NCBI RefSeq assembly: GCF_015595025.1
Contig: NZ_JADNRL010000005.1
Coordinates: forward strand, 62,001-126,000
Reading direction: 5' to 3'
DNA from: Halomonas sp. KAO
GTDB lineage: Bacteria; Pseudomonadota; Gammaproteobacteria; Pseudomonadales; Halomonadaceae
Length of the DNA stretch: 64,000 nt
Both the position numbers and the translations under genes were made by a program. Shown in pieces: positions 1 to 64,000 of the stretch. The notes under the pieces are model-generated. The model ran no database searches, was not told the DNA's origin, and worked only from the letters and a program-made list of their open reading frames with translations. Within the stretch, counting starts at the first letter, position 1, and every line of letters starts with the position of its first letter.

Positions 1-129
1 ACTCGGTGCGAGCCCGGCCCCATTGGCGCTTCTCTTTTCCAACGGTGCAAGGGTCACGCCGCAAGAAGACAGTGCGTGTCTCGAGAGGCAAACTGGACAT
101 CAGGCGATACGCGACCCCGAGGCTCCTCA

Positions 130-642
130 ATGACGGCACACCTGATCGACTTTAAAAACGCGGCCGAGGCCAAGCGCTGGCGGGCCATCAACGATGACGT
201 AATGGGCGGCGCCTCCCGCGGCAACCTGCATATGCAAGACGGCGTCGGGGTGTTCAGCGGCGAGACTTCCCTCGAGAACAACGGCGGTTTCGCCTCGGTG
301 CGCCGCGAGCCCGAGGCCATGGACCTGAGCGGCGCTCCGGGCCTGGTGCTCCATGTGCGTGGCGACGGCCGCCGCTACCAGCTGCGCCTGCGCTCAAACC
401 AACTGTTCGAGGGCGCCGCCTATCGGGCGCTGTTCCAGCCCCCCATCGGCGAATGGCAACGCCATGCCCTGCCCTGGCACGAGTTCGAGGCGGTATTCCG
501 CGGTCGGCGACTGGAGGGTGCGCCGCCGCTCGATCCCGCGGCGCTCCGGCAGGTGGGATTGCTTATCGCCGACCGGCGGTCGGGACCCTTTCGGCTGGAG
601 CTGGCGTGGATCGGGAAGATAAACGGCCAGGAAAGCAAATAA
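130..642 (+). CDS. CIA30-family protein (NADH:ubiquinone oxidoreductase intermediate-associated protein 30 fold)
   Basis: Predicted 170-residue soluble protein. The CIA30 signature INDDVMGGASRG lies at residues 20-31, a RYQLRLRSN strand sits mid-protein, and the C-terminus ends in an FRLELAWIG strand, as in this galactose-binding-like jelly-roll family. The mitochondrial relative helps assemble complex I. Bacterial members have no settled role, so no function is assigned. I chose ATG 130 because GAGG lies about 8 bases upstream and family similarity begins there; the longer frame from 76 adds 18 residues unlike the family. No signal peptide or membrane segment is seen. The next gene starts 168 bp downstream across an AT-rich spacer, so it is probably monocistronic or the end of an operon entering from the left. 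Confidence 0.85.
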   Translation: MTAHLIDFKNAAEAKRWRAINDDVMGGASRGNLHMQDGVGVFSGETSLENNGGFASVRREPEAMDLSGAPGLVLHVRGDGRRYQLRLRSNQLFEGAAYRALFQPPIGEWQRHALPWHEFEAVFRGRRLEGAPPLDPAALRQVGLLIADRRSGPFRLELAWIGKINGQESK

Positions 643-810
643 ATCCTCGTTTACTCCACTTTTTTAACACTCCTAAAACTTACAAAATTAGCTACTTTTT
701 ATTGTAAATGGTACGGTAGGGGGTCAGCTAAAAAGTGTTACTTCAAGGCATGATACTGGATTCTTTTGCCTGTCATGAGGTTCTGGTATGTTTAGGAGGT
801 CAACGCATTA

Positions 811-1068
811 ATGATGGATATCTTCAAGGTGGTTTACGATGGGGACACCATCGGTTTCTTCCCTGCCGCCACTTGGTGTCAGGCTTCCAAGACGGGAGCG
901 AACTTTCACCGTAAGCAGACCGGTGAAAACGTGCCTTGGGAGCATGTAACGACCACCTGGATCAATCCGAAGCATTACGAACAGGAGGGTGTTCCTGAAG
1001 AACTTTATGCCGCACCCTCCTCGACCGAGGTAAATAGTGCCGTCGAAAACGATCTTGCCACAGCCTAG
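811..1068 (+). CDS. Conserved-looking small protein of unknown function (85 aa)
   Basis: Not recognised. The 85-residue protein starts MMDIFKVVYDGDTIGFFPAATW, has a Trp/His-rich middle (PWEHVTTTWINPKHYE) and an acidic, Ala/Ser-rich tail. It has no signal peptide, membrane segment or metal-binding cluster. A near-perfect Shine-Dalgarno AGGAGGT at 794-800 sits 10 bases before ATG 811 (a second ATG follows at 814), and a rho-independent terminator follows at 1095-1124, so it looks like a real monocistronic gene. Codon use differs from its neighbours: GTT, GGT, GAA and CTT are frequent where the surrounding genes use GC-ending codons. This is compatible with either strong expression or recent acquisition. 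Confidence 0.7.
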   Translation: MMDIFKVVYDGDTIGFFPAATWCQASKTGANFHRKQTGENVPWEHVTTTWINPKHYEQEGVPEELYAAPSSTEVNSAVENDLATA

Positions 1069-1094
1069 TCTCTGCGCCTGCCCTTAAAACATAT

Positions 1095-1124
1095 AAGCCA
1101 TGCCATCCCGGTATGGCTTTTTTC
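1095..1124 (+). terminator. Rho-independent terminator after the 85-residue gene
   Basis: AAGCCAT at 1095-1101 pairs with ATGGCTT at 1113-1119, extended by one G:U pair, with a loop of about 10 bases and a T run to 1123. It lies 27 bp after the stop at 1068. Confidence 0.85.
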
Positions 1125-1271
1125 TGTTATTTTTTCCATTATCTTGTCTGGCTTTGGATCTTATACAAGTTCACTAATAATATGGGAAGCTAACCCATCC
1201 CTCGCATCACACAGAGCTCTCTGAAGCCAAACCACGTCTCGATTCGTGACTGACAATAAGGAAATACAGCC

Positions 1272-2672
1272 ATGACCGACTCCCCCCTCAAACTCCCGCT
1301 CCGCGAGCAGTATGCCGCTCTGCGCAGCGGCAAACTCACGGCCACCACGCTGGCAGAAACATCGCTGGAAGCTCACCGCATCCGCGGCCAGCACGATCAC
1401 GCCTACATGACCTGGAACGGCGAGGCTGCCCTCGCTCACGCCCAGGCTACAGATCAAGTGATTCGTCAGGGGGGAGACACCGGCGCGCTGATGGGCATCC
1501 CCGTATCGCTCAAGGATTTATTTGCGGTGCCGGGGCTGCCGACCTATGCCGGCTCGTCCCAGCGGCTACCATCACAGTGGGAGCAGGCCGGCCCGCTGGT
1601 CAGGGCCCTGCTCGCCCAGCTGCCCAGCGTGATGGGCAAGACCCATACGGTGGAGTTTGCCTTCGGTGGCCTCGGGACCAATGCCCACTGGGGAGCGCCG
1701 CGCAACCCCTGGGATCTCGAGAATCACCGAATATCCGGGGGCTCGAGCTCCGGAGCGGGGGTATCGCTGGTCGGGGGAACCGCAAGCCTGGCCTTCGGGA
1801 CGGATACCGCGGGCTCGGTGCGAATCCCCGCCTCCATGACGGGGGTGGCAGGCCTCAAGACCACCGCGAGACGCTGGCCCGGGAAGCAGATCGTGCCGCT
1901 CTCTCCTACCCTGGACACCCCTGGGCTGCTGGCTCATCGCGTCGACGACCTGGCGTTTGCCTTCGATGCCCTGGATGGTGCACTGACGGGCCGCGATGAC
2001 CGCGTACCGGCCCCTCCCGCCCTCGCCGATCTCACCCTTGGTGTACCCAGTGCGTTTTTCTGGGACGACTGCGGCCCTGGCATTGCAGAGAGCGTCGAAC
2101 GCGCCATCCGCCAGCTCGAGGCCGCCGGGGCGCGCCTGGTGACCCTGGATCTGCCCAACACCGATGAGGCGTATAGGCTGTTCCTGGAGGGGGGAGTTGC
2201 CGCGGCGGAGCTGTCGGCCTTTCTCAAGACCGACCTTCCCGAAGCGATCACCGCGCTGGACCCCAATGTTGCCGCCAGGGTCGAGGCGGTAGACGACATG
2301 CCCGCCTGGGAGTACGTGCGTCGACGCGCCCTTATCGACAAGCTGTATGGCATGGCCGAGAGGGAGATCGCCGGTGTGGACGCCATGCTCACCCCCACCG
2401 TGGCGATCACGCCGCCCACGGTGGGAAGTCTGCTTTCGGTGGAGGCCTATGCAAGGGCCAATATGCAGGCGCTGCGCAATACCATGATCGCCAACTTCAT
2501 GGGGCTGTGCGGGCTGACCCTGCCGGTGGGTAACGATAGCGCCGGCATGCCGGTGGGCTTGCAGGTAATGGCAGGCCCCCGCCAGGAGGCGCGACTACTG
2601 GCCATCGGCCAGAGCATCGAGCAGCGGCTCGGTACTGGGATCAGCATCCTCGGTGAGCCGCCAACACCGTGA
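1272..2672 (+). CDS. Amidase (amidase-signature family)
   Basis: 466-residue enzyme of the amidase-signature (GatA-like) family, hydrolysing a carboxamide to acid plus ammonia. The Ser-cisSer-Lys triad is visible: Lys81 in SLKD, the GGSSSGAG loop at 156-163 carrying the cis-Ser, and nucleophile Ser182 in GTDTAGSVRIPA. The length fits stand-alone amidases rather than GatA, and there is no gatB or gatC nearby. The substrate cannot be read from sequence; the family includes aliphatic and aryl amidases, allophanate hydrolase and amino-acid amide hydrolases. It starts at ATG 1272 after an AAGG box. Upstream is an AT-rich 150-bp leader after the preceding terminator, so it has its own promoter. It faces the convergent DUF4236 gene about 70 bp away. 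Confidence 0.9.
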   Translation: MTDSPLKLPLREQYAALRSGKLTATTLAETSLEAHRIRGQHDHAYMTWNGEAALAHAQATDQVIRQGGDTGALMGIPVSLKDLFAVPGLPTYAGSSQRLPSQWEQAGPLVRALLAQLPSVMGKTHTVEFAFGGLGTNAHWGAPRNPWDLENHRISGGSSSGAGVSLVGGTASLAFGTDTAGSVRIPASMTGVAGLKTTARRWPGKQIVPLSPTLDTPGLLAHRVDDLAFAFDALDGALTGRDDRVPAPPALADLTLGVPSAFFWDDCGPGIAESVERAIRQLEAAGARLVTLDLPNTDEAYRLFLEGGVAAAELSAFLKTDLPEAITALDPNVAARVEAVDDMPAWEYVRRRALIDKLYGMAEREIAGVDAMLTPTVAITPPTVGSLLSVEAYARANMQALRNTMIANFMGLCGLTLPVGNDSAGMPVGLQVMAGPRQEARLLAIGQSIEQRLGTGISILGEPPTP

Positions 2673-2743
2673 CCCACCCTGCGACTTCGGTAACGGATGC
2701 GACCTCAGGGCCAGCATCTTGACCGGGCTCAGGGCTCCTTCGC

Positions 2744-4015
2744 TTACACCAGCTTCAGCGGCTCGATATCGCGAAAGATCCCGGTCTTGGTCATGTCCCG
2801 GCGCAGGGTGAAGGCCTCGAGCGCCGCCACTGGGTCGATCTGCTCGAGGTTGTCGAACCCGATACGCTCCCACTGCTCCCGGGTCACCTTGACGCTATAG
2901 AGATACTGGTCAGATTCACTGCCGGTCGCCGGGTCGATGGTCTGGCGGTAGCCCGACACACGCGCCTCCTTGACCCCGGGCAGGCGGGCGAACACCGCCC
3001 CCAGCACGCGAAAGGCGATGCCATGCACATGATCACGATAGAGCTCGCGCTGACGCGTGGCGCTCAGCCGGCGGGGCGAAAGCTTGAGCTGCTTGGGGGG
3101 CATGGCCCAGTAGCGGTCCGGCATCTCCTCTTCCCCAGGCAGGTCGATATCCACCGCAATGGTCGATATATCGCTGCCCAGCTCGAAGTCGACCAGGGTC
3201 TCGCGGGGCCAGTCGATCTCCTCGAGACGCTCGCGCAGCGTCGCCTCCATGGCCTGGGGGTCATCCCACACCCCATCGCTCTCGCGCTGATAACGGGAAA
3301 ACTCCGCGGCATCATGCTCGGCCTTGCGCCACTCCCAGGCGCGATAACGCTCATCGAACTCGCTCTTGAGACGGGCACTACGCGCCTCTCGGCGGCGCCT
3401 CGCCGGCGGAACCAGGGCATGCCACCATACCGGCGACAGCGGTTGAAAGGGCGGTGGCGGGGCCTCGTCGAACTCGCTGACCTCATAGCCGTTGGACTCC
3501 GGCGACGGGGTCTCCTCGTGCAGCCGCCCCAGCCCCTCGATCTCGGCATTCAGACGGTCACAGTGGGCCTGGAACTGCTCGCGCAGGCTCGCCTCGGCAT
3601 GACGACGAATGATGCGTGCCTCGGCATCGTTCATGGGCGTGCCATCGTCGTGGAAATAGTGGAGCTGGCCGCTCTCGTCGATCTCCAGTCGCAGCGGCAC
3701 ACTATCGCCCTCGGCCAATCGCGCCTCGAGCGCCGCGGCATCGCCATGACTACAATCGCCACGACCGCTATCGCCACGATCGTTAGGGGGCGCAGCCTTC
3801 TGGCGGCCGCCGCTTGACTCACCGATATCGCGGCCATCCAGGCGCTGGCGATAAGCCAGGCCGGTGCCTGGCCCCCCCACATGGCCCTGCACACCAGCGG
3901 GGCCCACGCTCAGGCTGGCCCCCCGAGGCCCCACCGAAAGGCCGAGCCCCCCCTTGCCGAGGTTGAGACGAACACCCGGCGCCAGACGGATACGGCGCTG
4001 AAAACGAAAGGCCAT
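2744..4015 (-). CDS. DUF4236 domain-containing protein
   Basis: 423-residue protein. The first ~55 residues carry the DUF4236 pattern: [21 protein letters not shown] then [15 protein letters not shown], a glycine-rich beta motif. The rest is a charged, mostly helical region with an Arg-rich stretch ([15 protein letters not shown], about residues 205-220) and an acidic pre-C-terminal segment. The family has no known biochemical role. It lies 70 bp downstream of rmuC on the same strand, so it may be the tail gene of the long SMC-rmuC operon. The ATG at 4015 lacks a strong Shine-Dalgarno, but DUF4236 proteins begin with this M-x-FRFRRR motif, which supports the start. Confidence 0.8.
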
Positions 4016-4085
4016 GTCGGTTATCTACCATCCCTGTCGAAGTGACACTCATCGCCAGTCTAGCCGGCCCGGGCCGGCAGGGCAT

Positions 4086-5525
4086 TTAACGCTCTTCTCC
4101 CGCTCTCGGCTCGACCTGACTGGCGGGCCCCGAAGAGCCGACCTCCAGCCGAGCCCGCTCCAGCACCTCGGCGGGCAGCTCCTTCTTCACCGCCACGCCC
4201 AGCTCGCGGAACTCGCTGGCCTGCTTGACCAGGTTGCCACGCCCGTTGACCAGCTGACCCAGCGCCTTGTCGTAGCTCTCGCGAGCGCCGTCGAGCTTCC
4301 TGCCCACGTCCTGCATGCTCTCCAGGAAGGAGGAGAGCTTGGTATGAAAGCGCTCGGCCTTCCTCGCAAGCTCGGCGCTGTGGCGGCTCTGATTCTCGAA
4401 GCGCCATAGCTGGCCGACGATATTCAGGCTGGTCAGCAGCGTGGTGGGGGTAGCCACCAGCACATTGCGCTCGATGGCCCGCTGGTAGAGCGTCGCATCA
4501 TGACGCAGGGCCTCGATATAGGCCGACTCCACCGGGATAAACATGATCACCACCTCCGGGGAGTTGAGTCCCGGCAGATCATAGTAGTGCTTGTCCGCCA
4601 GCTCCTCGATGCGGTCACCCACGGCGCCGGCGTGGTCGGCCAGCGCCCGCTGGCGGGTCAGTTCATCCTCGGCGTTGACATACTCCAGATAGGCGGCGAG
4701 TGACGTCTTGGCATCGATCACCAGATGACGCCCCTCGGGCAGATAGACCAGCGCATCCGGGCGGCGCTTGCCCTGCTCGGTGGTGAAGCTCTTCTCACGC
4801 TGGTAGTCCTCACCCGCGCGCAGCCCCGCACTGTCCAGCACGTTTTCCAGCATCAGTTCGCCCCAGTTGCCCTGCACCTTCTTCTGCCCCCTGAGGGCTT
4901 CGGTCAGCTGGGCGGCCTGGTCGGTGATATCACGATTGAGCTGCTGCAGGTGCTTGAGCTCGGTGGTGAGGCTGGCACGCTGGGCGGTCTCCTGGGTGTG
5001 CAGGGTCTCGACCTTGTCGCGAAAGCCCTTGATCTCCTCCTGAAACGGCTTGAGCAGCCCCTGCAGGCTGCGCTCGGAGAGCGAGGTGAAGGCCCTGCCC
5101 TTCTGCTCCAGCAGCTCGTTGGCGAGGTTCTCGAACTCCACCTTGAGCTGCTGCTTGCTCTCCTCCATCCAGGCCAGCTGACGGGCGAAGTGGGCCTCCT
5201 TCTCCTCCAGCCGGGTGGTCAGTTCGCCATGGGTCTGCTTGAGCGCATAGTAGGCGTCGCGGAAGCGCTCGAGCTCACGCCCCCGGGCCTCGACGGCCTC
5301 GCGCTGGGTCTCCACCTCGCCCTCCGCCACCTGCAGCGCCACGGTCTGCTCGCGGGCCTCCAGCTGCTGGGCGTGAAGCGCGTCGCGGACCTCATCCCGC
5401 TGATGGCGCACGGCGCCTAGCCGGCGCTGCTGGAGAGAGAAGGTGATCAGTACACCGACCACAAGCGCTACCAGGCCGGTCAGGGCATGGCGCATATCGA
5501 GCTGCTGAAGAAGTTCCACGGTCAC
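4086..5525 (-). CDS. rmuC: DNA recombination protein RmuC
   Basis: 479-residue RmuC homologue. An N-terminal membrane segment (about residues 14-30) is followed by a long coiled coil (about 35-215), then the RmuC domain with GNWGE at 219-223 and a PD-(D/E)xK-like core (P256-D257 and D271-A272-K273 in LVIDAKTSLAAYL). In E. coli, RmuC limits inversion at short inverted repeats and is thought to be a nuclease-fold protein; its exact activity is unsettled. It starts 39 bp after the stop of the TOPRIM gene of the SMC cluster, on the same strand, so it is probably cotranscribed with it. That places two nuclease-like proteins at the end of one operon. Confidence 0.95.
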   Translation of the reverse strand: MTVELLQQLDMRHALTGLVALVVGVLITFSLQQRRLGAVRHQRDEVRDALHAQQLEAREQTVALQVAEGEVETQREAVEARGRELERFRDAYYALKQTHGELTTRLEEKEAHFARQLAWMEESKQQLKVEFENLANELLEQKGRAFTSLSERSLQGLLKPFQEEIKGFRDKVETLHTQETAQRASLTTELKHLQQLNRDITDQAAQLTEALRGQKKVQGNWGELMLENVLDSAGLRAGEDYQREKSFTTEQGKRRPDALVYLPEGRHLVIDAKTSLAAYLEYVNAEDELTRQRALADHAGAVGDRIEELADKHYYDLPGLNSPEVVIMFIPVESAYIEALRHDATLYQRAIERNVLVATPTTLLTSLNIVGQLWRFENQSRHSAELARKAERFHTKLSSFLESMQDVGRKLDGARESYDKALGQLVNGRGNLVKQASEFRELGVAVKKELPAEVLERARLEVGSSGPASQVEPRAGEER

Positions 5526-5564
5526 GTCATCCAGATAGGGAAGTTCGAGGGCATCGACGCCTCA

Positions 5565-6479
5565 TCACGGCGAGGATGGCAAGCCATCGTACAGCGCCAC
5601 CCGCTGCCAGCGCTCGGCATCGCCAAACCACTGCTGGCGCAGGCCGCGCTGGTCGTCCAGCAGAATCGCCAGAGAGTCGGCCAGCGGATGCCCGACGGGC
5701 AATCCGGCGACGTGGGCTCGCAGTCGTCGCTGATCGCTCTGCTGCTCCGGCGGCAGGTGCTGGGAGTTGGCCCGCTCGGCAAGGACCACCAGCGGCGGCA
5801 GCAGCAGATGCGTGGCGCCACTGGAGAGCGCGATGCCGACCCCCTTGGCGTCGAAATCCCCCAGATAGAGGTGCGGCTTGCCGCACGCTCTCCATGCCTC
5901 GGCCAGACGTGAGAAGCCGCCACCATAGTGGCGGTCGCCACGGTAGAGCACCAGCATCGATGACCAGCCCTCCAGGGCAGGAATCGCCGGCGAGAAGTCG
6001 TAGAAGCCATCCAGGTTCTCGATCTGCACCAGCACCTCGAAGGCGTCGAGGTCGATATCTCGCCAGTCGGTATCCACCACCTCGCGCTCGCGCTTGATCA
6101 GCCCGTCTCGCTTACCCATCGCCGGAAGGCTGGCCAGTACCCGCTGCTCCCGGGGCTTCTCGCGCATCGCCTTGTCCTCGCGATTGCCAAGCGCCGCCTG
6201 CTGCGTGGTGCTCAGACCACCGAGGTCGGCCCCCAGGGCAGGCTCGCCCAGGCCGACCAGGGTCTCGTCGATCATGCCAAGCAGTTCGGCGTCGAGTCGC
6301 AGCAGGTCATGGGTGAGACGCGCCCCGAGTTCGATATCGTGATCCCGGCACCACTCGATGATGGCGTTGGTAACAGCGCCACGTTTTTTCTCGACACTGG
6401 CTTTCTCGACACTGGCCCGATCGGCCAGCTCAGCCAGGGCGTCGCGCAGCAGCTTACGGGCTCGATTGGATAGCAGCAT
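5565..6479 (-). CDS. TOPRIM-domain protein, JetD/MksG-like subunit of a Wadjet-like SMC system
   Basis: 304 residues. The C-terminal half reads as a TOPRIM-type metal-binding fold: Glu154 in VLVQIENLDGF, then YRGDRHYGGG (179-188), then YLGDFDAKGVGI with Asp208 and Asp210. In JetD/MksG the same layout (E...N, then YWGDIDTHG) forms the nuclease that cuts plasmid DNA for the Wadjet SMC complex. The N-terminal half is helical and charged, like the DNA-binding arm of JetD. It is shorter than typical JetD. It lies 60 bp after the kleisin-like gene as the fourth gene of the SMC cluster. Residues 22-31 are a duplicated ASVEK unit from a 15-bp DNA repeat. The assignment rests on motif spacing and context, not on close identity; another TOPRIM nuclease is possible. 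Confidence 0.7.
   Translation of the reverse strand: MLLSNRARKLLRDALAELADRASVEKASVEKKRGAVTNAIIEWCRDHDIELGARLTHDLLRLDAELLGMIDETLVGLGEPALGADLGGLSTTQQAALGNREDKAMREKPREQRVLASLPAMGKRDGLIKREREVVDTDWRDIDLDAFEVLVQIENLDGFYDFSPAIPALEGWSSMLVLYRGDRHYGGGFSRLAEAWRACGKPHLYLGDFDAKGVGIALSSGATHLLLPPLVVLAERANSQHLPPEQQSDQRRLRAHVAGLPVGHPLADSLAILLDDQRGLRQQWFGDAERWQRVALYDGLPSSP
6387..6416. repeat. Perfect 15-bp tandem duplication inside the TOPRIM gene
   Basis: TTTCTCGACACTGGC occurs at 6387-6401 and again at 6402-6416, duplicating five codons (ASVEK) near the N-terminus without breaking the frame. Confidence 0.9.
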
Positions 6480-6539
6480 GGTAAGTAAACAGCCTGTTGG
6501 ATAGCGGCCTTTATACTGGCATGGCGAGCGGCTTGGCGC

Positions 6540-7778
6540 TTACGCCAGTTGCACGACGACGTCGTGGATCAGTCTCAGGTGATTGTAGGGGCTGGCCTGG
6601 CTCTCCTGCTGGCTCAGGCGAAAGGCGCGCTGCTCGTTGCGAGGCAGGCCCTGGAACTCGGCGATCACCTGGAACAGCCAGATCTCCTCGCCCCACTCAA
6701 GCTCGCCTTCCTGCCGATACCCCAGGGCGCTGACGCCCTCGCCCCCGCGGTCCACCACCGAGAGGTAGAAGCGCTCCACCTCCTCCTTGAGGGCCTGGTG
6801 ACGAGCGGCGACCAGGGCGTCCTCCTGGGGCGCGGCGGCACCGGCGGCGGTAACCGGCTCCGGACGCTGGGCCGGTCGCGGCAGCCGGTGCAGCAGCTCG
6901 GTCAGCGCCCGGCTATCGGGGTGATGGTCCAGGGCCGCGGCGCCGGCGGCGACCAGCGGCGTGGCACGATTGACCAGCGCCGGCACCTCGCCACGCCGAG
7001 CATAGTTGCCGGGCACGAACCCCGGGTGCTCGCGCAGAAAGCCGGCCATGCCGGCCACCAGGCGGCTGCGCGACTGCTGCTGGCGGAAGCGTGCCATCAG
7101 CTCAACCATGCGCCGCTGCACCTCGCGTAGGCTGGTGTAGTGCTGGGTGAGCTGCTGCTGCAGGCCACTGACCAGCAGCTTGCGCAGGGCGCCATCGCTG
7201 CCCACCAGCGCGATCAGCTCGTCGAAGTCGATCAGCGCCAGACCATCGAGCAGCCGCACGATCTGCTTCTGGGCCCGCTCGTTCTCGCGGATCTTGTCGC
7301 CCAGCCGGCTGACGAAGCCGAAGTCGCCGTTGAGGCGGCGCCACAGGCTGTCGATGGCATCGGCGAAGCGGCCGTTGAGGTCATCCACCTCCTGGCGAAG
7401 GCGCAGCAGCTGCTGCTCCTGGCGCCAGTATTCACCGCCATCGCGGGCCTCGCGGTAGCTCTGCACCAGGCTGCGCATAAGCTCCAGGGTCTCGGCCACA
7501 TCGGCGTTGACGTGGCGGCGACTCTCGTCGGCCAGCATCTCGGCAATCAGCTCCCGCACCTTGGGGGCGAGCTTGACGCCCCCCTGCTCGTCCGGGCGCC
7601 ACAGGATGCGGGCCGCCAGCAGCCGGTTGAGCGCGGTGGTGCTGAGCCCCTCCAGCGGCACCTCGTCCCGGGCGTAGCCCGCCATCAGGGCCTCGGCATG
7701 CTTGCCGAGCAGCGCCAGTCGCTCGACCCCGGTGGTGATCAGGCGGCTCTCCAGATCATGGGAGGGGGCATCACTCAC
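6540..7778 (-). CDS. MukF/MksF/JetA-like kleisin subunit
   Basis: 412 residues, almost entirely predicted helical, close to MukF length (about 440). The N-terminal ~80 residues look like a winged helix (LSTTALNRLLAARILWR, then VKLAPKVRELIAEML). The middle is a long coiled bundle with a conserved-looking DFGFVSRLGDKIRENERAQKQIVRLLD stretch around residues 150-175, and the C-terminus is a second small domain (LEWGEEIWLFQVIAEFQGL). An Ala/Pro-rich linker at about 295-315 separates them. This is the layout of a kleisin bridging SMC heads. It starts in an ATGA overlap (7775-7778) with the MukE-like gene, which implies coupled synthesis and a fixed ratio. I know of no closely matching named family; the role is inferred from size, architecture and position. 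Confidence 0.65.
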   Translation of the reverse strand: MSDAPSHDLESRLITTGVERLALLGKHAEALMAGYARDEVPLEGLSTTALNRLLAARILWRPDEQGGVKLAPKVRELIAEMLADESRRHVNADVAETLELMRSLVQSYREARDGGEYWRQEQQLLRLRQEVDDLNGRFADAIDSLWRRLNGDFGFVSRLGDKIRENERAQKQIVRLLDGLALIDFDELIALVGSDGALRKLLVSGLQQQLTQHYTSLREVQRRMVELMARFRQQQSRSRLVAGMAGFLREHPGFVPGNYARRGEVPALVNRATPLVAAGAAALDHHPDSRALTELLHRLPRPAQRPEPVTAAGAAAPQEDALVAARHQALKEEVERFYLSVVDRGGEGVSALGYRQEGELEWGEEIWLFQVIAEFQGLPRNEQRAFRLSQQESQASPYNHLRLIHDVVVQLA

Positions 7779-8476
7779 AGCAGGCTCTCCTGGCCACTGG
7801 GCGCCTGGTCATCCACCGGCAGGTTCTCCTCGTCGCGAATGAAGCGCACCAGATCGATGAGGTAGTCGATCTTGGCGGTGACCAGGTAGTACTGGCGATC
7901 GGGATGGGGTTGCAGCAGATAGCCGTGCTCCCTGAGCCGCTTGAACACCTGCTTGAGCTGGGCATCGAGCTGGTCGCTCTGGGAGCCGAAGAAGGGATCG
8001 CCCGCCAGGCGCTCGAGGCGCTCGCGCAGCCCCTGATGATCCTCACAGCGGGAGCTGAAGTCGGCTGGCTTGAGCACGTCACCCGGGGCGGCCGGGCCAT
8101 CGCGCCCCAATGCCTCCTGCACCAGCTGCAGCCACTCCAGCAGCGGGAGCAGGCTGTTGACGGTATCCGCCAGCTGTCGGGAGAGCTGCTCCCGGGCCCC
8201 TTCATCGAGGGTTCGCCAGGCCAGGAAGACGACGCTGCCCTCTTGGTTGGTGGCCAGTCGCCGATTGAGCGGACGTAGATAGGCATCGATCCGCTCGCGG
8301 GTCCGCTCGTCCTGCAGGTGACGAAAGGCGCTTTCGTCGCTGACCGCACAGAGGAACTCGCCGGCCAGCAGCCGCTCGATCAGGGGCCCCAGCGCCACCA
8401 GGGAGCGCTCGGGGCCGGCGTGTGCCGACATCATCGCCTCGTCGCTTTCCGCTTGGGGCTTCACGTCCTGGCTCAT
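7775..8476 (-). CDS. MukE/MksE/JetB-like subunit
   Basis: 233 residues, matching MukE length (about 234). It has two helix-rich blocks: an N-terminal one with VALGPLIERLLAGEFLCAVSDESAFRHL, and a C-terminal winged-helix-like one with KQVFKRLREHGYLLQPHPDRQYYLVTAKIDYLIDLVRFI (about residues 178-216). JetB/MksE proteins share this tandem winged-helix plan and clamp the kleisin and DNA. It overlaps both neighbours by four bases (ATGA at 8473-8476 and 7775-7778), so all three are translationally coupled. No catalytic motif is present and none is expected. The call depends on context with the SMC ATPase upstream and the kleisin-like gene downstream. Confidence 0.65.
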   Translation of the reverse strand: MSQDVKPQAESDEAMMSAHAGPERSLVALGPLIERLLAGEFLCAVSDESAFRHLQDERTRERIDAYLRPLNRRLATNQEGSVVFLAWRTLDEGAREQLSRQLADTVNSLLPLLEWLQLVQEALGRDGPAAPGDVLKPADFSSRCEDHQGLRERLERLAGDPFFGSQSDQLDAQLKQVFKRLREHGYLLQPHPDRQYYLVTAKIDYLIDLVRFIRDEENLPVDDQAPSGQESLL

Positions 8477-11400
8477 GATGCCACCTCCTCGGCGCGCGCC
8501 TGCAGGCGCTGGGCCAGGCGGCTCAGGCGGGGCTCGATACGCTTGAGCCGCCGCTTGGCGGGCTCGGCCTCGTCACGGTCGATCAGATAACGGTTATGGA
8601 ACAGCAGCAGCACGTCCGACTCCGGGTTGGGGAAGGCGCCGACGATATGAATATGGTTGTTGTCACAGGCATCGAACAGCTTCTCGACGTTGTGGTAAGC
8701 GAGGGTACCGATCTCGTCGATCGGCCAGTGGATGGCGATCTCCGCCGGCCCGCGCAGCAGCCGGGTAAAGGCGAGCAGGAACTTGCACAGGATCAGATAG
8801 GCCATGCCGTGGCTGGAGGACTCCAGCAGCTGACGATCATTGCGGATCACCAGGTCGGTACCGCCCTCGTTGAGATGTAGTTCCAGGCGCAGCAGGCTCT
8901 CGAAGCTGTACTGCTGATCACTGCGCAACAGCTCGACCACATCGGCCAGGCTGTCGAGATAGTCGTCACCGGGAAGCGGCTGGCCCGAGTCGCGCCACTC
9001 GCGGTAGTGCCGGGAGAATCGCTTGAGCGGTTCCCAGAAGCCCAACTCGTCGATGGTGGACTGGATCTTCACCTCGGCGCGGCCGATGCCCTCGAGCTTG
9101 AGATCGTCGGCCACCTCATCCGACAGGCGCCGGCTCTGGGCACTGATACGCCGGTTGAGGTCGCTGAACACGGTAAAGAACTTGTCGAGGTCATCGGAGA
9201 GGTTGCGCCCCTCCTGCAGCAGCTGCTGCTGTTGGCCCTCGAGAAGCTGCAGCATGCCGGCGATCACCGGCAGCAGGCGACGCGGGCTCTCGCCATCGAG
9301 CCGGGCACGCTCAGCCTCCAGGGTATCCTGGAAGTCGGCGCTGGCCCCCTTGATCAGCTCGGACTCCAGTTTCTCGCAGCCGCGGCGCAGTGCCTCGAGC
9401 TCGCGGGCATGATCGGTAAGCCCCTGGCGCAGGCGCTCGATGCGCTCCTCGGTATCCCCGGGCACCTCGCCGAGGGGCTCGGGGGCCGCCACCAGGGCGA
9501 GGGTCTCGAGCTTGTCGAGCAGCGGAGCGAGGGTCTCCACCAGCCTGCTGGCCGCATCACGGCGGGCCGTGAGCTCATTCACCGTCGCGCGGTGCTCGTC
9601 GCGGGCGGCGTGGAAGTCGGCGCGGTGCTGTTGACGTCGACGCTCGAGGGCATCGCGCTCGCGGGAGAGCTCGGCCTCCTTCTCCACCAGCCGCGGCTTG
9701 CGCTCGCCCCACTCCACGCGCATGAAGCGGGCATAGGCATCGAGCTCCTCGCGGCGTTCCTCGGTATCACGGATGCGCCTGGCCAGAGCCTCCATGCGTG
9801 CACGGGTCTCGCGCACGCTGACCGGATCGACCCCCTGCTCCGCCAGTTCGCGGTCGTAAGCGGCGTTGAGCTCGTCACGCTGGCGGCGGTGCTCCTCCTT
9901 GTGCTCGGTGAGCCGACGGCGGTGCTGCTGGATCTGCTGGTCGAAGCCGGCCAACCGCGCCTGGAAATCGGCGGTAAGCTCGAGGCGCTGGGCACGGTGG
10001 CCACCGGCCAGTGATTCCAGGGCCTGGCGCTGCTCCTCACGTACGGCCTGATGGGCGGCCTCCTGCTCGGCCAGCGATTCACGGCTGGCGGCCTGGCGCG
10101 CCTGCTGGGCGGCGGCATGGCGCTGCTGGCACTGGCTGCGCGCCTGCAGGGCGTAATCCACCTCTTCGGCGGCGCGGCGGCGCGTGGTGCGGGCGCGCTC
10201 CAGGCGGGCGTCGACCTCCTGCACCCTTTGATGGCTGGCCCGCAGGGACTTCTCGGCCGCCTTCTCATCCTCCCGGGCTTCGCCCAGCGCCGCCTCGGCG
10301 GCAGCGATGGCGGCCTGCAGCTCGGCCTCGTCCTGGGCATAGTCGGGCGGTTCGATGGCGGCCAGATCCAGCGTCAGGCCGAAGAGGTCATCGCTCGCCC
10401 TGTCGTTGAACTGCGGGGCGAGGTCACGCCGCTCCAGCAGCTCGGGCGCCACCACCTTGCCCAGGGTCTGCTCCCAGCCCGGGCGGTGATGGCGCAGGAA
10501 GTGACGCAGGCTGCCCTGGGCGGGGTCGCGCTGCAGCTGCAGCGCCGTGAGGTGCGCCTCGGCGCGAGACCGTCGAGCCCGGGCCCTCTCCAGCCCGTGC
10601 TCGGCGGCGTCGCGCTCCTGCTTGCGCCCATCGAGCTCGCCACGCAGCTGCTCCATGGCCGCCGCGGCAGACGCCTGTTCACTCTGGGCCTGGTCGACCC
10701 GAGCCTGGGCCTGCTCCGCCTCGCGGGCCTCCTCGGGGCTCTGGGCGGTGTGCGAAAGGCCCGCCTTGAGCTCGGCAAGGCGCTCGGTGATCTGCTCCAG
10801 ACGGGCGCGGTAGTCGTCGTCCAGCGCCTGGCGGCGAGCCTGATAGTCGGCATCCAGGCGCCCCTCGGCCTCGCTCTGCTGGTCGCGACAGGCCTCCTTC
10901 TCCTCCCCCAGGGCATCGATCAGGCCCTGAAGTTCATCGCGTCGCGCCTCGAGGAGGTCACCCAGCTCCACCAGGCGTGCCTCCAGCTTGGCCTTGCTCT
11001 CCTTGACCGCCTGCTGCATCACCTCCAGATGATCGCGTAGCTGTTGCTGCTGCTCACGCCACTGGGGCAGCGCCTTGAGATCCTGCTCCAGACTCGGCAT
11101 ATCGGCCGCCTCGAAGGCCTCATACTGGCGCTGCAGGTCATCGAGCACGCCGCGGGTCTGCTCCAGCTCACTCTGCAGCTCGCTGGCGCGGTCGTTGTAG
11201 GCATCGCGCTGCTCGCGGTAGGCCGTCTCGCGGGCCTGGAAGTCACGCTGGCGCTGCTGAATCTCGGCCTCACGCTCGGCCTTCTCGCGCTCGGCGCGGT
11301 GACGATCGGCCTCCAGCTGGGGCTTGAGCTGCCAGAGCGAGGCCTCGAGATCGGCGATCTCGCGATCCAGGCGCTCCAGCTCACCCAGCGAGCGCTGCAG

Positions 11401-12150
11401 GGGCTCCAGGCGCATGGACTGACGCATGCGGGCGATCCACTCACGGGCCTTGGTGTTGCGAATGCGGGTCACCGGCAGCTCGACGCCATCCTCCTCGAAG
11501 ATCGCCGCCAGCATGGTCTTGAGGGTGTCCATCTTGCCCTCCTTGGCGTGCACCGCCGAGACCAGCTTCTCGATATGGCGGATGCGCTGACCGGGCCGCA
11601 CCAGGCTGAAGCGAGCGGCGGTCTGGCGCAGGCGCAGCCCCTCCCTGCTGTTGCCCCGGGGCTGGCTGCCGGTCTGGGTGAAGTCATTCTGGATCACCGC
11701 ACGATACTCGGAGGTGGCACCCAGCTTGGGCGAGACCGATACCCCCCGGCGGCGCAGGCCATTGCTCCACTGGGCATAGTCCAGCGCCACCACGCCGGCG
11801 TCGCTCTGCACCAGATAGTCCTCGGGCCGGTAAGCATCGCCCACGAAGCGATACTCCACCCCGCCCTCCCCACGGCGGGTCAGCACCGCCTGGCAGAGAT
11901 CCCCCTCCTCGCGACGGTACTCATACACGAGGTAGCTGTTGCGATGGGGCAGATAGAAGGCGTCGAACTTGAGGCGTGTGCGCGGCACCACCCGATTGGG
12001 CAGCTCACCGTAGAATACCGGCACCAGCCGCTGGAGGGTGGTCTTGCCCGAGGCATTGGTACCGCAGATATTGGTGTGGCCATCCACACTGAGCTCGACC
12101 ACTCCCTCGAGGTGGCCGTGGATCATCACGATGCGTAGCAGCTGGCCCAT
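8473..12150 (-). CDS. SMC/MukB-type ATPase (DUF3584-like), JetC/MksB-like core of a divergent Wadjet-like system
   Basis: 1225 residues. The N-terminal ATPase half carries Walker A GTNASGKTT (30-38) and YLP (66-68) after FDAF; GKT plus YLP is the pair that defines the DUF3584 family. Long heptad-rich arms run from about 225 to 530 and from about 610 to 1000, flanking a non-coiled hinge-like block (about 538-606). The C-terminal head has a degenerate ABC signature SSHGMAY (1112-1118) in place of LSGGE, then Walker B IHWPIDE (D1145, E1146). It would dimerise, bind DNA and drive loop extrusion, as in MukB and JetC. I chose ATG 12150 because AGGGA lies 6-7 bases upstream and similarity begins at GQLLRIVMIH; the frame from 12207 adds 19 Arg-rich residues. 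It is the first gene of the cluster. Confidence 0.8.
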   Translation of the reverse strand: MGQLLRIVMIHGHLEGVVELSVDGHTNICGTNASGKTTLQRLVPVFYGELPNRVVPRTRLKFDAFYLPHRNSYLVYEYRREEGDLCQAVLTRRGEGGVEYRFVGDAYRPEDYLVQSDAGVVALDYAQWSNGLRRRGVSVSPKLGATSEYRAVIQNDFTQTGSQPRGNSREGLRLRQTAARFSLVRPGQRIRHIEKLVSAVHAKEGKMDTLKTMLAAIFEEDGVELPVTRIRNTKAREWIARMRQSMRLEPLQRSLGELERLDREIADLEASLWQLKPQLEADRHRAEREKAEREAEIQQRQRDFQARETAYREQRDAYNDRASELQSELEQTRGVLDDLQRQYEAFEAADMPSLEQDLKALPQWREQQQQLRDHLEVMQQAVKESKAKLEARLVELGDLLEARRDELQGLIDALGEEKEACRDQQSEAEGRLDADYQARRQALDDDYRARLEQITERLAELKAGLSHTAQSPEEAREAEQAQARVDQAQSEQASAAAAMEQLRGELDGRKQERDAAEHGLERARARRSRAEAHLTALQLQRDPAQGSLRHFLRHHRPGWEQTLGKVVAPELLERRDLAPQFNDRASDDLFGLTLDLAAIEPPDYAQDEAELQAAIAAAEAALGEAREDEKAAEKSLRASHQRVQEVDARLERARTTRRRAAEEVDYALQARSQCQQRHAAAQQARQAASRESLAEQEAAHQAVREEQRQALESLAGGHRAQRLELTADFQARLAGFDQQIQQHRRRLTEHKEEHRRQRDELNAAYDRELAEQGVDPVSVRETRARMEALARRIRDTEERREELDAYARFMRVEWGERKPRLVEKEAELSRERDALERRRQQHRADFHAARDEHRATVNELTARRDAASRLVETLAPLLDKLETLALVAAPEPLGEVPGDTEERIERLRQGLTDHARELEALRRGCEKLESELIKGASADFQDTLEAERARLDGESPRRLLPVIAGMLQLLEGQQQQLLQEGRNLSDDLDKFFTVFSDLNRRISAQSRRLSDEVADDLKLEGIGRAEVKIQSTIDELGFWEPLKRFSRHYREWRDSGQPLPGDDYLDSLADVVELLRSDQQYSFESLLRLELHLNEGGTDLVIRNDRQLLESSSHGMAYLILCKFLLAFTRLLRGPAEIAIHWPIDEIGTLAYHNVEKLFDACDNNHIHIVGAFPNPESDVLLLFHNRYLIDRDEAEPAKRRLKRIEPRLSRLAQRLQARAEEVAS

Positions 12151-12299
12151 GTCGCGTCCCTGGTCGTTGGCATGCCGATCACCGACCCGTCGCCGGTGAG
12201 CGCACATAGTGCCGGAGGCGCTAGCTCATCTCAATTGGCCGCTGTCGTCGGCAACCCTTGCCGGGCCGGGTAGGCAGGTAACAGGCAGAAAGCTCGAAG

Positions 12300-12360
12300 C
12301 AAGGTGAGGAAAGGGGTGAGAGGTGAGGAATGAGGTGGGGATAGTGGTGGAGAAAAGAGT
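12300..12360. repeat. Purine-rich imperfect GGTGAG repeat tract
   Basis: About 60 bases almost purely A/G on the plus strand, with repeated GGTGAGGAA and GGTGAGAGG units, between the SMC operon leader and the 33-codon ORF. The rest of the 12151-12393 gap holds no recognisable gene; one short hairpin GGCCA-TCCC-TGGCC lies at about 12371-12384. Confidence 0.6.
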
Positions 12361-12393
12361 CGCGACGGTTGGCCATCCCTGGCCGCGGGGCGC

Positions 12394-12495
12394 TCAGTCG
12401 ATATAGGTACTGATGGCCTCTTCAGACGCCTTGATCGCTTCCGCCTGACGCAGCAGATGCTCCAGGACTTCCGGGGTATGAATGGGCAGTGACAT
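12394..12495 (-). CDS. Small ORF of 33 residues, unknown function
   Basis: ATG at 12495 to TGA at 12394 encodes a 33-residue acidic amphipathic peptide starting MSLPIHTPEVLEHLLRQAEA and ending AISTYID. A strong AGGAG lies 7-8 bases upstream of the ATG, and a good sigma70-type promoter (12524-12552) precedes it, which is more signal than chance small ORFs usually have. It reads away from the M48 protease gene. It is not recognised as any known family. The helix EVLEHLLRQAEAIKASEEA suggests a protein-binding peptide, but that is inference only. Confidence 0.55.
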   Translation of the reverse strand: MSLPIHTPEVLEHLLRQAEAIKASEEAISTYID

Positions 12496-12523
12496 CGTGA
12501 CTCTCCTAGTTGTTTACCCGGCT

Positions 12524-12552
12524 AATAAAACGCATCACCGCAGGGTTTTCAA
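12524..12552 (-). promoter_or_regulatory. Sigma70-type promoter for the 33-codon ORF
   Basis: On the minus strand, -35 TTGAAA (plus-strand TTTCAA at 12547-12552), a 17-bp spacer and -10 TTTATT (plus-strand AATAAA at 12524-12529), about 29 bp upstream of the ATG at 12495. Confidence 0.6.
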
Positions 12553-12688
12553 TCCTTGGGAAGTATTTCCATAAAATTTTACGTGCTGACATACACTGTT
12601 ACAGACACGGGTGCCGCCTTGGTCAGCGGCCAGGCCTATCACGGGTCTGCCGGGGCCTTTCATGTGGCTCCCCAACAGGAGATTCGCC

Positions 12689-13642
12689 ATGCGCTCTCGC
12701 CTCACCGCCCAGCGGCTGCATAACACCTGCCAGCACCTGCTGATTCTGGGCGGCATGTCGATACTGCTCGCCATGCCGGCCTGGCTGCTGGCGGGCCCCG
12801 TGGGCGTGCTGTGGGTCTTCGGCCTGGTAATGCTGACCCTCTACCTCGGGGGACGAATTCCGGCCAGGCTGGTGCTGGCGCGCAGTGGCGCCGGGGCGCT
12901 GCACCGGCATCAGGCGCCGCAGCTCTACCGGGTCATGGAGCTGCTCTACCGGCGCGCGGGGATCACCCAGCCACCCTGGCTCTTCTATGTTCCCTCCCCG
13001 GACCTCAACGCCTTCGCCGTGGGCGATGCCCGGGACGGAGGCATCGCGATAACCGAGGGCCTGCTGCACAGCCTGCCCCTGCGCCAGCTGGCCGGCGTGC
13101 TGGCCCATGAGGTCAGCCATCTGCGCCACGGTGATACCCGAGTGATGTCCATGGCCGCCACCATGACGCGACTCACCGTCTGGGGCGCCATGCTGGTGCA
13201 GCTGGCGCTGATTGCCCTGCTGCCGATGGTCATGGCCGGCGAGATCCGCATGCCCTGGCTCGAGCTGCTCGCGGTCGGCCTGGCGCCCCTGGCCAGCTCC
13301 CTGCTGCAGCTGGCCCTGTCGCGCAACCGCGAGTTCACCGCGGACCTGGAGGCGGCGGCACTGACCCGCGACCCCCAGGCGCTGGCCGAGGCTCTCTCTC
13401 TACTGGAACGGCGCAACGGCATCTGGCTGACGACCCTGTTCGGTCGCCGGCAGCTGCCGGGCTGGCTGCGTTACCTGCAGACCCACCCGCCCACCGGCGA
13501 GCGGATCCAGCGCCTGATGGCGCTGGCCGAACGCCAGGGCCCCAGGCCGCCCTCGGGGCGACCCTATCGCCCTCGTGAACCGCTGGTGGAGGCGCCTCCC
13601 GAACGCCGCGGCCATCGCTACTGGCTGGGACGGCGGCGTTGA
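12689..13642 (+). CDS. M48-family zinc metalloprotease (HtpX-like)
   Basis: 317-residue membrane metalloprotease. The zinc site HEVSH is at 140-144 and the third ligand region RNREFTAD has Glu215. Two hydrophobic segments precede the catalytic domain (about 17-37 and 38-55), and one or two more lie at about 163-183 and 190-210, so the active site faces the cytoplasm as in HtpX. HtpX-type proteases degrade misfolded membrane proteins. I chose ATG 12689 because AGGAG lies 8 bases upstream and the first membrane segment follows directly; the frame from 12611 has no supporting site. The tail is Arg/Pro-rich (GRPYRPREP...[12 protein letters not shown]). It is not a close htpX orthologue by length or tail, so no symbol is given. 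Confidence 0.85.
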
Positions 13643-13706
13643 GAGTTGCCGTCCCGCCCTGGACGCCTACAATGCCGCGACATCAAACCGTTACGGGGAG
13701 AGAGCA

Positions 13707-14561
13707 GTGAAATATATCGGAGCCCATGTCAGCGCCGCCGGTGGTGTCGACAAGGCGGTGGAACGCGCGGTAGAGATCGGGGCCAACGCCTTCGCGCTTT
13801 TCACCAAGAACCAGCGTCAGTGGCGGGCCAAGCCCCTCACCGACGAGGTGATCGAGGCCTTTCGCAGCGCCTGCCGGCGCCATGGCTTCGGACCCGGCCA
13901 GATCCTTCCCCATGACAGCTATCTGATCAATCTGGGTCACCCGGAGGCCGAGGGACTGGCGAAGTCACGGGCGGCGTTTCTCGATGAGCTGCAACGCTGC
14001 GAGCGGCTCGGCATCGACCGCCTCAACTTCCATCCGGGCAGCCATCTGCGCAAGATCAGCGAAAGCGACTGCCTGGCGCGCATCGCCGAGTCACTCAACG
14101 AGACACTCGCCCAGACCCGCGGCGTCACCGCGGTACTCGAGAATACCGCCGGCCAGGGCAGCAATCTGGGCTGGCGCTTCGAGCATCTCGCCGAGATCAT
14201 CGAGCAGGTGGAGGAGAAGTCACGGGTCGGGGTGTGCATCGATACCTGCCACGCCTTCGCCGCCGGCTACGAGCTGCGCACCCGGGAGGCCAGTGTGGCG
14301 ATGCTCGACGAGTTCGATGCCGTGGTGGGCATCGAGTACCTCAAGGGCATGCACCTCAACGATGCCAAGAGCGAGTTCGGCAGCCGGGTCGACCGCCACC
14401 ACAGCCTCGGCCAGGGCAATATCGGCAGCGACTGCTTTACCGCCCTGATGCAGGACCCACGCACCGACCATATGCCGCTGGTGCTGGAGACCATCGAGCC
14501 CGCCATCTGGGCCGAGGAGATCGCCTGGCTGCGTGCCCAGGCCGCCGCGTTGGCGGAGTGA
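13707..14561 (+). CDS. nfo: Endonuclease IV (AP endonuclease)
   Basis: 284 residues, matching E. coli Nfo (285). It starts at GTG 13707 with the family N-terminus [13 protein letters not shown], preceded by GGGGAGAGAG; the upstream in-frame extension from 13575 overlaps the protease gene and is unlike Nfo. Trinuclear zinc-site motifs are present: [58 protein letters not shown] and LETIEP. It cleaves DNA at abasic sites and removes damaged 3' ends during base excision repair in the cytoplasm. It stands 64 bp after the M48 gene and 90 bp before the TRAP operon, and is probably its own transcription unit. Confidence 0.97.
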
Positions 14562-14651
14562 TCACCGGCGCGATTGACCGCGGCGTCCGGGGCGATGCAT
14601 GCTTTCCGGCGCTGGACTCTGCAACTTGCTGACACACAAAGGAAACCGATA

Positions 14652-15647
14652 ATGAACGGCTTTATCCGCAGCACGCTGGCACTCTCCGTCTCCCTGGCCA
14701 TGATCGCCACTGCCCAGGCAGACGAGTTCGATGACATGGACCCGGTGACCCTGCGCCTGGCCCATGTGGTCAATGAACAGGATGGCTTCCACCTCGCCGC
14801 CATGAAGTTCGAGGAGCTGGTGGAGGAGCGCACCGCCGGCAAGCTGGATATCGAGCTCTACCCCAACGCCGCCCTGGGCGACGAGCGCACCCTGCTCGAG
14901 GGCATGCAGATCGGCACCGTCGACATGGGCGTGATCACCAACGGACCGGTGGCCAACTTCCTGGAGGAGATGGCGGTCTTCGAGCTGCCCTTCCTGTTCC
15001 CCAGCCCCGAGGCGGCCTATGAGGTGCTCGACGGCGAGATCGGCCAGGAGCTGCTGGACCGACTCTCCGAGGTCAACCTCAAGGGCCTGGCCTATGCCGA
15101 GCGCGGCTTTCGCAACCTGACCAACAGCGAGCGCGCCGTGGAGAGCCCCGAGGATATCGACGGCCTGCGCATCCGCGTGATGGAGAACCCCGTCTACGTC
15201 GACACCTTCCGCGAGCTGGGCGCCAACGCCGTGCCCATGGCCTGGACCGAGGCCCTGACCGCCATGCAGCAGGGCACCATCGACGGCCAGGAGAACCCGG
15301 TCAACGTGATCCACTCCTTCAAGCTCCATGAGACCCAGGACCATATGACGCTGTCGCGCCATACCTACGCCCCTGCGCTCTTCGTGATGGGCATGCCGGC
15401 CTGGAACAAGCTGCCGGAGGCCGCCCAGTCGGTGATCGAGCAGGCCGCCCAGGAAGCCGCCGAGCATGAGCGCCGGGTCAATGCCGAGATGGAGGCCGAG
15501 CAGCTGACGGCATTGCGCGAAGCGGGCATGCAGATCGTCGAGGAGCCGGATATCGCCGCCTTCCAGCAGGCCGTGACCCCGGTCTATGAGCAGTATGGCG
15601 AGCAGTTCGGTGACTATCTGCCGCGCATCCAGGAGGCGCTGAAGTAA
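14652..15647 (+). CDS. TRAP transporter periplasmic solute-binding protein (DctP type)
   Basis: 331 residues with an N-terminal Sec signal (hydrophobic core FIRSTLALSVSLAMIATA, cleavage after AQA at about residue 23). The mature protein has the DctP fold features: LRLAHVVNEQDGFH, AAMKFEELVEERTAGKLDIELYPNAALGDE, and the substrate-carboxylate arginine region GLRIRVMENPVY (Arg at about 175). It captures a carboxylate in the periplasm and hands it to the QM permease. ATG 14652 follows AAGGAAA. The two membrane subunits follow at once (stop at 15647, next start 15648). The ligand is probably a C4-dicarboxylate or hydroxy/keto acid; the FAD-linked hydroxyacid oxidase across the terminator is suggestive but not proof. 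Confidence 0.93.
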   Translation: MNGFIRSTLALSVSLAMIATAQADEFDDMDPVTLRLAHVVNEQDGFHLAAMKFEELVEERTAGKLDIELYPNAALGDERTLLEGMQIGTVDMGVITNGPVANFLEEMAVFELPFLFPSPEAAYEVLDGEIGQELLDRLSEVNLKGLAYAERGFRNLTNSERAVESPEDIDGLRIRVMENPVYVDTFRELGANAVPMAWTEALTAMQQGTIDGQENPVNVIHSFKLHETQDHMTLSRHTYAPALFVMGMPAWNKLPEAAQSVIEQAAQEAAEHERRVNAEMEAEQLTALREAGMQIVEEPDIAAFQQAVTPVYEQYGEQFGDYLPRIQEALK

Positions 15648-16178
15648 GTGCCTTCCCTCGCCCATTCCCTGCTGCGACCCCTGCAGTGGAGTGAGCGCGC
15701 CCTCGACGCCGTCATCGCACCCGTGGTCTTCACGGCGATGGCGGCGTTGATCGGCGTGATCACCCTGCAGATCCTGTCGCGGGTGCTCTTCACCGCCGTG
15801 GGCTGGACCGAGGAGGTGGCCCGCTTCCTGCTGGTCTGGATCACCTTCCTGGCCGGTACCCTGGCGTTCCGCCGTGGACGCCATATCGCGGTGACCTTCG
15901 TGGTCGATGCCCTGCCCGCGCTACCCCGGCGCCTGGCACGCATCGCCGCCCTGCTGGTGGCACTCGGTTTTCTGCTCGCCCTGGTCGTGATCGGCTGGGA
16001 GTACATGCAGGTCCAGAGCTTTCAGAAGTCCGCCTCATTGCGCGTCTCCATGACCTGGATCTACGCCGTGATTCCTCTCTCGGCGGCGATCATGGCCTGG
16101 TACGCCCTGGTGGATATCGCCACCCTGACCCTGAACGGTGATGCTGCCTCCCCGAGCAACGACGAGGAGGCGCCATGA
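15648..16178 (+). CDS. TRAP transporter small permease (DctQ type)
   Basis: 176-residue membrane protein with four predicted transmembrane helices (about 23-43, 58-80, 98-120 and 138-160), the DctQ layout. It contains the family motif GWTEEVARFLLVWITFLAGTLAFRRGRHI. It starts at GTG 15648 directly after the stop of the binding protein, with AGGAGG overlapping the end of that gene. It associates with the large permease to form the sodium-driven transporter in the inner membrane. Confidence 0.92.
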   Translation: MPSLAHSLLRPLQWSERALDAVIAPVVFTAMAALIGVITLQILSRVLFTAVGWTEEVARFLLVWITFLAGTLAFRRGRHIAVTFVVDALPALPRRLARIAALLVALGFLLALVVIGWEYMQVQSFQKSASLRVSMTWIYAVIPLSAAIMAWYALVDIATLTLNGDAASPSNDEEAP

Positions 16179-17437
16179 CCGCCCTGCTCTTCCTGCTGTT
16201 TCTGCTCTTCATGCTGCTGGGGGTGCCCATCGCCCTGGCCATCGGTGCCAGCACCCTGGTGGCGCTCAATGCCCAGGGCGTGCCGCTGATGGTGGTCACC
16301 CAGCAGATGTTCCAGGGCATCAACTCCTTCGCCCTGGTCGCGGTACCGATGTTTATCCTGGCCGGCGACCTGATGGCCCAGGGCAAGGTGAGCGAGAAGC
16401 TGGTCGACTTCGCCGATTCGCTGTTCGGCTTTCTGAAGGGTGGCCTGTCGATCGTCTCGGTGGGCGCCGGGATGTTCTTCGCCGCCATCTCGGGCTCCGG
16501 GGCCGCCACCACCGCCGCGGTGGGCTCGAGCCTGGTGCCGGAGCTGCGCAAGAAGGGCTATGAGCCCGCCTCGGCCGCCAGCCTGATCGCCGCCAGCGGC
16601 ACCATCGGGGTGGTGATCCCGCCCTCGGTGCCGATGATCATCTATGCCGTGATCGCCCAGCAGTCGGTGTCGACGCTGTTCTTGAGCGGTATCCTGCCGG
16701 GCATCGCCATGGGCCTCGGGCTCTCCGCCATCGCCATCGTGCAGGCTTATCGTCGCAACTACCCGCGTGGCACCGCCCTGTCGGCGGTCACCATCTGGCG
16801 CACCTTCAAGAGCGCCAGCTGGGGACTGATGACGCCGGTGATCATCCTCGGCGGGATCTTCTCCGGGGTCTTTACCCCCAGCGAGGCGGCGGTGATCGCG
16901 GTCAACTACGCCCTGCTGGTGTCGCTGTTCGTCTATCGCGATCTGGGAATCAAGGATGTCTACCGCATCCTGATCCGCTCGGCCATCACCACCTCGGTGA
17001 TCATGCTGGTGATCGCCACCTCGGCGGTGCTCAGCTGGACCCTGTCGAGCTGGCAGGTGCCCGGCGCCATCGCCCAGGCGGTGCTCTCGCTCTCCACCGA
17101 CCCGCTGGTGATCATGCTGCTGGTGGTCGCGGTGATCCTGCTCACCGGCGTTTTTATCGAGACCGCCAGCGCGCTGATCATCCTGACGCCGGTGCTGCTG
17201 CCGCTGGTCACCCAGCTGGGCATCGACCCCATTCACTTCGGGCTGATCATCGTGGTGGGCCTGGCCATCGGCATGATCACCCCGCCGGTGGCGATCAATC
17301 TCTATGTGGCCTCGTCGGTGACCCGGCTGCCGCTGGAGCGTATCACCCGGGCGATCATCCCCTACCTGCTGGGGCTGATCGCGGTGCTGCTGCTGGTGGT
17401 CTACGTGCCCATCCTGGCCGGCTGGTCGGGAGGCTAG
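16175..17437 (+). CDS. TRAP transporter large permease (DctM type)
   Basis: 420 residues and about 12 hydrophobic segments, standard for DctM. Family stretches include ALVAVPMFILAGDLMAQGKVSEKLVDF, SGSGAATTAAVGSSLVPELRKKGY and ASGTIGVVIPPSVPMIIYAV near the first half-repeat, with the matching LGLAIGMITPPVAINLYVAS region near the end. It carries out sodium-coupled substrate translocation. It overlaps the small permease by ATGA (16175-16178) and is followed by a strong hairpin at 17462-17489 that ends the operon. Confidence 0.95.
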   Translation: MTALLFLLFLLFMLLGVPIALAIGASTLVALNAQGVPLMVVTQQMFQGINSFALVAVPMFILAGDLMAQGKVSEKLVDFADSLFGFLKGGLSIVSVGAGMFFAAISGSGAATTAAVGSSLVPELRKKGYEPASAASLIAASGTIGVVIPPSVPMIIYAVIAQQSVSTLFLSGILPGIAMGLGLSAIAIVQAYRRNYPRGTALSAVTIWRTFKSASWGLMTPVIILGGIFSGVFTPSEAAVIAVNYALLVSLFVYRDLGIKDVYRILIRSAITTSVIMLVIATSAVLSWTLSSWQVPGAIAQAVLSLSTDPLVIMLLVVAVILLTGVFIETASALIILTPVLLPLVTQLGIDPIHFGLIIVVGLAIGMITPPVAINLYVASSVTRLPLERITRAIIPYLLGLIAVLLLVVYVPILAGWSGG

Positions 17438-17461
17438 GCAGATTCGTGAAGGTCTGAAACC

Positions 17462-17489
17462 GCGATGCCGCCTGGTCAGGCGGCATCGC
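17462..17489. terminator. Strong hairpin between convergent TRAP and oxidase genes
   Basis: GCGATGCCGCC (17462-17472) pairs perfectly with GGCGGCATCGC (17479-17489) across a 6-base loop, and works on both strands. There is no clear U tract, so it is either a factor-independent terminator of weak class or an RNA-end stabiliser. Confidence 0.65.
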
Positions 17490-17550
17490 TCAAGAGTCGG
17501 GCAAGTCCCCTCTCGTTCTCTCCCGGCCCGACCGCCTGTCCCGGCAGTGA

Positions 17551-18930
17551 TTAGGGCAGCAGCTTGCCGGGATTGAGCAGTCCCTTGGGATCGAGCGCCT
17601 TCTTGAGCATCTTCATCACCTCGATCTCATCCGCGTTGCGGCTCAGATAGAGGTAGTCACGCTTCTCCATCCCGATGCCATGTTCGGCCGAGATGGAGCC
17701 GCCGATCTCGGCCAGGGGCTGATATACCAGCTTCTCGACCGCATAACGGCTCTCCCTGCCCGCATCGCCCACGGTCACCATGATATGCAGGTTACCGTCT
17801 CCCAGATGGCCGAAGGTGACCAGGCGGCCCGCTTCGGGGAAGGCCTGTGCCAGCTGCCGCTCCAGGTCGGCCACATAGGACTCCATGGCGGGAATCGGCA
17901 GGCTGACATCGAAGGAGAACATCGGATCCAGGGCCCGGACCAGCACCTCGATATTCTCCCGGATCGCCCATAGCTCCTGGCGCTGAGCCTCGGAACTGGC
18001 CAGCACGGCATCGCTGACCAGCCCCTCGTCGAACGCCTGTTCGAGAAGCGCCTGGAAGCGCTCGGCATCGAGCTCCCGGTCCACTCCCTGGGTCTCGATG
18101 ATGGCATAGAAGGGGGAGTCGGCTGCCAGGGGCGGCCGGTGGGCACCGCTCTCCTCGGTCATCAGCCGGTAGTGGCCGTTCCAGAGCGCCTCAAAGGCGC
18201 TCAGGCCGAGGCGCCTCGAGGTCAGGTCGAGCAGTGAAGTCAGGGCGTCGAACGAGGGAACCGCGACCAGGGCGCACTGCTCGCTGGGCAGCCTCGGCTG
18301 CAGCCTGAGCACGGCACGGGTAACGATGCCCAGGGTGCCCTCACTGCCGACAAACAGCTGCTTGAGGTCATAGCCGGCATTGTTCTTCAGCATCCTGTTC
18401 ATGGAGCTGACCACTCGACCATCCGCCAGCACCGCCTCGAGGCCGAGCAGCTGCTGGCGCATCATGCCGTAGCGGATCACCCGAACACCGCCAGCGTTGG
18501 TCGCGATATTGCCACCGATGGTGCAGGAGCCGCGGGCGCCGAGGTCCAGCGGGAACTGCATGTCGATCTCGGCGGCGGCCTCCTGCACGCTCTGCAGGGG
18601 TATGCCGGCCTGCACCGTCATGGTGCCGCCCACCGGATCCACCTCTTCGATGGTCGTCATGCGCTCCAGCGAGATCACCAGCTCGTTGGCACTGGCCACG
18701 GCTCCATGCACCACGCCGGTCACGCCCCCATGGGTCACCACCGGCTGGCGAGCCTTGTGGCAGAGCGCCATGATCCGACTCAACTGCTCGGTCGTGGCCG
18801 GGCGTACGATGGCGGCTGCCTCACAGGGCAGCGACGTGAACCAGTCGGAAGAGCGTTCCAGCACGGCCTCGCCCGTCAGCACATTTTCCGGCCCCAGAAT
18901 TTCCGTCAGACTTTCGAGCAGTTGCTGCAT
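17551..18930 (-). CDS. FAD-binding 2-hydroxyacid oxidoreductase (GlcD/D-lactate dehydrogenase-like)
   Basis: 459 residues of the PCMH-type FAD family (FAD-binding oxidoreductase type 4). The FAD-binding region has VVTHGGVTGVVHGA and LGARGSCTIGGNIATNAGGVRVIRYG (about residues 130-155). The C-terminal cap has VTFGHLGDGNLHIMV and SAEHGIGMEKRDYL with the usual His residues, and ends ALDPKGLLNPGKLLP. Members oxidise glycolate, D-lactate or D-2-hydroxyglutarate, passing electrons to the quinone pool or ETF. It is a stand-alone gene; no glcE, glcF or iron-sulfur partner is present, which favours the D-2-hydroxyglutarate/D-lactate type. It is convergent with the TRAP operon. A 7-bp-stem palindrome lies 40 bp upstream. 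Confidence 0.9.
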   Translation of the reverse strand: MQQLLESLTEILGPENVLTGEAVLERSSDWFTSLPCEAAAIVRPATTEQLSRIMALCHKARQPVVTHGGVTGVVHGAVASANELVISLERMTTIEEVDPVGGTMTVQAGIPLQSVQEAAAEIDMQFPLDLGARGSCTIGGNIATNAGGVRVIRYGMMRQQLLGLEAVLADGRVVSSMNRMLKNNAGYDLKQLFVGSEGTLGIVTRAVLRLQPRLPSEQCALVAVPSFDALTSLLDLTSRRLGLSAFEALWNGHYRLMTEESGAHRPPLAADSPFYAIIETQGVDRELDAERFQALLEQAFDEGLVSDAVLASSEAQRQELWAIRENIEVLVRALDPMFSFDVSLPIPAMESYVADLERQLAQAFPEAGRLVTFGHLGDGNLHIMVTVGDAGRESRYAVEKLVYQPLAEIGGSISAEHGIGMEKRDYLYLSRNADEIEVMKMLKKALDPKGLLNPGKLLP

Positions 18931-18969
18931 GCGTTGCGATCCTGTGTTGACTTGAGGTCATGCTAAGTT

Positions 18970-18987
18970 CGGCGAGATTACTCGCCG
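18970..18987. promoter_or_regulatory. Palindrome upstream of the FAD oxidase gene
   Basis: CGGCGAG-ATTA-CTCGCCG, a perfect 7-bp inverted repeat 40 bp before the start at 18930. It could be an operator or a leader hairpin; no regulator gene is adjacent. The rest of 18931-19171 shows nothing recognisable. Confidence 0.35.
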
Positions 18988-19171
18988 CCACTGCCCGACT
19001 CAAGCCCTGCAACTCGCCGCCACCACGTGGAAATTGACGCCATGCCGGTGGCGAGACCGCAAGTGCTCCGGGGCAGGCCAGGCACTTCCCAGGTATCGCC
19101 AGACAGGGTAGCGTTGGGGTTCCTGCCCGGCGCTCGCCCTGGGCGCTGCTCGATGACAACTGGATGCCCCC

Positions 19172-19372
19172 ATGCTGACGACACGCCTACTTCTGCCTGC
19201 CACCCTGCTGGGGACTCTGCTGCTTGCCGGCTGCACCACCTATACCTTCGACGACGGGCATAGAGAGACGGTATGGGGGGTACCCGCCGAGGACGAGACC
19301 CTCAGCCGCGAGGAGCGCGAGAACGCGCCTCCCCGCTACCGTGAGCCCGGCGAAATCCCCGAGGCTCGCTAG
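19172..19372 (+). CDS. Small predicted lipoprotein (66 aa)
   Basis: 66 residues with a type II signal: positively charged start, hydrophobic LLLPATLLGTLLL and lipobox LAGC with Cys21. The mature part is about 46 residues, acidic and Pro/Arg/Glu-rich (SREERENAPPRYREPGEIPEAR), with no known domain. Asp is not at +2 (the sequence is CTTYTF), so outer-membrane sorting is expected. The Shine-Dalgarno is weak. The stop codon TAG forms the left end of the inverted-repeat element at 19370-19530. Confidence 0.7.
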   Translation: MLTTRLLLPATLLGTLLLAGCTTYTFDDGHRETVWGVPAEDETLSREERENAPPRYREPGEIPEAR

Positions 19373-19530
19373 GCTTTGGCTGAAAAGTCGGCGAGCGAAG
19401 GTTAGACAAGGCAAAAACCGGCGAAAAGACGGACCGGGCTCGCGCACGAGTTTACGGAGTGTAAATGAGTACTTTGAGTCGATTTTTAACGCCGTATAGC
19501 CGAGCGCAGCCAGTTTTCGGACAGAGCCTA
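19370..19530. repeat. MITE-like element with imperfect terminal inverted repeats
   Basis: A 161-bp non-coding block whose ends are imperfect inverted repeats: TAGGCTTTGGCTGAAAAGTC at the left, and on the other strand from the right TAGGCTCTGTCCGAAAACTG. The two terminal TAGs are the stop codons of the convergent flanking genes (lipoprotein at 19370-19372 and DUF938 at 19528-19530). Inside is a TTTAC-GGAGT-GTAAA hairpin near 19452-19466. It resembles dispersed intergenic repeats seen in other gammaproteobacteria, but no second copy lies in this window. Confidence 0.55.
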
Positions 19531-20133
19531 GTCGCGAACGAGTACCACGCTAAGATTATTGGCGGGCATCTCCACCGTGCGCTCAAGCCTGAGGCCATGG
19601 CGCTCGGCCTCGGCGACCACCTCCTCGAGATCACGCACCCCCCAGCGTGGGTCGCGGCGTCGTAGGTCGGCATCGAAGGCGGCGTTGCTGGGTGCGGTGT
19701 GCTCGCCAGCGCGGCGGTAGGGACCATAGAGGTAGAGCACGCCGCCGGAGACGAGTCGCTCACCGGCGCGCGCCATCAGCGCCTCGCTCACCCCCCAGGG
19801 CGAGATATGGACCAGGTTGATCGCAACGATCGCCTCGAAGGGCCCCGCCGGCCAGCTTTGCTTATCGGTGGCGTCGAGACGCATCGGCTCGAGCAGGTTG
19901 GCCTGACCCGTCTGCTCGCGCCAGGCGGCGATGGAGGCCAGCGCCTCGGCGGTCGGGTCACTCGGCTGCCATACCCACTGCGGCATGGCGGTGGCGCAGT
20001 GCACGGCATGTTCACCGCTGCCGCTGGCGAGCTCCAGCACCCGTGCGCGCTCTGGCAACGCGGCCTGAAGCACCTCGAGAATCGGCTGACGATTGCGTGC
20101 CGCGGCGGGGCTGTATCGACGTGGGTCGGTCAT
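19528..20133 (-). CDS. DUF938 class I SAM-dependent methyltransferase
   Basis: 201 residues. The SAM-binding motif I VLELASGSGEHAVHCA lies at about 32-47, and the DUF938 signature includes RYSPAAARNRQPILEVL at the N-terminus, WQPSDPTAEALASI, INLVHISPWG and LYLYGPYRRAGEHTAPSNAAFDADLR. The length is usual for the family (about 200). The substrate of the family is unknown. The start at 20133 gives the conserved MTDPRRYSPAAARN start. It lies 29 bp downstream of rluF on the same strand, so it may be cotranscribed. Confidence 0.92.
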   Translation of the reverse strand: MTDPRRYSPAAARNRQPILEVLQAALPERARVLELASGSGEHAVHCATAMPQWVWQPSDPTAEALASIAAWREQTGQANLLEPMRLDATDKQSWPAGPFEAIVAINLVHISPWGVSEALMARAGERLVSGGVLYLYGPYRRAGEHTAPSNAAFDADLRRRDPRWGVRDLEEVVAEAERHGLRLERTVEMPANNLSVVLVRD

Positions 20134-20162
20134 AAGGGTCTCTCTTTATCTGGAGCGAAGCG

Positions 20163-21311
20163 CTACTTGTTCCTGCCACGGGGCTTGCCGCCCGGGGCCA
20201 TTGCCTTGGCACGGGAGCCGGAGGGGCGACCGCCCTTCGGCTTGGCTCCCGGCTTCCTGGGACCGGCCGACTTCCCGGCAATCCCCTTGCCGGCTGCCGC
20301 GCCCTTGCCCGTCATCTTGCGCTTGCCGCTACCGGGCTTTCCTGAACCGGGCTTGCCGGCGGCGGACTTATCGGCACCAGGTTTTCCAGTGCCGGGCTTA
20401 CCAGTACCGGGCTTTCCAGTGCGAGAGCTGGCCCCGTCAGCGCCACGCGGCGTGCGTTTCTGGCGTGCTCCCGCCTTGCCTGCCGGCTTTCCCGCCGACT
20501 TGCCTGCCGAGTTGCCGGCACGGGCCCTGCTACCGCCCGCCCCCTTGCGCCGGGCCTTGCGACGCGCGGGCTCGCCGGCTTCCGAAGCGGAGTCTTCGGT
20601 CATGGCGAGGATCGTCGACACCTCGTCCGGAGTCAGATCACGCCAGTCACCGATGGCCAGCCCCTTGAGCGACACATTCATGATGCGGATACGCTCCAGC
20701 CTTACCACCTCGTAGCCGAACACCTCGCACATCCGGCGAATCTGACGGTTGAGGCCCTGCACCAGGGTGATGTTGAAGACGAAACGCGACTCCCTGACCA
20801 CCCGGCACTTCTTGGTGACCTCACCGAGGATCGGCACACCACCGGCCATGCCGGCGAGAAACTCGTCGGTCACCGGCTTGTTGACGGTGACCAGGTACTC
20901 CTTTTCGTGATTGTTGCTGGCGCGCAGGATGCGGTTGACCAGGTCGCCGTTGTTGGTCAGAAAGATCAGCCCCTGGGAGTCCTTGTCGAGACGGCCGATG
21001 GGAAAGATTCGGGTGCCGTGTTTGACGAAATCGACGATATTGGCCTTCTCGTCCGGGTCGGTGGTGCTGACGATGCCCACCGGCTTGTTGAGAGCGATGA
21101 AGACCAGATCCTCCTCCTCCAACGCCAGGGGCTCGACGACCTGGCCATTCACCTTGACCACGCTACCGGGGGCGACACGGTCGCCGGGGGTGGCTCGCCT
21201 GCCGTCGATACGCACATTGCCCTGCTCGATGTACCTGTCGGCCTCTCGTCGCGAGCACATGCCGCTTTCGCTGATGTACTTGTTGATTCGTTTCGAGAGG
21301 GTCTGGGCCAT
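20163..21311 (-). CDS. rluF: 23S rRNA pseudouridine synthase RluF-like, with long basic low-complexity tail
   Basis: 382 residues. An N-terminal S4 RNA-binding domain (about 5-50, with [25 protein letters not shown]) is followed by an RsuA-type pseudouridine synthase domain with catalytic Asp109 in [15 protein letters not shown] and the RluF-like [18 protein letters not shown]. RluF modifies U2604 of 23S rRNA. The catalytic part ends near residue 240; the remaining ~140 residues are Lys/Gly/Pro/Ala-rich with KPGTG-type repeats, probably a disordered RNA-binding tail. It starts at ATG 21311, 41 bases after the gap from the SEC-C gene region. The enzyme identity is well supported; RluB/RluE are less likely because of the [22 protein letters not shown] stretch. 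Confidence 0.9.
20340..20430. repeat. 15-bp repeats encoding KPGTG-type units in the RluF tail
   Basis: Degenerate 15-bp units (CCAGTGCCGGGCTTA and variants) repeat about four times in frame, encoding Gly-Thr-Gly-Lys-Pro type pentapeptides; they grade into less regular Lys/Pro/Gly-rich codons on both sides. Confidence 0.7.
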
Positions 21312-21402
21312 GGGAGATATCCGATCGCAGGAGTGAAGAGTGTTGAGGCGGCGGCCGGCCAGTCTAAGGGCTCAACCGGGTGACGGCCAGCCGTGGGAGG
21401 GG

Positions 21403-21861
21403 CTAGCCCAGGGCGCAGCAGCGCTTGAACTTGCGCCCGCTGCCGCAGAGGCAGGCGTCGTTGCGCCCGGGTTTCAGGCGCGACACGGTCGGCTGACCAT
21501 CCAGGTAGCGCCAGTGGCCCGCCTCCCGGCGGAACCGTGATGCCTCTTCGAGCACCCCGAAATGGTGACCCTCACGGAAGGTGGCACGAAACGTCACCCA
21601 GCCTTCATCCCCCTGCTCGCCGCTGCTCACTACCTGCAGCCGAAGCCAATGGGTCGTGTCATCCGCCGTCAACGACACGGGTCGGGTCTCGGGATGCCAG
21701 CTCGTAAGCAGATAGTCGGTAAGGTTCAACACAAAGGCGCTGTAGCGCGAACGCATCAGCGCCTCGGGCGTGGGGGCGGCCTTCCCGGCATGGTAGCGGC
21801 CACAGCAGGCGTCCAGCGGCTGGCCACTGCCACAGGGACAGGAAATTGAAACGCTCGGCAT
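21403..21861 (-). CDS. YchJ-family SEC-C motif protein (UPF0225-like)
   Basis: 152 residues with SEC-C zinc motifs at both ends: CPCGSGQPLDACCGRYH near the N-terminus and CLCGSGRKFKRCC at the C-terminus, around the YchJ middle domain (TPEALMRSRYSAFVL, YLLTSWHPETRP). The zinc motifs resemble the SecA C-terminus, which binds SecB and ribosomes; the role of YchJ is unknown. I chose ATG 21861 because AGGAG lies 6-7 bases upstream and the SEC-C motif follows directly. The longer frame from 21900 adds 13 unrelated residues. Confidence 0.93.
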   Translation of the reverse strand: MPSVSISCPCGSGQPLDACCGRYHAGKAAPTPEALMRSRYSAFVLNLTDYLLTSWHPETRPVSLTADDTTHWLRLQVVSSGEQGDEGWVTFRATFREGHHFGVLEEASRFRREAGHWRYLDGQPTVSRLKPGRNDACLCGSGRKFKRCCALG

Positions 21862-21882
21862 GGTGGCTCCTGTGAGCTTGGC

Positions 21883-22068
21883 AGTCCACCATCTTACCAA
21901 GGGTCGGCAGACGGCTCGACCGGCAGCGCCGCCTACCAGACCAACAGTCGCTTCCTGGTCGGCAGCACCCTCAGCCTCGGTGGTCTCTTCGGCAGCCGGC
22001 CGGTGCGGAGCTCCATCACGCTGAGCCTTTCAGGAAGGAGCCATCGGCGTGCCATTGCGCGCTATTGA
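21883..22068 (+). pseudogene. Possible coding relic between the SEC-C gene and the BCCT gene
   Basis: One plus-strand frame stays open from about 21862 to TGA at 22066-22068 with strikingly high G/C at third positions, a mark of coding sequence in this genome, yet it has no start codon or ribosome site. It reads STGSAAYQTNSRFLVGSTLS and then GGLFGSRPVRSSITLSLS, alternating polar and hydrophobic residues as in a beta-barrel or secreted protein end. It is most likely the 3' remnant of a lost gene. It could instead be chance bias; the sequence matches no family I recognise. Confidence 0.35.
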
Positions 22069-23729
22069 TGGTGATGGCGTGGCTCACTCAGCAGCCCCTT
22101 GATCACCGCGTAGCTACACGCCAGCAATACCAGGGCAAACGGTACTCCGGTCGAGATCACCATCGCCTGCAGGGCCGTGAGCCCACCACCGAGCAACAGG
22201 GCAATGGCGATGGCCCCCTCGATGATGACCCAGAACACTCGCTGCACACGAGGCGCATCCACCTTGCCGCCGGAGGTGATCGAGTCGATGACCAGCGAAC
22301 CTGAGTCGGACGTCGTGGTAAAGAACACGATCACCAGCACGATCCCCAGAAAGGACGTGATGGAGGAGAGCGGCAGCTGACTCAACATGACAAACAGTTG
22401 CAGCTCCACCGCCGCCTCACTCAAGGCATCGAACTGTTGGGCAATCAACAGGTCGATGGCGGTATTGCCGAATGCGGTCATCCAGAAGGCGGAAATCACC
22501 GAAGGTACCAGCAACACGGCGATCAGAAACTCGCGCACGCTGCGCCCACGGCTGATACGCGCCACGAACATGCCCACCAGGGGTGCAATACTGATCCACC
22601 ATGCCCAGTAGAAGGCCGTCCAGCCCTGACTGTAGTTGGCATCTGTGCGGTTGAACGGGTTGGATAGTGCGGGCAGATGCCGCGCGTAAGCGGTGAGATT
22701 CTCGAAGAAGCCGAGGAGGATACCGAGTGTCGGGCCCGCCATGATCACGAACAACAGCAGCAGGAATGCTACCAGCATATTGAGCTGGGAAAGGCGCTGT
22801 ACTCCCTTATCCACACCGGCAAGTACCGAGATCAAGGCCACGACGGTAATGCCCGAGATCAGCAGTACCATGGTCAAGTTATTGGCGGGAATATCGAACA
22901 GATACCCGAGCCCTGCGGTTGCCTGGGAGGCCCCGATACCCAGCGACGTGGCCAGCCCGAACAGCGTGGCGAACACCGCCAGAATATCCACGATATGGCC
23001 TGGCCAGCCCCAAACGCGCTCGCCCAGTAGAGGGTAGAGCACGGAACGCATGGTTAATGGCAACCCCTTGTTGAACGAAAAGAGTGCCAGCGCCAGCGCG
23101 CTCACCGCATAGATCGCCCAGGGATGGAGCCCCCAATGATAGATGGTGGCCGCCATGGCCAGCGATGATGCCGACGCTGCATCTCCCTCGGCACCTCCCA
23201 GCGGCGCCCAGTCGGTACGCAGACCACTCTCCCCCACACTGACTCCCCCAAGGGAAGAGGAGAGGTGGGTCACCGGCTCGGCGACACCGTAGAAGATCAG
23301 CCCGATACCCATGCCCGCGGCAAACAGCATCGAGACCCAACCGAGAAAGCCATAATCGGGCCGCGCTTGTGGACCGCCCAGTCGCACCCGCCCCAGAGGC
23401 GAGATAATCAAGCCTATACAGAGCAGTACGAAAACATCGGCACTGACAATAAAGAACCACGCCAGGTTGTCTGTCAGCCAGCTGCGCATCAGGGTGAACA
23501 ACGGCTCGACCTGGTCCTGCAGGGCAAGTGTCAATATCACGAAGAACAGCACCACCAGTGCCGAGACCGCAAATACCTTGCCATGCAGGTCAACATCCAC
23601 CCCAAGAGTGTTGGCCTGAATATTGTCCTGACCGATCTGGTAATCCGTGTCGATCAACTGGGTCGGTCCATCGGGGGCGGGAACGCCTTCGCCTGACGGC
23701 GTCGTATTGTCCTCTAGCTGTTGTGCCAT
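22062..23729 (-). CDS. BCCT-family betaine/carnitine/choline transporter
   Basis: 555 residues and 12 transmembrane segments, with a ~50-residue hydrophilic N-terminus. BCCT signatures are clear: GMGIGLIFYGVAEPV (helix 3 region) and WTAFYWAWWISIAPLVGMFVARISRGRSVREF with the aromatic box tryptophans, plus FFTTTSDSGSLVIDSITSGG. It imports quaternary ammonium compounds such as glycine betaine, choline or ectoine-like osmolytes with sodium or protons, which suits a salt-tolerant host. AAGGAGGG precedes ATG 23729. The C-terminal tail is short (LLSEPRHHHQ), lacking the long osmosensing extension of BetP. No choline-oxidation genes are adjacent, so the substrate is open. Confidence 0.95.
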   Translation of the reverse strand: MAQQLEDNTTPSGEGVPAPDGPTQLIDTDYQIGQDNIQANTLGVDVDLHGKVFAVSALVVLFFVILTLALQDQVEPLFTLMRSWLTDNLAWFFIVSADVFVLLCIGLIISPLGRVRLGGPQARPDYGFLGWVSMLFAAGMGIGLIFYGVAEPVTHLSSSLGGVSVGESGLRTDWAPLGGAEGDAASASSLAMAATIYHWGLHPWAIYAVSALALALFSFNKGLPLTMRSVLYPLLGERVWGWPGHIVDILAVFATLFGLATSLGIGASQATAGLGYLFDIPANNLTMVLLISGITVVALISVLAGVDKGVQRLSQLNMLVAFLLLLFVIMAGPTLGILLGFFENLTAYARHLPALSNPFNRTDANYSQGWTAFYWAWWISIAPLVGMFVARISRGRSVREFLIAVLLVPSVISAFWMTAFGNTAIDLLIAQQFDALSEAAVELQLFVMLSQLPLSSITSFLGIVLVIVFFTTTSDSGSLVIDSITSGGKVDAPRVQRVFWVIIEGAIAIALLLGGGLTALQAMVISTGVPFALVLLACSYAVIKGLLSEPRHHHQ

Positions 23730-23913
23730 GCGCGGCCCTCCTTGTCATTGATACATGCGACGCATACTAGCACGCAGGCCATTGATATTTAGGGGCCTGC
23801 CTCGATGATGTGGGCGCACGCCCCTTGCCTGGATGTTGCGCTGGCCTTCCCCCGAAATTGGACGAGGGCAATAACTGCCATCGAAACACGAGCATTTCCA
23901 AAAAGAGGGTTTC

Positions 23914-26349
23914 CTAACCGCGACGCCGCTTGGTACCGGCGGTGGCCTCGGCGGCCATGGGATCCTCGGGCCAGGGGTGCTTGGGATACCGACCTCGCAT
24001 CTCGCGACGCACCTGCGCATAGCCCCCCGCCCAGAAGCTCGCCAGGTCGGCGGTGACCTGCAGCGGCCGACGCGCCGGCGAGAGCAGATGCAACAGTACC
24101 GCCTCGCGCCCTTCGGCGACCCGCGGCGAGGCGTGCCAGCCGAAGCACTCCTGCAACTTCACCGCCAGCACCGGTGGCTTGCCCGCCAGGCAGGGCGCGT
24201 AGTCGACCCGGTGGGTGGCACCGCTGGGCACCGTCAGGCGCTCCGGGGCGAGTTCATCGAGACGTCCACGCAGGGACCAGTCGAGACTATCCAGCAGCAG
24301 ACGCGCCAGCGGCAGGCGCTCCACGGCATCCAACCGACGAATGCCGTCGAGGTGGGGCCCCAGCCAGTCGTCGAGCCCCCCGAGCAGCGCCTCATCGGAC
24401 ACCTCCGGCCACACTTCCCCCAGGGTGCGGTGCAGCAGCGCCAGCCGGCCCCGCAGTTGGGTCAGCGCCTGGTTATCCGGGAGCCCGCGGCGGCGCAGGG
24501 CATCGAGCAGAGCCTGGCGCACCGCTTCCGGCGGCAACGCCTTGAGGGCACGTCGCTCGAGCACCACGGCCCCCAGGCCGCGCACCTCCTCCCCCGTCAG
24601 CCTACCCTGCTCGTCGGACCACTCGAGACGCGTGCGCCACTCGCCACACTCGGGATAGAGCGCCTCCAGGCGCTCGCAAGACAGCGCCACGGCACGAAAG
24701 ATACGCGCGCCGCTGGCCTCACCGGAGAGCTCGGCGGCCACCAGCAGCTCGGTATGGGCCAGGGAGTGGCCCTCGGGCAGGGTGGCGTGCCCACCGCCGG
24801 CGAGGCGGAAACGCCCCGGCGACTCGAGGCGCTGGGCGATACGCTCCGGGTAGGCGATGGCCAGCAGCTCCCCGAGTGGGCTCGGGTCGGAGACCTTGAG
24901 TGCCACCCCGGCGATGCGGGCCAGGCGCTCGGCGTCTCGTTGCCACTGTCGGTGCGAACGGGGCTCGCTCAGCCGGGCCTGCAACATGCGCTCCAGGTCA
25001 CGCTCCTGGTCGACCACGCGCTCCTCGAGCAGTGCCACCAGGGCACAGGCCAGTGCGGACCCCCGACGCTCGCCGGCACGCTCCAACATCGCCGCCAGGC
25101 GAGGATGCGTGGGCCAGCGTGATGCGCCTCGCCCAAGCTCGGTGAGGTGGTCGGCATCATCCACCAGCCCGAGGCGGCGCAGCAGGTCGCGACCGGCGGC
25201 CAGGGGGCCGGCCGGTGGCGGCGTCACCCAGGCCAGCTGGTGCGCATCGGTGATCCCCCAGCGCGCCAGCTCGAAGGCCAGCGGGGCCAGGTCGGCCTGA
25301 CGAATCTCCGGCTCACCATGGGGGATCAGCGGCTGCTCCTCGGCCCACAGTCGAACGCAGAGCCCCGGCCCCTGCCTGCCGGCACGCCCGCGTCGCTGGT
25401 CGGCGCTGGCACGGTTGACGCGCCGGGTCTCCAGCCGGGTCAGGCCGCTGCGCGGCTGGAACACCGGTACCCGTTCGCGACCGGCATCCATCACCAGGCG
25501 CACGCCATCCACGGTGACGCTGGATTCGGCGATGGCGGTGGCCAGCACCACCCGCCGGCGCCCCTCGGGGTCGGGGCGCAGGGCGCGGCGCTGGGCCTCG
25601 AGAGGCAGGCGTCCGTGGAGCTCCAGGGCAAGCAGCTCGGGGGCACGGCTGGCCAGCTCCGCCGCCAGGCGACGAATCTCCGCCACCCCAGGCAGGATCA
25701 CCAGGGCATCCCCCTGCTGCTCGGCCATGGCGTCGAGCAGTGCCCTGGCCTGTTGGGCAGGCATTTCCTGGCGGGCATTGAGCGTTCGATGGCGGGTCTC
25801 GACCGGAAAGGTTCGCCCCGGACACTCGATCACCGGCGTCTCCTGCCCCAGCACGCCGAGCAGGGCATCGACATCCAGGGTGGCCGACATCACCAGCAGG
25901 CGCAGGTCATCACGCACCGTCTGGGCGTCCAGGGCCAGGGCGAGGCCCAGATCCGCCTCCAGGCTGCGCTCATGAAACTCATCGAAGAGGATGCCGGCCA
26001 CGCCCTCGAGCAGGGGGTCCTCCTGCAACATCCGGGTGAGCACCCCCTGGGTCACCACCTCCAGGCGCGTGGCGGGGCCCACCCGGCTCTCGCCACGCAT
26101 CCGGTACCCCACCGTCTCCCCGAGCCGCTCACCCAGTTGATCGGCCATAAAGCCAGCGGCCAGTCGTGCCGCCACTCGTCGCGGCTCGAGCAGAAGCAAG
26201 CGGCCCTCCCGGGCCCAGGAGGCATCGAGCAAGGAGAGCGGCACCCGGGTGGTCTTGCCGGCACCGGGTTCGGCCACCAGCAGCGCACGGGAGTGATCGG
26301 CCAGCGCCGCATGGATAGCGTCGAGGCGCGCGTCGATGGGCAGGGTCAT
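23914..26349 (-). CDS. hrpB: ATP-dependent RNA helicase HrpB
   Basis: 811 residues, the normal size. It is a DEAH-type helicase with Walker A EPGAGKTT (27-34), Walker B DEFH (123-126), SAT in LLVMSATLD (about 154) and motif VI RRGRAGRQGPG. The HrpB C-terminal domain ends with LASFWAGGYAQVRREMRGRYPKHPWPEDP, a family hallmark. Its cellular role is not settled; it is a 3'-5' RNA helicase homologue of HrpA. It starts 6 bp after the stop of the RutR-like repressor gene and is probably read through from it, although the two functions are not obviously linked. Confidence 0.96.
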   Translation of the reverse strand: MTLPIDARLDAIHAALADHSRALLVAEPGAGKTTRVPLSLLDASWAREGRLLLLEPRRVAARLAAGFMADQLGERLGETVGYRMRGESRVGPATRLEVVTQGVLTRMLQEDPLLEGVAGILFDEFHERSLEADLGLALALDAQTVRDDLRLLVMSATLDVDALLGVLGQETPVIECPGRTFPVETRHRTLNARQEMPAQQARALLDAMAEQQGDALVILPGVAEIRRLAAELASRAPELLALELHGRLPLEAQRRALRPDPEGRRRVVLATAIAESSVTVDGVRLVMDAGRERVPVFQPRSGLTRLETRRVNRASADQRRGRAGRQGPGLCVRLWAEEQPLIPHGEPEIRQADLAPLAFELARWGITDAHQLAWVTPPPAGPLAAGRDLLRRLGLVDDADHLTELGRGASRWPTHPRLAAMLERAGERRGSALACALVALLEERVVDQERDLERMLQARLSEPRSHRQWQRDAERLARIAGVALKVSDPSPLGELLAIAYPERIAQRLESPGRFRLAGGGHATLPEGHSLAHTELLVAAELSGEASGARIFRAVALSCERLEALYPECGEWRTRLEWSDEQGRLTGEEVRGLGAVVLERRALKALPPEAVRQALLDALRRRGLPDNQALTQLRGRLALLHRTLGEVWPEVSDEALLGGLDDWLGPHLDGIRRLDAVERLPLARLLLDSLDWSLRGRLDELAPERLTVPSGATHRVDYAPCLAGKPPVLAVKLQECFGWHASPRVAEGREAVLLHLLSPARRPLQVTADLASFWAGGYAQVRREMRGRYPKHPWPEDPMAAEATAGTKRRRG

Positions 26350-26355
26350 GAGGTG

Positions 26356-27027
26356 TCAGCGCTCCGTCTCGGCACGCACTTCAACGCCACAGCCCTTGAG
26401 GATCACCCGGGTCAGGAAGTTGGTGATGCTCTCGACATCGCTGTCGCTGAGCGACTCCCGGTCGGTGATGCCGACCACCTGGGCCTCGAAATCGGCGTAG
26501 TGCTGGGTCGCCGACCAGATCAGGAAGATCAGCCATACCGGGTCGACCGGGTCCATCAGCCCACGCTCGGCCCATTGGCGGAAGATCGCCGCGCGGGCCT
26601 CCACCCAGTCCCGCAGGTCGCCACGCAGGTACTCCTGGAGGAAGGGGGCGCCGGCCAGGATCTCGGCGGCAAACAGCCGCGACCCCTCGGGGTGTCGCCG
26701 GGAGAGCTGCATCTTGCTGCGGATAAAGGCCTCCAGCACCTCGGCCGGGTCGTCATCCACGGAGATCTCGTCGAGCAGCGCATTCCAGCGCGCCATCATC
26801 CGCTCCAGCAGACGCACATAGAGGCCACGCTTGCTGCCCATGTAGTAGAGGAGGTTGGACTTGGGCAGCCCCGCCTGGGCCGCGATCTCGGCCAGGCTGG
26901 CGCCGCGGTAGCCATGATCCGCAAACACCCGCTCGGCGGCGGCCAATATCTCGCGCTCGTTGCGCTCCCGGGTGGCCCCGCTGCCGTTGTCGGTGCGAAC
27001 GGAAACGACAGCATCACGCTGGGTCAT
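26356..27027 (-). CDS. TetR-family repressor, RutR-like, probable regulator of xdhABC
   Basis: 223 residues. An N-terminal helix-turn-helix (ILAAAERVFADHGYRGASLAEIAAQAGLPKSNLLYYMGSK, about residues 27-67) is followed by a YcdC/RutR-type ligand domain with SRLFAAEILAGAPFLQEYLRGDL and WSATQHYADFEAQV, both closely like RutR. RutR senses uracil/thymine and controls pyrimidine and purine degradation in E. coli. Here the gene is divergent from xanthine dehydrogenase, with a TGACC-N4-GGTCA palindrome between them. I chose ATG 27027 because AGGAG lies 8 bases upstream; the upstream ATG at 27069 lacks one. hrpB follows 6 bp downstream. The ligand here could be a purine rather than uracil. Confidence 0.88.
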   Translation of the reverse strand: MTQRDAVVSVRTDNGSGATRERNEREILAAAERVFADHGYRGASLAEIAAQAGLPKSNLLYYMGSKRGLYVRLLERMMARWNALLDEISVDDDPAEVLEAFIRSKMQLSRRHPEGSRLFAAEILAGAPFLQEYLRGDLRDWVEARAAIFRQWAERGLMDPVDPVWLIFLIWSATQHYADFEAQVVGITDRESLSDSDVESITNFLTRVILKGCGVEVRAETER

Positions 27028-27140
27028 GGGGCTCTCCTGGGCGGTCTGAATGGCAGAAGTTTGCCGCACGCCCCCAAGGCGTGCAAACCATGGTGACCAC
27101 GGTCGGCAGGGCTATCGCGGATGGGGCCTCGCTCAAGGCT

Positions 27141-27342
27141 GTTCCGGCGACAGGCCCCGGAGCGCCGGACCGTCGAGGGGGCGCTACAAGTACTTCCTTG
27201 TAGGCTACCACGGCCCTGCAGCGCTCTCGCGCCCCGCTCCGCTTGCAGGTCCGGTGCTGGCCATCCATGGCCAGCCCGTTCGGAGCAGTGCTCCTCACCC
27301 CTGGTCCTCGGACCCCCTCTCCGACCTGTCCCCGGCGCCTTT
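27141..27342. repeat. Palindrome-rich intergenic repeat unit
   Basis: GC-rich block of about 200 bp between the RutR-like gene and xdhA with two clean hairpins: CTACAAG (27184-27190) pairing with CTTGTAG (27197-27203), and GCTGGCCAT (27256-27264) pairing with ATGGCCAGC (27267-27275). The layout, a short TACTTCCTTGTA hairpin followed by a GGCCATCCATGGCC hairpin, resembles dispersed intergenic repeats I associate with Halomonas genomes; that is memory, not a search. Frames through it show no coding signature. Confidence 0.5.
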
Positions 27343-27435
27343 CACTATCACCCTGTCGGTAACTGCCATAGCCCTGGGAGACGGTCGGGCCAGTGCTTGC
27401 ATTTCTCCCTTTCCTGAACCAAGCTAAAAGCAATC

Positions 27436-27451
27436 CTGACCGATCGGTCAG
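27436..27451. promoter_or_regulatory. Perfect 16-bp operator palindrome, RutR-like
   Basis: CTGACCGATCGGTCAG is a perfect palindrome 79 bp before xdhA. It keeps the TGACC-N4-GGTCA core of the E. coli RutR site (TTGACCAnnTGGTCAA). The divergent TetR/RutR-like gene is the obvious candidate protein. Confidence 0.75.
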
Positions 27452-27529
27452 ACCGGATTCGAGGCTCCCCCTGACAGCAAAGCCTCGGATTCCGCCACCG
27501 CCCGAATTCCAACCACAAAGAGAACGGCG

Positions 27530-29065
27530 ATGATTGAATTTCTGCTCAACGGCCAACCGCGCCGGTGCGAGGCGACGCCCGACACCAGCGTGCTCGAGCT
27601 GCTGCGCGACACCCTGGGCCAGACCGGTACCAAGGAGGGCTGCGCCACCGGAGACTGCGGCGCCTGCACCGTGGCCATCGGCGAGCGCGACGACCAGGGT
27701 ACCCTTCGCTACCAGGCCGCCAACGCCTGCATCACGCCCGCTCATCAGCTCAACGGTCGCGCCCTGGTCACCGTCGAAGGGTTGTCCCGGGACGATGCCC
27801 TGCACCCGGCCCAGGCGGCCATGGTCGCGTGCCACGCCAGCCAGTGTGGCTTCTGTACCCCGGGGATCGTGATGTCACTGTTTACCCTTCACGAAGAACA
27901 ACAGCGCGCACCTGCCCCGCTGACGGCGGCGCGCCTGGAGGCAACGCTTGGCGGCAACCTCTGCCGCTGCACCGGCTATCGCCCGATTCGCGATGCCGCC
28001 ATGGCCATGGGTGACTACCCCGCCCCCGTCGTCAGGGCCTGGGAGCCGTCGGCCCCGGAAGGCAACAGCGTCAAGGAGGGTGAGAAACCGGAGAGCGCCA
28101 GGCCGGCGTCCCAGTCGAAGGAGTCCGGCTTTATTCAGCCCGCCTCGCTTGAGTCGTTGATGGCCGAGCGCCGAACTCACCCCGAGGCGCCACTGGTCGC
28201 CGGGGGCACCGACCTCTGGCTCGAGGTGACCCAGCGCCTGGCCCGCTTCCCGCGCGTCGTGGACCTGACCCGGGTGGCCGAGCTCCAGCACATCGAGCCG
28301 GCCACGCTGGATGACGGACGGCACGGCTGGTGGATCGGCGGGGCGGTGACCTATGCACGACTCGGGCCGTTGCTGGCCGAGCACTACCCCTCCTTCGAGC
28401 ATCTGCTCCATCGTCTGGGCTCGGCCCAGGTACGCAACCGCGGCACCCTGGGTGGCAATATCGCCAACGCCTCGCCCATCGGCGACACCCCACCGGTGCT
28501 GCTCGCCCTGGGCAGTCGCCTCTGGCTGGCGGGCCCGGGAGACGCTGAAGGAGGAGACGATGAAGGAATAGCCGAGCGCGTGCTCCCCCTCGATGAGTTC
28601 TTCCTCGATTACAAGCACACCGAACTACGCCCGGGCGAGGTGATTCGCGCCATCTTCCTGCCCCACCCCCAGCCCGAGCGAGAGTTCAGGATCTGGAAGC
28701 TCTCGAAGCGCCGGGAGGATGATATCTCCGCGGTACTCGGGGCCTTCACCTGGCGCCTTGACGACGGCGTGATGCGTGACGTGCGCCTGGCCTTCGGCGG
28801 CATGGCGGCGATCCCCAGACGCGCCGAGGCGGCCGAGGCGGCCCTGGAGGGGCACGCCCCCACACCTGCGGCCTTCGCTGCGGCCCGTGCCGCTCTCGAG
28901 ACGGACTTCCAGCCCATGAGTGATGTGCGCGGCAGTGCCGACTACCGTCGCCTGAGCGCCGCCAACCTGCTCGAACGCCTGCGGCTGGTGGTCAGCGAAT
29001 CGCACCCGTCCGACGATAACCCCCAAGGCTCCCGGGAGGTCATGCTCCATGCGTACGCTCACTAA
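27530..29065 (+). CDS. xdhA: Xanthine dehydrogenase small subunit (2Fe-2S and FAD)
   Basis: 511 residues. The N-terminal ferredoxin-type 2Fe-2S domain has Cys38, Cys43, Cys46 and Cys67 (GCATGDCGACT). The second helical 2Fe-2S domain has Cys106, Cys109, Cys145 and Cys147 (CGFCTPG and NLCRCTGY). After a ~50-residue linker comes the FAD domain of the CO-dehydrogenase flavoprotein type (VAGGTDLWLEVTQ, LGGNIANASPIGDTPPVLLALG). It passes electrons from the molybdenum subunit to NAD. It is the first gene of xdhABC, with start ATG 27530 after AAAGAGAACGGCG. It overlaps xdhB by 17 bp. Confidence 0.97.
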   Translation: MIEFLLNGQPRRCEATPDTSVLELLRDTLGQTGTKEGCATGDCGACTVAIGERDDQGTLRYQAANACITPAHQLNGRALVTVEGLSRDDALHPAQAAMVACHASQCGFCTPGIVMSLFTLHEEQQRAPAPLTAARLEATLGGNLCRCTGYRPIRDAAMAMGDYPAPVVRAWEPSAPEGNSVKEGEKPESARPASQSKESGFIQPASLESLMAERRTHPEAPLVAGGTDLWLEVTQRLARFPRVVDLTRVAELQHIEPATLDDGRHGWWIGGAVTYARLGPLLAEHYPSFEHLLHRLGSAQVRNRGTLGGNIANASPIGDTPPVLLALGSRLWLAGPGDAEGGDDEGIAERVLPLDEFFLDYKHTELRPGEVIRAIFLPHPQPEREFRIWKLSKRREDDISAVLGAFTWRLDDGVMRDVRLAFGGMAAIPRRAEAAEAALEGHAPTPAAFAAARAALETDFQPMSDVRGSADYRRLSAANLLERLRLVVSESHPSDDNPQGSREVMLHAYAH

Positions 29066-31472
29066 GCCCCGCCAGCGCCAGGGGAGCGCCACCGCCAGCA
29101 ATACCCACGCCCACGCGCATGCCCACGAAAGCGCCGTCAAGCACGTGACCGGGAAAGCCGCCTATATCGACGATATTCAGGCACCGTCCAATTGCCTGCA
29201 TCTCGCGCTGGCGCTCTCCCCGGTCGCCCACGGCCGCCTGGCGCCGATCGACATGGAACGCGTCCGCGCCCTGCCAGGCGTGGTCGATGCGGTCGGCTTT
29301 CACGACGTGCCGGGGCATACCGATATTGGTCCGGTATTTCCCGGCGACCCGATCTTTGTGGAAGAGGAGATCAGCTACGCGGGCCAGGTCCTGTTTGCGG
29401 TCGCCGGAGAGAGTCACCGGGCCGCCCGGGAGGCGGTCAAGGCCGCCATGGATGCAGGCGTCGTGAAGATCGACGAGCAGCCGGCCAGCCTCGACCCGGT
29501 GGCCGCCGCCGAGCGCGGCGAGTTCGTGCGCCCGACCCACGTTCAGGAGAGCGGCGACTGGCAGGCCACCCTCGCCATGGCCTCCTCGGTCGTGGAGGGC
29601 GAGCAGTTCGTCGGCGGTCAGGAGCACTTCTACCTCGAGGGCCAGGCCTGCCTGGTGACGCCCACCGAGGACGAGGGCGTCGTGGTTCACACCTCCAACC
29701 AGCACCCCAGCGAGACCCAGAAGCTGGTCGCCGAGGTGCTGGGCGTGCCGCTGCATGCGGTCACGGTAGAGGTGCGCCGCATGGGGGGCGGTTTCGGGGG
29801 CAAGGAGACCCAGGCTTCGCCGTGGGCGTGCATCGCCGCCCTGATCAGCCGTCGCACCGGGCGTGCCGCCAAGCTGCGCCTGCCCCGCGCCGAGGACATG
29901 CGCGTCACCGGCAAGCGCCACCCCTTCCACAATCGCTACCGTCTGGCCATCGACGAGTCGGGCGTGATCCAGGGCGGCGAGCTTACCCTGATCGGCGATT
30001 GCGGATACTCGCCGGACCTCTCCGAGGCGATCGTCGACCGCGCCATGTTCCACGCCGACAACGCCTACTCGCTGGGCCAGGCCCGGGTCACCGGCCACCG
30101 AGCACGCACCCACTTCGCCTCCAACACCGCCTTCCGCGGCTTCGGGGGGCCCCAGGGCATGATGGTGATCGAAGCGGCCATGGACGACATTGCGCGGCGT
30201 GTCGGCGAGGACCCGCTGACCATTCGCAAGCGCAATCTCTATCGAGGGGGTGAGACGCCCCTGCGCCGAACCACACACTATGGCCAGACGGTGGAACAGC
30301 TCGGCCTGCTCCACGAACTGATCGAGCGCCTGGAAGCCTCCAGCGACTACTGGCAGCGCCGGCGTGAGATCACCGAGTTCAATGCCCAAGGCTCCGTGAT
30401 CAAGCGAGGGCTGGCGCTGACGCCGGTGAAGTTCGGCATCTCCTTCACCGCCAAACACCTCAACCAGGCCGGTGCCCTGCTCCACGTCTATACCGACGGT
30501 AGCGTGCAGATCAATCACGGCGGTACCGAAATGGGCCAGGGCCTGCACACCAAGATCTGTCAGGTGGTGGCACGCGAGCTGGGGCTGGATCTCGAGGCGG
30601 TGCGCATCACCGCTACGCGCACCGACAAGGTTCCCAACACCTCGCCGACGGCCGCCTCCAGCGGCGCCGACCTCAACGGCATGGCCGCCCGGGACGCCTG
30701 TCTCAGGCTCAAGGAGCGGCTCTTCGATTTCGCCGCCGCGAACCTGCATGTCGACCAGGGCCTCGAGCGTGACAGCATGCGCCTGGAAGCGGGCCACCTG
30801 GTGGCCGGCAGCGGCGAGAGCGAACGGCGCATCCCCTGGGGTGAGCTGGTGCAGGCGGCCTACTTCGGGCGGATATCGCTCTCCGAGAAGGGCTTCTATG
30901 CCACCCCGCTGATCCACTATGACCGTGAAACCGGCAAGGGGCGCCCCTTCTACTACTACGCTTTCGGCGCCGCCGTCAGCGAAGTCCACGTCGACACCCT
31001 GACCGGGGAGTACCAGGTGGCGCGCGTCGATATCCTTCACGACGTCGGCGACTCGCTCAACCCGGCCATCGACCTGGGCCAGGTCGAAGGCGGCTTTATC
31101 CAGGGCATGGGCTGGCTGACCAGCGAGGAGCTCAGGTGGGACGACGACGGGCGCCTGCTCAACGAGGGGCCAGCCACCTACAAGATCCCCACCTATGGGG
31201 ACCTGCCGCCGGTGTTCAATGTCGAGCTGATGGAGGGCCACCCTAACTCCATGGCCAGCCTCTACCGCTCCAAGGCGGTGGGTGAACCCCCCTTCATGCT
31301 GGCCATCTCGGTGTGGTCGGCGCTGCGCGATGCCCTGGCAAGCCTTGCTGGCTACCGTGCCTCGCCACGCCTGGATACGCCGGCGACGCCAGAGCGGGTA
31401 TTGATGGCCGCCGAGGCGCTGCGTCGCCATGACCATCAGGAGGCAAGGCCCAGCGAGGAGGTAGTGCCATGA
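29049..31472 (+). CDS. xdhB: Xanthine dehydrogenase molybdopterin-binding subunit
   Basis: 807 residues, normal for XdhB. Molybdenum-cofactor motifs include MGGGFGGKETQA, FRGFGGPQGMMVIE, GGTEMGQGLHTK and, near the C-terminus, SKAVGEPPFMLAISVW with the catalytic Glu. It hydroxylates hypoxanthine to xanthine and xanthine to urate in the cytoplasm. ATG 29049 has GGAGG about 9 bases upstream, inside the end of xdhA. The N-terminus has a short alternating tract HAHAHAHE (about residues 20-27) that is not part of the family core and could bind metal or be neutral. It overlaps xdhC by ATGA (31469-31472). Confidence 0.97.
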   Translation: MRTLTKPRQRQGSATASNTHAHAHAHESAVKHVTGKAAYIDDIQAPSNCLHLALALSPVAHGRLAPIDMERVRALPGVVDAVGFHDVPGHTDIGPVFPGDPIFVEEEISYAGQVLFAVAGESHRAAREAVKAAMDAGVVKIDEQPASLDPVAAAERGEFVRPTHVQESGDWQATLAMASSVVEGEQFVGGQEHFYLEGQACLVTPTEDEGVVVHTSNQHPSETQKLVAEVLGVPLHAVTVEVRRMGGGFGGKETQASPWACIAALISRRTGRAAKLRLPRAEDMRVTGKRHPFHNRYRLAIDESGVIQGGELTLIGDCGYSPDLSEAIVDRAMFHADNAYSLGQARVTGHRARTHFASNTAFRGFGGPQGMMVIEAAMDDIARRVGEDPLTIRKRNLYRGGETPLRRTTHYGQTVEQLGLLHELIERLEASSDYWQRRREITEFNAQGSVIKRGLALTPVKFGISFTAKHLNQAGALLHVYTDGSVQINHGGTEMGQGLHTKICQVVARELGLDLEAVRITATRTDKVPNTSPTAASSGADLNGMAARDACLRLKERLFDFAAANLHVDQGLERDSMRLEAGHLVAGSGESERRIPWGELVQAAYFGRISLSEKGFYATPLIHYDRETGKGRPFYYYAFGAAVSEVHVDTLTGEYQVARVDILHDVGDSLNPAIDLGQVEGGFIQGMGWLTSEELRWDDDGRLLNEGPATYKIPTYGDLPPVFNVELMEGHPNSMASLYRSKAVGEPPFMLAISVWSALRDALASLAGYRASPRLDTPATPERVLMAAEALRRHDHQEARPSEEVVP

Positions 31473-32341
31473 GTGCGCGCCCGGAAAGCTGGCACGCCGC
31501 CCTTCATCGCCTGCAGCGGGAGGGCGTGCCCCATGCCCTGGCCACCCAGGTCACCAGTGCCGGCTCGACGCCACGCGAGCCCGGGGCACGCATGGTGATC
31601 ACCGCAGACGCCGTCTATGACACCCTGGGAGGCGGCACCTTCGAGTGGCAGACCATCGCCGCCGCCCGGCAGCGCCTGACCGGACACGAGGGACGACCGG
31701 AACCCGGCATCAGCCTGGAAGCCTTCAGCCTGGGCGGGCGCAGCGGCCAGTGCTGTGGAGGTTTCGTCAATGTGCTGATCGAGGTCTTCCCCGGCAGCAC
31801 CACCACCCTTGCGCTATTCGGCGCCGGCCATGTGGGCGGCGAGATCGCCCGCCTGATCGAGCCGCTCGGCTGGCAGCTGCTATGGCATGACAGCCGCGAG
31901 GGCGTCTTTCCCGACTGGGCATCCCACCAGGCGCGGCTGGCATGCCGTCCGGCACCGGACCCCGAGGCCGCCGTGGCCGCTCTGCCCCCGGGCGCCCACT
32001 GTCTGGTGATGACCCACGATCATGCCGAAGACCGCGCCCTGATAGACGCCCTGCTGCGTCGCGGTGACTGCGCCTCCATCGGCCTGATCGGCTCCCGGAG
32101 CAAGTGGGCCAGCTTCCGCTCGCGTCTGCGCGACGCCGGCCACGATGAGGCCGCCCTGGCTCGGGTGCGCTGTCCCATGGGCATGACGACAGGCCCGCAG
32201 GGAAATAAAAAGAGAGGCAGCGACAAGCGCCCCTACGCCATCGCCCTGGCCACTGTGGCCGAGCTGTTGCCACTGGTGGCGGACAACGAACGCCCCGAAC
32301 AGCGGGGCCTTGACTCGGCCGAGTTGCGCGCTCTTTTCTAG
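31469..32341 (+). CDS. xdhC: Xanthine dehydrogenase accessory protein XdhC
   Basis: 290 residues. An N-terminal XdhC/CoxI domain (ATQVTSAGSTPREPGARMVI, LGGRSGQCCGGFVNVLIEVF) is followed by a Rossmann-type domain (LALFGAGHVGGEIARLI, SIGLIGSRSKWASF). XdhC binds molybdenum cofactor, promotes its sulfuration and inserts it into XdhB. It is coupled to xdhB by an ATGA overlap. Near the end, where family members carry a PIG-type loop, this protein has CPMGMTTGPQGNKKRGSDKRPYAIA, a slightly unusual basic loop. Confidence 0.95.
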   Translation: MSARPESWHAALHRLQREGVPHALATQVTSAGSTPREPGARMVITADAVYDTLGGGTFEWQTIAAARQRLTGHEGRPEPGISLEAFSLGGRSGQCCGGFVNVLIEVFPGSTTTLALFGAGHVGGEIARLIEPLGWQLLWHDSREGVFPDWASHQARLACRPAPDPEAAVAALPPGAHCLVMTHDHAEDRALIDALLRRGDCASIGLIGSRSKWASFRSRLRDAGHDEAALARVRCPMGMTTGPQGNKKRGSDKRPYAIALATVAELLPLVADNERPEQRGLDSAELRALF

Positions 32342-32415
32342 CCAGCGACCCAAAAGATCCACTGAGCCTCGACAACGATCGCCATCGGGCGCCGGGAACA
32401 GGCCGAAGAGGAGGT

Positions 32416-32437
32416 CATTTGCCATGGATGGCAAATG
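32416..32437. promoter_or_regulatory. Palindrome between xdhC and guaD
   Basis: CATTTGCCAT-GG-ATGGCAAATG, a perfect 10-bp inverted repeat with a 2-base centre, 83 bp before guaD. It lacks a U tract, so it is more likely a protein site or processing hairpin than a terminator. Confidence 0.5.
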
Positions 32438-32520
32438 TAGCGTCCAGGGACGGATTCACAGCGCCTCTTCGAAGGTCTGTTGCCGGATCAGCTCGATGGC
32501 GGCAACCAAGAGCCCCCAAG

Positions 32521-33861
32521 ATGACAAAATCTGACTCGCGCGTGCTGCGCGCCGAACTGCTGAGCTTCGATGCCGACCCCGGCGACAGCGACACGCCCGC
32601 CCCGGGCAGTGTGCGCCATATCGCCGACGGTGCCTTGTGGATCGAGAATGGCCGGGTCCGGGCGGTGGAGGAGTACGCCAGCCTGGCACCGACCCTGCCC
32701 CCCGACACCGAGGTGATCGATCATCGCGGCAAGCTGATTACCCCGGGATTTATCGATAGCCACGTGCACTATGTGCAGCTCGAGATCATCGCCTCCTACG
32801 GTCGCCAGCTGCTCGACTGGCTCAATGACTACACCTTCCCCGAGGAGCAGCGCTTCGCCGACCCCGACCACGCCGCGGCGCTTTCCGGTGCCTTTCTCGA
32901 CGAGCTGCTGCGGGTCGGCACCACCACCGCCCAGGTGTTCTGCTCCAGCCATCCCGCCTCGGTGGATGCCTTCTTCGACGCCAGTCACCGCCGCGGCCTG
33001 TGCATGCTGGCGGGCAAGGTGCTGATGGACCGCCATGCCCCGGCTGGGTTGACCGACGACCTCGAGGGGGGCATCCGTGACAGTGAGCGACTGATCGGCG
33101 ACTGGCACGGCAAGGGGCGGCTCGGCTACAGCCTGACGCCGCGCTTCGCCCCGACCTCCACTCGCGCGCAACTCGACGCCGCAGGTGGGGTACTGCGCAG
33201 CGACGACAGCCTGTGGGTGCAGACCCACCTGGCCGAGAACACCGGCGAACTCGACTGGGTCGCCGAGCTCTTCCCGGGCAGTCGGGACTACCTCGAGGTC
33301 TATGAACAGTCGGGGCTGGTCGGACCACGCAGCACCTTCGCCCATGGCATCCACCTCGACAACGAGATGCGCGGCCGTCTCGCCGAGCGCGGGGCCAACC
33401 TGGCCTTCTGTCCCAGCTCCAATCTCTTCCTGGGCAGCGGGCTGTTCGACCGTCAGGCCGCCCGGGAGATGGCGTTGAACGTCACCTTCGCCAGTGACGT
33501 GGGCGCCGGCACCGACCTCTCCGGTCTTGCCACGCTCAAGGCCGCCTATCAGGTGGGACAGCTGCGCGGACAGCCTCTCACCGCCTGGCAGGGACTCTAT
33601 GGACTGACGCTGGGCAATGCCCGGGCACTCTCTCTCGACGCCCATATCGGCCGTCTGGCGCCGGGCATGGCCGCCGACTTCGTGGTGCTCGACCCTGCCG
33701 CCACACCGCTGATGGCGCGGCGTACGGCGCGAAGCACCTCGCTTTCCGAAACGCTCTTCGCGGTGATGATGATGGGCGACGACCGCTGTGTCGCCGAAAC
33801 CTGGGCCGATGGTCGTTTACAACATCGACGTGATGACCTGGAAGAAAGGCACAGGTCCTGA
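32521..33861 (+). CDS. guaD: Guanine deaminase
   Basis: 446 residues of the amidohydrolase fold. Zinc and substrate motifs are GFIDSHVHYVQLEIIASYGRQLLDWLNDYTFPEE (HVH at 81-83), FCSSHPASVDAFF, LAGKVLMDRHAP, LTPRFAPTSTRAQL, VQTHLAENTGELDWV, FAHGIHLD, FCPSSNLFLGSGLF and FASDVGAGTDLS. It converts guanine to xanthine and ammonia, feeding XdhAB. I chose ATG 32521: the family N-terminus starts here, while the frame from 32419 runs through the palindrome. The ribosome site is weak. It lies 180 bp after xdhC, probably in the same regulon but possibly separately promoted. Confidence 0.95.
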   Translation: MTKSDSRVLRAELLSFDADPGDSDTPAPGSVRHIADGALWIENGRVRAVEEYASLAPTLPPDTEVIDHRGKLITPGFIDSHVHYVQLEIIASYGRQLLDWLNDYTFPEEQRFADPDHAAALSGAFLDELLRVGTTTAQVFCSSHPASVDAFFDASHRRGLCMLAGKVLMDRHAPAGLTDDLEGGIRDSERLIGDWHGKGRLGYSLTPRFAPTSTRAQLDAAGGVLRSDDSLWVQTHLAENTGELDWVAELFPGSRDYLEVYEQSGLVGPRSTFAHGIHLDNEMRGRLAERGANLAFCPSSNLFLGSGLFDRQAAREMALNVTFASDVGAGTDLSGLATLKAAYQVGQLRGQPLTAWQGLYGLTLGNARALSLDAHIGRLAPGMAADFVVLDPAATPLMARRTARSTSLSETLFAVMMMGDDRCVAETWADGRLQHRRDDLEERHRS

Positions 33862-34021
33862 ACACGAGTGAAGGGCTCCTCGTGTCGGCGTACCAGCGAG
33901 GCGCCGACACGTCCCGGCCATGGTGGGCACCAGGGAGCGTTCCATCATCATGGCCCATCAAGAATCGCCGATCGACAACAACTGATTCAGTACTGCTACT
34001 CAACAACAACAAGGGGTATCC

Positions 34022-35389
34022 ATGAGCGCCAACACTTCGCAACTGGCCGATAAATCGACGAGCGTGCCAACGCCAGCCGACGAACACCCTCTCGATCGCT
34101 ACTTCGGTGTCAGCCGACGCGGCTCCAGCCTAAGGACCGAGATCCTTGCCGGCGTCGCCACCTTCCTGGCTTCGATGTATATCATCGTGGTCAACCCGGC
34201 GATCCTGGCCGAGGCCGGCATCCCCTTCTCGGCGGCACTCTCCGCCACCGTGCTGATCAGTTTCATGAGCAGCCTGGCCATGGGCCTGTATGCGCGCAAC
34301 CCCATCCTGGTCGCGCCGGGCATGGGCATGAACGCCCTGTTCACCTATACGCTGGTGCTGGGGGCCGGCCTCTCCTGGGAGGTCGCCCTGGGCTGCGTGT
34401 TCTGGTCGGGTGTGCTGTTTGCCGTGCTCGCGGTCTTCAATGTGCGCAAGGCGATCATCGAGGCGATTCCCGCCTCACTGCGCTATGCCATCACCTGCGG
34501 CATCGGCCTCTTTATCACCTTTATCGGGCTGAAGAACGCCGGCTTTATCGTGGGCAGCGAGGCCACCCTGGTGACCCTGGGCAGCTTCGACCCCGGTCTG
34601 GTGACCTTCTTCATCGGCTTGATGGCCACCGCCGTGATGGTGATCCTGCGCATGAACGGTGCCCTGATCCTGGGCATCGCGCTGACCACGCTGCTGGCGG
34701 CCCCCATGGGTCGGCTGTGGGGCGAGGAGCTGATGGTGGAGTGGAGCGGTCTCGCCGCCTGGCCCGACTTCGGTGCCGTCTTGAAGGTCGATATCCTCGG
34801 CGCCCTCAAGGTGGCCTACCTGCCTTTCATCTTCGTGATGCTGTTCACCAACTTCTTCGATGCCCTCTCCTGCTTCATGGCGCTGTCGGAGTCCGCCGAC
34901 CTCAAGGACGAGGATGGCAACCCGCGCAACCTCAAGCGCTCCATGACCGTGGATGCCTTCGCCTCGATGATCGCGGCACCACTGGGCACCAGTGCCGCCC
35001 AGACCTTTATCGAGTCCGGGGCGGGCGTGGCCCAGGGGGGACGCACCGGGCTGGTTGCGGTGACCATCGCCCTGCTGTTCCTGCCCTTCCTGTTCCTGTC
35101 GCCACTGCTGTCGCTGGTGCCAGCCATCGCCACCGCCCCGGCCCTGGTGCTGGTGGGGCTGTTCATGCTGTCGCCGATCGGCCGCATCGACTGGGGTCGT
35201 TACGAAGAGGCCTTTCCCGCCTTCCTGGCGATCATCCTGATGCCGCTCACCTACTCCATCACGCTGGGCATCGCCTTTGGCTTCCTGAGTTACGTGCTGA
35301 TCAAGCTGGCCACCGGCAAGGGTGGCGAGATTCGACTCGCCATGTGGGTCTCCGCCGCCCTCTGCGTGGTGCTGCTCGCCACCACATGA
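34022..35389 (+). CDS. NCS2-family purine permease (AzgA/GhxP type)
   Basis: 455-residue membrane protein with about 12-14 hydrophobic segments. AzgA-type motifs include LDRYFGVSRRGSSLRTEILAGVATFLASMYIIVVNP, YARNPILVAPGMGMNALFTYT, TCGIGLFITFIGLKNAGF, NFFDALSCFMALSESA and GTSAAQTFIESGAGVAQGGRTGL (the two conserved half-helices). These carriers import hypoxanthine, guanine or adenine with protons. Placed after guaD and before the convergent adenine deaminase, it supplies the purine pathway. Its start is preceded by AAGGGG. The bidirectional hairpin at 35437-35464 ends the unit. Confidence 0.93.
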   Translation: MSANTSQLADKSTSVPTPADEHPLDRYFGVSRRGSSLRTEILAGVATFLASMYIIVVNPAILAEAGIPFSAALSATVLISFMSSLAMGLYARNPILVAPGMGMNALFTYTLVLGAGLSWEVALGCVFWSGVLFAVLAVFNVRKAIIEAIPASLRYAITCGIGLFITFIGLKNAGFIVGSEATLVTLGSFDPGLVTFFIGLMATAVMVILRMNGALILGIALTTLLAAPMGRLWGEELMVEWSGLAAWPDFGAVLKVDILGALKVAYLPFIFVMLFTNFFDALSCFMALSESADLKDEDGNPRNLKRSMTVDAFASMIAAPLGTSAAQTFIESGAGVAQGGRTGLVAVTIALLFLPFLFLSPLLSLVPAIATAPALVLVGLFMLSPIGRIDWGRYEEAFPAFLAIILMPLTYSITLGIAFGFLSYVLIKLATGKGGEIRLAMWVSAALCVVLLATT

Positions 35390-35436
35390 GCCCGATGGGA
35401 TGATGCAGGCCTGACCATGCGCCGGGCCTGGATAGC

Positions 35437-35464
35437 AAGACGGCAGCCTCCGGGCTGCCGTCTT
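35437..35464. terminator. Bidirectional hairpin terminator
   Basis: AAGACGGCAGCC (35437-35448) pairs perfectly with GGCTGCCGTCTT (35453-35464) across loop TCCG, between the convergent permease and adenine deaminase genes; the ends give short T runs on both strands. Confidence 0.8.
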
Positions 35465-35489
35465 CGGTCATGGCGTTACTACTGGCCGG

Positions 35490-36482
35490 TCAGGCCTCTG
35501 CCAGCCGCCGACGCCACTCCTGGCGGCGCGCCTCACCGACGAAGGCGGCCTCGATGGCGTTGCCGGCCAGGCGCCGGAAGGTCTCCTTGTCCCAGCCGAA
35601 GGCGCGCTTGCAGGCCAGGAAGTTGGCCAGCATGCCGCCGCCGAAGTAGGCGGGATCGTCGGAGTTGAGGGTCACATTGAGCCCTTCGGCCAGCATCCGT
35701 GGCAGCGGATGCTCCTCGAGCCGTTCGACCACTTTGAGGCGCAGATTGGAGAGCGGACATACCGTCAGCACCACCTGCTCGTCACGCAGGCGGGCCACCA
35801 GGGCCGGATCCTCCAGGCAGCGCACCCCGTGATCGATACGACACACGTCGAGCCGGTCGAGAGCGTTGCGAATGTACTCCGGGGGGCCCTCCTCGCCGGC
35901 ATGCGCCACTCGCGGAATGCCCAGGCGGCGAGCGCGCTCGAAGACCTCGCTGAACGCCTCCGGTGGATTGCCCAGCTCGGCGCTATCCAGCCCCACGGCA
36001 TCGAGCATCTCCCAATAGGGCGACGCCTGCTCCAGCACCCACATCGCCTCGGCGGCATTGCGGTCGCGCAGAAACGCCATGATCAGTGCCGTGGAGAGGC
36101 CCAGCTCCCTCTCGGCCTCGCGGCATGCCAGGGAGAGCCCCTCCATGACGACCGCGAGTCCGACGCCCCGCACGAGATGTGCCTGGGGGTCGAAGTGCAT
36201 CTCCACATGCACCACGCCCTCGGCATGGGCGCGACGGAAATAGCCCATGGCCAGATCATGAAAGTCCCGGGCGGTCTGCAATACGCTCATCCCCTGATAG
36301 TAGAGGTCGAGGAAGGATTGCAGGTCACTGAAGTCGTAGGCGGCATGCACCTCCTCCACCGAGGCATAGGGCAGCGTGATGCCATTGCGCTCGGCCAGGG
36401 CAAACATCAGTTTGGGCTCCAGGGTGCCTTCGATATGCAGGTGCAGCTCGACCTTGGGCAGTCGGGTCAGGAAGTCACGCAT
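35490..36482 (-). CDS. Adenine deaminase (adenosine-deaminase-fold type)
   Basis: 330 residues. Metal site HLHIEGTLEP (His14, His16), then VEMHFDPQAH, VAHAGEEGPPEYI, CRIDHGVRC, TVCPLSNLRLKV and NSDDPAYFGGGM. The IEGTLEP motif (rather than DGSLRP) and the SNLRLKV and SDDPAYFGG segments are those of the adenine deaminases related to yeast AAH1, not adenosine deaminase. It converts adenine to hypoxanthine, the substrate of XdhAB, completing the purine block. It is convergent with the permease and ends 26 bp from the shared terminator. A strong Shine-Dalgarno is not obvious, but the start matches the family N-terminus. Confidence 0.9.
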   Translation of the reverse strand: MRDFLTRLPKVELHLHIEGTLEPKLMFALAERNGITLPYASVEEVHAAYDFSDLQSFLDLYYQGMSVLQTARDFHDLAMGYFRRAHAEGVVHVEMHFDPQAHLVRGVGLAVVMEGLSLACREAERELGLSTALIMAFLRDRNAAEAMWVLEQASPYWEMLDAVGLDSAELGNPPEAFSEVFERARRLGIPRVAHAGEEGPPEYIRNALDRLDVCRIDHGVRCLEDPALVARLRDEQVVLTVCPLSNLRLKVVERLEEHPLPRMLAEGLNVTLNSDDPAYFGGGMLANFLACKRAFGWDKETFRRLAGNAIEAAFVGEARRQEWRRRLAEA

Positions 36483-36564
36483 CGCTTATCTCACTCTCCC
36501 GGAACGGTATGGCCCCATCCTGAAAGAAACCGGGCCTACACGAAAGCCGCGCCTGTCAACGCTT

Positions 36565-38544
36565 CTACGGCAACTCACGCAGCGTCTCGGCCAGGGCCTC
36601 GCGGCGCACCTCTCGCTCGGACTCGAACGCCTCTCGCTGCTCCTCCAGCGCGGCGATCTCCTCCTCCTCGGCCTCGAGATCCCCGAGATAGCGCTGGCCG
36701 AGGTCGTTGTCGGTGCCTACCGCCGCCAGGTTGTCACGGATTCGTGCCTGGCGCTCGGCGGCTCGCGTCAGCCGCTCCTCGAGATCCTCCAGCTCGCGCT
36801 CCACCTCGGCCAGCGCCCGGCGACGCTCCAGCACTTGCTCGAGATGCGTCGCGGTCTCGCCGTCGGCAGCCTCTCGCCACTCGACAAGCTGGGTCACGCC
36901 GGCATTCGCCAGCGCCAGGCTCTGACGCCGCACCCGGGTCTCCCGCGCCACGACCTCACCACTCTCGCCAGGTGCCAGGCTCACTTCCAGGCGATGATGG
37001 CCGGGGGTGCTCTCAATCAGGGCCTCGGAGGCGAACTCCCAGCCACTGCGGCGGGGATGCTCGATCACCACCTCCCGGACCTCACGGGCATCATTCTCTA
37101 CCGCGTAACGCGTCATCCGCCGCGACTGGTGGGTGATCCGCAGGGCACCATCGACGATGACCATGCGCTCGAGCCGCTCCTCGGGGTGGGCGCTCTCGAC
37201 GATACGCACCTTGCGGTCGGCGGCGAAGCTGGCCAGACGCGACTCCCCGGCGGGAATCCCCGGCAGGTTGACATCACCCACGTGTCCCACTCCGGCGTCA
37301 TAGACGGTCACCAGACCCGGAGGCAGCCAGGCATCGGTGTCATTCTCCAGGCGCACCGCCGCCACCGGATGACGCTCGCCGCGCTCGGGCTGGTAGAGCG
37401 AGACACGGCGGGCCGGCACGGCGGCATCGATATAGGGCAGCGAGAGGGTCCGCCCCGCTGCGAGATCCACCGAGGTGGGGAGACGCCAGATGGCCGTCGT
37501 GGCGCTCTCGACCACCTCGGGGCGCGATGCCGGGGCAGACGGCGCCACCGCGCTGCGGCTCACTGCAGCGTCGCCATAGGCCATCATGGATTCGGCCTTG
37601 GCACCACGCAGCGCCTCCATGGCACCCTCGTCGGGCCGCACCGGTGCGATGCTGTCGGCAGTGACCGGCACCTCAGTGCGCGTTGGCCAGTAGCGCTCGA
37701 GCAGGCGCTGGGTCAGGGTAACCGGGGCACCGCTGGAGAGCGTCAGCGCCACATCGCTCCAGTCGCTGCCGCTGGCATTCTCGATCACCGACCACGCCTG
37801 CAGGCGAGCCTTGCCATCGGCCTCGAGCAGCAGTCGGTAGGTACTCTTCCAGACCGGAGCCGCCACCACATAGGTGAGCGACACATCACGTTCGCCCTCG
37901 CCCTCGAGGTCGATGGCGATGCGGCGCATCTCGTCGGTGCGGGCGCGACCACTGACCTCGGCGGCCTCGGCCAGGCGCTCACGCAGGTCTGGGTCCAGCA
38001 CCTCGAGGCGAGCATCGTCGCCCAGGCGCAATGTGGCCACGCCACCCTCTTCCTCGAGCAGCGACAGGGTCTGCACGGCGCGCCCGTTTTCGTCGCCGCC
38101 ATGCTCCGCGACACCCAGCAGCAGTCCTTCGAGGCGCTGCCCACCGGAGCTCACCCTTACCTTCACCCCTTGCAGGCTATCGGCCAGCCGGGCCACCGAG
38201 CCCAGATCCTCCGGACCAAAGGGGAGGCGACGGTAGGTCTCCTCAAGCGTCGCCAGGCCATCGAGGCTGAGTCCCTGAAGGCGTCCCGCCGGGTCACGCA
38301 CCACCAGGCTCTTGAGCACATCGTTGACCTGCTCCAGGGGCACCTCCAGATAGAGGGTGCCATCTCCCTCGAGACTGGCCCTGCGCTGCACCTCCGCCAG
38401 GCCGCCGGAGGAGAGCGTCACCGCCTCGACGGGCAGCCCGGCGGCCATGGCCGAGCCTAGTGGCCATGCCCCGGCCAGCAGGATGACGAGGCGAAGAGAG
38501 AGATGGCGACGGCCCCGCTCGGGTAGTGCGTCCCTGACAGTCAT
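36565..38544 (-). CDS. DUF4139 domain-containing exported protein coupled to cydC
   Basis: 659 residues with a signal peptide or anchor (RHLSLRLVILLAGAWPLGSAMAA) and the DUF4139/mucoidy-inhibitor-like layout: an N-terminal beta domain (LSSGGLAEVQRRASLEG), the DUF4139 beta domain (RDVSLTYVVAAPVWKSTYRLLLEADGKARLQAWSVIENASGSDW) and a C-terminal coiled coil (about 560-659). The family's function is unknown. ATG 38544 overlaps the cydC stop by ATGA, with AGGAG 7-8 bases upstream inside cydC, so synthesis follows cydDC directly. The upstream in-frame extension inside cydC is antisense-like noise. The coupling suggests a cell-envelope role linked to bd oxidase assembly, but that is inference. Confidence 0.88.
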   Translation of the reverse strand: MTVRDALPERGRRHLSLRLVILLAGAWPLGSAMAAGLPVEAVTLSSGGLAEVQRRASLEGDGTLYLEVPLEQVNDVLKSLVVRDPAGRLQGLSLDGLATLEETYRRLPFGPEDLGSVARLADSLQGVKVRVSSGGQRLEGLLLGVAEHGGDENGRAVQTLSLLEEEGGVATLRLGDDARLEVLDPDLRERLAEAAEVSGRARTDEMRRIAIDLEGEGERDVSLTYVVAAPVWKSTYRLLLEADGKARLQAWSVIENASGSDWSDVALTLSSGAPVTLTQRLLERYWPTRTEVPVTADSIAPVRPDEGAMEALRGAKAESMMAYGDAAVSRSAVAPSAPASRPEVVESATTAIWRLPTSVDLAAGRTLSLPYIDAAVPARRVSLYQPERGERHPVAAVRLENDTDAWLPPGLVTVYDAGVGHVGDVNLPGIPAGESRLASFAADRKVRIVESAHPEERLERMVIVDGALRITHQSRRMTRYAVENDAREVREVVIEHPRRSGWEFASEALIESTPGHHRLEVSLAPGESGEVVARETRVRRQSLALANAGVTQLVEWREAADGETATHLEQVLERRRALAEVERELEDLEERLTRAAERQARIRDNLAAVGTDNDLGQRYLGDLEAEEEEIAALEEQREAFESEREVRREALAETLRELP

Positions 38545-40280
38545 ATCGACTCCTTGTATAAATTCACCTGACCTTCGACCAGTATCAGGCGGTGATCGAT
38601 CCCGGGTGGGTCGAAATCTCCGCCATCCAACTGGTGTACGAGGTAGATCGTGGTGCGCCCCTCGAGCCAGGCATCCAGGCGGGGGCTCAGCCGCGCCACG
38701 GTGGCGGCATCGAGGCTGGCGAAGGGTTCGTCGAGCAGTACCAGATCGGGGTCCAGCAGGTAAAGCCGAGCCAGGGCCAGGCGTCGCGCCTGGCCACCGG
38801 AGAGGCGTCGCCCCCCCTCGCCGACTCGAGTGGCGAGGCCCGCGGGCAACGTCAGCGCCCAGTCGGCCAGCTCGACCCAGGCCAGTGCCGCCCATAACGC
38901 CCCCTCCTCCGCCTCCGGTCGGGCCAGGCGCAGGTTGGCGGCCAGGCTGTCATCGAGCAGGTCGATATGCTGGGTCAGCGCAGCCACTCGCCGGCGAAGC
39001 GATGCCTCTGGCCAGGCGTCCAGGGCCACGCCCCCCAGCTGGATCTCGCCGGCGCTGGGCGTGAGCTGACGCAGCAGCAGCCCCGCGACACTCGACTTGC
39101 CCGCCCCCGAGACACCACACAGCGCCAGCCGCTCACCGGCAGCGAGCTTCAGCGTGAGCCCCTCCAGAGCCGCCAGCGGCACCCCGGGATAGTGCAGCGA
39201 GACCCTGTCGATGCTTACCGAAAGAGGACCGGGGGGGGCGTCCCGGCCACTCTTCACCGCCGGCGGCCGAGACGCGGCCCCGCGCAGCCCGTTGAGTCGC
39301 CGGGCCGCGCCCCGGGTAGCGCCCAACCAGGTAAAGGCAGCGGGAAGCCCGGTCAGTGCCTCGTTCATGGCCAGCACCGCCAGGGACATCATCACCGCCA
39401 CCGGTCCGCTGAGCATGTCGGCCTGCCAGGCCGTGGCGGCGAGCCACAGCGTGGTGAGTGCCGCCCCTCCCACCAGCACCGCGACCAGGGCATTGCCCAG
39501 CGCCACCAGGGTCCCGAGCCATCGCTGATCCCGATAGAGTTCCGCCTCCAGGGCCTCGATCCGCTGACGATGATGAGCAAGGGCGCCATAGGCTTCCAGC
39601 TCCGCCATGCCCTGCATCTGCTCTACAAGACGCCCTCGCAGTGACTCGCGAGTGGTGACCTGGCGCCGACTGGCGACCATTCCGAGGCGCGCCTGGCCGA
39701 CCACCAGCCAGCCCCAGCCGATCAGCAACGCGCCTCCGACCACGAGCCCCGCCATGGGCGCCCAGAGAGCCAGGAAGCCCCCCAGCCCCAGGATCGCGAG
39801 CAGCGCCACCGCGGCCGGCGCCAGCAGCCGCAGGAAGAGGCTGTCCAGGGTATCGATATCGGCGGTCAACCGATTGAGCCAGTCGCTGGCGCGCCGCTCA
39901 CTCAGGGCGTGCGCATCGAGAGCGGCGATCATCCCGAACAGCCGTCCGCGCAGATCGGCGAGCAGTCGCAGCACCGTGTCGTGGTTGTAGAGTCGCTCCA
40001 GATAGCGAGCCACGGTTCGCGTCACCGCAAAGGCGCGGATGCCGCCTCCCGGCAGATAGACGTCCAGCCGTGCAGCCCCCCCTGCGGCCAGCAGCATGCC
40101 GGTGAGACCGGTGGCGGTGATAAACCAGCCGGAGAGCGCCAGCAGACCGATGGCCGACAGCAGCGTCACTGCCATCAACCCGGTGCCAGCGGCCAGCCGG
40201 CCACGGCGGCGTGCCAGCAGTTGTAGCCAGGGAGCCAGTTCGCCCCACAGGTCACGACGCCCCTCGACGGATTTTCTCAT
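38541..40280 (-). CDS. cydC: Heterodimeric ABC exporter subunit CydC
   Basis: 579 residues. An N-terminal six-helix ABC-exporter domain is followed by the nucleotide-binding domain with Walker A CGVSGAGKSS, signature LSGGQARRLALARLYLLDPDLVLLDEPFASLD (Walker B and D-loop). CydDC exports cysteine and glutathione, or imports cystine in some reports, to set the periplasmic redox state needed for bd oxidase haem insertion. CydC membrane features include LSAIGLLALSGWFITATGL and the GGGIRAFAVTRTVARYLERLYNHD motif. It overlaps cydD by 4 bp upstream and the DUF4139 gene by 4 bp downstream. Confidence 0.95.
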   Translation of the reverse strand: MRKSVEGRRDLWGELAPWLQLLARRRGRLAAGTGLMAVTLLSAIGLLALSGWFITATGLTGMLLAAGGAARLDVYLPGGGIRAFAVTRTVARYLERLYNHDTVLRLLADLRGRLFGMIAALDAHALSERRASDWLNRLTADIDTLDSLFLRLLAPAAVALLAILGLGGFLALWAPMAGLVVGGALLIGWGWLVVGQARLGMVASRRQVTTRESLRGRLVEQMQGMAELEAYGALAHHRQRIEALEAELYRDQRWLGTLVALGNALVAVLVGGAALTTLWLAATAWQADMLSGPVAVMMSLAVLAMNEALTGLPAAFTWLGATRGAARRLNGLRGAASRPPAVKSGRDAPPGPLSVSIDRVSLHYPGVPLAALEGLTLKLAAGERLALCGVSGAGKSSVAGLLLRQLTPSAGEIQLGGVALDAWPEASLRRRVAALTQHIDLLDDSLAANLRLARPEAEEGALWAALAWVELADWALTLPAGLATRVGEGGRRLSGGQARRLALARLYLLDPDLVLLDEPFASLDAATVARLSPRLDAWLEGRTTIYLVHQLDGGDFDPPGIDHRLILVEGQVNLYKESI

Positions 40281-41956
40281 CGGATGCGCTCCCCCTGCTG
40301 ATCGAGCATGAGCCGCCGGTCGGCCAGTGCCATCAGCGCCGGGTGGTGGGTAGCGATCACCAGGCAGCGTCCCTCGCCGGCCAGCTCCCCCAACGCCGCG
40401 ATGATATCCGCCTCGGTCGCGGCGTCCAGGCTCGCCGTGGGTTCATCCAGCAGCACCAGCGGGGCATCGCACAGGAAGACCCTGGCGAGCGCCAGCCGTT
40501 GAGCCTGACCACCGGAGAGCCCCGCGCCCCGCTCGCCCAGCGGTGTATCGAGCCCCTGGGGCAGGCGTGCCAGCAGCTCGCCCAGGCCGGCACGCTCCAG
40601 GGCCCGGCGCATGGCCCACACATCCGACTGCGGTGCCGCCAGGCGCAGGTTATCGGCCAGGCTGCCCTTGACCAGCAGCGGCCGCTGATCCATCCAGGCG
40701 TAGCGCAGCCCCGGCGCCATCCGCTGCCGCCCCCGCTCGGGGCCAACGAAGCCCGCCAGCAGCTGCAGCAGCGTCGACTTTCCTCCCCCCGAGGGGGCGC
40801 CCACCACCACCACCTCGCCGGGCACCAGGACCAGGTCGAGGGGGCCGAGCACACGGCCGCGTTGGGGATAGCTCACCGTGGCCGCCTCGAGGCGAATCAG
40901 CTCCCCCGATACGGCGGCGGGTGGCGCTTCTTCACCGCCACTTCCGCGCAGCTCCTCGACACTCTCGGCGAGCAGCGCCATCAACCCGTCGGCGGCGCCC
41001 AGGGCAGCGGCCCGATCATGATAGTGCTGGGAGAGCACACGCAGCGGCTGGAAGAACTCCGGAGCGAGCAGCAGCACCAGCAGGCCGCTGAACAGGGTCA
41101 GCTCAGGCGAGGGACCCAGCGTGATATAGCCGAGCAGACCGAACCCGACATAGATCGCCACCACGGCGATGGCCACCGAGGCGAAGAACTCCAGTACCGC
41201 CGAGGAGAGAAAGGCCACGCGCAGGGTGCGCAGGCTGCGCCGGCGATAGTCGTCGGCGGCGCCATGCACCTCGGCCGTCGCCTCCTGGGTGCGACCGAAG
41301 AGCTGCAGGGTGGTGATCGCCCGGACCCGGTCGATGAAGTGGCCCGACAGCCGCGAGACCGCCTCGAACTGTTCGCGATTGAGGCGCTCGGCCCCCATGC
41401 CCACCAGGGCCATGAACAAGGGGATCAGTGGCGCCGACAGCAGCAGGAAGAGCGCCGCCAGCCAGTCGAGCCAGGCCACCGCCACGAGCACGACCAGCGG
41501 CTGGAGTATTGCCAGGGCGAGCTGGGGGCGATAACGCGCCATATAGCCATCCAGGGCCTCGACCTGCTCGACCAGCTGGCTGGCCAATGACGCCGAGTGC
41601 CTGGTGGAGAGCCCCGCCGGCCCCAACCTGGCCAGATGATCGAGCAGTTCACCGCGTATCCGCCGTCGCAGGGCCAGGCTGGCAACGAGTCCCAGGCGCT
41701 CCTGGAGGAACAGCGCCAGGCTGCGTACCAGCAGCAGCGCCAGCATGCCCAGCGCCAGGGGAGTCAACCTCGCCAACGGCGCCTGCGCCACCAGCAGCTC
41801 GCTGATAAATCGAGCGAGCATCGCCAGCTGGCCCAGTGTGGCCAGGGCGGCCACCACTCCGGCGACGACCGCCAGAGTCAGGCGCCAGCGCTCATCGGCG
41901 GCATAAGCGGCCAGCCACCGGGAGGCCTCCCCGGCGGCACCATGACGACTGCCCAC
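40277..41956 (-). CDS. cydD: Heterodimeric ABC exporter subunit CydD
   Basis: 559 residues: six membrane helices, then an ATPase domain with Walker A GAPSGGGKST, signature GLSGGQAQRLALARVFLCDAPLVLLDEPTASLDA. CydD-like features include LQERLGLVASLALRRRIRGELLDHLARLGPAGLSTRHSASLASQLVEQVEALDGYMARYRPQ. It pairs with CydC. The predicted start is GTG 41956, three bases after the cioB stop (TAG-TCG-GTG), with no good Shine-Dalgarno, so translation probably depends on ribosomes finishing cioB. No alternative ATG exists before the first helices. Confidence 0.93.
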   Translation of the reverse strand: MGSRHGAAGEASRWLAAYAADERWRLTLAVVAGVVAALATLGQLAMLARFISELLVAQAPLARLTPLALGMLALLLVRSLALFLQERLGLVASLALRRRIRGELLDHLARLGPAGLSTRHSASLASQLVEQVEALDGYMARYRPQLALAILQPLVVLVAVAWLDWLAALFLLLSAPLIPLFMALVGMGAERLNREQFEAVSRLSGHFIDRVRAITTLQLFGRTQEATAEVHGAADDYRRRSLRTLRVAFLSSAVLEFFASVAIAVVAIYVGFGLLGYITLGPSPELTLFSGLLVLLLAPEFFQPLRVLSQHYHDRAAALGAADGLMALLAESVEELRGSGGEEAPPAAVSGELIRLEAATVSYPQRGRVLGPLDLVLVPGEVVVVGAPSGGGKSTLLQLLAGFVGPERGRQRMAPGLRYAWMDQRPLLVKGSLADNLRLAAPQSDVWAMRRALERAGLGELLARLPQGLDTPLGERGAGLSGGQAQRLALARVFLCDAPLVLLDEPTASLDAATEADIIAALGELAGEGRCLVIATHHPALMALADRRLMLDQQGERIR

Positions 41957-41959
41957 CGA

Positions 41960-42961
41960 CTAGTGGTAGCCGTCGCCGGGACGGACCTTGCCGCGGAATA
42001 CCCAATAGGACCAGGCGGTATAGGCCAGCACGATGGGAATCACGAAGAGCACACCGATCAGCAGGAAGAGCTGTGACTCCGGGGCCGAGGCGGCGTCCCA
42101 GATCGTGTAGTCGGGAGGCACTATCACCGGCCACTTGCTGGCCACCAGGCCCAGGTAGGTGAAGAGGAAGAGTCCCAGCGTCGCGATGAAGGGTTGCCCC
42201 TCCTGGCGCCGATGTACCGCCATCAACAGCCAGGCGGCACAGGCCAGTGCCAGGGCCGGCAGCACCCAGATCAGATGAATATGGTCGAACCAGCGCTGGA
42301 ACACCGCCGGATCCACCAGCGGGGTCCAGACGCTGATCATGGCGAAGGCGGAGAGCACCGCCAGCAGCAGGACCGGAGTGATGCGGTAGGCCCAGCGCTG
42401 GATCTCGCCCTCCGACTTGAGGATCAGCCAGGTGGCCCCCAGCAGTGCATAGCCGACCATCAGGCTGATGCCCGTCAAGACCGCGAAGGGCGTCAACCAG
42501 TCCATGGCCCCTCCGACGAAGACGAAGTCCTCGACCGGGAAGCCCTCGATATAGGCCCCCACCACGGCGCCCTGGGCGAAGGCGGCGACCGCCGAGCCCC
42601 AGCAGAAGGCACGGTTCCACCACACCCGATTGCGTCGCGACTTGAAGCGAAACTCGAAGGCGATGCCGCGGAAGATCAGGCCGGCGAGCATCAGGAAGAC
42701 ACCGATATAGAGGGCCGGCAGATAGACCGAGTAGACCAGCGGAAAGGCCCCCAGTAGCCCGGCCCCACCCAGTACCAGCCAGGTCTCGTTGCCGTCCCAC
42801 ACCGGGGCGACGGAGTTCATCATCACATCCCGAGCCTCCTCGCTCGGCGCGAAGGGGTAGAGGATGCCGAGGCCCAGGTCGAAGCCATCCATCAGCACGT
42901 ACATGATCACGCCGAAGCCGATGATCACCGCCCAGATCATGGAGAGGTCGAAGGATTCCAT
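41960..42961 (-). CDS. cioB: Cytochrome bd-type quinol oxidase subunit II (CioB type)
   Basis: 333 residues, the length of CioB (about 335) rather than E. coli CydB (379). Eight or nine transmembrane helices. Family stretches: IMYVLMDGFDLGLGILYPFAPSEEARDVMMNSVAPVWDGNETWLVLGGAGLLGAFPLVYSVYLPALYI. It completes the bd oxidase that reduces oxygen to water with ubiquinol. ATG 42961 follows the cioA stop with one base between; the frame from 43129 is a shadow of cioA. Confidence 0.95.
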   Translation of the reverse strand: MESFDLSMIWAVIIGFGVIMYVLMDGFDLGLGILYPFAPSEEARDVMMNSVAPVWDGNETWLVLGGAGLLGAFPLVYSVYLPALYIGVFLMLAGLIFRGIAFEFRFKSRRNRVWWNRAFCWGSAVAAFAQGAVVGAYIEGFPVEDFVFVGGAMDWLTPFAVLTGISLMVGYALLGATWLILKSEGEIQRWAYRITPVLLLAVLSAFAMISVWTPLVDPAVFQRWFDHIHLIWVLPALALACAAWLLMAVHRRQEGQPFIATLGLFLFTYLGLVASKWPVIVPPDYTIWDAASAPESQLFLLIGVLFVIPIVLAYTAWSYWVFRGKVRPGDGYH

Positions 42962-42962
42962 A

Positions 42963-44375
42963 TCACTGCCTCCAGGTTGGGGCCGCATCGTCATCGAAGC
43001 GGGCATTGGCTGCCGAGAAGGGCCGCTTGGCGTGGGGCGAAGGATCGGCATCGTCACCCGATTCGGGCAGCATGCCCTGGCGCACCACGCGAGTGAGATA
43101 GTAGAGGCCGCAGGCGAACACCACGGCATAGACCGTCATGTACCCGATCAGGGTAAACAGTGCCATGCCACCGGTCAGCGACGGGGTGACCCCCTCGGCG
43201 TGGGTCATGAGTCCGTAGACCAGCCAGGGCGCGCGGCCCGTTTCGGTCACGAACCATCCGGCCAGCACCGCGATAAAGGGCGTTACGCTCATCAGCCGCA
43301 GCACCTGCAGGTAGCCTCGCTGCCGATAGAGGCGGCCGCCACGACGCAGCCACAGCCCCACCAGGGAGACACCGATCATCAGCACGCCCAGACCGACCAT
43401 GACCCGGAACGACCAGAACACCAGCCATACCGTCGGCTGCTCATCCTCCGGCACCTCGCTGAGACCCGGAACCTCGCCATCGACATGGTGAGTCAGGATC
43501 AGGCTGGCCAGGTTCGGAATGCCGATCTCGAAGCGATTGTCCTGGGCCGCCTGGTCGGGCCAGGCGGCCAGCAGCAGCGGCACATTGGTATCGGTCTCCC
43601 AGTTGCCTTCCATGGCGGCGACCTTGGTGGGCTGGTGCTCCAGGGTATTGAGGCCGTGGAAATCACCGATCACCGCCTGGGTGGGCGTCAGCACGAGCAG
43701 CAGCCACAGGCACATGGAGAGCGCCCGGCGGTTGGCCTCGACATCGCGGCCGATCAGCAGGTACCAGGCGCTGACGCCCGCCACCACGAAGCCACCGGTA
43801 ACGAACGAGGCCATCACCTTGTGGGAGAAGCGCCAGGGGAACGACGGGTTGAAGATCGCCGCCGACCAGTCGGTGATATGGAACCGGCCATCGATCAGCT
43901 CCGCGCCGGCCGGGGTCTGCATCCAGCTATTGGCGGAGAGAATCCAGAACGACGAGATGAAGGTGCCCAGCGCCACCATGATCGCGGCGAACAGGTGCAC
44001 CCCCTGGGGCACCTTGCCACGCCCGAACAGCAGCACCCCGAGGAAGGCCGCCTCCAGGAAGAAGGCCGTGACCACCTCATAGCTGAGCATCGGTCCGATA
44101 AAGTTGGCGGTGGCATAGGAGAAGTTGCTCCAGTTGGTGCCGAACTGGAACGACATGACGATGCCCGATACCACGCCCATGCCGAACACCACCGCAAAGA
44201 CTCGGGTCCAGAACTGCGCGAGGCGGTCCCAGGCGGGGTGTTCCGTCTTGTAGAAGAGGCCGTTGAGCACGGCAATGTAGGATGCCAGGCCGATGGTGAA
44301 CACCGGGAAGATGGCGTGAAAGGAGACCACAAAGGCGAACTGCAGTCGCGACAGCAGAAGAGGATCCAGTTCCAT
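42963..44375 (-). CDS. cioA: Cytochrome bd-type quinol oxidase subunit I (CioA type)
   Basis: 470 residues; E. coli CydA is 522. The difference lies in the shorter Q-loop, as in cyanide-insensitive CioA enzymes. Haem ligands appear as His20 in FHAIFPVF, the His in WRFSHKVMASF (about 185) and the Met around 325-330 in FWSFRVMVGLG. The quinol and proton region SYEVVTAFFLEAAFLGVLLFG is present. A GAGG box lies 8 bases before ATG 44375. It is the first gene of cioAB-cydDC-DUF4139. The 230-bp upstream gap (44376-44606) shows no clear FNR/ANR box. Confidence 0.95.
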   Translation of the reverse strand: MELDPLLLSRLQFAFVVSFHAIFPVFTIGLASYIAVLNGLFYKTEHPAWDRLAQFWTRVFAVVFGMGVVSGIVMSFQFGTNWSNFSYATANFIGPMLSYEVVTAFFLEAAFLGVLLFGRGKVPQGVHLFAAIMVALGTFISSFWILSANSWMQTPAGAELIDGRFHITDWSAAIFNPSFPWRFSHKVMASFVTGGFVVAGVSAWYLLIGRDVEANRRALSMCLWLLLVLTPTQAVIGDFHGLNTLEHQPTKVAAMEGNWETDTNVPLLLAAWPDQAAQDNRFEIGIPNLASLILTHHVDGEVPGLSEVPEDEQPTVWLVFWSFRVMVGLGVLMIGVSLVGLWLRRGGRLYRQRGYLQVLRLMSVTPFIAVLAGWFVTETGRAPWLVYGLMTHAEGVTPSLTGGMALFTLIGYMTVYAVVFACGLYYLTRVVRQGMLPESGDDADPSPHAKRPFSAANARFDDDAAPTWRQ

Positions 44376-44606
44376 GGCGCTTGCCTCGTTACGCTGTTAA
44401 CTCGAGAAGGTCGCAAGGGGGTGCATGGATGCACGCCTCCTGGACACCTGGGAACAGTCAAAGCCTAGCAGGTCCGAGTGAAACGAGGGCCGCGATCAGT
44501 CGGCCACCGCTACCCACTCGGTTTCCTATCAGCATACGCTCATTCACCAGTGACCCACAGTGTAAGAAGCCTTTCAGGGGGGAGTCGCATTGTCGCAGTC
44601 GGCGGG

Positions 44607-45590
44607 TCAACCACCCCCGCCGCTCACCACCAGGTTCACCATCCAGCCGGTGTACCCCAGGAACATCGCCAGCAGCGCCGCCCCCTCGAGGCGGTTGATG
44701 CGCCCCTCTCGTCCACGCCAGCCCATGGCGAAGAGCGCCATCATGAGCGTCATGACGGTCATCAGGCTCCAGTCGCGCAGCAGCACCTCGGCGCCCACCT
44801 CGATGGGATGAATCACCGCTGCCAGGCCCACCACCCCGAGAGTGTTGAAGAGGTTGGACCCCACCACATTGCCCAGCACCAGATCATGCTCGTTGCGACG
44901 CAGCGCGCTGACCGATGAGGCGAGCTCGGGCAGCGACGTACCCACCGCCACCACGGTAAGCCCGATGATCAGGTCGCTGACCCCGAGACCCTGGGCGATG
45001 GCCACGGCGCCCCATACCAGGACTCGCGAGCTGACCACCAGCAGTACCAGGCCGACACCGGTCCAGACCAGACCCGCCTTCAGGCTCATGGGGTGAACCG
45101 TCAGGCTCTCCTCGGTATCGGCGGCCAGCGGATCCGAGCCCTCGTGGCGGGCACGCCAGATACTCCCTCCCATGAAGGCGGCCAGCAGGACCAGCAGCAA
45201 GCCCCCTTCGAGACGCCCGATGACGCCTCCCCACATCAGCAACGCCGACAGCAGTGTCGCGACGCCGAGCACCGGCAGTTCGCGACGCACCACCGAGGAG
45301 TGCACCGTCAGCGGCGCGATCAGCGCCACCAGCCCAAGGATCAGACCGATATTGGCGATATTGGAGCCGTAGGCGTTGCCCAGCGCCAACCCGGGGTTAC
45401 CCTGCCCCGCCGCCAGCGCCGAGACCACCAGCTCCGGCGCCGAGGTACCGAAGCCGATCACCAGCATGCCGATCAGCAGCGGCGACAGCCCCAGGCGGCC
45501 CGAGGTTGCCGCCGCGCCATCGACGAAACGCTCGGCGCTCCACACCAGCAGGATCAACCCTGCCACTACCGCCACCGCGGGTAGGATCAT
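44607..45590 (-). CDS. Calcium/sodium antiporter (CaCA family, YrbG-like)
   Basis: 327 residues with about ten membrane helices in two inverted repeats. The alpha-repeat motifs are GFGTSAPELVVSALAAGQGNPGLALGNAYGSNIANIGLILG and AVGTSLPELASSVSALRRNEHDLVLGNVVGSNLFNTLGVVG. It exchanges cations across the inner membrane, typically Na+ for Ca2+. I chose ATG 45590: the first helix follows directly; the longer frame adds 22 Cys/His-rich residues unlike the family. It is divergent from pqiA with 150 bp between. Confidence 0.92.
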   Translation of the reverse strand: MILPAVAVVAGLILLVWSAERFVDGAAATSGRLGLSPLLIGMLVIGFGTSAPELVVSALAAGQGNPGLALGNAYGSNIANIGLILGLVALIAPLTVHSSVVRRELPVLGVATLLSALLMWGGVIGRLEGGLLLVLLAAFMGGSIWRARHEGSDPLAADTEESLTVHPMSLKAGLVWTGVGLVLLVVSSRVLVWGAVAIAQGLGVSDLIIGLTVVAVGTSLPELASSVSALRRNEHDLVLGNVVGSNLFNTLGVVGLAAVIHPIEVGAEVLLRDWSLMTVMTLMMALFAMGWRGREGRINRLEGAALLAMFLGYTGWMVNLVVSGGGG

Positions 45591-45740
45591 CGTCTCGTTC
45601 CCGTTACATTCATATGTGCATGTTGAAAAATGGCAGTGCCCGTGGTGACGTGTCACACTTTCCGTTAGCCCACGGCCCGGCGCAGTGTACGCCTGCGCCG
45701 CCCTTCGAGTGAAGCCGCGCCCCAGGAGAGATCAGCCCCC

Positions 45741-47135
45741 TTGGCCACGCCCTCTATTCCCCTTCGCCAACGCCTGACCACCCCGCCACTGCTGCAGGGT
45801 GAGGCACCACGCGTCGAGCGCACGCCGCCGGAGAGCCGCGCGCGCCGCCGCCTGCGCGCCTGTCAGGAGTGCGACTGGCTGGTCGCCCTGCCACCACTGC
45901 GCCCCGGCGAGAAGGCCGACTGCCCACGCTGCCATCACATCCTGGTGACCCGCCATTTTCGTCCCGTCCAGCGAAGCCTGGCCCTGGCGCTGGCCGCCCT
46001 GATGGCGCTGGGCCTGGCCCTGGCCTTTCCCTTCCTCAGCTTCAGTGTGCGGGGCATCGGTAATCGCATCGAGCTGACCCAGACCGCGACGACACTGATC
46101 GGCTTCCACCAGCCGATAGTGGGCGGTGCCGTGCTCCTGACCATCGTGGTACTGCCCGCGATCTATCTGGCCGGGGTGATCTGGCTGCAGCTGGGGCTGC
46201 TACGCGACACCCCGCTACCGGCCAGCCGAACGATCGCGCGCTCCCTGGCACACCTCACCCCCTGGATGATGGCCGATGTCTTTATCATTGGCGCCCTGGT
46301 GAGCCTGATCAAGATCGCCGGCATGGCCGACATCGACCTCGGCGTGTCGTTCTGGTCATTCTGCGCCTTCGCCCTCCTGTTGCTGCTGACCACCCAGTCA
46401 CTGGATGCCGACTGGATGTGGTTCTCGCTGGCCGGCGAACCGCGTGCACCGAAGGGGGCCCGCACCGGCGAGACCGCGGCCCCTCAAGGCCTCACCGGCT
46501 GTCACACCTGCGGGCTGGTCGGCCGCCTCGATGCCCGTGGTCATGGCCAGTGTGAGCGCTGCGGCGAGACACTGCATGCGCGGCGTTCATACAGCCTGCA
46601 ACGCACCTGGGCGCTGTTGGCAGGCGCGGCCATCATGTATATCCCGGCCAATGTCTATCCGATCATGACCACCACCAGCCTGGGACATAGCTCCCCCTCG
46701 ACGATTGTCGGTGGCGTCGTCGAGCTGATCGGCATGGGCTCCTGGCCGATCGCCGCCGTCATCTTCATCGCCAGCGTGATCGTGCCGGTCGGCAAGCTGG
46801 TGGCCCTGGCCTGGCTGTGCCTGATGGTCAGACGCAGCAGCGAGCTCAATGCGGCGGCCCGCACACGGCTCTATCGAGTCACCGAATTCATCGGTCGCTG
46901 GTCGATGATTGATGTCTTCGTGGTCGCCATCCTGGTGGCGCTGATTCGCGCCGGTACGCTGATGTCCATCGAGCCGGGGCCCGCCGCTCTCGCCTTCGGC
47001 GCCGTGGTCGTGATCACCATGCTGGCCGCCATGACCTTCGACCCCCGACTGATCTGGGACACGCCGATGTCCTCTGAGACAACGGCGTCTCGGCCACCCC
47101 TCCATGGACGACACCCTGAAGGAAGCTCTGGATGA
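45741..47135 (+). CDS. pqiA: Intermembrane transport protein PqiA
   Basis: 464 residues. Two PqiA modules, each a zinc-ribbon-like cytoplasmic knob plus four membrane helices: CQECDWLVALPPLRPGEKADCPRC (about 41-64) and CHTCGLVGRLDARGHGQCERC (about 255-275). It is the inner-membrane part of the PqiABC system, an MCE-type tunnel for phospholipid or related lipid traffic across the periplasm. It starts at TTG 45741; AGGAGAG lies about 13 bases upstream and no better start is available before the first zinc motif. The stop overlaps pqiB by ATGA (47132-47135). Confidence 0.93.
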   Translation: MATPSIPLRQRLTTPPLLQGEAPRVERTPPESRARRRLRACQECDWLVALPPLRPGEKADCPRCHHILVTRHFRPVQRSLALALAALMALGLALAFPFLSFSVRGIGNRIELTQTATTLIGFHQPIVGGAVLLTIVVLPAIYLAGVIWLQLGLLRDTPLPASRTIARSLAHLTPWMMADVFIIGALVSLIKIAGMADIDLGVSFWSFCAFALLLLLTTQSLDADWMWFSLAGEPRAPKGARTGETAAPQGLTGCHTCGLVGRLDARGHGQCERCGETLHARRSYSLQRTWALLAGAAIMYIPANVYPIMTTTSLGHSSPSTIVGGVVELIGMGSWPIAAVIFIASVIVPVGKLVALAWLCLMVRRSSELNAAARTRLYRVTEFIGRWSMIDVFVVAILVALIRAGTLMSIEPGPAALAFGAVVVITMLAAMTFDPRLIWDTPMSSETTASRPPLHGRHPEGSSG

Positions 47136-48805
47136 GTGAAGAGACTCCGCGCCATGACGACGCCACCCCGCAGCACCATGCCCGGGCAACGCCCCAGGCA
47201 CGCGTCTCGCCGATCTGGATCGTGCCCATCGTGGCCCTGTTGATCGGTGCCTGGCTGGTCTACGACAACTATCGTAGCCGTGGCCCGCAGATCACCCTGA
47301 CCATCAGCAACGCCGAGGGCATCGAGGCAGGCAGCACCCTGATCAAGACGCGCAATGTGGAGGTAGGCCGGGTCGAGCAGGTGCACCTCTCCGAGGACCT
47401 CTCGACCGCCGTCATCACCGCTCGCATGGGACCGGACAACGAGGCGATGCTGGTCGAGGATAGCCAGTTCTGGGTGGTCAAGCCGCGGGTGGGGCGCGAA
47501 GGCATCAGCGGCCTGAACACCGTGCTGTCCGGTGCCTATATTCAGCTGCAACCGGGCGAAAGCGAGATCGAGGCGCGCGAGTTCGAGGTGAGTGACCAGC
47601 CGCCCGTGGCACCCGCCGGGGCCGCCGGCCTGCGCATCAACCTGATCAGCCAGCTGGGCAACTCGCTGCGGGTGGGTGACCCGGTCACCTACCAGGGCTA
47701 TACCGTGGGCCGCGTGGAAGAGGCCAATTTCGACGCCACCACCCGGCGCATGCAGCATCGCGTCTTTATCGAGGCCCCCTACGCCAGCCTGGTGACCGAC
47801 AGCACCCGCTTCTGGTCGGCCAGCGGCATCGACCTGCGCCTGGATTCCGAAGGCTTTCGAGTCAATGTCGAATCCTTCGAGGCCCTGCTCGGTGGTGGTG
47901 TCACCTTCGGCATTCCCGAGGACCTGCCGCTGGGCGGCACGGTGGCCGCCGACACGACCTTCACCCTCTACCCCGACGAGGACACCGCACGCCAGGGAAC
48001 CTTCAACCGCTATCTGGAATACGTGCTGCTGGTCGACGACTCCGTTCGCGGTCTCACCAAGGGGGCGCCGGTGGAGTTTCGCGGCGTGCGCCTAGGTACC
48101 GTGGCCGCCGTGCCCTGGAACTTTACCGCCGAGCAGCCCGGCGGTCGCAACGGCTTCGCCATTCCGGTACTGATCCGCATCGAGCCCCAGCGCCTGGGCA
48201 TCGAAAACCAGGCGGTCGACATCGACGAGTGGCGGGAACGCTATGAGCGCTTCTTCGAGCTGGGGCTGCGTGCCAGCCTCAAGAGCGGCAACCTGCTGAC
48301 CGGAGCGCTGTTCGTGGATCTCAACTTCCACAGCGAGCTGGAGGAGGAGTATTCGCCGCTCACCTTCGCCGAGCAGCGCGTCTTCCCCACCACGTCCGGC
48401 GGCTTCGCGCTGATCGAGTCCCAGATCACCAGCCTGCTGGCCAAGCTCAACGATCTGGAGGTGGAGCCCCTGCTGGAGGGCCTCGACCGTAACCTCGCTG
48501 CGTCCGAGGCAATGCTCGCGGAGGTACGCACTCTCTCAGCGTCCCTGAGAGAGCTGGTGGAAGCCCCCGGAACCCGCGAGGTCCCGGCCAATCTCAATGC
48601 CACCCTGGAGGGGCTGCGCACCACCCTGGAGGGACTCTCGCCCGAGTCATCGGCCTACCAGGAGCTGGTGGGCGCCACCCAGCGCCTGGAGCGGCTGCTG
48701 CGTGACCTCCAGCCGGTGGCAAGAACGCTGTCCGACAACCCGCGAGCCCTGCTGTTCGACAGCCTGGATACCGAGGACCCCGTGCCGCGCGCACCACGAG
48801 AGTGA
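47132..48805 (+). CDS. pqiB: Intermembrane transport protein PqiB (three MCE domains)
   Basis: 557 residues. One N-terminal membrane anchor (SPIWIVPIVALLIGAWLVYD, about 26-45), then three MCE domains (starting near 53 ITLTISNAEGIEAGSTLIKTRNVEVG, 165 LRINLISQLGNSLRVGDPVTYQG and 290 YLEYVLLVDDSVRGLTKGAPVEFRG), then a C-terminal coiled helix. In E. coli the hexamer forms a syringe-like tunnel across the periplasm. It has a 4-bp overlap with pqiA, and pqiC follows 34 bp later. Confidence 0.96.
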   Translation: MSEETPRHDDATPQHHARATPQARVSPIWIVPIVALLIGAWLVYDNYRSRGPQITLTISNAEGIEAGSTLIKTRNVEVGRVEQVHLSEDLSTAVITARMGPDNEAMLVEDSQFWVVKPRVGREGISGLNTVLSGAYIQLQPGESEIEAREFEVSDQPPVAPAGAAGLRINLISQLGNSLRVGDPVTYQGYTVGRVEEANFDATTRRMQHRVFIEAPYASLVTDSTRFWSASGIDLRLDSEGFRVNVESFEALLGGGVTFGIPEDLPLGGTVAADTTFTLYPDEDTARQGTFNRYLEYVLLVDDSVRGLTKGAPVEFRGVRLGTVAAVPWNFTAEQPGGRNGFAIPVLIRIEPQRLGIENQAVDIDEWRERYERFFELGLRASLKSGNLLTGALFVDLNFHSELEEEYSPLTFAEQRVFPTTSGGFALIESQITSLLAKLNDLEVEPLLEGLDRNLAASEAMLAEVRTLSASLRELVEAPGTREVPANLNATLEGLRTTLEGLSPESSAYQELVGATQRLERLLRDLQPVARTLSDNPRALLFDSLDTEDPVPRAPRE

Positions 48806-48839
48806 CTACCCTCAGGAGAGCCTGTATGGAGAGCTTGTA

Positions 48840-49490
48840 ATGATGGCAAGAAGATGGATTGGTGCCGCCCTGGCCCCCCTGCTGCTGGCTGGCACGCTGG
48901 GGGGGTGCGCCAGCAGCAAGCCCGCGCCCGAGCGCTACACACTGCCAGCAGCCACTCTGCCCCAAGCCACTATGCCAGAGGCCACTCTGCCAGAGACCGC
49001 CCAGCCGGGTGCGGCGGGAGCCGAAACGCGCTATCAGCTGCAGGTTGCCACGCCACGACTCGCCGACTATCTGGATGTTGAGGGCATCGTCATGCAGATC
49101 GACGATATCACCCTGGTGGAGGCCCGCGGTCATCAGTGGGCCGAAGCCCTCGGCAAGCAGCTGCAACGCGGCCTGCGCGACCGCCTGGCGCAGCGGCTTC
49201 CCGATACCCGGGTACTGCTCGACGGCACGGCCCCCCGCGAGGCACACGCCCTGCGTCTGGCGCTGGAGATCGACCGTTTCCAGGGACGTCACGATGGCCG
49301 GGCCATCATCGGCGGCCGCTGGCGCCTGCATGCCGCCGACGGGAGCCTGCTGGCGATGCAGTCCCTGGAGCTCGAGAACGTCCTCGCGGCCGATGGTTAT
49401 CCCGCGCTGGTCCGCGCCCTGGGCCGAGGCTGGGACAGCGCGGCCGACGAGCTCGCCGCGGCCGTTCGCGGCACACGCCGACAAGAGTAG
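48840..49490 (+). CDS. pqiC: PqiC-like outer-membrane lipoprotein (YmbA type)
   Basis: 216 residues. Type II signal LAPLLLAGTLGGC with Cys near residue 22, then a Pro/Thr/Ala-rich linker made of three copies of a 15-bp repeat, then the ABC-type transport auxiliary lipoprotein domain (YQLQVATPRLADYLDVEGIVMQIDDITLVEARGHQWAEALGKQLQRGL). PqiC docks PqiB to the outer membrane. ATG 48840 (or the next codon ATG 48843) has GGAGAG 6-7 bases upstream; the in-frame extension from 48597 lies inside pqiB and is spurious. Confidence 0.9.
   Translation: MMARRWIGAALAPLLLAGTLGGCASSKPAPERYTLPAATLPQATMPEATLPETAQPGAAGAETRYQLQVATPRLADYLDVEGIVMQIDDITLVEARGHQWAEALGKQLQRGLRDRLAQRLPDTRVLLDGTAPREAHALRLALEIDRFQGRHDGRAIIGGRWRLHAADGSLLAMQSLELENVLAADGYPALVRALGRGWDSAADELAAAVRGTRRQE
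48951..48995. repeat. Three tandem 15-bp units in pqiC
   Basis: GCCACTCTGCCCCAA, GCCACTATGCCAGAG and GCCACTCTGCCAGAG occur back to back, encoding a five-residue unit (AT-L/M-P-Q/E) in the linker after the lipid anchor. Confidence 0.9.
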
Positions 49491-49513
49491 CTGCGCCCAA
49501 GCCCGGAATCTGG

Positions 49514-49519
49514 CATAAT
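49514..49519 (+). promoter_or_regulatory. Possible -10 element upstream of rhlE
   Basis: TGGCATAATGCGC contains CATAAT at 49514-49519 preceded by TGG, about 123 bp before rhlE; no good -35 is visible, so support is weak. Confidence 0.3.
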
Positions 49520-49641
49520 GCGCATCGCGGCACATCAGCGAGTCCCTCCTGCCGCGCCATGACCCCGAATCTTTCACACCCCGGCCCGGGACTGGCTGCG
49601 CACGATCGCGCGGCACGGCCGAGGTGTTCTGCGGAGACCGC

Positions 49642-50970
49642 ATGACCTTTTCCGAACTCGGCCTGCGTGCCGAACTGCTGAGCGCCGTCGAGGCACAAGG
49701 CTACACCACCCCGACTCCCATCCAGCAGCAGGCGATCCCCGCCGTGCTCAAGGGCGGGGACCTGCTGGCCAGCGCCCAGACCGGCACCGGCAAGACCGCC
49801 GGCTTTACCCTGCCGATGCTGCAGCGCCTGGCCGACGGCCCACGTCCCGGCAAGCGTCAGGTGCGCGCCCTGGTGCTGACACCGACCCGTGAGCTGGCCG
49901 CTCAGGTGGGCGAGAGCGTGGCCGACTATGGTCGCCTGCTGACCCTGAAGAGCCACGTGATCTTCGGCGGCGTCGGCCAGCAGCCCCAGGTCGATGCCAT
50001 TCGCCCGGGCCTCGATGTGCTCGTTGCCACCCCGGGACGTCTGCTCGATCTGCAGCAGCAGAAACACGTCGACCTGTCGAAGGTGGAGATCCTGGTGCTC
50101 GACGAAGCCGACCGCATGCTCGACATGGGCTTCATTCACGATATCAAGAAGATCCTGCGGGTCCTGCCCGAGAAGCGTCAGAACCTGCTGTTCTCGGCGA
50201 CCTTCTCCAACGAGATCCAGGCGCTGGCCAACAAGCTGCTCGATGATCCCAAGATGATCGAGGTCGCTCGCCGCAATACCACCGCCGAGCTCGTCGACCA
50301 GACGATCTACCGTGTCGACCGCGAGAAGAAGCGCGAGCTGCTGGCCCACCTGATCACCGAGCACGACTGGCATCAGGTACTGGTCTTTACCCGCACCAAG
50401 CACGGTGCCAACCGTCTGGCCGAACAGCTCTCCAAGCAGGAGATCCCGGCCATGGCGATCCATGGCAACAAGAGCCAGTCCGCGCGCACCAAGGCCCTGG
50501 CTGCCTTCAAGACCGGCGACCTGCAGGTGCTGGTGGCTACCGACATCGCCGCCCGCGGCCTCGATATCGAAGAGCTGCCCCACGTGGTCAACTTCGAGCT
50601 GCCCAATGTCGCCGAGGACTATGTCCACCGTATCGGCCGCACCGGCCGTGCCGGCAGCGAGGGCCAGGCGGTGTCGCTGGTCTGCGTCGACGAGCACGGG
50701 TTGCTCAAGGGCATCGAGCGGTTGATCAAGCGCGACCTCGAGAAGCGCATCGAGCCCGGCTTCGAGCCCGACCCCAATGCCAAGCCGGAGCCCATCGAAA
50801 ACGGCCGCAATCGTCGTGGCGGTGGTGGACGCGGCGGTAATGGTAATGGCCAGAGGCGCGGTGGCGGTGGCCAGAACCGCGGGCAAACGCAGGGCCGTGG
50901 CGCCGAGCAACCAGCGGGAACGCGTCGCCGGCGCCGCGGAGGCAGTGGCGGCGGTCGTCAGCAGGCCTGA
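49642..50970 (+). CDS. rhlE: DEAD-box ATP-dependent RNA helicase RhlE
   Basis: 442 residues. Q motif ([12 protein letters not shown]), Walker A AQTGTGKT (45-52), [17 protein letters not shown] at 154-157, SAT at 185-187, then the second RecA domain with [21 protein letters not shown] and [10 protein letters not shown]. The C-terminal tail (about 385-442) is Arg/Gly/Gln-rich with RRGGGG blocks, typical of RhlE RNA-binding tails. It remodels RNA in ribosome assembly and decay. ATG 49642 has GGAG 7 bases upstream and matches the family start MTFSELGL. Confidence 0.95.
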
Positions 50971-51039
50971 CTCGGTAGTAGCAGATAGCATCACAATATG
51001 TGAATATATCTCTTACTCTCCTGACAGTGTCACTCAACC

Positions 51040-51594
51040 ATGCTCAAACAACTGTTTGGCAAACAACCTATTGATATCTGGGTTATCAAGCAGGTCGACC
51101 ATGACCTGCTGCATCTCTGTGGTCGTGGGACCCTGGCCGCCAAGCCGAATCGCAAGGCGGTGATGGCCGCGCTGGCCGAGTCTCGCTACACGGGCCCTGT
51201 GACCATGGCCCGTGGTGGTCGAGCCGTGCTCAACGCTCGACTCTTCCAGGCGCTGGTGCCGCTGGATGAGCTACAGCTGCTGTCCGATGGCCGGGCCCGG
51301 TGGCAGGGCCGCGACTGGCAGGTTGCCCAGGTTCCCCAGCGCTGCTGGCTCTTCGAGGGTCGCCTGGTGGCCCAGCCCGACCCGCTGAACGGTGGGGGCG
51401 CACTGGTCAGCGTAGAGGATGTCACCGATATCCTGCACCAGGTGAAACAAGAGATGCCCCACCATCTTGGCAGGGTGGTCTTTCGGCCCGAGAACCAAAA
51501 CGAGGAGCATCCTCTCCTGGCCCCCCGCAGGGAAGAGCAGCGCCTGGGACTGCGACCCAAACAGGCCTGGGAGTGGCGCCATGACCGCGACTAG
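51040..51594 (+). CDS. Protein of unknown function (184 aa)
   Basis: Not recognised. It starts MLKQLFGKQPIDIWVIKQVDHDLLHLCGRG. No signal peptide or membrane segment is present; the middle is a compact mixed region with two Trp-rich spots (RARWQGRDWQV, RCWLFEGRLV), and the end is Arg/Glu/Gln-rich. No Shine-Dalgarno is evident before ATG 51040. It overlaps the following transporter start by 14 bp (51581-51594), which suggests cotranscription. Third-position GC is coding-like throughout, so a real gene is likely. Confidence 0.65.
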   Translation: MLKQLFGKQPIDIWVIKQVDHDLLHLCGRGTLAAKPNRKAVMAALAESRYTGPVTMARGGRAVLNARLFQALVPLDELQLLSDGRARWQGRDWQVAQVPQRCWLFEGRLVAQPDPLNGGGALVSVEDVTDILHQVKQEMPHHLGRVVFRPENQNEEHPLLAPRREEQRLGLRPKQAWEWRHDRD

Positions 51595-52792
51595 GCGGGA
51601 CTCCACCGTCAGCCTGGGACTGTTTATCTCCCTGATGGTACTGGTGGGCCTCAACCTGCGCCCTGCCCTCTCCTCCCTGGCCCCGCTGCTGACTCGTGTC
51701 CAGCAGGACATGGGGCTATCGCCCTTGGCCATCGGCACCCTCACCACGCTACCGGTTCTCTGCCTGGGGCTGTTTGCGCCCATGGCCCCCTGGCTGGCCA
51801 AGCGCCTGGGGCCCGAGCGGGCCCTGGCCGCCGGGCTGATACTGCTGGCCGTGGGACTGGCGCTGCGTGGCATTCCCGTCATCGCCACGCTCTTTATCGG
51901 CACGCTGATGGCAGGCGCCGCCATCGGGGTGGCTGGCACCCTGCTGCCGGCGCTGGTCAAGCGCGAGCTCCCCGCGGGGGCCGATCTGATGACAGGCGTC
52001 TACACCATGGCGCTGTGCCTGGGCGGGGCCCTGGGGGCGGGCTTGAGCATTCCTCTGGCCGACTGGCTGGGAGCGTGGCATCTGGGGCTTGCCGGCTGGT
52101 CGGCGCTGGCGCTCATCGCCCTGGTGGCCTGGCAGACCCTGGCTCCCCGCCGCGATGAGGCGGCGCTGCCCGGCGGCGGCGGTTCGATGCGCGCGGTGCT
52201 GACCCAGCCCCTGGCGTGGCAGGTCATGCTGATGATGGGGTTGCAGTCATCCCTGGCCTATATCGTCTTTGGCTGGCTTCCCACCCTGCTGGTGGCCCGT
52301 GGCTACGGAGAAGCCGAGGCCGGCTGGATGATGGGCGCCTCGGTGATGGTGCAGTTGCCCGCCGCCCTGGCCGCCCCCTGGCTGGCACGCCTGGGCCGGG
52401 ATCAGCGTCCCGCCCTGCTCCTGGTACTGACGCTGGTCGCCTCGGGATTCTGGCTGCTGCTGCAGGGGGCACCCTCACTGCGCTGGGTCGGCGTGGTCCT
52501 GCTCGGCCTGGGCCAGGGGGGCAGCTTCAGTCTCGCCCTGACGCTGATCGTATTGCGCACTGGCAACTCGCGCCTGGCCGGCAAGCTCTCCGGCCTTGCC
52601 CAGGGCGGTGGCTACACGCTGGCTGCCATGGGCCCGCTGGGGGTAGGCGTGATGCTTCAGCTCGACCTGGGGCTTGGCAGCATCACCGGCGTGCTGCTGG
52701 CGATCTGTGCGTTAGCGGCCACCTTTGCCCTCTTTGCCGGTCGCAACCGCCGCCTGGAGATCGACAATGATGGCCAGGTGGTCACCCGATAG
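51581..52792 (+). CDS. CynX/NimT-family MFS transporter
   Basis: 403 residues with 12 membrane helices. Family features are VGLNLRPALSSLAPLLTRVQQDMGLSPLAIGTLTTLPVLCLGLFAPMAPWLAKRLG near the start and GKLSGLAQGGGYTLAAMGPLGVG late in the protein. Members export or import cyanate-like anions or drugs such as 2-nitroimidazole; no cyanase gene is near, so the substrate is open. ATG 51581 overlaps the previous gene and has GGGAG 8 bases upstream; the frame from 51467 lies inside that gene. Confidence 0.9.
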   Translation: MTATRRDSTVSLGLFISLMVLVGLNLRPALSSLAPLLTRVQQDMGLSPLAIGTLTTLPVLCLGLFAPMAPWLAKRLGPERALAAGLILLAVGLALRGIPVIATLFIGTLMAGAAIGVAGTLLPALVKRELPAGADLMTGVYTMALCLGGALGAGLSIPLADWLGAWHLGLAGWSALALIALVAWQTLAPRRDEAALPGGGGSMRAVLTQPLAWQVMLMMGLQSSLAYIVFGWLPTLLVARGYGEAEAGWMMGASVMVQLPAALAAPWLARLGRDQRPALLLVLTLVASGFWLLLQGAPSLRWVGVVLLGLGQGGSFSLALTLIVLRTGNSRLAGKLSGLAQGGGYTLAAMGPLGVGVMLQLDLGLGSITGVLLAICALAATFALFAGRNRRLEIDNDGQVVTR

Positions 52793-52825
52793 CGACCAGA
52801 CGCTCTGATCATGGCCCTGTGCCAC

Positions 52826-52874
52826 CATGATATCGGCCATACGCCACTTACATGATATCGGCCACAGCCACTTA
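52826..52874. repeat. Near-perfect tandem duplication before the asparaginase gene
   Basis: CATGATATCGGCCATACGCC-ACTTA (52826-52850) is followed directly by a 24-bp copy (52851-52874) with CACAGCC for CATACGCC. The second copy runs into the ribosome site AGGAG, so the duplication changes the leader of the asparaginase gene. Confidence 0.85.
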
Positions 52875-52884
52875 GGAGCCGCCC

Positions 52885-53958
52885 ATGAGCACGCCTGACT
52901 CCCGACGGCCTCGTCCCCTGCTGGTGATCTACACCGGCGGCACCCTGGGGATGCAGGAGACGCCCAGGGGACTGGCCCCGGGCGGCAATATCGAAGCCCG
53001 CCTGGCACGCGCCCTGAGGGGCCTGCCGGCGGGCAGCGTCGCCGAACTGCCCGCCTACGAGCTGCTCTCCCTATCGAACCCCATCGACTCCAGCGCGGCC
53101 ACCCCCGCCGACTGGTCGCGACTGGCCGCGATCATCGCCGCGCGCTACCGTGACCATGCCGGCATCGTGGTACTTCACGGCACCGACACCCTGGCCTGGA
53201 GCGCCGCGAGTCTCGCCTACCAGCTGCAGGGCATCGACCGCCCCGTGGTGCTCACCGGCGCCATGAAGCCCCTGGAGGCGCCGGACAGCGACGCCGCCGG
53301 AAACGTCGCCCTGGCACTGCGCTTCGCCGCCAACCCGGCACTCCAGGAAATCGCCATCGCCTTCGGGGGAAGGCTGCTCCGCGGTGTATGTACCCGCAAG
53401 TGGCATACTCGCGATGCCATCGCCTTCGAAAGTCCCAACGCCCCGCTGCTCGGCGAGCAGATCGCAGGCACCGCCAGGCATTATCCCGAACATGGCCTTG
53501 ACCGAGAGCATGGCCTTGACCAGGAGAAAGATATCGCGCCGCGCTTTGAGCTGCCCGATTATGCGCCGCTTGGCGACGGCGGCGTGGCACGCATCGCGCT
53601 GTGGCCTGGCATCAGCACCCGCCAGCTGGCGGCCTGGCTCAACGACCCACGCCTCAAGGGGGCACTGTTCGAGGTGTGGGGAGCCGGCAACCTGCCCGAC
53701 GATCCTGCCCTGCTGGAACAGCTGACCCGAGCCAGCACTGACGGCAAGCTGATCGCCGCCATCAGCCAGTGCCCCCATGGCACCATCAGCCCGGGGGACT
53801 ATGCCGCCGGCCAGGGGCTCACCGATGCCGGGGTGCTGGCGGGTGGAGCCATGACTCCCGAGGCGGCCCTGACCAAGCTGGTTCACCTGCTCGCCCAGCC
53901 GCTGGAGGATGCCGAGCGGCGACGTCGCTTCCTTGCGCCACTGGTGGGAGAGCGTTAG
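52885..53958 (+). CDS. Type I L-asparaginase
   Basis: 357 residues, cytoplasmic type (no signal peptide). Nucleophile region YTGGTLGM with Thr17, second triad HGTDTLAW (98-105, Thr100-Asp101) and GAMKPLEAPDSDAAGN with the catalytic Lys. It hydrolyses asparagine to aspartate and ammonia. It is about 20 residues longer than E. coli AnsA (338), partly from a duplicated six-residue unit (EHGLDR/EHGLDQ) encoded by two 18-bp repeats at 53488-53523. AGGAG lies 6-7 bases before ATG 52885. Confidence 0.93.
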   Translation: MSTPDSRRPRPLLVIYTGGTLGMQETPRGLAPGGNIEARLARALRGLPAGSVAELPAYELLSLSNPIDSSAATPADWSRLAAIIAARYRDHAGIVVLHGTDTLAWSAASLAYQLQGIDRPVVLTGAMKPLEAPDSDAAGNVALALRFAANPALQEIAIAFGGRLLRGVCTRKWHTRDAIAFESPNAPLLGEQIAGTARHYPEHGLDREHGLDQEKDIAPRFELPDYAPLGDGGVARIALWPGISTRQLAAWLNDPRLKGALFEVWGAGNLPDDPALLEQLTRASTDGKLIAAISQCPHGTISPGDYAAGQGLTDAGVLAGGAMTPEAALTKLVHLLAQPLEDAERRRRFLAPLVGER

Positions 53959-54082
53959 CGCCACCGACTCGGGAGCGTTGACGCGCCTCAGGCAGAGGGC
54001 GCGACAAATGGCTATGGTGGGGGTGCATGATTCGCGGTCACCATCGGCTGACCGCCCCACTGACCCAGCCGGGGACGCCACC

Positions 54083-54319
54083 ATGGAACATCCCGACCAC
54101 CCCTTCAGCGAACTCTTCGAACAGCTCGGGCTCGCGTCCGATCCCGATTCGATCAAGCGCTTTATCGACCGCCACGCCCCCATCCCCGAGGAGACGGCCC
54201 TGCCCGATGCCGCCTGCTGGAACGAAGGACAGGCGGAGTTCCTGCGCGAAGCGATCGAGGAGGATGCCGACTGGGCCGAGGTGGTCGATCACCTCAACGC
54301 CTCACTGCGCAAGGGGTGA
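54083..54319 (+). CDS. DUF2789 domain-containing protein
   Basis: 78 residues, full length for DUF2789. Family pattern: HPFSELFEQLGLASDPDSIKRFIDRHAPIPEETALPDAACWNEGQAEFLREAIEEDADWAEVVDHLNASLR. Function unknown; acidic and helical. I chose ATG 54083 at the family start; the in-frame extension from 53909 reads into the intergenic region and has no ribosome site. Confidence 0.93.
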   Translation: MEHPDHPFSELFEQLGLASDPDSIKRFIDRHAPIPEETALPDAACWNEGQAEFLREAIEEDADWAEVVDHLNASLRKG

Positions 54320-54483
54320 CATCCCACCCGAATGATCGCCATATACGCCGCGAGCCCACTCCCTGGAAAGGGGTGGGCTCGCATCGCCTCTCACCTGCAT
54401 GACGCCGGTATGAGCGCCTCGCCGCCCATCCCGGCATTGGGGAGAGGTGGCGCCGACTGGCTCTTTACCGCAGCAATCCCCCG

Positions 54484-55908
54484 TCAGCCGAGATCGCGCA
54501 TCAGCAGCGCAAACTCGATTCGCTCCGGAGCGATCGCCTCGCCAGGCACCGGGATGCGCACCACATGACCCGAACCGGGGGCGGCGCCGACGGATTCACC
54601 GCGCCTGTTCTCGATATGCTCGAGGACGAAACGACGATTGCCACCCGGCAACATCAGTTCCATGCCATCCCCCACCTCGAAGCGGTTCTTGACGTCGATC
54701 TCGAGAACGCCGCGATCGGGGTCGTAGCCGATCACCTCGCCGACAAACTGCTGGTGCACCCCCACGGAGTTGCCACGCTCATAGTTCTGATACTCGTCGT
54801 GGACATGGCGGCGATAGAAGCCCTCCGTGTAGCCGCGGTTGGCGAGGTTGTCGAGTTCATCCATCAGACGCATGTCGAAGGGACGGCCCGCCACGGCGTC
54901 ATCGATGGCCCGACGATAGACCTGGGCGGTGCGCGCCACATAGTAGTGGGACTTGGTGCGCCCCTCGATCTTCAACGAGGAGACGCCCATCTCGGTGAGC
55001 CGCGGCACGTGCTGCACGGCGCGCAGATCCTTGGAGTTCATGATATAGGTGCCGTGCTCATCCTCGAAGATCGGCATCAGCTCACCGGGGCGTGTGGCAT
55101 CCTCGATCAGGGCCGAGAGCTCATCCTGCCCCTCTACCCCACCGGCCGTGGCCGTGCTGTGGCGCGTGCTGCCACCGCCCGATGCGATCAATCCGCCCTG
55201 GCCGCCCCCCTGGCCCGGTGTCCAGACACCGCTGGCGGCATGGGCCGCGGCCGAGTTGGCCGGCACCAGGTCGCCGGTCTCGTCGTGGGCCGCCGCCACG
55301 GTGTTGTACTGCCAGCGGCAGGCATTGGTGCAGGTACCCTGGTTGGGGTCGCGGTGATTGAAGTAGCCCGAGAGCAGGCAGCGACCCGAGTAGGCGATGC
55401 ACAGGGCACCGTGCACGAAGGTCTCGATCTCGAGATCGGGGCACTCGGCACGGATCTCGGCGATCTCCTCGAGCGACAGCTCGCGAGAGAGAATGATTCG
55501 GCTGATCCCCTGCTGCTGCCAGAAGCGGGCCGCAGCCCAGTTGACTACATTGGACTGCACCGAGAGGTGAATCTCCTGCTCGGGCCAGCGCTCGCGAATC
55601 ATCATGATCAGCCCGGGGTCGGACATGATCAGCGCATCCGGCCCGGCCTCGATCACCGGCTCCATATCGCGCAGATAGGTCTTCAACTTGCTGTTATGCG
55701 GCGCAATATTCGAGGCCACGTAAAACTGCTTGCCCCGCTCATGCGCATAGGCGATGCCCTTGTGCAGGTTATCGAGCTTGAAATCGTTGTTGCGCACGCG
55801 CAGCGAGTAGCGCGGCTGGCCGGCATAGACCGCATCCGCGCCATAGGCGAAGGCGTAGCGCATGTTCTTGAAGGTGCCTGCGGGGGACAGCAGTTCAGGG
55901 GCTTGCAT
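54484..55908 (-). CDS. trhP: tRNA hydroxylation protein TrhP (YegQ, U32 peptidase family) with an inserted loop
   Basis: 474 residues of the U32 peptidase-like family. Signatures: PAGTFKNMRYAFAYGADAVYAGQPRYSLRVRNNDFK, IHLSVQSNVVNWAAARFWQQQGISRIILSRELSLEEI, the iron-sulfur-type Cys set FVHGALCIAYSGRCLLSGYFNHRDPNQGTCTNACRWQYNT and VSSLKIEGRTKSHYYVA. TrhP works with prephenate-derived substrate to hydroxylate U34 of tRNA on the way to 5-carboxymethoxyuridine. E. coli YegQ has 453 residues; here a Gly/Ala/Ser-rich insert (about residues 225-270) after the last Cys accounts for the extra length. ATG 55908 chosen at the family start. Divergent from queC. Confidence 0.92.
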   Translation of the reverse strand: MQAPELLSPAGTFKNMRYAFAYGADAVYAGQPRYSLRVRNNDFKLDNLHKGIAYAHERGKQFYVASNIAPHNSKLKTYLRDMEPVIEAGPDALIMSDPGLIMMIRERWPEQEIHLSVQSNVVNWAAARFWQQQGISRIILSRELSLEEIAEIRAECPDLEIETFVHGALCIAYSGRCLLSGYFNHRDPNQGTCTNACRWQYNTVAAAHDETGDLVPANSAAAHAASGVWTPGQGGGQGGLIASGGGSTRHSTATAGGVEGQDELSALIEDATRPGELMPIFEDEHGTYIMNSKDLRAVQHVPRLTEMGVSSLKIEGRTKSHYYVARTAQVYRRAIDDAVAGRPFDMRLMDELDNLANRGYTEGFYRRHVHDEYQNYERGNSVGVHQQFVGEVIGYDPDRGVLEIDVKNRFEVGDGMELMLPGGNRRFVLEHIENRRGESVGAAPGSGHVVRIPVPGEAIAPERIEFALLMRDLG

Positions 55909-56133
55909 GGGGATCACCGTTGTCAGGACGATGGCACCCTCGACGGCGTCTGGCCGCAGGGATGCAAGGGGATGAAAGGCGCGAAAGTGTAGCAACTCAC
56001 GCCGATCCTGGCCAGAATCTCCCGTCTTGCGTAGACTAGGCGGCCTTCCGGACCGGACCCCGGCCAAGATCCCGACGCGCCCGACAGATGGTGCGACGGG
56101 ACGGACAAATTCTCCGACTCATCAGGTATCCCC

Positions 56134-56886
56134 ATGACCCAACCCGACTCCCCGGCCACCGTGGTGATCTACTCCGGTGGCATGGACTCCTATACCGTGC
56201 TGCACCGTGCCCTGCGCGAGGGCCGCCGGGTACACGCCCTCTCCTTCGACTACGGTCAGCGCCATTCCCGTGAGCTCGAGGTCGCCCGCCGAGTCTGCCA
56301 GCGGCTCGGCGTGCCCCATCGGGTGGTCGACATCACCGCCATCCATGGCCTGATCGACGCCTCGGCACTGACCGATGCCAGCCGTACGCTACCGGAGGCC
56401 GACTACGAAGAGACCAGCCTTCAGGACACCGTGGTGCCCAACCGCAACATGATCCTGCTCTCGCTGGCCATCGCCAAGGCCGTGAACATCGGCGCCGACC
56501 GGGTCGATTACGGTGCCCATGGTGGCGACCACGTGCTCTACCCGGACTGCCGACCCGAATTCGTCGCGGCCATGCAGGCCGTGGCCGGCCTCGCCCACTT
56601 CACACCGATCGCCGTTCATGCGCCCTACCTGCACCACGACAAGGCCGCCATCCTCGCCGATGGCCTGGCCATGGGACTCGACTATGCCGAGACCTGGACC
56701 TGCTACCGGGGGGAAGCCCTGGCCTGCGGGCGTTGCGGCAGCTGCCGGGAGCGCCTGGCGGCCTTCGCCGCCAACGGGGTGCGCGATCCGCTGAGCTATT
56801 CCCGGCGGCCCGACGCCGCCGCCGATGATCAGCAACCCGACCCCGCCGCCTCCCCGGCCCTACGCTCTGCCACAGGAGATCACTGA
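56134..56886 (+). CDS. queC: 7-cyano-7-deazaguanine synthase QueC
   Basis: 250 residues. PP-loop ATP site SGGMDS (14-19), [31 protein letters not shown] and the zinc site [20 protein letters not shown] near the C-terminus. It makes preQ0 from 7-carboxy-7-deazaguanine, with ATP, on the queuosine pathway. The last ~25 residues ([20 protein letters not shown]) are an extra flexible tail. The stop overlaps queE (TGATG at 56884-56888). No preQ1 riboswitch-like sequence was found in the 225-bp upstream region. Confidence 0.95.
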
Positions 56887-57530
56887 TGTATCAGGTCAAG
56901 GAGGCCTTCTACTCGCTGCAGGGCGAAGGCGGCCAGGCCGGCCGCGCCAGCGTCTTCTGCCGCTTTTCCGGCTGCAACCTCTGGTCGGGTCGCGAGGAGG
57001 ACCGGGCCCGGGCAGTGTGCCGCTTCTGCGATACCGACTTTGTCGGCACCGATGGCCAGAACGGCGGACGGTTCGCCTCGGCCTCGGCGCTGGCCGACCA
57101 CCTGGTCGCCCTGTGGCCGGACGCCCCCGGCACGGCCACGCCGCAGGTGATCTTTACCGGAGGCGAGCCGCTGCTGCAACTCGACGACCCCCTGATTGCC
57201 GCCATGCATGCCCGCAATTTCGATGTCGCCGTGGAGACCAACGGCACTCTGCCGGCGCCGCCTGGCATCGACTGGCTGTGTGTCAGCCCCAAGGGCACCG
57301 CCCCGCTCGTCCAGGCCTCGGGCGACGAGCTCAAGCTGGTCTACCCCCAGGCCGAGGCGCTGCCCGAACAGTTTGTCGACCTGGACTTCCGGCACTTCTT
57401 CCTGCAGCCCATGGACACCGCTCCCCGAGGAGTCGTCGGCGACACCCTGTCCGAGACCGTGGCCTACTGTCTGGCCAACCCCCAGTGGCGGCTGTCGCTG
57501 CAGACCCACAAGATTGCGGGGATCGACTGA
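56886..57530 (+). CDS. queE: 7-carboxy-7-deazaguanine synthase QueE
   Basis: 214-residue radical SAM enzyme. The cluster site is non-canonical as in QueE: CRFSGCNLWSGREEDRARAVCRFCDTDF, with the last three Cys holding the 4Fe-4S cluster. GGEPLLQ follows the SAM strand. It converts 6-carboxytetrahydropterin, made by QueD, into 7-carboxy-7-deazaguanine, the QueC substrate. One-base TGATG overlaps on both sides (56884-56888 and 57528-57532) fix it in a queC-queE-queD operon. Confidence 0.95.
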   Translation: MYQVKEAFYSLQGEGGQAGRASVFCRFSGCNLWSGREEDRARAVCRFCDTDFVGTDGQNGGRFASASALADHLVALWPDAPGTATPQVIFTGGEPLLQLDDPLIAAMHARNFDVAVETNGTLPAPPGIDWLCVSPKGTAPLVQASGDELKLVYPQAEALPEQFVDLDFRHFFLQPMDTAPRGVVGDTLSETVAYCLANPQWRLSLQTHKIAGID

Positions 57531-58375
57531 TGACACTGTTCGTCAACCGCCTCACCCATCTCGACGTTTCCCTGTGGTGTCCCAGCCGAGGCCTGATCGG
57601 CGCCAGCTGGTCCGTGGATGCCGAGCTTGACGGCGAGCTCGGCGAGGATGGCATGCTATTCGACTTCGGCGAGGTGAAGCCGTGGATCAAGACGCGGCTC
57701 GACCGGGACGCCGACCACACCCTGCTGGTACCTACCGCGGCCGCCGGCATCAGTGTGCACGACTGCGACGAGGGGCTCTGTGTGCGCACCGAGACTCCCT
57801 ATGTCATGGAGGTCCGTGGCCCTCGCCAGGCCTTCACCCTGCTGCCCTGGGATGCGATCACCCCGAGCCGACTGGCCGAGCAGCTGGCCGCCGAGCTGTC
57901 GCACGAGCCACCGCCGCGGGTTGAGGCCATTCGACTGACACTGCGCGAAGAGACCATCGAGGGGGCAAGCTACACCTATAGCCATGGCCTCAGGCGCCAT
58001 GCCGGCAACTGCCAGCGCATCGCCCACGGTCATCGCTCGAGACTCCATATTTGGCAGGATGGCCGGCGCCAACCGGCGCTCGAAGCCGACTGGGCCTCGC
58101 GCCTGTCGGATCGCTACCTGGTGGACGCGGCCGACGTGACCGAGGGCCTGGGCGCCTCCTCTCTCGGCCGGCTGACCAGCCGTTACACCGCCGAACAGGG
58201 GCACTTCATGCTGACCCTGCCTCGGGAGCGCTGCGCGGTGTTGCCGAGCCCGACCACGGTGGAGCATATCGCCGCCTGGCTCGCCGGCGTGATCAGCCAG
58301 GAAACCGGTCGGGTGACTCGAGTGCAGGCCTTCGAGGGTGTCGACAAGGGCGCCGTGGCCACGGCCCGGCCATAA
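57530..58375 (+). CDS. Double-domain 6-carboxytetrahydropterin synthase-like protein (QueD family)
   Basis: 281 residues, twice the QueD length (about 120-140). The first half keeps GMLFDFGEVKPWIKTRLDRDADHTLL but has lost the zinc histidines: where QueD has C-x-LHGH it reads CPSRGLIGASW. The second half keeps the catalytic set YSHGLRRHAGNCQRIAHGHRSRL (Cys plus HGH) and PTTVEHIAAWL. The likely reading is a tandem fusion with one active and one degenerate site. It makes 6-carboxytetrahydropterin from dihydroneopterin triphosphate for QueE. Coupled to queE by TGATG. Confidence 0.85.
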   Translation: MTLFVNRLTHLDVSLWCPSRGLIGASWSVDAELDGELGEDGMLFDFGEVKPWIKTRLDRDADHTLLVPTAAAGISVHDCDEGLCVRTETPYVMEVRGPRQAFTLLPWDAITPSRLAEQLAAELSHEPPPRVEAIRLTLREETIEGASYTYSHGLRRHAGNCQRIAHGHRSRLHIWQDGRRQPALEADWASRLSDRYLVDAADVTEGLGASSLGRLTSRYTAEQGHFMLTLPRERCAVLPSPTTVEHIAAWLAGVISQETGRVTRVQAFEGVDKGAVATARP

Positions 58376-58407
58376 GCGAGCCGCTCCACAGTCGCGAGGA
58401 GAGCATC

Positions 58408-58685
58408 ATGCAACAGGCACAGGAGACGCCGGGGTGTCGCCCCGGTGCGGGGCATGCTGTATCGCCCCCTCGATCACCTCGCCCATACCCGGCATGCCGG
58501 AGGGCAAGCCGGCCGGGACACGCTGCGTACAGCTGGACGAGCATAACCTCTGTCGGCTGTTCAGTGATCCCTCTCGGCCGGCAGTTTGCCGGCTATTCGA
58601 CTATGACGCCGAACTGTGCGGCCATCATCGCCACCAGGCGCTGGAGCGTATCACGGCGCTGGAGCTATCCACCCGAGAGGCGTGA
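58408..58685 (+). pseudogene. YkgJ/UPF0153-family cysteine-cluster protein with an apparent frameshift
   Basis: The family N-terminus in this clade reads CRxGCGACCIAPS. Here ATG 58408, with GAGGAG about 7 bases upstream, starts MQQAQETPGCRPG in one frame, and CGACCIAPSITSPIPGMPEGKPAGTRC continues in the next. A single T missing after GGT at about 58446 would join them as CRPGCGACC. After that point the frame stays open to 58685 with the rest of the metal-binding Cys set (RCVQLDEHNLCRLF, VCRLFDY, LCGHHRH). Alternatively a GTG at 58434 with AGGAGA about 9 bases upstream gives an intact 83-residue form lacking the first Cys. Sequencing error, real inactivation and restart are all possible. Confidence 0.6.
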
Positions 58686-58690
58686 TGCCC

Positions 58691-58984
58691 TCAGGTATTC
58701 GACTCGAAGTGCTGCAGGGTTTCCAGCAACTCCCTGACACGTTGTGAAGAGAAGTCATACTCCGCCATCAGCGCCTCGAGTCGTTGTTCAAACCCTTCGG
58801 GGGCCGTTGTCGTCCGAGCCATATCCTCTGCGTCGGAAGGCTCGAGCGCCAGTTCGGAAGCAGGTTCGGCCGCCGGCGTGGTGTCCAGCGCGCGCAGGGC
58901 CTCGGCAAAGGCATCGTCGAGTTCCCGGAACTGGCGCAGCTTATCGCGCTCACCCATGGCTTTGCGTGGTGTCTGTTGTTTCAT
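58691..58984 (-). CDS. Small helical protein of unknown function (97 aa)
   Basis: 97 residues, acidic, predicted helical at both ends (GERDKLRQFRELDDAFAEALRALD, then FEQRLEALMAEYDFSSQRVRELLETLQHF) with a Thr/Ala/Pro/Glu-rich linker. No family recognised. The C-terminal helix-turn pattern LMAEYDFSSQRVRELL resembles the LMKEYGKSAAEVIALL segment of the nearby MvaT, which hints at an H-NS-family oligomerisation-like part without the DNA-binding end. The ribosome site before ATG 58984 is weak. It is convergent with the YkgJ gene and reads in the same direction as mvaT. Confidence 0.55.
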   Translation of the reverse strand: MKQQTPRKAMGERDKLRQFRELDDAFAEALRALDTTPAAEPASELALEPSDAEDMARTTTAPEGFEQRLEALMAEYDFSSQRVRELLETLQHFESNT

Positions 58985-59241
58985 TGGTGGTCATCTTAAA
59001 GCGGGCGAAATGAGGCGTGCATGGCACATCGCCCGATTGGAGAAGCGTCGATTATACTCGCATTCAGCGCGCTCGCTAAAGCCATCATGCTCCACACGCC
59101 AGAGCCAGCCCCTGGGAATGGCTCCAGCCCAGCGGCTCGCCCTCCCGTTCAAGAGCAGACTGCGGCCTGATGGCGGGATACACGAACGGCGCCCACAGGC
59201 GCCGTTCGCAAGAGCCGGTCTCTGCCGTTCACGCCAGAAAC

Positions 59242-59622
59242 CTAGTCTTCAACACGCACCAGCCAGGACTCGACGGTGTCGGGACCGAACTCATCCTTCC
59301 ACGCCTTGAGAGTCTTCTGGTTACCACCGCGAGTCTCGACGACTTCTCCGGTATTGGGGTTCTTGTAGATCTTCAGCTTGCGCTTGCGACGCGTGCCGGT
59401 GGAAGCGGTTGTCGCCGCCTTGGTCCCGGAAGTTGCCGGCTTGGGATCGAGCAGTGCAATGACCTCGGCTGCACTCTTGCCATACTCCTTCATCAGCGAC
59501 TCGAGCTTTTCCTTGAACTCGAGCTCGCTCTGTAGGCGCTTATCATTTTGCAGCTTATCAAGATTTGCCTGGAGCTCCTTCAACTGCTGCTCCATCTGCA
59601 TATATTCGTTAAGAAGAGACAT
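59242..59622 (-). CDS. mvaT: H-NS-family nucleoid protein MvaT
   Basis: 126 residues, MvaT length. The N-terminal coiled-coil oligomerisation part starts MSLLNEYMQMEQQLKELQANL. The C-terminal DNA-binding part has KLKIYKNPNTGEVVETRGGNQKTLKAWKDEFGPDTVESW, with the RGGN minor-groove hook at 98-101, as in Pseudomonas MvaT/MvaU. It silences AT-rich foreign DNA and compacts the nucleoid. A good promoter lies 44-73 bp upstream, AAGGA precedes the ATG, and the upstream gap is unusually AT-rich, which fits autoregulation. Confidence 0.95.
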   Translation of the reverse strand: MSLLNEYMQMEQQLKELQANLDKLQNDKRLQSELEFKEKLESLMKEYGKSAAEVIALLDPKPATSGTKAATTASTGTRRKRKLKIYKNPNTGEVVETRGGNQKTLKAWKDEFGPDTVESWLVRVED

Positions 59623-59913
59623 GGGAAGTTTCCTTGGAAATTACGACGGGATGCAAGGGATGTATATTATGCGCGTTAATCTCGATCCTTGGCAATAGTC
59701 TGGTTGAATTGATTAGCCAGTACAAGCCGTCGCAATTAAATACTTCCACCGACACTCAAGCTCAACAGTAGTGGCAAGCAAATAAATCACCAGGATGATG
59801 AACTCTCCTTGGCAAATAACTTTACGAGTTCATGGCACCACTATTAAGCAGAGACCCCGAGAGGCCGGAGCTCGCCCATCATCTCGATCATCGAGAGGGG
59901 AAATATCTCGTAT
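59623..59913. other. AT-rich intergenic region between mvaT and rpsA
   Basis: About 290 bp clearly richer in A/T than the genes around it, holding the mvaT promoter at its left end. No gene is seen; in most relatives ihfB is expected after rpsA, and nothing like it is present here. Confidence 0.6.
59666..59695 (-). promoter_or_regulatory. Sigma70-type promoter of mvaT
   Basis: On the minus strand, -35 TTGCCA (plus TGGCAA at 59690-59695), an 18-bp spacer and -10 CATAAT (plus ATTATG at 59666-59671), 44 bp upstream of ATG 59622. Confidence 0.65.
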
Positions 59914-59943
59914 AAAAAAACCGCCGCCCCGTAGGGCGGCGGT
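59914..59943 (-). terminator. Rho-independent terminator of rpsA
   Basis: On the minus strand, ACCGCCGCCC pairs with GGGCGGCGGT across a 4-base loop, then seven T residues (plus-strand A run 59914-59920), 27 bp after the rpsA stop. Confidence 0.95.
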
Positions 59944-59970
59944 CTTGGCGGATCGGAAAGCGTTATCCGA

Positions 59971-61647
59971 TCAGTCCTGACCCATCTGCTGCTTGATCAG
60001 GTCACCGATGGTGGTCGGGCCACCACTCTCGGGAGCCTCTTCACGCAGCTTCTTCAGGTTCTGACGAGTGTCGTCCTGATCCTTGGCCTTGATGGAGAGG
60101 TTGATCTGACGGTTCTTGCGATCCACACCGATGATGCGAGCCTCGACGCTGTCACCCTCGTTGAGGACGTTGCGAGCATCCTCGACGCGGTCGGCGCTGA
60201 TCTCGGAGGCCTTGAGCACGGCGATGACATCGGTCGCCAGCTCGACCTGGGCTTCCTTGGCATCGACCTCGATCACACGACCGGTCACCACAGTGCCCTT
60301 GTCGTTCACGGCCAGGAACTCGGCGACCGGATCGGTATCCAGCTGCTTGATGCCCAGGGAGATGCGCTCGCGTTCCGGATCGATGGAGAGGATCACGGCC
60401 TCGGCCTCGTCGCCCTTCTTGAACTGGCGAACCGCTTCTTCGCCGGTATCGGTCCAGGAGATGTCGGAGAGGTGCACCAGGCCATCGATGCCGCCTTCCA
60501 GGCCGATGAAGATACCGAAGTCGGTGATCGACTTGATGGTACCGGCAACGCGATCGCCCTTGTTGTACGTGGCGCTGAAGGTCTCCCACGGGTTGGCGGT
60601 GCACTGCTTGATACCCAGGGAGATACGACGACGCTCCTCGTCGATGTCCAGCACCATGACGTCCACGTCGTCGCCGACCTGCACCACCTTGGACGGATGG
60701 ATGTTCTTGTTGGTCCAGTCCATCTCGGAGACGTGAACCAGACCCTCGACACCCTCTTCCAGCTCGGCGAAGCAGCCGTAGTCGGTGAGGTTGGTGACGG
60801 TGGCGTGAACCTTGGTACCTTCCGGGTAACGATCCTTGATGTTGACCCACGGATCCTCGCCCAGCTGCTTCAGACCCAGAGACACACGGTTGCGCTCGCG
60901 GTCGAACTTGAGGACCTTGACGCTGATCTCGTCACCCACGGCCACGATCTCGCTCGGATGCTTGATACGCTTCCAGGCCATGTCGGTGATGTGCAGCAGA
61001 CCGTCGACGCCACCCAGATCGACGAAGGCGCCGTAATCGGTGAGGTTCTTGACGATACCCAGGATCTGCTGGCCTTCCTGCAGAGTCGCAAGCAGGGCCT
61101 CACGCTCGGCGCTGTTCTCGGCCTCGAGGACGGCACGACGGGAAACGACAACGTTGTTGCGCTTCGGGTCGAGTTTGATGACCTTGAAGTCGAGCTCCTT
61201 GTTCTCGAGGTGCGTGGTGTCGCGCACCGGACGCACGTCGACCAGGGAGCCCGGCAGGAAGGCACGGATGGAGTCGACATCGACGGTGAAGCCACCCTTG
61301 ACCTTACCGTTGATCACGCCCTTGACGATCTCGTCCTTCTCGAAGGCAGCTTCCAGCACCTTCCACGCTTCGGCACGCTTGGCCTTCTCGCGGGACAGGC
61401 GGGTCTCGCCGAAACCGTCTTCAACGGCTTCCAGGGCGACGTGGACCTCGTCACCGACGGCGATGGCCAGCTCACCGTTCTCGTCACGGAACTGGGCCGA
61501 GGGGATCTGACCTTCGGACTTCAGGCCGGCATTGACGGTAACCCAGTCACCCTCGATGTCGACAACGGTAGCCACGACGATGGCGCCCGGCTCCATGTTG
61601 ATGTCCTGGAGAGACTGTTCAAAAAGTTCAGCAAAGCTTTCGCTCAT
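59971..61647 (-). CDS. rpsA: 30S ribosomal protein S1
   Basis: 558 residues, as in other gammaproteobacteria (557). Six S1/OB domains: two N-terminal ribosome-docking ones, then four RNA-binding repeats (for example [64 protein letters not shown]). It brings mRNA to the small subunit and is essential. Codon use shifts to the highly-expressed set. Transcribed after cmk with a 180-bp gap that carries a hairpin; ends at the terminator at 59914-59943. Confidence 0.98.
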
Positions 61648-61768
61648 GATGTTCCTACGTGATCAACGTTAAAGTGCGGCAGGGCCGCTTCCTCCGCACC
61701 ACCAGCGAGTGCGGGCCTTATTCACCAAACCCCCGGAGATGTTGGCGCTGGTTCGACCTGGCTCGGCT

Positions 61769-61787
61769 CTCGGCAAACGGTGCCGAG
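61769..61787. promoter_or_regulatory. Hairpin between cmk and rpsA
   Basis: CTCGGCA (61769-61775) pairs with TGCCGAG (61781-61787), loop AACGG. It lies in the 180-bp gap before rpsA; it may be an attenuator or processing site. There is no U tract. Confidence 0.4.
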
Positions 61788-61827
61788 CCACGTCATCACA
61801 TGCTGCCGGAGGCGCCGCAAGGGAGTT

Positions 61828-62532
61828 TCAGGCGTCGGGGAGCAGACCACGCTGGGTCAGCAGCTCCGTCAGCCGATCCACCACTTCCGGTATCGTCAGG
61901 CGCGTGGTATCAAGCGTGATGGCATCTTCTGCCGGCTTGAGTGGCGCCACGCTGCGCTGCATGTCGCGGGCGTCGCGCGCCTGAATCTCCTTCAAAAGAC
62001 TCGATAGACTAGCATCCACACCGGACTCCCGCAACTGGGCCTGGCGACGATGGGCCCGCTCCTCGGCACTCGCGGTGAGAAATATCTTCAGAGGTGCATC
62101 GGTGAAGACCACGGTGCCCATATCACGGCCATCGGCCACCAGCCCCGGGGACTGGCGGAAGTCACGCTGGCGACTCAGCAGTGCCTCACGGACCGCCGGC
62201 AACGCCGCCACACGGGAGGCCGCATCGCCTACCTGCTCGGTGCGGATGGTAGTGGTGGCATCGCTGCCCTCGAGCATCACCCGGGTGGCGCCGCCTTCGG
62301 CGACAAACACCACCTCGAGATGGCGCGCCACCTCGGCGAGACTCGCCTCATCATCCAGGGAGACGTCATGCTTGCCGGCAGCCAGTGCCGTGAGTCGATA
62401 GAGGGCGCCACTGTCGAGCAGGTGCCAGCCCAGGCGTTCAGCCACCAGGCGGCTGATGGTGCCCTTGCCGGCACCACCGGGGCCATCGATCGTCAATACC
62501 GGCGCCTGGGGGGTGGTCTGGGAATCGCTCAT
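61828..62532 (-). CDS. cmk: Cytidylate kinase
   Basis: 234 residues. P-loop GPGGAGKGT (17-25), the CMP-binding insert typical of bacterial Cmk ([30 protein letters not shown]) and the [35 protein letters not shown] end. It phosphorylates CMP and dCMP. The start overlaps the aroA stop by ATGA (62529-62532); the aroA-cmk-rpsA order is ancient in gammaproteobacteria. Confidence 0.97.
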
Positions 62533-64000
62533 GCCCCCTCCTCGCCGCTCTCTTCCGTGAGTGTCAGCCCCACCTTGCGCGCCAGGTCGACGAACCCGGG
62601 GAAGGAGGTAGCCACGTTGGCACAGTCATCGATGATGATCTCCTCGCTCGCCCGCAGCGCAGCGATGGCGAACGACATGGCGATGCGATGGTCCTCGAGG
62701 CTGTCGATACGGCCGCCACCATAGTTGGGACCCTCGGCACTGCCTCCACCAACGATATCGATGCCATCGGGGTAGAGGGTGTGCTCGACGCCGATGGCGG
62801 CCAGCCCGTCGGCCATCGCCTGCAACCGGTCGGACTCCTTGACGCGCAGCTCTTCCGCGCCGCGCAGACGCGTGGTTCCCCGGGCATTGGCCGCGGCAAT
62901 AAACAGCGCCGGAAACTCGTCGATGGCCAGGGGCACCTGCTCCAGCGGAATACCGATGCCCTGCAGCGGCGCATGACGGATATGCAGATCGGCTACCGGT
63001 TCGCCCCCTACCTCGCGCTCGTTCTCCAGGCGCAGATCGGCTCCCATCAACTTGAGGATATTGATCACGCCGATACGAGTCGGGTTGATGCCCACATGCT
63101 CGAGCACCAGGTCCGAGCCCGGGGTTATCGCCGCGGCCACCAGGAAGAAGGTCGCCGAGGAGATATCGCTGGGCACATCGATGGGCGCCGCGGTGAGACG
63201 ACCACCACCGGAGAGCCAGCAGGTATCCCCATCACGGTGCACCGTATAGCCGAACCCGGCCAGCATGCGCTCGGTGTGATCACGGGTCGGGGCCGGTTCG
63301 CTGACCCGGGTCTCCCCCTCCGCATACAGGCCGGCAAGCAGCAGGCAGGACTTCACCTGGGCACTGGCCATGGGCATGTCGTAGGTGATGCCTTTGAGCG
63401 GACGACCACCATGGAGTCGCAGCGGCGGACGCCCCCCCTCGGCGGTGTCGATCTCGGCCCCCATCAGGCGCAGCGGGTCGGCCACCCGGTTCATCGGACG
63501 CTTGGTCAGGGAGGTATCGCCGGTGAGCACGGTATCGAAGGCCTGTCCGGCCAGCAGCCCGGCGAACAGGCGCATGGCGGTACCGGCATTGCCGACATAC
63601 AGGGGGCCAGAGGGCTTCTTGAGGCCGTGCAGGCCGACCCCATGGACGGTGACTCGTCCCTGGTTTGGCCCCTCGATGGCCACCCCCATCTCGCGGAATG
63701 CCTGAAGGGTCGCCAGACTGTCCTCTCCCTCCAGAAACCCCTTGATCTCGGTGACCCCCTCGGCCAGTGCGCCGAGCATGATGGAGCGATGGGAGATCGA
63801 CTTGTCGCCGGGAACACGAATGCGCCCGACCACGGCACCACCGGGGCTCATCCGGTAGCGCAGATTACCTTGCTGTTGCATCTGATATTCCGCCTGATAG
63901 CTGGTCTTGTTGAGCAGGGATTCGAAGTAGTGCCGAGCATGGCTGGCGCGATCGAAGATCGCCAACATGGCGTCACCATCACCACGCTCCACGGCATCAC
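62529..64000 (-). CDS. aroA: Bifunctional prephenate dehydrogenase/EPSP synthase (TyrA-AroA fusion), 5' end outside the window
   Basis: The visible part is 490 codons. The first ~42 residues ([27 protein letters not shown]) match the C-terminus of prephenate dehydrogenase, and the frame stays open to the window edge with no ribosome site, so this is a TyrA-AroA fusion as in Pseudomonas and Halomonas rather than a free AroA. The EPSP synthase part starts near [27 protein letters not shown] and has [33 protein letters not shown], the [25 protein letters not shown] motif and [14 protein letters not shown]. It joins shikimate 3-phosphate to phosphoenolpyruvate. Partial at the right end. Confidence 0.93.

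What the first reader, a model, noticed from the sequence alone, without database searches (positions are those of the whole stretch)
5565..12150. Divergent Wadjet/Mks-like SMC system with DUF3584-type ATPase and C-B-A-D gene order
Seen: a 1225-residue SMC-like ATPase (Walker A GTNASGKTT, YLP, degenerate signature SSHGMAY, Walker B PIDE) followed by 233-, 412- and 304-residue proteins, the first three joined by ATGA overlaps, the last with TOPRIM residues E154 and D208/D210. Known: Wadjet JetABCD and MksBEFG pair a MukBEF-like complex with a TOPRIM nuclease that cuts plasmids; their order is usually A-B-C-D with the SMC third. Inference: here the SMC gene leads, the signature motif is not LSGGE, and the TOPRIM protein is short, so this looks like a distinct branch whose role (plasmid defence, chromosome work or both) is untested.
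Basis: partly seen in the sequence, partly recalled or inferred. Interest (0 to 1): 0.85.

Follow-up and report, generated by a model that had tools for sequence, protein, structure and literature searches.

The report
SMC complex with a detachable nuclease
This four-gene cluster encodes a DNA-looping machine plus a DNA-cutting enzyme of the kind bacteria use to destroy plasmids; in many relatives the cutter has been lost while the looping machine is carefully kept, which suggests that the machine also does everyday chromosome work.

Summary
An SMC ATPase (DUF3584), a MukE/KITE-like protein, a kleisin-like protein and a TOPRIM nuclease lie in the order SMC-KITE-kleisin-nuclease at 12150-5565, minus strand. 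This is an SMC-first branch of the MksBEFG/Wadjet superfamily; PADLOC barely sees it (best E 1.8e-5) though it scores a true type III Wadjet of a related genome at 2597 bits. In the window's family, 34 of 44 genomes with the SMC also have the nuclease family. In Shewanella, 77 of 77 genomes have the SMC but only 31 an intact adjacent nuclease. On a tree of 127 loci the nuclease state changes at least 13 times; 5 of 77 nuclease-less loci still carry a stub of the gene, and all 77 keep both Walker motifs. The core is under strong purifying selection without the nuclease. Best reading: a second condensin beside SMC-ScpAB (ScpA in 25 of 26 genomes) with an optional plasmid-cutting subunit. The window keeps all four genes. 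Activity is inferred, not shown.

The parts
8473..12150 (-). SMC ATPase (MksB/JetC-like, DUF3584), 1225 aa, first gene
   Evidence: PF12128 over 1-1190 of 1191 positions, 782 bits; Walker A, SSHGMAY, PIDE
7775..8476 (-). KITE protein (MksE/MukE/JetB-like), 233 aa, ATGA overlap with the SMC gene
   Evidence: PF21980 MksE 27.3 bits, cut-off 27; 8 of 10 homologues match MksE; PADLOC JetB1 E 1.8e-5
6540..7778 (-). kleisin-like protein (MksF/MukF/JetA-like), 412 aa, GTG start, GTGA overlap with the KITE gene
   Evidence: no family match; predicted structure (pLDDT 77): the six best Foldseek rows are chains of MukBEF, JetABCD, MukE-MukF or MukF entries, E 3.2e-3 to 0.047
5565..6479 (-). TOPRIM nuclease (MksG/JetD-like, DUF7281), 304 aa, E154, D208, D210
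   Evidence: PF23947 40.9 bits; invariant TOPRIM residues; structure matches Topo VI-A, MksG, JetD

Best explanation
The cluster is an SMC-first MksBEFG/Wadjet-type complex. SMC ATPases (B), a kleisin (F) and KITE proteins (E) form a motor that reels DNA into loops. The fourth protein (G) is a Topo VI-A-like TOPRIM nuclease without a conserved catalytic tyrosine, expected to cut circular DNA once the motor has reeled in a small circle. In this branch the motor is a second condensin that works on the chromosome beside SMC-ScpAB, and the nuclease is an optional plasmid-defence module that many lineages have discarded. In the window the nuclease is intact, so both activities are expected. Shown here: gene content, order, TOPRIM residues, repeated nuclease loss, selection on the core without it. 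Inferred from the named families: loop extrusion, complex assembly, plasmid cutting, chromosome role.
For: Composition and homology. Nuclease state changes at least 13 times on the B-E-F tree, 11 forced by well-supported branches. Gene stubs directly after the kleisin in 5 of 77 nuclease-less loci, a stop-bearing one in G421. B in 77 of 77 Shewanella genomes, intact adjacent G in 31. Same downstream neighbour with and without G in 22 of 26 Shewanellaceae loci. Walker motifs intact in 77 of 77 nuclease-less loci. dN/dS of B, E, F 0-0.066 in 12 nuclease-less pairs. ScpA in 25 of 26 genomes, MukB in 0 of 26. G co-inherited with the core: distance correlation 0.92, 2 of 23 strong splits in conflict. 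P. aeruginosa MksBEF acts in chromosome organisation and segregation (PMC7485682, passages).
Against: No activity was tested. The kleisin call rests on modest fold scores (no Foldseek match at E <= 0.001; VIA-align Z 11.5-12.2 lies within the range of unrelated helical bundles). The nuclease model is of low confidence (pLDDT 64.5). In the window's family the SMC gene is in only 44 of 121 genomes and its neighbours fall into 12 upstream groups among 42 loci, which is less like a fixed housekeeping gene than in Shewanella. C. [quoted passage not shown]
Confidence: 0.65

Rival explanations
1. It is purely a plasmid-defence system, a divergent Wadjet. Nuclease-less copies are decaying, or they act in defence without cutting, for example by condensing plasmids.
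For: All four parts resemble Wadjet/Mks parts. Complete quartets sit on plasmids of Aromatoleum and Marinobacter. Patchy presence and varied neighbours in the window's family. The nuclease evolves fast, as defence genes often do.
Against: Core genes without the nuclease are under as strong purifying selection as with it, keep their Walker motifs in 77 of 77, and are in 77 of 77 Shewanella genomes.
Confidence: 0.25
2. It is a chromosome-maintenance complex in which G is a topoisomerase or decatenase that helps the motor, not a plasmid-cutting nuclease.
For: The nearest sequence and fold matches of G include Topo VI-A and Spo11; 9 of 14 homologues match the TOP6A-Spo11 TOPRIM model.
Against: No tyrosine before the TOPRIM domain is invariant or nearly so in 14 homologues, whereas Topo VI-A needs one (recalled); MksG and JetD match about as well (Z 10.2 and 8.5); repeated loss and fast evolution are odd for an essential helper.
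Confidence: 0.07

Closest known systems
MksBEFG of Corynebacterium glutamicum / type I Wadjet (JetABCD)
   Same: SMC, KITE, kleisin and TOPRIM nuclease in one operon; G model matches MksG 8b7f (Z 10.2) and JetD 7til (Z 8.5)
   Different: SMC gene first instead of mksFEBG (PMC10123090, passages); weak PADLOC matches; nuclease often absent in relatives
Type III Wadjet, as in L104 of a genome of the same family
   Same: TOPRIM homology: hhalign 96.1%, E 3.4e-9
   Different: A-B-C-D order, 1478-aa SMC, SGGQ signature; the second gene was named JetB by position only
MksBEF of Pseudomonas aeruginosa
   Same: nuclease-less relatives have the same three parts beside SMC-ScpAB; PaMksBEF organises the chromosome (PMC7485682, passages)
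   Different: gene order; no direct sequence comparison with PaMksB was made here
MukBEF
   Same: KITE/kleisin type; MukF entries lead the fold matches of the kleisin-like protein
   Different: no MukB-family match in 26 genomes tested; no nuclease in MukBEF (recalled)

Membership tests
MksBEF(G)/MukBEF-like SMC superfamily | SMC ATPase with Walker A, signature and Walker B in one operon with KITE and kleisin | tested here: met
   the kleisin by fold only, with modest scores
MksBEF(G)/MukBEF-like SMC superfamily | KITE subunit of the MksE family | tested here: met
   27.3 bits against a cut-off of 27; 8 of 10 homologues at E <= 0.01
MksBEFG / Wadjet | TOPRIM nuclease subunit of the JetD/MksG kind | tested here: met
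   (6 of 14 homologues match JetD_C; the window protein itself does not at E <= 1)
Wadjet type I, II or III | strong match to the type's PADLOC models | tested here: not met
   best E 1.8e-5, none for the kleisin; control L104 gives 946, 2597 and 660 bits for JetA3, JetC3, JetD3
Wadjet type I, II or III | gene order kleisin-KITE-SMC-nuclease | tested here: not met
   SMC-KITE-kleisin-nuclease; control L104 has A-B-C-D
Wadjet / MksBEFG | restricts plasmids, cuts circular DNA | not testable with these tools
   needs transformation and in vitro assays
chromosomal condensin (MksBEF) | mutants affect chromosome organisation or segregation | not testable with these tools
   needs deletion strains
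MukBEF | MukB family (PF04310) | tested here: not met
   0 of 26 genomes, own genome included; E. coli control over cut-off

The most novel reading that the evidence does not exclude
The DUF3584 branch is a four-part plasmid-cutting SMC system that is being turned into a housekeeping condensin many times over. The nuclease is lost again and again in marine gammaproteobacteria while the motor becomes a fixed second condensin (every Shewanella genome searched), so the change from defence to chromosome work can be watched between sister species, with half-erased nuclease genes still in place.
Probability: 0.5. Interest if true: 0.78.

Novelty: new variant of a known kind. Interest (0 to 1): 0.63.

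Why it matters
A 2023 review (PMC10586767, passages) calls the relation of Wadjet to other SMC complexes unresolved and says that P. [quoted passage not shown] This branch offers many losses of the nuclease, some with a remnant still visible, among sister species that share the same locus. That makes the idea testable: does the same motor serve the chromosome, and is the nuclease a separable weapon? It also shows a widespread branch that PADLOC-DB 2.0.0 and NCBIfam 20.0, the two annotation libraries tried, hardly name.

Tried and rejected
Considered and rejected. Chance ORFs: the order is kept across families. Canonical Wadjet type I-III: PADLOC with a working positive control, and gene order. 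MukBEF. Nuclease gained rather than lost: stubs, nuclease-bearing outgroups and congruent trees speak against it, though counts on an unrooted tree alone cannot tell gain from loss. Nuclease moved elsewhere: a whole-genome profile search found none in 9 of the 10 nuclease-less genomes of the window's family nor in G259, and only a 40-residue remnant in G034; the same search missed the divergent nuclease of G312 that an iterated profile found, so it is not sensitive to distant copies. Contig ends: more than 4 kb follows the kleisin gene in all ten.

Led nowhere. PDB sequence profiles of kleisin, KITE and SMC gave only chance-like matches. NCBIfam gave only generic SMC matches far below cut-off and nothing for the other three. 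Paper searches: DUF3584 (5 papers, listing), MksB/MksG/Wadjet/subfamil (25, listing), JetD/JetABCD/type III Wadjet (108, 30 listed), MksBEF + Halomonas (0), MksB + Shewanella (0), MksBEF/JetD/loss (61, 15 listed), Shewanella + condensin (58, 15 listed), MukBEF-like/toprim/condensin (30, 15 listed): no listed title described this SMC-first branch or its nuclease loss, judged from titles and starts of abstracts. The 2011 paper that named MksBEF is not held and was not read; it may already include this branch as a condensin.

Rows dropped or odd. L094 (cut contig), L100, L101, L103 and L105 were left out of the tree; one row there, L099, has no kleisin. L100 has a nuclease; L101 holds only a short SMC fragment and none. 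L175's nuclease is split over two frames; it counts as nuclease-bearing in the tree and was left out of the 49-row alignment. L053's kleisin is short (263 aa) and was used as it stands. The tree is FastTree with long outgroup branches; no IQ-TREE run was made. Absence of the nuclease in the 66 Alteromonadales loci was tested within the fetched flanks; whole genomes were searched only for the sets.

Full report
Observation. The four ORFs lie on the minus strand in the order SMC (B) 12150-8473, KITE (E) 8476-7775, kleisin-like (F) 7778-6540, nuclease (G) 6479-5565. G starts 60 nt after the F stop; in many relatives the start codon picked by my script overlaps F by 4 nt, as expected of one operon.

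Identity of the parts. B: PF12128 (DUF3584) over its whole length, 782 bits. E: Pfam MksE just above cut-off (27.3 against 27), and 8 of 10 homologues match MksE at E <= 0.01. F: no Pfam family and no meaningful PDB sequence match. Its model (pLDDT 77.2, pTM 0.44) has as its six best Foldseek rows chains of MukBEF, JetABCD, MukE-MukF and MukF entries (E 3.2e-3 to 0.047, TM-scores up to 0.32; none at E <= 0.001). That these chains are MukF or JetA is inferred from titles and lengths. VIA-align puts such entries at Z 11.5-12.2, within the range of unrelated helical bundles. So F is likely a kleisin, not proven. G: DUF7281, 40.9 bits. Of 14 homologues, 14 match DUF7281, 9 the TOP6A-Spo11 TOPRIM and 6 JetD_C. 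E154, D208 and D210 are invariant in 49 of 49. A profile of G meets Spo11 (E 0.0077) and Topo VI-A (E 0.018) at the TOPRIM. Its model is of low confidence (pLDDT 64.5); Foldseek ranks Topo VI-A first (E 6.8e-3); VIA-align gives Topo VI-A Z 10.7, C. glutamicum MksG Z 10.2, P. aeruginosa JetD Z 8.5. hhalign to a type III JetD gives 96.1%, E 3.4e-9. No tyrosine before the TOPRIM domain is invariant or nearly so, which fits a nuclease better than a topoisomerase.

Not a canonical Wadjet type. PADLOC gives the window proteins weak matches only: JetB1 1.8e-5, JetC3 5.4e-5 (a coiled-coil stretch), JetD3 0.031, nothing for F. The same library gives a cluster of another genome of the family (L104, genome G023) 946 bits for JetA3, 2597 for JetC3 and 660 for JetD3, in A-B-C-D order, with an SGGQ signature. 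The published mks order is mksFEBG, also in Gram-negatives (PMC10123090, passages). The branch of the window is SMC-first in every locus examined.

Distribution. DUF3584 is over cut-off in 44 of 121 genomes of the window's family, 7 of 274 drawn from the class and 22 of 398 drawn from the phylum, all 22 in the window's class. In the family, 34 of 36 genomes with DUF7281 over cut-off have DUF3584 over cut-off, and 34 of 44 the other way. A scan of one genome per species found 387 relatives; the best 80 were kept and come from Alteromonadaceae and neighbours and Shewanellaceae.

The nuclease comes and goes. By an iterated profile G directly follows F in 14 of those 80 loci and is absent from the fetched flanks in 66. 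In the window's family 32 of 42 complete loci have it. For the 10 without it, a whole-genome profile search found no copy in 9 and in G034 only a 40-residue remnant with a stop just after F. A tree of 127 loci from B, E and F needs at least 13 changes of G state, 11 forced by well-supported branches; shuffled labels average about 40. Stubs of the start of G lie right after F in 5 of 77 nuclease-less loci; G421 has an adjacent fragment with a stop. The four distant outgroup loci in the tree have G, and so do plasmid copies in Aromatoleum aromaticum and Marinobacter nauticus. G and core distances correlate at 0.92 (0 of 999 permutations as high), 33 of 46 splits are shared and 2 of 23 strong G splits conflict with strong core splits. 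Loss is therefore the better reading.

The core stays. In the genus of L160 (Shewanella) 77 of 77 genomes have DUF3584 over cut-off, in one of them (G465) in two frames. The G profile rings in 33 of 77; comparing the listed coordinates, 31 are open and adjacent to B, one is a remnant (G421), one lies elsewhere (G468). Of 26 Shewanellaceae loci, 10 with G and 12 without share the same downstream gene (by its sequence, from recall, a GltP-like transporter), 1217-1273 nt after F with G and 341-589 nt without; 4 without G lack that gene. Walker A and PIDE patterns are kept in 77 of 77 nuclease-less loci, SSHGMAY in 76. dN/dS of B, E and F is 0-0.066 in 12 nuclease-less pairs; in 10 nuclease-bearing pairs it is mostly below 0.11, with higher values in two very close pairs; G has 0.09-0.33. 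Median identity to the window over 30 loci is 66, 73, 74 and 49% for B, E, F and G. ScpA is found in 25 of 26 genomes and MukB in none, and the window's genome also has a canonical SMC; so this is a second condensin.

Against the reading. In the window's family the locus sits among 12 different sets of upstream neighbours in 42 loci and in only 44 of 121 genomes, so there it behaves less like a fixed gene than in Shewanella. C. [quoted passage not shown]

Mechanism. By analogy with JetABCD and MksBEFG, B-E-F would extrude DNA and G would cut when a small circle has been reeled in. P. [quoted passage not shown] The present branch shows that kind of loss repeatedly. Both activities in this organism remain inference.

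Limits. No call names the window's organism. The tree is approximate. The 2011 paper that named MksBEF could not be read; this branch may be among its subfamilies.

Noticed in passing
window 4086-5525, minus strand: An RmuC-family gene (PF02646, 325 bits) starts 39 nt after the nuclease stop. The same neighbour was found in L063 and L068 only, of the 53 loci searched.
   Followed up: partly
L103 8558-9343 (genome G102): A nuclease gene without SMC or KITE gene in the fetched stretch, preceded by a fragment of the kleisin C-terminus: a cluster that decayed the other way round.
   Followed up: no
genome G468, contig 1, 2101244-2102122: In one Shewanella genome the only nuclease match lies over 1.2 Mb from the SMC gene on the contig.
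   Followed up: no
L186 5980-12404 and L188 5926-12403: Complete B-E-F-G quartets in the same order on Aromatoleum plasmid 1 and the conjugative Marinobacter plasmid pMAQU02, annotated as ATP-binding and hypothetical proteins.
   Followed up: partly
L187 7989-8654: Only an N-terminal fragment of the SMC, next to insertion sequences, on a Citrobacter IncHI2 plasmid; several enterobacterial plasmids in the listing have the same short match.
   Followed up: no
L095 (genome G039) 1-13814: A second, divergent B-E-F-G cluster (SMC 27% identical) in the window's genus, with transposase-like genes on both sides (the transposase naming is from recall).
   Followed up: no
L104 7740-15543 (genome G023): A full type III Wadjet cluster in the window's family, by PADLOC.
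   Followed up: partly
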